DNA from: a virus
Strand: one strand, 5' to 3'
DNA length: 22,200 nt
IMG/VR virus record: IMGVR_UViG_3300047320_000365
Location: 1 to 22,200 of that record
Part shown: positions 1-22,200 of the stretch, piece after piece
Layout of the letters: the number at the start of each line of letters is the position of its first letter
Position numbering within the stretch: the first letter of the stretch is position 1
The notes under the pieces: generated by a model
Databases searched by the model: none
The model's input: only the letters and a program-made list of their open reading frames with translations
What the model was told of the DNA's origin: nothing
Translations under genes and position numbers: made by a program

Positions 1-369
1 AACAAGCTGATCACGCACAAATCGGTTGAGGAAACCTACCTCAATACGATCCAGGCCGCGGAATTGCGTGGTGATGCGCGCGATAGTTTCGAGCTGGGCG
101 GCATTGTCTGGGAGCGTTATCGCGGGCGCATCGCCGGCGTGTCGTTTATCCATGACGATACCGCGCTATTGATTCCTGAAGGCGTGCCGGATCTGTACAT
201 CTCCTGTTTTGCCCCGGCGGACTACATGGAGACCGCCAACACCCAAGGCCTGCCGTATTACAGCAAGCTGGAGCCATTGCCGTTCAACAAGGGCATGGCC
301 GGTGAAGCCCAATCCAACCCATTGCACCTGTGCACGCGTCCACGGGCACAGATCCTGCTGACGCTCTGA
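1..369 (+). CDS. Phage major capsid protein, lambda gpE-like, C-terminal part (5' end outside window)
   Basis: The reading frame is open from the first base to the TGA at 367-369, so the 5' part of the gene lies left of the window and about 122 residues are visible. The end of the protein has the features of the lambda gpE-type capsid family: a stretch reading VPDLYISCFAPADYMETANT, then GMAGEAQSNPLHLCTRPR just before the C-terminus. QSNPL.L.TRP is the usual ending of this family. The product forms the icosahedral head shell. It is followed two bases later by a head-tail joining gene, as in lambda-type head modules. Family assignment is by recall of the conserved ending; the full length cannot be judged. 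Confidence 0.85.
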   Translation, partial: NKLITHKSVEETYLNTIQAAELRGDARDSFELGGIVWERYRGRIAGVSFIHDDTALLIPEGVPDLYISCFAPADYMETANTQGLPYYSKLEPLPFNKGMAGEAQSNPLHLCTRPRAQILLTL

Positions 370-371
370 CC

Positions 372-686
372 ATGGCCTTTCGAGACCTGGTCGCGGAGAT
401 CGACAGCGTGGTGTTCGACACCCTGGCCGATGTTGGCTTCATTGAAGGTCGGCGTGTGCTGGGCATGTTCTCGGCGCCTTGGTTGCAGCCCAAAATCGGG
501 CGCTTGAACACCGGCCTGCGCGATCCGTGTTTTCACATTCGAGTAGCCGATGCTCAGGGTGTGGAAAAGACGCAGACGGTGCACATCGAATTGCCCGCCC
601 TGGACGGTGGCGGCGAGTACACCCTGATTCACCTTGAGCCGGCGGGCGATGGCCTGGTGGCGTTGGCGCTGAGGTTAAAAGCATGA
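372..686 (+). CDS. Probable head-tail joining protein (lambda gpFII-like position)
   Basis: This is a 104-residue protein starting at ATG 372, two bases after the capsid stop. An in-frame ATG at 330 lies inside the capsid gene and is less likely. No strong Shine-Dalgarno sequence is visible, so translation is probably coupled to the capsid gene. The order capsid, ~100-residue protein, gpZ-like protein matches lambda E-FII-Z. The layout (N-terminal helix, a VLGMFSAPW segment recalling the RGVFDDP segment of gpFII, then a beta-rich C-terminal half) fits a head-tail connector. Sequence similarity is weak to my eye, so the role rests mainly on position and size. The stop overlaps the next start as ATGA. 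Confidence 0.6.
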   Translation: MAFRDLVAEIDSVVFDTLADVGFIEGRRVLGMFSAPWLQPKIGRLNTGLRDPCFHIRVADAQGVEKTQTVHIELPALDGGGEYTLIHLEPAGDGLVALALRLKA

Positions 687-1318
687 GTGCCGTTCCGGTG
701 ACGCTGCAGCTCTCGGCCAACGATATGCAGGCCTTTGAACAGCTGGCCAAGGTGATGCCCAAGGCCGTTGCCGCGGCGCAACGTCGGGCGATCAACAAGA
801 CGTTGGGCTGGTTGGCCACGCACATGGCGCGCGATGTCAGCAAACAGGAGCGGATTGCCGTACGGGCAGTGCGTCAGCGCCTGCGTAGCTACCCCATCAA
901 AGGCCAAGGCCAGTTGGGCAAACTCTGGTTTGGCACCAACCCGATGGAGGCCAGCCGGATAGGGAATCCCCGTCAGGGCAAGGCTGGTGTTTCGGTGGCG
1001 GGGCGGCGTTATCAGGGCGCGTTTTATAAACGCGTCTATGGCAACAAGGCGGATATCTGGATTCGCACCTCCAGCAAACACTTCAACCCGGACGACTATC
1101 CCGGCAGCAGCGCGTCCGCGGGTGGCGGCACGAGTTCGGGCTGGATCGCAGAAAACGACGATCGCTTTCCACTGGCCAAGGCCAAGGTCTCGCTCGAAGA
1201 CGTTGAAGGTCCGTTTTACACCTGGGCCAACAAGGCCGACGAGCGTCTGCTGGTGGTGTTCAAGCAAGAGATGAACTTTGAACTGCATAAATACCTGAAG
1301 GGGAACGCCCGTGTCTGA
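683..1318 (+). CDS. Minor tail protein Z-like (prophage GPZ family)
   Basis: A 211-residue protein whose N-terminal half is basic and helical (AAAQRRAINKTLGWLATHMA), with a C-terminal half ending in FKQEMNFELHKYLKG. This is the pattern of the prophage minor tail protein Z family, in which an AxxRAxNKT...A segment and a terminal helix are conserved. In lambda-type phages gpZ acts at the head-tail joint during tail completion. The start ATG at 683 overlaps the preceding stop (ATGA), so the two are translationally coupled. The middle carries a low-complexity Ser/Gly patch around residues 150-160. It is the third gene of a head-completion block of lambda ancestry sitting in front of a P2-type tail cluster. 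Confidence 0.75.
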   Translation: MSAVPVTLQLSANDMQAFEQLAKVMPKAVAAAQRRAINKTLGWLATHMARDVSKQERIAVRAVRQRLRSYPIKGQGQLGKLWFGTNPMEASRIGNPRQGKAGVSVAGRRYQGAFYKRVYGNKADIWIRTSSKHFNPDDYPGSSASAGGGTSSGWIAENDDRFPLAKAKVSLEDVEGPFYTWANKADERLLVVFKQEMNFELHKYLKGNARV

Positions 1319-1874
1319 TCCTGCCTTTTCGCTGGATGCGCTGTACGCGGCCATCGAGGAACATCTCCGCCAAGCGCTGCCGACGGTGCGATTTGTCGCG
1401 ACCTGTCCGGACATTCAGGACCGGGTAGCACTGCCGGCGGTGTTTCTGGAACCGGTGGAGTTTGAACCCGGGCAAGACATCGGTACCGGTGAAACGGTAC
1501 TCGTCCAGCGCTTTGAAGCGCGGGTCATTGTCGCGCCCGAGTTGGCCCGCCATCAGCAACTGGGCGCCCAGTTGGCGGCACAGATCGCGGTTCTATTGCG
1601 AGCGCAGACGTGGGGGCTGGATAACGTCGAACAGGCGCAGTTTGTCGCCTCGCGTCAGGACTGGACCAAGCCGGAGCTGGATGGCTACACCGTGTGGATG
1701 GTGGAATGGACCCAGCAGATCTATCTCGGCGAAGTCGAGTGGCTTTGGCCTGATGAGCCTCCGGGCACGCTGTACCTGAACGTCGACGGCTGCACCGGTA
1801 CCGGCAATGAAGATCACTACTTTCAGCCGGAGGATCTGGCATGGGATACGCCAGCGCTGAACACGACCGGATGA
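1311..1874 (+). CDS. Phage structural protein, probable tail completion/terminator role
   Basis: A 187-residue protein with a GTG start at 1311, preceded by a GAAGGGG Shine-Dalgarno and overlapping the previous gene by 8 nt. I do not recognise the family with certainty. It begins with a helix (LDALYAAIEEHLRQALP) followed by alternating strands and helices, which is typical of the small tail-terminator fold (lambda gpU, Mu gp37-like). It also sits directly after a Z-like gene, where lambda has gene U. The last ~35 residues (EWLWPDEPPGTLYLNVDG...) are an acidic, proline-rich tail. Its 3' end overlaps the next gene by 34 nt. It could instead be an unrelated minor structural protein. Confidence 0.5.
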   Translation: MSDPAFSLDALYAAIEEHLRQALPTVRFVATCPDIQDRVALPAVFLEPVEFEPGQDIGTGETVLVQRFEARVIVAPELARHQQLGAQLAAQIAVLLRAQTWGLDNVEQAQFVASRQDWTKPELDGYTVWMVEWTQQIYLGEVEWLWPDEPPGTLYLNVDGCTGTGNEDHYFQPEDLAWDTPALNTTG

Positions 1875-2401
1875 TCGCGGCGATGCTGCTGCCCTGTGTG
1901 GTGGTCGGCATCGATTTGATCGCCGGCCGGGTGCGGGTCAAGGCCGGTACCTGGGTGAGTGCCTGGGTGCGCTGGCATAGCCTGGCCGCCGGCAAGGCCC
2001 GTCACTGGCGGGCGCCGAGTCCGGGGGAGCAGGGCGTGCTGTTCAGCCCCAGCGGTGATCCGGCGCTGGGCACTTTTATCCCGGGGCTGTATGGCAACGC
2101 CGGAACGCCGCCGGACAACCGAGATCACGTCGAGGCCTGGTACTTCGACGATGGCGGCTCGCTGGTCTACGACTGGCAGGCCGGCAGTTACAGCATTGAC
2201 CTGCCCAACGGCACCCAGGCGACGATCCGCGTTGGCGGGGCGTTGTTCGAGGTGACACCGGATCAGGTCCGGTTGATCGCCAGTCAGATCGCACTGGTGG
2301 GTGAGGTGGCTATCGAGGGATCGCTGAGCGTGTCCGGCGACATCATCGGCGCCGGCACGATCATGGATGCCGGGGGCAACAGCAGCAATCACTCGCATTG
2401 A
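1841..2401 (+). CDS. V: Baseplate assembly protein / central spike, P2 gpV-like
   Basis: A 186-residue protein (P2 gpV is 211). The N-terminal half contains an OB-fold-like region with the segments VRVKAGTWVSAWVRWHS and SPGEQGVLFSPSGD, typical of gpV/gp45 spikes, in which the second marks the end of the OB domain. The C-terminal third is a beta-repeat stretch (VALVGEVAIEGSLSVSGDI type) ending in NHSH. That H-x-H at the extreme end is the metal-binding tip motif of P2-like spikes. The protein forms the membrane-piercing needle under the tail tube. It starts inside the preceding gene and is followed by an intrinsic terminator, so it closes the first transcriptional block of the visible operon. 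Confidence 0.88.
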   Translation: MGYASAEHDRMIAAMLLPCVVVGIDLIAGRVRVKAGTWVSAWVRWHSLAAGKARHWRAPSPGEQGVLFSPSGDPALGTFIPGLYGNAGTPPDNRDHVEAWYFDDGGSLVYDWQAGSYSIDLPNGTQATIRVGGALFEVTPDQVRLIASQIALVGEVAIEGSLSVSGDIIGAGTIMDAGGNSSNHSH

Positions 2402-2419
2402 GTGAACATTCACCTTCAG

Positions 2420-2441
2420 CCCGCCGCGCGCGGGTTTTTTT
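2420..2441 (+). terminator. Intrinsic terminator after the spike gene
   Basis: A CCCGC/GCGGG stem (2420-2424 with 2430-2434) with a 5-nt GC-rich loop is followed directly by seven T. It lies 18 nt after the gpV stop. A TGGAG Shine-Dalgarno for the next gene starts only a few bases after the T run, so any termination here must be partial or regulated for the baseplate genes to be read. Confidence 0.7.
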
Positions 2442-2459
2442 ATACCTGGAGTAAACCCC

Positions 2460-2681
2460 ATGACAAGCAAAACCAAGAACGTCTCAGCCACCACCGATGC
2501 TCCCGCGCCGGCCACGCTGAGTCTCTTTCGCGACACCCTGTACACCTCGCGGGTGCTGATCCTGCTGGACGCCGGGCGCACCTTGAAAGTGGAAAAGGGG
2601 CAGGTTGCGGTGGCCTCGGAGGACACGGTCGCGATCGAGTATTTGCATGGCCGCAAGGATTTTGTCGCAGTCGAGGGCTGA
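2460..2681 (+). CDS. Small phage protein of unknown function between gpV and gpW
   Basis: A 73-residue protein starting at ATG 2460 with a good Shine-Dalgarno (CTGGAGTAAACCCC then ATG). The first ~18 residues are Ser/Thr/Ala/Pro-rich and probably flexible. The rest (LFRDTLYTSRVLILLDAGRT and VEKGQVAVASEDTVAIEYL) looks like a small compact beta-domain. I do not recognise it. In the P2 layout there is no gene between V and W, so this is an extra in the baseplate block; its reading frame and codon use match its neighbours. It may be a baseplate accessory protein, but nothing in the sequence proves a role. Confidence 0.7.
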   Translation: MTSKTKNVSATTDAPAPATLSLFRDTLYTSRVLILLDAGRTLKVEKGQVAVASEDTVAIEYLHGRKDFVAVEG

Positions 2682-2685
2682 TTCA

Positions 2686-3021
2686 ATGATCGGGATGATC
2701 GGACTGGACCGCCGCACCGGCCAACTCATTTCCGGCCTCGATCACCTGCGCCAGTCCATCGAGGACATCTTGTCGACGCCCTTGGGCAGCCGGCGCATGC
2801 GCCCGGAGTACGGCAGCAAGCTGCGGCGCTTTGTCGACCTGCCGGTCAATGACGGCTGGAAAAGTGCCGTGCAGGCGGAAGTGGCCAGCACGCTCGGGCG
2901 TTGGGAGCCTCGCCTGAAACTGGGCCGGGTGCGCGCCGTGGCCATCCTCGACGGACGTATCACCTTTGAGCTGATCGGGCAGTACCTGGGCAGCGACGTG
3001 ACTTTGGAGGTGTCCGCATGA
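2686..3021 (+). CDS. W: Baseplate wedge protein, P2 gpW / T4 gp25 family
   Basis: A 111-residue protein (P2 gpW is 115) starting at ATG 2686, 5 nt after the previous stop; a second ATG at 2695 is possible. The family core is clear: LDHLRQSIEDILSTPLGSRR, then RPEYGS and LRRFVDLPVN, the gp25-type IxxIL.TP.GsR...YGS signature. It connects the inner baseplate to the sheath and is needed for baseplate assembly. The stop overlaps the start of J by 4 nt (ATGA), as in P2 W-J. Confidence 0.93.
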   Translation: MIGMIGLDRRTGQLISGLDHLRQSIEDILSTPLGSRRMRPEYGSKLRRFVDLPVNDGWKSAVQAEVASTLGRWEPRLKLGRVRAVAILDGRITFELIGQYLGSDVTLEVSA

Positions 3022-3905
3022 CCATGGAACTGGCGGCCCTGCCGCCGCCGCAAGTGCTGGAGGACCTCGACTTTGAGGCGGTCTACCAGGAGAAACTGGA
3101 AGCCTTCCGCCTGAGCATGGGCGACAACTGGAGCGCGGAGCTGGAGAGCGACCCAGTGCTCAAGCTGATCGAGCAGGCCGCGTATGGCGCCTTACAGAAT
3201 CGGGCGCGGGTCAACGACGCGGGCAAGGCCTTGCTGTTGGCCCATGCCGAGCGGGCCGACCTCGATCACCTGGCCGCCAACGTCAACCTGCAACGCCTGG
3301 TGATTCAGACCGGAGACCCGAGTACGGTTCCGCCGACGCCGCAGGTGCTCGAAGAGGACGATGCCCTGCGCGAGCGGGTTCAGCTGTCGTATGAGGGGCT
3401 GACCACGGCGGGGCCGCGTAACAGCTACATCCTGCATGCGCGCAACGCCTCGGGCCTGGTGGCCGATGCTACGGCGGAAAGTCCGTCACCGGCCGTGGTG
3501 GTGGTCACCGTGCTCAGCCTGGAAGGCAGCGGCGCCGCCTCGCCGGAATTGCTGGAAGAGGTCCGGCTGCACCTCAATGACGAGGACGTGCGGCCGGTGG
3601 CCGACCGCCTCACGGTGCAGAGCGCCGTGGTCATCGACTACCGCATTGAAGCGGTGCTGTACCCGCAGGCACCGGGGCCGGAAAACGAAGCCTATCTGGC
3701 CGAAAGCCAGAAACGCCTGAGCGAGTGGATCAACCCACGCCGCCGCCTCGGTCTGGAAGTGGCGCGCTCGGGGATCGATGCGCAATTGCACGTTCCCGGC
3801 ATCGCCCGGGTCGAGCTGCTCGACTGGACCGACGTCAGACCAAGCAAGGCCGAGGCGGCGTACTGCACGGGCTACAACGTGGTGCTGGGAGACAGTCTGA
3901 CATGA
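3018..3905 (+). CDS. J: Baseplate wedge protein, P2 gpJ-like
   Basis: A 295-residue protein (P2 gpJ is 302). The N-terminal region has the typical layout of this family: LEDLDFEAVYQEKLEAF, then ESDPVLKLIEQAAYGALQNR and DHLAANVNLQRL. A central domain follows, then a C-terminal part with EWINPRRRLGLEVARSGIDA and IARVELLDW. gpJ/Mu gp47-type proteins form the wedges that radiate from the central spike. It is bracketed by 4-nt ATGA overlaps with W upstream and I downstream, indicating coupled translation and fixed stoichiometry. No irregularity is visible. Confidence 0.93.
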   Translation: MTMELAALPPPQVLEDLDFEAVYQEKLEAFRLSMGDNWSAELESDPVLKLIEQAAYGALQNRARVNDAGKALLLAHAERADLDHLAANVNLQRLVIQTGDPSTVPPTPQVLEEDDALRERVQLSYEGLTTAGPRNSYILHARNASGLVADATAESPSPAVVVVTVLSLEGSGAASPELLEEVRLHLNDEDVRPVADRLTVQSAVVIDYRIEAVLYPQAPGPENEAYLAESQKRLSEWINPRRRLGLEVARSGIDAQLHVPGIARVELLDWTDVRPSKAEAAYCTGYNVVLGDSLT

Positions 3906-4513
3906 GTAGTCAGCTGCCACTCAACAGTACGCCGCTGGAACTGGCCGTCGAGGCGGCCAACTATGAAAACACACTGATCCCGCTGCGCAGTTTGTACAAC
4001 GCCGACACCTGTCCCGAGCACTTGTTGCCGTATCTGGCGTCGGCCTGGTCGGTGGACCGCTGGAACAACAACTGGACCCAAGAGGCCAAGCGCACGGCGA
4101 TCCGCTCGGCGTACGACGTGCATGCGCGCAAAGGCACCATCGGTGCGCTGCGTCGGGTGGTCGAGCCCTTGGGCTACCTGATCGACGTGGTCGAGTGGTT
4201 CGACACCGTGCCCGAAGGCGTGCCCGGCACCTTCGCCCTGGAGGTCGGCCTGAACGACGCGGGTATCACCGAGGAACTGTACGAGGAGCTGGCGTGGTTG
4301 ATCGACGACGCCCGTCCGGTCAGCCGGCACATGACCAACCTGGCGCTCAGTCTGCAGACCGAGGGGGTGCTGGGCATCGCCGTGTGCGTGCAAGAGGGCG
4401 AAGAGATCGACGTGTACCCACCGGCCCCGCAAGACATCGACGTGACCGGCACTTTTGGCCCGGCGCTCTGCGTCGATGAAACCGATACTTTGGACGTTTA
4501 TCCCTATGATTGA
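3902..4513 (+). CDS. I: Tail/baseplate protein, P2 gpI-like
   Basis: A 203-residue protein (P2 gpI is 176) starting at the ATG that overlaps the J stop. The motifs are those of gpI: PLRSLYNADTCPEHLLPYLA, then ASAWSVDRWNNNWTQEAKR, then HARKGTIGALRRVVEPLGY, ending with RPVSRHMTNLAL. It is a baseplate component that helps attach tail fibres. The last ~45 residues form an acidic extension relative to P2, with a DVYPP-like motif occurring twice (DVYPPAP and DVYPYD at the terminus). This may form the docking end for the fibre encoded next, which overlaps this gene by 8 nt. Confidence 0.92.
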   Translation: MSSQLPLNSTPLELAVEAANYENTLIPLRSLYNADTCPEHLLPYLASAWSVDRWNNNWTQEAKRTAIRSAYDVHARKGTIGALRRVVEPLGYLIDVVEWFDTVPEGVPGTFALEVGLNDAGITEELYEELAWLIDDARPVSRHMTNLALSLQTEGVLGIAVCVQEGEEIDVYPPAPQDIDVTGTFGPALCVDETDTLDVYPYD

Positions 4514-6815
4514 TAAGACCAGTCAGTTTTTTGCCATTCTCACGGCGGTCGGTGAAGCCAAGCATGCCAATGCCATCGCCATGGGCCTGGACTGGATGTT
4601 TACCGAGATGGGCCTGGGCGATGCCAACGGCACCGACCCGATTCCCGATCGCCTGCAAACCCAGTTGATCAATGAATGGCGCCGGGCGCCGATCAACCAG
4701 ATCCGGGTCGATCCCGCCAACCCCAACACGGTGATCACTGAGCAGATCATTCCGCCGGAAGTGGGCGGCGAATGGATTCGCGAGATCGGCCTGTATGACG
4801 TCGACGGCGACCTGGTGGCGGTGGCCAACTGCGCGCCGAGCTATAAACCGTTGCTGGACCAAGGCAGTGGCAAGACTCAGGTCGTGCGGATGAACTTCAT
4901 CGTCAGCAGCTCGGCGAACATCGTGCTGAAGATCGACCCGGCAGTGGTGCTGGCCACGCGTGAATACGTCGACCTCGCGATCAGCGAAGCGCTGGCCAAG
5001 CTGGATCACAAACAGTCAGCGCGGGTCGCGGCCACGGTCCCCATCACCCTGAGCAATGTGCAGACCATCGATGACGTGGCCGTGGCCGCCGGTGACCGGG
5101 TGCTGGTGACCGCCCAGGCAGAAGCCCAGGACAACGGCCTCTATGTCGTCAGCGCCGAAGGCTGGACGCGGGCCGCCGATGCCAACAACAGCCTGGAAGT
5201 GACACCGGGGTTGTTTATCCACGTCGAGCAGGGCACAACCAACGGCGACAGCCTGTGGCAACTGGTCACCGACGCACCGATTACGCTCGACAGCACCGGT
5301 TTGCAGTTTGAAATGATCGCGGGTGGCAGTGGGGTCGGTGTGGGCACGTTTCGCAGTGTCACCGTCGATGCCCTTGGGCGTGTGGTCGCCGGTACCAACC
5401 CGACCACCCTGGACGGCTACGGCATCACCGATGCCCTGGCGGCCAGTGAAAACCTGGGCGATGTCGTGGATGTGATCGAGGCTCGGGATAACCTCGGGCT
5501 GGGCACCGCCGCGACCGCTGCTGTGCAGGTCGATCTGCACGATGAAACGGCTGATGCGCTGATGAAGGTCGGAGCGTTCGGCTGGGGCGGGGCCGCCTAT
5601 GCGGTCAGTGATGTCGATATCGGCGGCTTAAACGCAGTGACGGCCCTCTATTTCGCCACTAATTGCACGGGAGGGCCCGGTGGAGCGAGCTATGAGGGTT
5701 GGGTTCGCGTCTCGGCGATTACACCAGGTCAATACGCCTTTCAGGAGATTTATGGGAATGCCGACCACACCCTAAACCGCCGGGCCTTGACTGCCGGTGT
5801 TTGGGGCGAATGGGAAAGCACCTGGGACTCAACCGATCTGGTTAAACAAACCTCTCCCCAAGATGACACACCAGGCCGTGTATTGCTCACGGGTGCTTAT
5901 GGCATCGGTCACGGGGGGATTGTCCTTCCCGACGGCACCGATCTAGACACAATCACCACCGTGGGCATTTACCGGGTGAACGCCGGCCCGAACGTTCCAG
6001 AAGGGTGTCAATTCTCCCCCATGCTGGTTGCGGTCAGTCAAGACACCCTCTGGCAACAAATCATCGGCTATAACACCGGTACAACTTATACCCGTGGCGG
6101 TGTTCAGACCCCAGAGGGATACGTATTCAGTGCGTGGGTAACGGGCTGGGACACTAGTAACTTTGACCCTGCTGCGTACCAACCTGCGTTGGGCTTCACT
6201 CCCGTGCAGCAAGGCGGGGTGGCGGGCCAGGACGCCAATAAAATCTACATTGGCTATGAAAACGCCTCGGGCCAAATAAAAATACAGGTTGATGCGCAGG
6301 ATTTCGGGGGGATCTGGACCGAAAGCAATTTTGATCCTGCTTCCATATTCTCGCTTCCTGTCGGCGTGCCGTTTCCATGGCCAACCGCTACGCCACCCGA
6401 CAAATGTGTGTTGATGGGGGGGCAGCCGTTCAATGTCGAGTGGTACCCAGCATTGGCCGCCGTGTATCCCAGTGGAATGCTGCCAGACATGCGCGCCGAG
6501 TCGATTCGTGGTCTGGATGGCGGGCGCGGAATCGATCCCGACTATGGGCGCCCTGTGTTGAGCCTTCAACTCGACGCGCTACAAAACATGACGGGTGAAC
6601 TCAGGCTGCAAGATGACGATTCAATGTTGCTTGTGAATACCGCGACCGGCGTATTTACGGCTACGGGTTACATGACGAGTGATATACCCGCTGCACCACG
6701 AGTCAGTACAACGGGCAATATGTCTGTAACTTTCAATCCTTCAGCCGTCGTCCGTGTGAGTCCAGAAACCCGGATGCGCAACGTCGCTTACAACTACATC
6801 TGCAGGATGTATTGA
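4506..6815 (+). CDS. H: Tail fibre protein, P2 gpH-like
   Basis: The gene encodes 769 residues from ATG 4506, which overlaps the I stop by 8 nt; a longer frame opening at 4455 lies inside gene I. Residues 1 to about 155 are the conserved baseplate-binding fibre domain of the DUF3751 type (SQFFAILTAVGEAKHANA, then WIREIGLYDVDGDLVAVANC). Residues ~170-285 are a repeat domain common in fibres (NGLYVVSAEGWTRAADANNS). A LDGYGITDAL motif follows. Near the end are PDMRAESIRGLDGGRGID and the terminal RMRNVAYNYICRMY, the usual gpH-type fibre tip. The fibre recognises the host surface. From about 5640 onward base use becomes less GC-rich and less regular than the N-terminal part, as expected if the receptor-binding half was exchanged between phages. 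Confidence 0.92.
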   Translation: MIDKTSQFFAILTAVGEAKHANAIAMGLDWMFTEMGLGDANGTDPIPDRLQTQLINEWRRAPINQIRVDPANPNTVITEQIIPPEVGGEWIREIGLYDVDGDLVAVANCAPSYKPLLDQGSGKTQVVRMNFIVSSSANIVLKIDPAVVLATREYVDLAISEALAKLDHKQSARVAATVPITLSNVQTIDDVAVAAGDRVLVTAQAEAQDNGLYVVSAEGWTRAADANNSLEVTPGLFIHVEQGTTNGDSLWQLVTDAPITLDSTGLQFEMIAGGSGVGVGTFRSVTVDALGRVVAGTNPTTLDGYGITDALAASENLGDVVDVIEARDNLGLGTAATAAVQVDLHDETADALMKVGAFGWGGAAYAVSDVDIGGLNAVTALYFATNCTGGPGGASYEGWVRVSAITPGQYAFQEIYGNADHTLNRRALTAGVWGEWESTWDSTDLVKQTSPQDDTPGRVLLTGAYGIGHGGIVLPDGTDLDTITTVGIYRVNAGPNVPEGCQFSPMLVAVSQDTLWQQIIGYNTGTTYTRGGVQTPEGYVFSAWVTGWDTSNFDPAAYQPALGFTPVQQGGVAGQDANKIYIGYENASGQIKIQVDAQDFGGIWTESNFDPASIFSLPVGVPFPWPTATPPDKCVLMGGQPFNVEWYPALAAVYPSGMLPDMRAESIRGLDGGRGIDPDYGRPVLSLQLDALQNMTGELRLQDDDSMLLVNTATGVFTATGYMTSDIPAAPRVSTTGNMSVTFNPSAVVRVSPETRMRNVAYNYICRMY

Positions 6816-7402
6816 TGACTACTTTAGTGAATGGTTTTTTTGATGAGAGTGGCTGGATCGACGTTTACACCTTCAGTGAAACCACCGGTGAATACCTCGG
6901 AAAGCACGACATCTATGTGAGTCGCGGCTGCGGTCTACCGGCTGGCGCAACGCTGGAGGAACCGCCTGAAGCCCCGGAGCAACAGGTGGTCGTCAGGCAA
7001 CAGAATGCGTGGGGCGTGGTGCCTGACTATCGTGGCGTGGCTTTCCGCACCACCGATGGTGCCGAAGTCACGCATTCAATGCCGGGCGAGTTACCGGCCG
7101 AGCTGACTAATTTGCCGCGACCGAGTGCGGCCTATATCTGGGATGGTCTCGATTGGGTGCTGGATGCTGCACGCGATCTGGCGCTTCAGAGTCGTCGAGA
7201 ACGGTCATGGATCGAAAATGAACTGCACTGGGCTGGCAGGGAGCTCGACAAGCATCTGGATGCTGACCCGGCCGCGCTCAGCACCGAACTCGCCTGGCGC
7301 ACCTACCGCAATGAACTGCGGGCTTGGCCCGTATCGCCAGATTTTCCAGCCAGTGATAAACGGCCGCTAAAGCCGGACGGATTGACCAGTACCGCGTCCT
7401 GA
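6815..7402 (+). CDS. Tail fibre assembly protein (Tfa/gpG family)
   Basis: The gene encodes 195 residues. The start is set at ATG 6815, sharing one base with the fibre stop (TGATG); an in-frame TTG at 6812 is possible but less likely. The C-terminal half is typical of caudoviral fibre assembly chaperones: AYIWDGLDWVLD, then RRERSWIENELHWAGRELDKHLD, then LAWRTYRNELRAWP followed by FP. The family helps the adjacent fibre to trimerise and is usually matched to its fibre tip. The fibre/Tfa pair probably moves as a unit. A terminator starts at its stop codon. Confidence 0.9.
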   Translation: MTTLVNGFFDESGWIDVYTFSETTGEYLGKHDIYVSRGCGLPAGATLEEPPEAPEQQVVVRQQNAWGVVPDYRGVAFRTTDGAEVTHSMPGELPAELTNLPRPSAAYIWDGLDWVLDAARDLALQSRRERSWIENELHWAGRELDKHLDADPAALSTELAWRTYRNELRAWPVSPDFPASDKRPLKPDGLTSTAS

Positions 7403-7429
7403 CGCCCCGCATTGCCGGGGCGTTTTGTT
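7402..7429 (+). terminator. Intrinsic terminator at the end of the fibre assembly gene
   Basis: A perfect 8-bp stem ACGCCCCG/CGGGGCGT (7402-7409 with 7416-7423) with a 6-nt loop is followed by TTTTGTTT. The stem begins on the last base of the stop codon. It is the strongest of the visible terminators and separates the baseplate/fibre block from the sheath/tube block. Confidence 0.82.
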
Positions 7430-7462
7430 TGCCGTCAGTTATCACGCTGAACATTTCCACAG

Positions 7463-7484
7463 CCTCGCACATGCGGGGTTTTTT
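7463..7484 (+). terminator. Second terminator-like hairpin before the sheath gene
   Basis: CCTCGC (7463-7468) pairs with GCGGGG (7473-7478), one pair being T-G, around the loop ACAT. A run of six T follows. The TGGAG Shine-Dalgarno of the sheath gene begins 7 nt after the T run. It is the second terminator in tandem with the one at 7402. Confidence 0.68.
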
Positions 7485-7504
7485 CGTTTCTGGAGCATCA
7501 TTTT

Positions 7505-8668
7505 ATGAGTTTCTTTCACGGCGTCACCGTGACCCTGGTGGACACTGGCGCCCGGCATATCGCTACCCCGTCCGCGTCGATCATCGGCCTGTGCAACACC
7601 TTCACCGTGGCGCCGCCGGCGACCGCGGCGGCCAACGAGTTGCTGCTGATCACCCGCGAAAGCGAAGCGGTCGCGGCCTGGGGGCCGGATGCCGCGATCA
7701 CCCAGGACTGCAAGGCCATTTTCAAGCGGTCCAAGGCGGTGATTGTCGCCGTCGGTGTGCCGCTGCTGGAGGATGCAGACGAGCAGCTGTCAGCGATCAT
7801 CGGCGGGGTCTGGGCCGATGGCACCCGTACCGGCATGCAAGCGTTGCTCGACGGTAAAAGCAAGTTCAACGCCCAGCCGCGCTTGCTGGTTTCCCCGCAG
7901 TACTCGGCGACGCTGGCGGTGGGCACCGAGCTGGTCGCGCTGGCCGACAAGCTGCGGGCCATGGCCATCCTCGACGGACCGAACACCACCGACGAAGCCG
8001 CCATCGAATACGCCGGCAACTTCGGTAGCAAACACGCCTACATGGTCGATCCCGGCGTGCAGTTCTGGGACACCGGCAGCAGTGCCACGGTCAACGCGCC
8101 AGCGTCGGCCTGGACCGCCGGCCTGTTTGCCTGGACCGATGCCACCTACGGCTTCTGGGCCTCGCCGTCGAACAAGGAGTTTGTCGGCATCACCGGCACC
8201 ACGCGGCCGGTGGAGTTTCTCGATGGCGATCCCTCCTGCCGGGCCAACGTGCTCAATAACGCCAACGTCACCACGATCATTCGGGACGACGGCTATCGCT
8301 TGTGGGGCAACCGCACGCTGTCCAGCGACCCGAAATGGAAGTTCGTCACCCGCGTACGCACGCTGGACATCGTCATGGACGCCATCCTGTACGCGCACAA
8401 ATGGGCGGTCGACCGCTCGATCACCGCGACCTACGTCAAGGACGTGACCGAAGGCCTGCAGGCGTTTATGCGCGACCTGAAAAGTCAGGGCGCGATCATC
8501 AACTTCGAAGTCTATGCCGACGAAGAGCTGAACACTTCCAGCGAGCTCAGCGAGGGCAAGGTGTACTGGAACATTCGTTTCACCGACGTACCGCCGGCCG
8601 AAAACCCGAACTTTCGCGTGGAGGTGACCGATCAGTGGATCACTGAAGTGCTGGATACCGCCGCCTAA
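7505..8668 (+). CDS. FI: Tail sheath protein, P2 gpFI-like
   Basis: A 387-residue protein (P2 gpFI is 396) starting at ATG 7505 with a TGGAG Shine-Dalgarno. The start MSFFHGVTVTLVDTG and the segments PSASIIGLCNTF, then SPSNKEFVGITGTTRPVEF, then LLNNANVTTI-like (here VLNNANVTTIIRDDGYRLWG) and FEVYADEEL are characteristic of contractile sheath proteins of this family. The sheath subunits contract to drive the tube through the host envelope. The gene follows two terminators, so this highly expressed structural gene probably has its own transcript start or relies on read-through. No promoter of standard form is evident. Confidence 0.95.
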   Translation: MSFFHGVTVTLVDTGARHIATPSASIIGLCNTFTVAPPATAAANELLLITRESEAVAAWGPDAAITQDCKAIFKRSKAVIVAVGVPLLEDADEQLSAIIGGVWADGTRTGMQALLDGKSKFNAQPRLLVSPQYSATLAVGTELVALADKLRAMAILDGPNTTDEAAIEYAGNFGSKHAYMVDPGVQFWDTGSSATVNAPASAWTAGLFAWTDATYGFWASPSNKEFVGITGTTRPVEFLDGDPSCRANVLNNANVTTIIRDDGYRLWGNRTLSSDPKWKFVTRVRTLDIVMDAILYAHKWAVDRSITATYVKDVTEGLQAFMRDLKSQGAIINFEVYADEELNTSSELSEGKVYWNIRFTDVPPAENPNFRVEVTDQWITEVLDTAA

Positions 8669-8680
8669 GGAGGCCGCTTA

Positions 8681-9184
8681 ATGATTCCGGAAGTGCTCTA
8701 CAACACCAACCTGTTTGTCGACGGTATCAGCCTGCAAGGCGACGTGCCGAGCCTGACCCTGCCCAAGTTGACCCTCAAGACTGACGAGTACCGCGCTGGC
8801 GGCATGGACGCGCCGGTCGAGATCGACATGGGCACCGAAAAACTGGAGGCCAGCTTCATTACCAATGGCGTGCGCCGCGAGGTGCTGAAGTTTTTTGGTC
8901 AGGCTGATCTGACGGCGTTCAACGCCTCATTCCGCGGAGCCTTCAAAGGCCAGAAAGGTTCGGTCAAGGCGGTGATCGCCACCCTGCGTGGCAGCCTCAA
9001 GGAAGTCGACCCGGGGGACTGGAAGCCGGGTGAAAAGGGCGAGTTCAAGTACGCCGTTGCGGTGACCTATTACAAGCTGGAGATCGACGGCAGCGTGATG
9101 TTTGAAATCGATCCCCTCAACTCGATCCGCGTCATCGATGGTACCGATCAACTGGCCGCCGTGCGGTCTGCCCTGGGCATGTAA
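8681..9184 (+). CDS. FII: Major tail tube protein, P2 gpFII-like
   Basis: A 167-residue protein (P2 gpFII is 172), preceded by an unusually strong Shine-Dalgarno (AAGGAGG, spacer 8), as expected for an abundant structural protein. The family layout is visible: NTNLFVDGISLQGDVPSLTL, then TDEYRAGGMDAPVEIDMG, then GSLKEVDPGDWKPGEKGEF, then KLEIDGSVMFEIDPLN. The hexameric rings it forms make the inner tube inside the sheath. It sits 12 nt after the sheath gene, in the P2 order. Confidence 0.95.
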   Translation: MIPEVLYNTNLFVDGISLQGDVPSLTLPKLTLKTDEYRAGGMDAPVEIDMGTEKLEASFITNGVRREVLKFFGQADLTAFNASFRGAFKGQKGSVKAVIATLRGSLKEVDPGDWKPGEKGEFKYAVAVTYYKLEIDGSVMFEIDPLNSIRVIDGTDQLAAVRSALGM

Positions 9185-9195
9185 GGAGCACCACC

Positions 9196-9504
9196 ATGAG
9201 CAACGCGAAAGACAACGTCCTGCCCAAGTGGCTGCAACTGGGCAGCGGCATTGCCACTGTGAGCCTGTCCCGGGCGAGCCAGGCCAACGGCATTCAGGTC
9301 GACAAACTGACCCTGCGGGAGCCGACGGTGCGCGAAATGCGCGCGGCCACCTTGCAGGGCGGTAGCAACGAAGAAGAGCAGGAAATGGTCTTGTTCTGCA
9401 GCTTGGCGAGCATCGGCCGCGCGGATCTGGAGGGGCTGCTGATGCGTGATTACCGTCGTTTGCAGACCGCCTATTTTCGTCTGGGAGCAGATGACGGGGT
9501 TTAA
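9196..9504 (+). CDS. E: Tail assembly chaperone, P2 gpE-like
   Basis: A 102-codon frame with a clear Shine-Dalgarno (AAGGAG, spacer 8). It contains IQVDKLTLREPTVREMRAAT and LCSLASIGRADLEGLLMRDYRRLQ-like segments (here FCSLASIGRADL), the pattern of P2-type tail assembly chaperones: a strand pair, then an acidic linker (GGSNEEEQE), then a helical end. The product coats the tape-measure protein during tail assembly. In P2 a -1 ribosomal frameshift extends E into E'. Here the equivalent 3' frame overlaps by 14 nt and lies in the +1/-2 frame, with its own ATG. Confidence 0.88.
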   Translation: MSNAKDNVLPKWLQLGSGIATVSLSRASQANGIQVDKLTLREPTVREMRAATLQGGSNEEEQEMVLFCSLASIGRADLEGLLMRDYRRLQTAYFRLGADDGV

Positions 9505-9616
9505 CCCTGCGCTGCAAAAGGCCCTGGCCAAACGCTTGGCCATCGAGCTGAACTTTTCGGCGGCCGAGATTCAGGGGTTGTCGTTTTCCGAGATGGTTTG
9601 GTGGCTCACGGACTGA
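9491..9616 (+). CDS. Small GpE-family tail protein (E' equivalent), 41 residues
   Basis: A 41-codon frame from ATG 9491 to TGA 9614-9616, overlapping E by 14 nt. The encoded MTGFNPALQKALAKRLAIE and then LNFSAAEIQGLSFSEMVWWL resembles the short GpE Pfam family, the C-terminal segment of P2 gpE+E', in which a helix ends with an ...M...E...W pattern. A GGGAG site lies only about 3 nt before the ATG, closer than ideal. The frame is open upstream only to 9443. It may be an independent small protein or the second half of a frameshift product. The position between chaperone and tape measure is the conserved one. Confidence 0.72.
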   Translation: MTGFNPALQKALAKRLAIELNFSAAEIQGLSFSEMVWWLTD

Positions 9617-9646
9617 GCCTAATCCCGTCGCACACAGGTAACCTGC

Positions 9647-11995
9647 ATGGCGAACAAACTCTCGCTCGGGCTGGTGATTGGCGGTGCCGTCGATTCCTCC
9701 CTCGGCGCCGCCTTCAAGAACGTCAGCGGCGAAATGAAAAAGCTCGAGGCGCAAACCACCCGCGCCAAGGGCTTGCAGAAAGTCATCGGCGAGACCATGC
9801 GTCTGCGCGATGAATGGAAAAAGGCCCACGACAGTGGGGCAGCCAATGCCGACGCCTTGCTGCGCAAACTGGAAACCAACACCAGCAGCCTGCGCAAGCA
9901 GGGGGTGGAAGTCGGACGCCTGCGTCAGGAGTACCTGGCGCTGGGCAAGGTGGTGCGCAGTGCCGAGTTCAAGGCCAAAGGGATGGGGCAGGTGGAAGAG
10001 GGGCGGGAGAGCCTGCGCAGCGGATTCGGCACGGCGGTGGCCGGTACCACCCTGGCGGCCGTGCCGACCAAGGTCAGCGCGGATTTTCAGGCGATCATTC
10101 GTGACATCGCGATCAAGTCCGGTACCGCCAACACCCAGCAGGAAGTGAACACCGCCCGCGACATCGTCCAGACCTCAAAAGACACCGGCATGGCCAACAC
10201 CCAGGTGGCCGAGCTGGTGAACCAACTGGTCGGCGGCGGTATGGATCTGACTGAAGCGCTGAAGTACGCCCCGGTGGCTGCGAAGTTTGCAGTCGGGCAG
10301 GGCGCGTCGGGCACCGATACGGCGAAAATGATTTTGGCGATGCAGAACAACGCCAAGATCACCGACCCTCAGAAAATGGAACAGGCCCTGGCGTCGGTCG
10401 CGTTGCTCGGCCAGCAAGGCAGCTTTGAGGCGGCCGACATGGCCAAGTGGTTTCCGGAACTGTTGGCGCAGATGGCCAGCAGCGGTATCACCGGCCAGGA
10501 CGCGGTCACCCAACTGGGCGCCATGCTGCAGGTGCAGATCAAGAGCGCCGGCAGCGCCGATGAGGCGGCGAACAACCTGAAGAACTGGGTCGCGAAAATC
10601 GGCTCGGGGGAAACCGTTAAAGGCTATGCCGATGCCGGGATTGACTATCAGGGTTCGATGAACGCGGCCATTGGCAAGGGCCTGTCGACCTTTGAAGCCA
10701 GTTTTGAACTGGCGCGCCGGTACGTGGAAAAGACTGACCCGAAGAAGGCCAAAGAGCTGGATCAGGGGTTGACCAAAATCAGCCAGGAGACGGACCCAGC
10801 CAAGGCGCAAGCCATGGCCGATGCCTTGGCTGCCACCTTGCGTACCGGCGATGTGTTTGCCGACATGCAGGTCAAAACCGCGCTGATGGCGTACACCCAG
10901 AACAAGAAGTTCTACGCGGACCTGAAAAAGGACGCCTCGGACCCCGACGGTCCGCGCAAGGACATTCTCGACAAAAACTTGAGCGAGCGGCGCGAAGCCT
11001 CGTCACAGCGTTGGGCCGAAACCGGACAGGCGTTCAACGATTCGTTGCGCGCCATCGGGGATGCCCTGCGCCCGGCGACGGATGCGCTGGCCACCGGTAT
11101 CAGCGGCGCGGCGCGGGGCTTGACCGCGTTGTCCGAGCAAGCGCCCCAAGTGGTGCTGGGCCTGGCGGCAGTGAGTGCCGGAGCGCTGGTGCTGGGCAAG
11201 GCGTTGGCCATGCTCAAGATCGGCCGGGGTCTGGCCAACATCGCGCGCGGTTCGGCCGGCGACCGGTCCAATATCGTGCAGCGGGTGTTCGTGACCAACG
11301 CGAATGACGGCGATGACGACGGGCTGGATCACGGCAAAGAAGGGAAGGGCGGAAAGGGCAAAAGCCCTGCAAGTCGGATGTCCCGTGGCATGAAAGTGGG
11401 CGGGGCGCTGGCGGTGGTCGGTGCCGGCGTTCAGGTGGTGGACACTTATCAGAACGCCACCACCCGTGATGAAAAGGCCGAAGGCTACGGTGGCGCGGTG
11501 GGTGGGCTCATGGGGGGCGTGCTCGGCGGCGCGGCAGCCGGTGCGGCTTTAGGCTCGATCGTCCCCGTGGTCGGTACCGCCATTGGCGGGATTATCGGCG
11601 GCATGCTCGGGGCGTGGGGCGGGGGCGAGATAGGGGCGACCATGGGTAAGGCGTTGTTTGGCGGGCCGGACACGCCTGCCAAAGCACCGATCGGCATCGT
11701 TCCCATGGCCGCGGGCCAGGGGGTGGGCGCGGTCGTGCGCTTGATGGAAAACGCCCCCGCCGCGCCGGTCACGGCGGCGGCATTAATGTCGAGCACGGCA
11801 GCGAAGACACCCGAGTGGCCGAAGGTCGATCAGCAATTTACCTTCGCCCCGGCACCGGTTTTTCAGGTGCACGGCGATGTGAAAGACCCGGCGCAGTTCG
11901 TCCAGGAAATGATGCCGTACCTGCGCCGTCAGTTTGAAGACTTCGCCCGGGAGGCGCGTGACCGCCAGTTGTTTGATGCGCCCCATGTGGGCTAA
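9647..11995 (+). CDS. T: Tail tape measure protein, P2 gpT-like
   Basis: A 782-residue protein (P2 gpT is 815). The first ~115 residues are charged and helical, likely coiled coil. A tape-measure core follows (ATTLAAVPTKVSADFQAIIR, then DTGMANTQVAELVNQLVGGG, then MAKWFPELLAQMASSGITGQ). Residues ~500-525 are hydrophobic, and around 610-675 there is a long Gly/Ala-rich hydrophobic segment (GGLMGGVLGGAAAGAALGS...IGGIIGGMLGAWGGG) that may insert into the host inner membrane. The C-terminus is amphipathic (EMMPYLRRQFEDFAREARDR). Length sets tail length. It follows the E/E' chaperones as in all P2-type tails. Confidence 0.95.
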   Translation: MANKLSLGLVIGGAVDSSLGAAFKNVSGEMKKLEAQTTRAKGLQKVIGETMRLRDEWKKAHDSGAANADALLRKLETNTSSLRKQGVEVGRLRQEYLALGKVVRSAEFKAKGMGQVEEGRESLRSGFGTAVAGTTLAAVPTKVSADFQAIIRDIAIKSGTANTQQEVNTARDIVQTSKDTGMANTQVAELVNQLVGGGMDLTEALKYAPVAAKFAVGQGASGTDTAKMILAMQNNAKITDPQKMEQALASVALLGQQGSFEAADMAKWFPELLAQMASSGITGQDAVTQLGAMLQVQIKSAGSADEAANNLKNWVAKIGSGETVKGYADAGIDYQGSMNAAIGKGLSTFEASFELARRYVEKTDPKKAKELDQGLTKISQETDPAKAQAMADALAATLRTGDVFADMQVKTALMAYTQNKKFYADLKKDASDPDGPRKDILDKNLSERREASSQRWAETGQAFNDSLRAIGDALRPATDALATGISGAARGLTALSEQAPQVVLGLAAVSAGALVLGKALAMLKIGRGLANIARGSAGDRSNIVQRVFVTNANDGDDDGLDHGKEGKGGKGKSPASRMSRGMKVGGALAVVGAGVQVVDTYQNATTRDEKAEGYGGAVGGLMGGVLGGAAAGAALGSIVPVVGTAIGGIIGGMLGAWGGGEIGATMGKALFGGPDTPAKAPIGIVPMAAGQGVGAVVRLMENAPAAPVTAAALMSSTAAKTPEWPKVDQQFTFAPAPVFQVHGDVKDPAQFVQEMMPYLRRQFEDFAREARDRQLFDAPHVG

Positions 11996-12004
11996 GGAAG
12001 TGTT

Positions 12005-12862
12005 ATGGCGGATGAAAAAAACTACCTGGAGCACCTGCAGGGCGGGCTGAAGTACATGGTCGACGCCGGTGAAGCCGGTCGCACTGACATCGAGTCGATG
12101 ACCGGGCCCATGAATGGCGCGCTGAATGAAATCAGCGGGGCGGCCGATGCGCTGGAAGGTCTGCCCTTTATCAGCGAGGACCTGAGCGACAAGACCCGAC
12201 GCTTGCAGGATGCGATCAACTCGGCGCAGGCCAAGATCGGCAAGGTCGCCAGCTACTACAACCAGACCCAGCGAGCCTTGGCGCAGTTTGAAGAGCACTT
12301 TTCCGCGTTGACTGAGCAGATCGGCCGGTTTGGCACGGCATTCAACAAGGTCGCCGGCAAGGCCAATGCCGCGTTGGGCAACATCTTCCCCACGGAATGG
12401 TTTGCCGGCGACATGTCGCCGATTCCCGACGCGGTGAAGCCATTCCCGCACCTGCTGATCATCTACCCGCTCAAGGCCAATGAGCGGCCGTATTACTTCA
12501 ACCTGGACACGGCGGCGTTTGACGAGCTGCGCCGGCAGACGTCGTTTCGCTGGGCCGCGCAGGAGCGCCTGACCCGGCGGCCGGCGCAACAGGCCGTGGG
12601 GCTAGGCGAGGAGAAAATCACCATCAAGGGCGCGATCTACCCGAGCTTCAAGGGTGGACTGAAGCAGCTGGATACGCTGCGCAGTATCGGCGCCAAGTTG
12701 CTGCCGCTGAACTTGACTACCGGTTACGGCGAGGTGCTGGGCAACTGGTGCCTGACCAATATCGACGAGGAACAAAGCGCCTTGCTGCCCGGGGCCATCC
12801 CGCGCAAGCAGGGCTTTTCATTGGAGTTTGTCCGTTATGGCGATGACCTGCAGAACGGCTGA
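12005..12862 (+). CDS. U: Tail protein, P2 gpU domain with an N-terminal extension
   Basis: A 285-residue protein with a good Shine-Dalgarno (AAGGAAG). The C-terminal ~140 residues are a gpU domain: a LRRQTSFRWAAQERL segment, then EEKITIKGAIYPSFKGGLKQ, then ARYGEVLGNWCL-like (here GYGEVLGNWCL) and the end EFVRYGDDL. P2 gpU is only 159 residues. Here about 140 residues precede the domain and are predicted helical with heptad-like leucines (ALNEISGAADALEGL, LQDAINSAQAKIGKVASYY), i.e. a coiled-coil extension. gpU acts in tail completion and in the tail-to-baseplate region. The start of X lies 26 nt inside this gene. Confidence 0.85.
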   Translation: MADEKNYLEHLQGGLKYMVDAGEAGRTDIESMTGPMNGALNEISGAADALEGLPFISEDLSDKTRRLQDAINSAQAKIGKVASYYNQTQRALAQFEEHFSALTEQIGRFGTAFNKVAGKANAALGNIFPTEWFAGDMSPIPDAVKPFPHLLIIYPLKANERPYYFNLDTAAFDELRRQTSFRWAAQERLTRRPAQQAVGLGEEKITIKGAIYPSFKGGLKQLDTLRSIGAKLLPLNLTTGYGEVLGNWCLTNIDEEQSALLPGAIPRKQGFSLEFVRYGDDLQNG

Positions 12863-13043
12863 CGGGGATCTGCTCGATACCCTGTGCCACCACTATTACG
12901 GCCACCTGAACCGCTGCGTCGAGGCGGTGCTGGCTGCCAACCAAGGTTTGGCCGATGAACCACAACCGTTCCGGGCGGGCGTATTGATCACGCTGCCGGA
13001 GTTGGTGGTCGAGCCTGACAGCGTGATTTCACTGTGGGATTGA
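12837..13043 (+). CDS. X: Tail protein X, LysM-like (P2 gpX)
   Basis: A 68-residue protein with the gpX signature GDLLDTLCHHYYGHLNRCVE, then VLAANQGLAD, then LPELV and the terminal SVISLWD. P2 gpX is 67 residues. The start at ATG 12837 has a GGAG site about 10 nt upstream. ATG 12843 is an alternative, and a TTG at 12828 is unlikely. The LysM-type fold suggests peptidoglycan binding at the tail tip, or a tail assembly role. It overlaps U by 26 nt and is followed at once by a terminator. Confidence 0.92.
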   Translation: MAMTCRTADGDLLDTLCHHYYGHLNRCVEAVLAANQGLADEPQPFRAGVLITLPELVVEPDSVISLWD

Positions 13044-13054
13044 TCCCGTTACCC

Positions 13055-13077
13055 AGCCCGCCGAGTGCGGGCTTTTT
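13055..13077 (+). terminator. Intrinsic terminator between X and D
   Basis: A perfect 7-bp stem AGCCCGC/GCGGGCT (13055-13061 with 13067-13073), with loop CGAGT, runs into five T. The next Shine-Dalgarno (TGGAG) follows within 10 nt, repeating the arrangement at 2420 and 7463. Confidence 0.8.
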
Positions 13078-13095
13078 CTTGCCTGGAGTACCGCT

Positions 13096-14130
13096 ATGCA
13101 ACCGCTGTTTCGTATCGTCGCCGACGGCGCCGACATCACCACATTGATCAACGATCGGCTGGTGTCGCTGCAACTGGCCGACCGGCCCGGGATGGCCTCC
13201 GATTCGTTTGAGTTGCGCATCGATGATCGTGACGGCGCGGTGTCGCTGCCCGTTCGTGGCGCGAGCATCGAAGTCTACCTGGGTTATGCCGGCGCCGACC
13301 TGACGCGCATGGGCCGCTACACCGTGGACGAGGTGGCGGTTTCCGGCCCACCGGACACGCTGGTGATCAGCGGCAAGGCCAGCGACATGCGTGGCAGTGG
13401 CAAAACCACGCGCAGCGGCAGTTGGGAGGACGTCAGCCTGGCGCAGATCGTCGGCGACGTGGCCTCGCGCAATGGCTGGCAGCCGTCGTGCCCGGTCGAC
13501 ACCCGGGTGCCGCGCATGGACCAGCTCAATGAATCCGACTTCAACTTCATCACCCGGGTGGCCAAGAAGCACGACTGCACGGCCAAGGTGGCCGACGGCA
13601 AGCTGCTGGTCTTGCCGCGACAAGGCGGGCAGAGCGCCAGTGGCAAGGACTTGGGTGTGATCACCTTGCAACGCAATGACGTGACCCGCTGGCAGTTTCG
13701 TTTGAGCGACCGCAGCGCGCATCAGGGCGTCAGCACCCAGTACCAGGACCCGGCCAGCGGCGAGCTGCTCATCTCGCACCTGGACAATCCCAACGTGCCC
13801 GAGGGCCTGCCGCCGGTGCATACCGATCGACACCTCTATCCGGACCGCACGGCGGCCGATGAAGCGGCCAAGGCACGCCTGGCCGCGTTCAATCGTTCGA
13901 CCGCCTCGGTGCGTCTCGATCTGCCTGGGCGTACTGACCTGTTTGCCGAAATCATGATTGAGGCGCAAGGCTTCAAGCGCGGCCTCGATGGTGAATACCT
14001 GGTGGAGTCGGTGGATCACACCTTTACCCCGTCCGGGTGGACGGTGTCGGTGGAGTGCAATGGCGGCAAGGAAGGCAAGGCCAAGGCTTCAGGCAAGCCG
14101 CAGAAAGTTGTGCTCGAAGTGCCGGTTTAA
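13096..14130 (+). CDS. D: Phage late control / tail hub protein D
   Basis: A 344-residue protein (P2 gpD is 387) starting at ATG 13096 with TGGAG upstream. It shows the gpD/VgrG-type hub features: FRIVADGADITTLINDRLVSL-type start, then LQLADRPGMASDSFELRIDD, then GYAGADLTRMGRYTVDEV, then QLNESDFNFITRVAKKHDC, and a C-terminal VDHTFTPSGWTVSVECN. The protein caps the tube above the spike (T4 gp27 equivalent). It is the last tail gene in the P2 order, after which P2 carries ogr and attP. No ogr-type zinc-finger gene is seen here. Confidence 0.94.
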   Translation: MQPLFRIVADGADITTLINDRLVSLQLADRPGMASDSFELRIDDRDGAVSLPVRGASIEVYLGYAGADLTRMGRYTVDEVAVSGPPDTLVISGKASDMRGSGKTTRSGSWEDVSLAQIVGDVASRNGWQPSCPVDTRVPRMDQLNESDFNFITRVAKKHDCTAKVADGKLLVLPRQGGQSASGKDLGVITLQRNDVTRWQFRLSDRSAHQGVSTQYQDPASGELLISHLDNPNVPEGLPPVHTDRHLYPDRTAADEAAKARLAAFNRSTASVRLDLPGRTDLFAEIMIEAQGFKRGLDGEYLVESVDHTFTPSGWTVSVECNGGKEGKAKASGKPQKVVLEVPV

Positions 14131-14189
14131 TTACCCGGGCGAGTGAGTCGTGCCGGGTCAAAGAAGTTTCACCTCGAAGTAAAAGGAGC

Positions 14190-14223
14190 GGCCAGTCTGG
14201 ATGCGTCAACATCCAGCCTGGCC
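14190..14223. other. Strong hairpin after gene D
   Basis: GGCCAG-T-CTGGATG (14190-14203) pairs with CATCCAG-C-CTGGCC (14210-14223): 13 base pairs with one mismatch and a 6-nt loop. No T run follows, so it is not a classical terminator. It lies in a 201-nt spacer between D and the methylase. A short frame (38 codons, ATG 14201 to TAA 14315-14317) runs through it, with an AAAAGGAG site rather far upstream. I cannot decide whether that frame is translated. Confidence 0.6.
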
Positions 14224-14259
14224 ACCGTCCCCGCAGATTGTCCCTGCAAGTCCCGCCAA

Positions 14260-14292
14260 GGCTCCTGCTCTGTGCACAAAGCAGAGCGAGCC
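14260..14292. other. Second strong hairpin upstream of the SOS box
   Basis: GGCTC-CT-GCTCTG (14260-14272) pairs with CAGAGC-GAGCC (14282-14292): 11 pairs, a 2-nt bulge and a 9-nt loop. It ends 6 nt before the LexA box. No T run follows directly. It may protect an mRNA end, form part of a regulated leader, or be structure in the phage attachment region. Confidence 0.55.
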
Positions 14293-14298
14293 TAGCAC

Positions 14299-14314
14299 CT
14301 GTTTATTTATACAG
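14299..14314. promoter_or_regulatory. LexA (SOS) box upstream of the methylase gene
   Basis: The 16-mer CTGTTTATTTATACAG fits the gamma-proteobacterial LexA consensus CTGT-N8-ACAG exactly, with an all A/T centre. It ends 17 nt before the methylase ATG and just ahead of its AAAGG Shine-Dalgarno, where bound LexA would block transcription. A TATACA within the box could serve as -10, but no good -35 is evident. The inference is that the methylase gene is induced by DNA damage along with the prophage. Confidence 0.72.
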
Positions 14315-14331
14315 TAAAGGTCTTGCTATCC

Positions 14332-15126
14332 ATGTCTTCACCTATCATCCCTTGGATGGGCGGCAAACGCCGCCTGGCCGATCGCCTTATCCCGCTGTTT
14401 CCACCCCACGAATGCTACGTCGAAGTCTTTGCCGGCGGCGCCGCGTTGTATTTCATGCGACCTCAGGCGGCGCCCGTTGAAGTGCTCAACGACATCAATG
14501 GCGACCTGGTGACGCTGTACCGCGTCGTACAGAACCACCTCGAGGAGTTCGTGCGTCAGTTCAAGTGGGCACTCAGCTCACGCCAGGTATTCGAGTGGCA
14601 GAAAATGACCCGCGTCGAAACCCTCACCGACATTCAGCGCGCCGCGCGATTCTTCTACTTGCAGCATCATGCCTTCGCCGGCAAGGTGTCCGGGCAGACT
14701 TTCGGTACCGCCACCACCGGCCCGGCCATCAACCTGTTGCGGATCGAGGAAAACCTTTCGGCCGCGTGGCAGCGTCTGTCTGGCACCTACGTTGAAAATC
14801 TGCCCTGGCTGGAGTGCGCTGAACGCTATGACCGTGCCCACACCTTCCACTACATGGATCCGCCTTATTGGCAGACTGCCGGCTATGGGGTGGACTTTCC
14901 GTTTGAAAACTACGAGCGCATGGCTGACTTCATGCGCCGCTGCAAGGGGAGGGTGATGGTCAGCATCAACGACCACCCGGACATCCGCCGGGTGTTCGAG
15001 GGCTTTCATTTCGAGACGCTGGATATCCGCTACAGCAACACCAATCAGCGGCAGGGTAAGGCTGAGGTGAGCGGTGAGTTGGTGATCATGAACTGGGAGC
15101 CAGTAGTACTTGGAGGGCTGTTTTAA
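14332..15126 (+). CDS. dam: DNA adenine methylase, class D12 (Dam family)
   Basis: A 264-residue protein. The start is ATG 14332 with AAAGG 11 nt upstream; an in-frame TTG at 14323 is too close to that site. The N-terminus IIPWMGGKRRLADRLIPLFP and VEVFAGGAALYF (residues 31-41, motif I, SAM binding) with MDPPY (residues 175-179, motif IV, catalytic) identify an N6-adenine methyltransferase of the D12 class. The spacing is normal for the family, and the protein appears intact. No cognate restriction gene is adjacent, so it is probably an orphan phage methylase that protects phage DNA or alters host regulation. It has a LexA box directly upstream, unlike the tail genes. It is the last phage-like gene before a broken host gene. 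Confidence 0.9.
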   Translation: MSSPIIPWMGGKRRLADRLIPLFPPHECYVEVFAGGAALYFMRPQAAPVEVLNDINGDLVTLYRVVQNHLEEFVRQFKWALSSRQVFEWQKMTRVETLTDIQRAARFFYLQHHAFAGKVSGQTFGTATTGPAINLLRIEENLSAAWQRLSGTYVENLPWLECAERYDRAHTFHYMDPPYWQTAGYGVDFPFENYERMADFMRRCKGRVMVSINDHPDIRRVFEGFHFETLDIRYSNTNQRQGKAEVSGELVIMNWEPVVLGGLF

Positions 15127-15402
15127 GGTAATGCGAAAGCCATCGCCGCAGGTCATAGTTTCATCATTTTCCTGGGCGACGGTTTCTATCCGCTGAACGT
15201 GTTAAACACCATAAAAATGGTTCCAGAGGTATGCCGTATTTTTTGTGCAACAGCTAATCTAACCGAAGTGATTCTCGCTGAGACGGAACAAGGGCGAGCG
15301 ATTCTGGGCGTAGTGGATGGGTTCTGTGCCAATGACATTGAAGGCGATGAAGACATCCTGTAGCGCAAGAACCTGTTGCGGCAGATTGGCTACAAGCTGT
15401 GA
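15127..15402 (+). pseudogene. Adenosine-specific kinase family gene, 3' fragment with internal stop
   Basis: Directly after the methylase stop and in the same frame, 91 codons encode NAKAIAAGHSFIIFLGDGFY, PLNVLNTIK, VPEVCRIFCATAN, EVILAETEQGR, ILGVVDGF and the terminal RKNLLRQIGYKL, ending at TGA 15400-15402. This matches the C-terminal half of the adenosine-specific kinase family (PF04008; usually about 160 residues). The first ~70 residues are absent. At 15361-15363 an amber TAG interrupts the frame where relatives usually have Trp before Arg-Lys. No frameshift is seen. The fragment is non-functional. Its abrupt beginning at the end of the phage gene set suggests the prophage inserted into this gene, or that a deletion joined the two. 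Confidence 0.82.
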
Positions 15403-15619
15403 AATGCAGAGCGAGTATTTCGTGGGAAAGGGACAGGTTTGATTTCGTCTGGCTGAACTTCTGCGAAGTGTCTATTGCAGCTGGTCGCGGATGGCCGAAG
15501 TCGGCTAAAAGCGGCCGGTCTACCCTATGAAAAATCCCTTTTATTTGTCGTCTACCTTCTCAGACTCCCCTGTGGCATGATGGCTGAGAGCCATTTTCAA
15601 TTAATATAAAGGAGCTATC
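15403..15619. other. Spacer between kinase fragment and Thoeris genes
   Basis: No credible gene is visible. Around 15480-15525 there is a GGTCGCGGATGGCCGAAG...AAAAGCGGCC stretch resembling a badly decayed copy of the Pseudomonas intergenic repeat seen at three other places here. The right end becomes AT-rich (AATTAATATAAAGGAG) and holds the Shine-Dalgarno of the TIR gene, so its promoter is probably in 15540-15605. I cannot name -35/-10 boxes with confidence. Confidence 0.5.
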
Positions 15620-16180
15620 ATGGCCTATAGAAACGGAAATTACTGTGCATTTTATGTTTCAGAGCCTTTTAGCCTTAGCTCTCTCGGTGCATATGCCACC
15701 AAGGATTTCGTTTACTACAACACATTAAAGGCTTGGAAAGGGCAAGACACGTCTTTTCCTTTTATCGATTCTCACGAAAAGACATATAGTGTTCGAGACG
15801 GTAGCAACTGGGAAGCCACTCTAAAACCTAGGCTTCAAGAGCGCCTTAGAAGTTCAAAAAATATCATTCTATTTCTTAGCTCAAGAACTATGAACTCCCA
15901 GGCACTTAGGGAAGAGGTTAGGTACGGAGTTGAAGTGCAGTCCTTACCTGTAATTGTCATCTACCCCGACTATGAAACTAAGGAGAGCCTGCTGCTGAAC
16001 GGTATATTGAAGCCGCAAATTAAATCGCTATGGGATAAACTACCTGTTTTCCGTGACTCTATGGGGAAAGTTCCAACGCTACACATCCCAATGAATAAAG
16101 ATCTCATAAAAAAATCGTTGCAAGATACAGGCTTCACTGTGAATAGTCCAAACGAGGTCGACATATATCGTTACAAATAG
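15620..16180 (+). CDS. thsB: Thoeris ThsB-like TIR-domain protein (MTH538/DUF1863 type)
   Basis: A 186-residue single-domain protein with a strong Shine-Dalgarno (AAAGGAG, spacer 6). The ThsB family pattern is clear: YYNTLKAWKGQD (residues 32-43), FPFIDSHEK (47-54), RDGSNWEATLKPRLQERLRS (59-78), SKNIILFLSS (79-88), then ALREEVRYGVE (95-105). Glu99, or Glu98, aligns with the catalytic glutamate of TIR NADases. In Thoeris, ThsB senses infection and converts NAD+ into an ADPR-type signal. The partner encoded 46 nt downstream is a macro-domain membrane protein, which makes this a type II system; in that type the signal is reported to be histidine-ADPR. The gene is clearly more AT-rich than the phage genes, suggesting separate acquisition. 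Confidence 0.92.
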   Translation: MAYRNGNYCAFYVSEPFSLSSLGAYATKDFVYYNTLKAWKGQDTSFPFIDSHEKTYSVRDGSNWEATLKPRLQERLRSSKNIILFLSSRTMNSQALREEVRYGVEVQSLPVIVIYPDYETKESLLLNGILKPQIKSLWDKLPVFRDSMGKVPTLHIPMNKDLIKKSLQDTGFTVNSPNEVDIYRYK

Positions 16181-16226
16181 CGAAGCTGTCTACTCCGTCA
16201 CATTGCGCTGCTCAAGGGTTATTTAA

Positions 16227-17063
16227 ATGCCAAAGGTTCGATTTTTTGATCGGAGAGTCATAAGGCAGTTTCTTGAATACATATCGGCAATATCAACGGC
16301 GCTTTCGCTTTTTCTGATTTTCGTAGATATTCCTGAGAAAGTAAAACTTCTTGTTGGAGTGGTATTTGTTCTTGGGCTAGTTGTGAGCTATATCGTGTTA
16401 TGGCTTCACTCCGCTACCCTTGAGAATGTCGAACTAAACATTGAGGGTAGCACCGTCACGATCAAGACTGGCGATATTTTTCTGGAGGCCGGCTTTAAGG
16501 TAATTGCCTTTAATGAGTACTTCGACACCCTGGTTGATAACAAGATAATATCCGACGAGTCTCTTAATGGCATTTTTATAAATAAGTTGTTCCCGAGGTC
16601 AGTTCAGGAGCTTGACGATCACATTTCCTCATATAATTTTGATGATGAGGACGTTGTTTGTGATAATAATGACAGAAAATTTGGAAAGAAGCGCAAGTAT
16701 AACATCGGGACAATATGTCTCTGCAATGAATACATCCTTGCAGCTTTTTCAAAATTCGATGATAGCAATCGCGCCCAGCTCACCATGCCAGAATACTTGG
16801 AGTTTCTCATTAAATTCTGGGATAAGGTTAATAAGGTTTACGCGCAAAAGAGTGTGTCTGTTCCAATATTTGGGTCGGGAATAACTCGTATAAAAGAGCA
16901 TAAAAATATTTCTGACGAAGAACTTCTTAAAATTATGCTCTGGACTTTCAGGATTAGTGAGATGCGGTTTAAGTATCCCGCAAAGCTCGCAATCGTTATT
17001 CATGAAAGCAAGATTAATCAGATTAACCTCTTGGATATTAAGTCTGCCAGGAATGGTCTTTGA
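16227..17063 (+). CDS. thsA: Thoeris ThsA-like effector: two TM helices plus macro domain (type II)
   Basis: A 278-residue protein with AAGGG ahead of ATG 16227. Two hydrophobic helices at about residues 14-34 and 39-61 are followed by a cytosolic domain. This has macro-domain landmarks: TIKTGDIF (78-85; GDI motif), GFKVIAFNEYFDTLVDN (89-105; equivalent of the VNAAN strand), and VPIFGSGITRI (212-222; phosphate-binding loop). This TM-macro architecture (DUF6430-type) is that of type II ThsA. Known role: the macro domain binds the TIR-made ADPR derivative and the membrane part then harms the infected cell. Gene order, spacing and similar base composition make it an operon with the TIR gene. It appears intact. 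Confidence 0.9.
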   Translation: MPKVRFFDRRVIRQFLEYISAISTALSLFLIFVDIPEKVKLLVGVVFVLGLVVSYIVLWLHSATLENVELNIEGSTVTIKTGDIFLEAGFKVIAFNEYFDTLVDNKIISDESLNGIFINKLFPRSVQELDDHISSYNFDDEDVVCDNNDRKFGKKRKYNIGTICLCNEYILAAFSKFDDSNRAQLTMPEYLEFLIKFWDKVNKVYAQKSVSVPIFGSGITRIKEHKNISDEELLKIMLWTFRISEMRFKYPAKLAIVIHESKINQINLLDIKSARNGL

Positions 17064-17154
17064 TATACGTCAGATCATATTCTGACTTGGTCGATCAGAG
17101 GACCATTTCGATGCTCCGCTCAGGTCGAGTTCTGCCTTTGGCCAACGGCAGCTT

Positions 17155-17200
17155 TGGGTTGTCGATTGCTGTCCGTCACAACAGGTAGAAATCGGCCAAG
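17155..17200 (+). repeat. Intergenic repeat copy A (46-bp family)
   Basis: The ~46-bp stretch contains GTCGATTGCTG, TCACAACAGG and AATCGGCC in that order and aligns without gaps to copies at 19125-19168 (+) and 20319-20365 (-). It is noncoding. Confidence 0.65.
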
Positions 17201-17391
17201 AGTTGCCTCTCAGCAGGCGCCTAAACACCTCGATTCGCATTCAAAGAAAGTGCACGTGAATCTACTGGGTCGATCATTTCGGTTTTAGCTCCAGATAGAC
17301 AGGCAATTTAGGCGCTCAGACCTCCCGAAACACGTTTTAGGTTGCTCGCAAAGAGCGACACCCATACGAAGGTGAGCTGGATCCCATAAGC

Positions 17392-17397
17392 TATGAT
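17392..17397 (+). promoter_or_regulatory. -10-like TATGAT ahead of the 527-residue gene
   Basis: TATGAT lies 34 nt before the proposed GTG start and overlaps an in-frame ATG at 17393, which argues against that ATG being the start. No good -35 hexamer is seen at the usual distance, so this is a weak call. Confidence 0.35.
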
Positions 17398-17431
17398 ACG
17401 CCGCATATTGAGCAAGCGGAGGAGTGCAACC

Positions 17432-19015
17432 GTGATATCGAAAGTTGCTAAATCAGATGATTCAAAGAAGGTAGCGGCTATTACACCCGCGAGCAAGTCT
17501 GAGACTTGGTTTCGTAAACTCATTCGCAAAGTCCAATGGCGCGCACATTGGCTACTCCCTAATATCATATCAGGCCCGCCAGGAGACGATTCAACATTCT
17601 ATAAAGAGTCAGATGTCAAATCCAATCTTGAATCCTGCGCTCCCGAAACCGAAGAATTGCGGATTCAAGTTGTATGGGGCGCAGAAGTTTATGGTCCGTC
17701 CGAAACCGACAGCCTGTGCGAAAATTTGGCACGCTTGAGATGGACTGCTGGTTCGGGGTTCGGCAAGCGCGACGGGGCCGCTGACTGGGTTCGCCGGCAA
17801 CGTTCATACGGTCAAGGGGGCTGGTATAACGTAGGGATGGTCGTAAGTCCCAGTGATAGCCATAAATACATTCTTCCTACTAACGAGCTCCGGCTGCCTG
17901 AAAAGGTTGAGTACTTGATAGTCCAAGTTTTCCAACTGACACCGGCTCTCACATGCGTTGTTATAGGCTTCGCACTCAAGGAAAACCTATCAGTAATTTA
18001 CGAATCCGAATTGAAAAAGAGCAGGATTGGCCATTACGTACGATCTTCAAAACGGAGCATTTTGAGGATCTCGCCACAGGAGCTAAAAAAGCGCTCTATT
18101 ATCAAATCGAGAGAGGCAGTTCGGAGCATCGCGCAAACTTGGTTCCAGTCAAACCTTCCGGGATACTTTTGCAGCTCTGATATTCATCGCTTACCTACCG
18201 CCGAACTTATTACGACTGCCACCGAACCGCTCCTCCCTGGAGAAAAGATTAGATTTAACGCTAGCGAACGCTGGAAGGATGTTATTGCGTCTTCTCGCCC
18301 ATATGACATATGGAGTAGCCCAGACGGCGCAGGAGTCCGATTTACGAGCGACCGCAATGGATTGAGGGATGAGCCGCTTCATCTTATTGTTTCCCTATGC
18401 AAATCAAATGTATCAGATGAGGCAATCAAATACAGGGGGGAAAGAAAGAATAGGGTCTTTATATCACACAGTGCAGATCTAATGGCGGGAATAATTAGCA
18501 ACTTTGCGAGCATAGGCTTCCTAACGGAAACCCTAAAAAACATAAGGCTTAGCCGAGCCTCGTTAGAAATCCATAAAGTAAACCGGGGTAAAGGGCTACA
18601 TGCACTGGAAAAGATTCAGGCTTTTTTCGACCGATCTCTTGGTACACCCGCGATTGCAGCGGAACTGCGAAGCCGGTCAGAGCATGTGGGCAATTTTGCG
18701 TATAACTGTGACACCTTTACTGCCCCAAACTGGCGACCGGGTGATGCAAAGCGCACAATAGCAGAGGAGCTTTGTGAACATTCAAACTCTCTTGCAAGCC
18801 AAGTAATAATTGAAGAGCACTCCTTGCGTGAACATTTAGAACAGCTATCAAGTATTATCAGTGTTCGAGAGAGCATCAAGGCTCAACGCAGGATGGAAGT
18901 ACTGACAATTGGCGCACTACTAGTGGCGGTTGCGTCCACGGCGATAGCGGCCACTCAAAATCCCGATTGGTCCAAAGCAATGGTAGTGTTTTTAACTAAC
19001 TTACTTAACATTTGA
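17432..19015 (+). CDS. Unrecognised 527-residue protein with C-terminal membrane segment
   Basis: The start is set at GTG 17432, which has GGAGGAG with a 7-nt spacer; an upstream in-frame ATG at 17393 lacks a proper site. I do not recognise the family. The N-terminal ~45 residues are basic. Residues ~74-190 look like a folded domain (LRIQVVWGAEVYGPS; LRWTAGSGFGKRDGAADWVRR; YGQGGWYNVGM). Residues 195-230 are very basic. Around 455-485 there is a likely coiled coil (EEHSLREHLEQLSSIISVRE) leading into one hydrophobic helix at ~489-507 (VLTIGALLVAVASTAIAA) and a short tail. A large soluble body with a C-terminal anchor is a layout shared by membrane-acting defence effectors and by CorA-like ends. 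Base use is AT-rich like the Thoeris genes. A defence role is only inferred from location. Confidence 0.8.
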   Translation: MISKVAKSDDSKKVAAITPASKSETWFRKLIRKVQWRAHWLLPNIISGPPGDDSTFYKESDVKSNLESCAPETEELRIQVVWGAEVYGPSETDSLCENLARLRWTAGSGFGKRDGAADWVRRQRSYGQGGWYNVGMVVSPSDSHKYILPTNELRLPEKVEYLIVQVFQLTPALTCVVIGFALKENLSVIYESELKKSRIGHYVRSSKRSILRISPQELKKRSIIKSREAVRSIAQTWFQSNLPGYFCSSDIHRLPTAELITTATEPLLPGEKIRFNASERWKDVIASSRPYDIWSSPDGAGVRFTSDRNGLRDEPLHLIVSLCKSNVSDEAIKYRGERKNRVFISHSADLMAGIISNFASIGFLTETLKNIRLSRASLEIHKVNRGKGLHALEKIQAFFDRSLGTPAIAAELRSRSEHVGNFAYNCDTFTAPNWRPGDAKRTIAEELCEHSNSLASQVIIEEHSLREHLEQLSSIISVRESIKAQRRMEVLTIGALLVAVASTAIAATQNPDWSKAMVVFLTNLLNI

Positions 19016-19124
19016 GTGTGCCCCAAACAAGCAACCAGACGGCACGACAACTAGAGCTGTATCCTCGATATCTAGAGCTAGTGGCGAGGCGCCCCTCTTA
19101 ACTTGCATTTCATGGGTGGAAGTT

Positions 19125-19168
19125 ATGGGTCGATTTCAGTCAGTCGCGACAGGCAACAATCGGCCGAG
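19125..19168 (+). repeat. Intergenic repeat copy B (46-bp family)
   Basis: ATGGGTCGATTTCAGTCAGT continues into CGCGACAGGCAACAATCGGC. It aligns without gaps to copies A (17155-17200) and C (20319-20365, opposite strand), sharing GGTCGATT, CRACAGG and CGGCC. Confidence 0.65.
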
Positions 19169-19283
19169 GTTTTGTAAAAACGGTTTAGAGCAGGTTTGAC
19201 AGTCAGCTCCAGAACGAAAATCGCGTTCCTACGCAAATTTCAGGTCCGCTGATACACCAATCATTGGCAGATTTTACGTAGCA

Positions 19284-19314
19284 ACGCAGACTTCAAAACA
19301 ATGTCTGCGTTTTT
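19284..19314 (+). terminator. Intrinsic terminator in the convergent spacer
   Basis: A perfect 8-bp stem ACGCAGAC (19284-19291) / GTCTGCGT (19303-19310) with an 11-nt A-rich loop leads into five T on the + strand. It lies about 270 nt after the stop of the 527-residue gene, so it either ends a long 3' leader of that gene or belongs to a lost gene. Confidence 0.6.
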
Positions 19315-19441
19315 ACACAGCCTGGGCCAAAAGCAGCCGGTCGGATGTGTGCAAGGAATCGGGGGCGATTCGCCTAACGATTGGTTGGGAGGCAGGTTTT
19401 AACCCACCCCGGTGAGTGAACCGAACAGCTTAAACCTCTAG

Positions 19442-20173
19442 TTAGAAGACATTTTTGATGAGCCAGTCAGCGCCTTCAATTAGCTCCTGCACTTGCTCTT
19501 TTGTGGGTTCTTCTTCTTTTCTGTGAGAGCAAATATTGCGAATGTCTGCGAGATAAGTGATCTTTCTCCAAGTGGGAGTGTCAATCACTGTCGCATTTTT
19601 AAGAGGATCGTTTAGATCTGAAATTGTAGGGTTTCTCTTTGCGACTTTTATCGCATGGTTATCCGCTACTTTTTGAAGGTGCCCCTCGATAACTACGCCC
19701 ATTAGCGCGCCTGCTGCTCTGGGGCTGATTTTGATAAGCTGTTTGGCTACAACGATTTCACTATCTTGAATTTCTGCATACAGTTCATCTTCAATGTTTC
19801 CTAACAAGGACTCGGCACGATCAATGATGGACTTGAAAATGGTCAATTGGTTAAAGAAAGCTTGAACGACTTGAACTCTACTGTTGAATTCCGGGTAGTT
19901 GAACTTGCTGGGTACCACACCTTTAAAGTAGTCTTGAATAGCATAGGTTCCGTACCCTAGGGATTTTCTCTTTGGATCAATCTCGTAATAGCCGCGAAAT
20001 TCAATAATCCGGTCTGAAGCCAAATGTTGAACAGCCCGTAAAGCCTTTGTGTACCAAGACTGATATTTATACTGAAAGGACTCATTTTTGCCGTCATGAA
20101 ACTCCTGGCACACCTCGGCGCCAGAGTTGTAAAGATCTGTCAGTTCTTTTGTAATTAGTTTCTTTCGTGACAT
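19442..20173 (-). CDS. HEPN-like protein with R-X4-H motif (DUF4145-like end)
   Basis: A 243-residue protein starting at the ATG whose complement is 20171-20173; only a weak AGAAGA site precedes it. The C-terminal ~90 residues have the look of HEPN/DUF4145-type helical domains: PRAAGALMGVVIEGHLQKVA, then a LADIRNICSHRKEEEPTKEQ segment. RNICSH (Arg212, Asn213, His217) fits the R-phi-X3-H catalytic motif of HEPN ribonucleases, including the polar residue after Arg. The N-terminal ~150 residues are an unassigned, mostly helical region. HEPN proteins are common RNases in abortive-infection and toxin-antitoxin systems. No small antidote gene is next to it. It could also be a non-catalytic HEPN domain. 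It sits between the 527-residue orphan and a TIR operon. Confidence 0.78.
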   Translation of the reverse strand: MSRKKLITKELTDLYNSGAEVCQEFHDGKNESFQYKYQSWYTKALRAVQHLASDRIIEFRGYYEIDPKRKSLGYGTYAIQDYFKGVVPSKFNYPEFNSRVQVVQAFFNQLTIFKSIIDRAESLLGNIEDELYAEIQDSEIVVAKQLIKISPRAAGALMGVVIEGHLQKVADNHAIKVAKRNPTISDLNDPLKNATVIDTPTWRKITYLADIRNICSHRKEEEPTKEQVQELIEGADWLIKNVF

Positions 20174-20318
20174 GGTAATGATCTTCTAAAAATTAATTTA
20201 AGCCTAATGGTGAAATAACCACTCAGGCGGTATTAATGGATGACATTCCTTGTCCACTCGCTAAACCTTTTTAGGCTAGAGCTTGAATTGCCCCGTATTT
20301 GTAGATGCTCGAATAGCG

Positions 20319-20365
20319 CCTCTGGCCGTTTGCTGCCTGTTGCGAAGGGCAGCAATCGACCCATT
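20319..20365 (-). repeat. Intergenic repeat copy C (46-bp family)
   Basis: Read on the - strand it gives AATGGGTCGATTGCTGCCC, then TTCGCAACAGGCAGCAAACG and GCCAGAGG. It aligns to copies A and B. It lies in the 267-nt gene-free spacer (20174-20440) upstream of the HEPN gene and downstream of the TIR gene. Confidence 0.65.
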
Positions 20366-20440
20366 GCAGTCGGTCCTTATGCATGCTCACTGAAACTATT
20401 GTCAGAAAGTTTAGCGCCGTAAATGGATCTGTAAGTAGTT

Positions 20441-21337
20441 TTAAGGGCGCATCAGTTTGTTCCAATCGACGTTATGACCAGCGGCTTGCAACTCTCGCCC
20501 TAAAGCTTGTTTCCAGCCACCCGTGTCATCCATCGGTTCCCATACCACGCCCGCAAAATCACTTGGAATTTCTAGCTGTCCGCGTTTCAGGGCACAGACT
20601 TTGTCACGCCCCAGACGTCCAATAAAGTAGCCCAGTTCTAGTAACACATTTTGTCGGGCGCGAGGCTCCAGGACGCCTCCCTTTACACTGCCTTCATCGT
20701 CAGGAGTAAGAAGTACCACGGCAAAACTCACATCACCGTGTGCTTCCACCTTTTCGATTACGGTACGGCCTTGGTTGGCTTGCTCATGCAATATAACTGC
20801 TTCAAAACCCATTCGCTCAAGGAAGCGCGCAACGGTTTCGCGAGCACCGTCGTCATGGCCATGAACAATGAAAATCTTGTTGGAAATTGGTAGTTTCAAC
20901 TGTGGCTTAACCTCCCCATGTGTCTGGACATAGAGCTTGTAATCCCGCACAAAGGGGATGATAAGTTGCGCTGTCAATGCGTGTATTGCGGATATTACTT
21001 TGTTACCTGAATAAAAATAATGGTGACCAAAATTAATTACATAATCCGAGTCAGCAGCCAGCTTATCTATTAGCAGGAGCGTAAGACCCAAGGTCTGCTC
21101 ATGGTCATCAGGCCAGAGGAGAGAGGCACTACCGACCATGCCTCCACTAGTGCTTTCGCTTGCTTCTAAAAAGCCTTCTAGGTCGACGCTTGCGGTCAAA
21201 ACGCTATTAACGGCCTCCAAATCAGGGTGATGGAGCAGGCTAGCGAGCTTTTTTAAAGGGCGCTCAAAAGTTTGAAGCTGGGCACCTTGTAGATCCAGAA
21301 CGGAGTTGTTGATCTGTGAAAACAAGTCTATGGCCAT
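20441..21337 (-). CDS. TIR-like nucleotide-binding protein (PF10137, CAP12/Pycsar-effector type TIR)
   Basis: A 298-residue protein. The C-terminal half is a TIR-like domain of the predicted nucleotide-binding type: NKIFIVHGHDDGARETVARF (153-172), LERMGFEAVILHEQANQGRT (173-192), SFAVVLLTPDDEG (204-216), then RARQNVLLELGYFIGRLGR (226-244), where Glu234 is the expected catalytic residue, and a DFAGVVWEPMD end. The family cleaves NAD+ or binds nucleotides; in CBASS and Pycsar it is an effector. No cyclase gene is visible here. The N-terminal ~150 residues are an unassigned helical region that may be the sensor. Its ATG shares one base with the stop of the 91-residue gene (TAATG), so the two are translationally coupled. 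Confidence 0.88.
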   Translation of the reverse strand: MAIDLFSQINNSVLDLQGAQLQTFERPLKKLASLLHHPDLEAVNSVLTASVDLEGFLEASESTSGGMVGSASLLWPDDHEQTLGLTLLLIDKLAADSDYVINFGHHYFYSGNKVISAIHALTAQLIIPFVRDYKLYVQTHGEVKPQLKLPISNKIFIVHGHDDGARETVARFLERMGFEAVILHEQANQGRTVIEKVEAHGDVSFAVVLLTPDDEGSVKGGVLEPRARQNVLLELGYFIGRLGRDKVCALKRGQLEIPSDFAGVVWEPMDDTGGWKQALGRELQAAGHNVDWNKLMRP

Positions 21338-21612
21338 TATTCAGCTCCCTTCAGCCGAGACTCTGCTGCGCGGTCGATGATGCTTGCGCGATATTGCGCC
21401 TTCATCTGCTCGGCAAGAGGACCAATGATCGGATTTGAATTATGGTGTCCGACGCGCTCGTCAATAACGGTCACGACCTGCTGAATAGCCGCCTCGATAC
21501 TCGCAGGATCATAGGGATCGAAGTTCACCGTACAAAGATCACCATCCAAGCTTTGAAGTACTTTCTGTGCTTCGGCCATCTGACGCTGAAGCTTTTCGAG
21601 TCCTTTGATCAT
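21337..21612 (-). CDS. 91-residue protein of unknown function, coupled to the TIR gene
   Basis: The start is placed at the second in-frame ATG (first base 21612), which has AAGGA with an 8-nt spacer; the ATG at 21621 overlaps that site. The protein has a charged N-terminal helix (MIKGLEKLQRQMAEAQKVLQ), a middle FDPYDPASIEAAIQQVVTVI, and a helical C-terminus (QMKAQYRASIIDRAAESRLKG). I do not recognise a family. Its small size, helical character and TAATG overlap with the TIR gene suggest a partner protein made in fixed ratio, such as an inhibitor, sensor or adaptor. This is inference from gene order only. Confidence 0.8.
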   Translation of the reverse strand: MIKGLEKLQRQMAEAQKVLQSLDGDLCTVNFDPYDPASIEAAIQQVVTVIDERVGHHNSNPIIGPLAEQMKAQYRASIIDRAAESRLKGAE

Positions 21613-21802
21613 AGCCAACATCCTTATGAGTGAGAAAGAACATTATCACTAATAGAGCAGCTGCGGGAGCTGCACTGGCGGGGGAGAACGGACTGAATAG
21701 ACGAATCAATCGCTGAGGCTAACCCCTGACGTTCCGTGCTGTGAACAAAGGTGCTCTTGGTCAGTCAGCAGCTGTTGATTCGAGGAGTGACCGCGTCTGG
21801 CC
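21613..21802. other. Upstream region of the TIR operon
   Basis: No gene is visible. The - strand sequence just upstream of the 91-residue gene contains a TGATAATG that could be a -10; no clear -35 is seen. A GCAGCT/AGCTGC hairpin (21657-21673, 5-nt loop) lies further upstream. The leftmost edge of a mobile element begins at 21803. Confidence 0.45.
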
Positions 21803-21978
21803 GATTCTGTTGAAAAAGTCGGTCTGCCCAAACTGCCTGATCATTGACTGGTGAAAGCGCCTTTTTTGCATGCGGCTACGTGAAATCCGAGTCGAAGCCT
21901 CTGCCAAAAGTAAAGATTTCAATCTCGGACGTGTACTTTTCTGATGCGCAAACCCTGGCCGACTTTTTCAACAGAATC
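21803..21978. mobile_element. 176-bp MITE-like element or IS relic with 18-bp perfect inverted ends
   Basis: GATTCTGTTGAAAAAGTC at 21803-21820 is exactly inverted as GACTTTTTCAACAGAATC at 21961-21978. Both ends are flanked by GGCC (21799-21802 and 21979-21982), which fits a 4-bp target duplication, though GGCC is its own complement and could instead extend the ends to 22 bp. Rejoining the flanks gives TCTGGCCGATTGCAGTC, which resembles the local intergenic repeat. The 140-bp interior has no transposase. TTGAAAAAGTC-type ends occur on insertion sequences in Pseudomonas, but I cannot name the family. Confidence 0.68.
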
Positions 21979-21990
21979 GGCCGATTGCAG

Positions 21991-22200
21991 TCACTCCGGG
22001 GCCATCAGCACCGCGAGCGACATCTTGATGAACTCTTCATTTCGGTCAATCGTTTCCAGGGCTCCGCGCACGTTGTCAACTACGTCTGCCGATCCGCGCA
22101 TCTCCACCCAATTCGAAAGCTCCAGGATGGCAGCCTCAAGCGCGAGCTGGTTTTCGTTGAGCTTGAATAGCAGGGAAGGGAGCAGGTCTGAGTTTGGCAT
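21991..22200 (-). CDS. Small conserved-looking protein of unknown function (may extend past window)
   Basis: A 69-residue frame whose first codon ATG occupies the last three bases of the window. The Shine-Dalgarno region is outside, so a longer N-terminus cannot be excluded. The protein is acidic and helical (LLFKLNENQLALEAAILELS, NVRGALETIDRNEEFIKMSL). Its GC-rich codon use resembles the Pseudomonas core rather than the AT-rich defence genes, so it may mark the end of the accessory region. Function is unknown. The mobile element ends about 12 nt beyond its stop codon. Confidence 0.65.
   Translation of the reverse strand: MPNSDLLPSLLFKLNENQLALEAAILELSNWVEMRGSADVVDNVRGALETIDRNEEFIKMSLAVLMAPE

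Follow-up and report, generated by a model that had tools for sequence, protein, structure and literature searches.

Among the described systems closest to the protein considered here, Tha is a prophage protein whose C-terminal HEPN domain carries the motif RNSIMH and whose RNase activity is switched on by phage tail proteins (PMC11087260). The DUF4145-like HEPN family (PF13643, clan CL0291; Anantharaman et al. 2013, PMC3710099) has the RN-x3-H motif in common with our protein; the motif is missing in about 20% of DUF4145 domains, and some HEPN domains bind nucleic acid only (PMC3710099). HepT of the HEPN/MNT modules is built on the same fold, and BxaP, a BREX-associated protein with DUF4145 and HEAT-like parts, has an experimentally supported anti-phage function (PMC10799925). 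Defence hotspots are, moreover, described for P2-like phages (PMC9122126).

The locus analyzed here belongs to a P2-like prophage and lies in a 22.2-kb virus record with a P2-type tail module (gpU-like and gpD-like genes, tail sheath, and tail fibre), of which the whole stretch of 22,200 nucleotides is referred to as the window. The gene of interest is found at the position and with the R-N-x3-H sequence at residues 212 to 217 that the original prediction had given, and its parts are as follows.

19442-20173, minus strand: HEPN (DUF4145-like) protein gene, ATG start, 243 amino acids, from the ORF list; homologues of 60-90% identity have the same start
19820-20173, minus strand: N-terminal helical domain, residues 1-118, from conservation and AlphaFold2 helices; candidate sensing or regulatory part
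19442-19819, minus strand: HEPN domain, residues ~119-243, from AlphaFold2, Foldseek, and Pfam DUF4145; core of four helices, with a short insert helix at 184-193
19523-19540, minus strand: RNICSH (R212-H217), predicted HEPN catalytic Rx4H motif, from sequence, invariance, and position in the model

The gene sits in a cargo region that follows the P2-type tail genes U and D and in which a D12 DNA methyltransferase, ThsB, a macro-domain ThsA, a 540-amino-acid protein, the HEPN gene, a PCTIR-type TIR protein, and a 94-amino-acid ORF follow one another. Three of these neighbours are recognizable as follows.

15620-16180, plus strand: Thoeris ThsB (Pfam ThsB_TIR 7e-25; PADLOC ThsB1 3.7e-76)
16227-17063, plus strand: Thoeris macro-domain ThsA (Pfam ThsA_Macro 1.7e-63; PADLOC ThsA1 2.9e-124)
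20441-21337, minus strand: TIR protein of the CAP12/Pycsar TIR family (PCTIR; PF10137 E 2.4e-38; PADLOC candidate PDC-S35 E 3e-70), outside the HEPN unit

Comparison with the known systems marks the protein, by the tests run, as a DUF4145-like member of the HEPN superfamily. Chromosomal and plasmid HEPN/DUF4145 proteins share its N-terminal layout (profile-profile probability 99.7%), whereas against the DUF4145 family at large it narrowly misses the Pfam cut-off, the model fails to match most of the prophage group, and the N-terminal domain has strongly conserved residues of its own. Tha-1 of Staphylococcus phage 80alpha (positions 1662-2567 of record L099) is likewise a single prophage protein, of 301 amino acids against 243 here; both have a C-terminal HEPN domain with RN-x3-H near the end, and Pfam gives DUF4145 as the best match for each. 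Their sequences nevertheless show no significant similarity (BLASTP E 5.0, hhalign probability 1.9%), and no overlapping antisense inhibitor gene like ith is present here. The protein is best read as functionally similar to Tha, with homology between the two only at superfamily level. With HepT (SO_3166, PDB 5yep) it shares the HEPN fold (Foldseek probability 0.99) and an Rx4H-type active site, but identity is about 13%, an additional N-terminal domain is present, and no MNT antitoxin gene accompanies it; it is not a HEPN/MNT module. BxaP has the DUF4145 domain in common with it, but there this domain is N-terminal, followed by the HEAT-like C-terminus in a BREX context, while here the order is reversed and no BREX system was seen in the window. 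PADLOC-DB 2.0.0 gave no convincing match to the protein (best HamB, E 0.007), and PDC-M05B was matched by 5 of 48 family members, at E 4e-4 at best. No characterization of the family was found in the literature searched.

Profile, profile-profile comparison, and predicted fold agree in identifying the C-terminal half as a HEPN domain. Residues 143-233 are matched by Pfam PF13643 (E 1.5e-4; 22.2 bits, where the cut-off is 23.1), and the same model matches 9 of 48 homologues at E 0.01 or better, while some family members match Pfam HEPN directly. The original prediction had set the motif after a DUF4145-like region; it instead lies within it. AlphaFold2 with 48 homologues modelled the whole protein at pLDDT 91.8 and pTM 0.62, the latter making the mutual placement of the two domains less sure, and the HEPN domain alone reached pLDDT 92.7. 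In the model, the HEPN bundle consists of helices 120-146, 151-172, 199-214, and 225-241, with R212 and N213 at the end of helix 3, H217 in the loop that follows, and E163 in helix 2, the same arrangement of motif and helices that is given for HEPN domains (PMC3710099). Since the bundle begins near residue 120, the non-HEPN part comprises about 118 residues and not the roughly 150 first proposed.

Foldseek comparison of the domain with the PDB returned HEPN or HepT-like structures at all of the best 11 ranks, among them AF0298 (TM 0.69), HepT SO_3166, YutE, and ST0689, with the sacsin HEPN domain and Csm6 ranking lower. The E-values were weak (0.06 and above), which is to be expected when a domain is short and helical, but the consistency of the HEPN matches and their probabilities of 0.93-1.00 for HEPN and HepT-like structures argue against a chance fold match. 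A sequence search of the PDB gave an insignificant match to CapR only, the profile search gave coiled-coil noise, and the viral structure library held no clear named relative.

The Rx4H motif is among the most conserved features of the protein in the homologue alignments. Its codons (CGC AAT ATT TGC TCT CAC, 19540-19523) encode residues 212-217, of which R212, C215, and H217 are identical in 48 of 48 aligned homologues spanning about 31-90% identity, and N213, like E163 of helix 2, is kept in 47 of the 48. A profile scan of viral contigs recovered 46 loci, every one of which carries RN[LIKM]C[SDG]H; nine of these (L038-L046) were found with the N-terminal pattern YQxWY only, so that the motif was not selected for, and several of the nine are near-identical to one another. 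A sister group, from Pseudomonas and betaproteobacterial genomes and an Acinetobacter plasmid, has the motif RN-x-AAH and aligns with the family over most of its length (hhalign 99.7%, E 9e-27); for its plasmid member, Pfam gives HEPN at 1.4e-9 and DUF4145 at 1.1e-7 (32.3 bits). In a joint alignment of 33 domain sequences with this group, five columns are invariant, and R212 and H217 are two of them. A motif of this kind is weak evidence alone, but its conservation across homologues rules out a chance origin. HEPN motifs are recognized as Rx4-6H with a polar residue after the arginine and conservation within the family, which describes RNICSH. E163 is a candidate for the conserved acid of helix 2 (151-172), although Q167 stands at +4, where the typical Ex3[KR] has K or R. 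The conservation looked for by the original prediction is thus present, and in the predicted monomer model the motif falls where HEPN active sites have it, at helix 3 and the loop after it; the RNA-cleaving effector stays a candidate, with catalysis predicted from sequence and model.

The N-terminal part (helices 3-26, 33-51, 53-61, and 98-118 in the AlphaFold2 model) is a conserved domain of its own. It has no Pfam name, and Y37, W40, R55, F59, D81, and Q109 are invariant among the aligned homologues. The conservation of Y37, W40, R55, F59, and D81 in particular suggests a candidate sensing function, and the domain as a whole would suit a sensor or a regulator.

Purifying selection acts on the gene, with a dN/dS of about 0.08 (dN 0.052, dS 0.64) relative to its closest relative, L002. 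Seven full-length relatives of 60-90% identity come from Pseudomonas, Paraburkholderia, metagenome-assembled genomes, and one viral contig, and a group of about 40% identity occurs in Pseudomonas genomes, where the distribution is patchy (a match at 38% identity or more in 7 of 399 genomes). Homologues are present in chromosomes and plasmids as well. Across many prophage and viral contigs they are single genes at differing sites, near terminase, tape measure, integrase, or Mor/lysis genes depending on the prophage, and this variation fits a moron. Homology to L002 extends past the gene by about 36 bp on the upstream side and 110 bp on the downstream side. A search of 50,697 phage records gave no match, so that the sources of the family here are prophage or viral contigs and genomes, and not annotated phage isolates. 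A promoter scan at the gene gave no sigma-70-like site and was uninformative.

The absence of a visible antidote, claimed from the start, holds within the tests run, which covered neighbours, antisense ORFs, Rfam RNAs, and repeats. Among 306 neighbouring ORFs from 61 loci, nothing recurred beyond genes common to related prophages or common phage genes, and a conserved partner gene was rejected on this basis. No MNT antitoxin gene adjoins the HEPN gene, whose neighbours are the 540-amino-acid orphan and the TIR protein. The former, a convergent gene, was discarded as a partner because it has no relatives in viral contigs and does not adjoin homologues, and the latter because a TIR relative occurs in only 2 of 7 homologue-bearing records, on other contigs. 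Antisense frames reach only 35-40 codons and are broken or lack conserved starts in homologues, so that a Tha-like antisense inhibitor is not conserved, and neither an Rfam match nor direct repeats were found around the gene that would indicate an antitoxin RNA. Four close relatives do have a second RN-x3-H protein near the gene.

L001, 6797-7396, and L037, 6782-7387: TM plus HEPN-like proteins with RN-x3-H, near the HEPN homologue
L004, 8815-9735: 306-amino-acid HEPN-like protein with RN-x3-H, near the HEPN homologue
L002, 6517-7299: 260-amino-acid HEPN-like protein with RN-x3-H, near the HEPN homologue

Three of these four proteins have hydrophobic segments. As they are unlike each other, except for the pair in L001 and L037, they are best seen as a clustering of HEPN genes and not as partners.

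When these results are taken together, the explanation that we favour, as the probable one, is a stand-alone prophage-borne HEPN RNase whose effect would be abortive infection or superinfection exclusion. A competing phage that infects the cell would trigger the protein, the C-terminal HEPN domain of which is predicted to dimerize, as is typical of HEPN RNases, which need no metal; R212 and H217, with assistance from N213 and from the acidic E163 of helix 2, would then cleave RNA, and the infected cell would stop growing or die. The N-terminal domain probably keeps the enzyme inactive, senses the trigger, or does both, which would explain a gene without a partner antidote. That the protein is an active RNase is very probable on the strength of its sequence and model, since the motif is invariant and mutational work exists for other HEPN RNases (PMC3710099). 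An anti-phage function is suggested with less assurance, though still as the likelier reading, by analogy with Tha (PMC11087260) and P2-like hotspots (PMC9122126) and by the cargo context and prophage distribution; the prophage location suits other moron functions as well. The weak Foldseek E-values, the inexact Ex3[KR] motif, and the lack of a good PADLOC match also count against the favoured explanation. It could be speculated further, and rather tentatively, that the protein is a separately evolved counterpart of Tha, representing a widespread, uncharacterized family of single-gene prophage immunity, mainly in Pseudomonadota, in which the N terminus directly senses phage and releases the fused HEPN RNase with no need of an antitoxin.

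As HEPN RNases are often toxins, and small unannotated antitoxins or RNAs are easily overlooked, the gene might instead be the toxin half of an addiction module whose antitoxin protein, antisense product, or RNA was missed. We regard this as unlikely, given that no neighbour recurs outside related prophages, that no MNT gene adjoins, that the antisense frames are broken or without starts in homologues, that Rfam matches and direct repeats are lacking around the gene, and that homology to L002 ends so close to it on both sides. Similarly improbable is an RNase of the phage life cycle or host takeover, or an RNA-binding regulator, that would serve the prophage itself and not defence; the presence of the gene in many prophages would accommodate such a role, and HEPN domains have RNA-processing or RNA-binding roles outside conflict as well (PMC3710099), but the differing sites in unrelated phages, the chromosomal and plasmid homologues, and the defence genes among the cargo neighbours here all speak against it. 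The least credible proposal, and a very improbable one, is a catalytically dead HEPN domain in a structural or nucleic-acid-binding protein, as some HEPN families have lost the motif and kept binding only (PMC3710099); here homologues of about 31-90% identity keep the motif without exception, as does the sister group, and motif-less DUF4145 domains argue little against such a member.

If the stand-alone effector is indeed correct, a prophage-borne family present in at least 46 viral contigs would be added to the single-protein anti-phage HEPN RNases. The highly conserved, intact N-terminal domain would predict a definable trigger, and a direct test would be possible of how a HEPN RNase stays silent without an antidote. 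As the HEPN domain is of a well-known type, the general idea is already known.

Several further observations concern the cargo region. The 540-amino-acid ORF (17393-19015) has a hydrophobic, probably membrane-spanning C terminus, gave no convincing match in Pfam, PADLOC, PHROG, or NCBIfam and no relative in viral contigs, and is a defence candidate by position only. The PCTIR gene and the overlapping upstream 94-amino-acid ORF (20441-21621 together) are possibly a two-gene unit. The DNA methyltransferase gene lies at 14323-15126, near the HEPN gene, and methyltransferase genes likewise lie near homologues in L039, L041-L045, L066, and L075; counted as independent cases, there are about four outside the window, compared with 2 among 433 ORFs farther away, which is not clearly significant. 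At 21798-21990 there is a repeat of about 190 bp with terminal inverted repeats of about 25 bp, of which three of four Pseudomonas genomes searched hold several copies each, often clustered, and in L006/L098 the HEPN homologue lies between two copies in direct orientation. Related repeats of 38-41 bp stand between cargo genes at 17161-17198, 19125-19165, and 20323-20364, with the HEPN gene among those flanked, and may mark or mobilize inserted genes.
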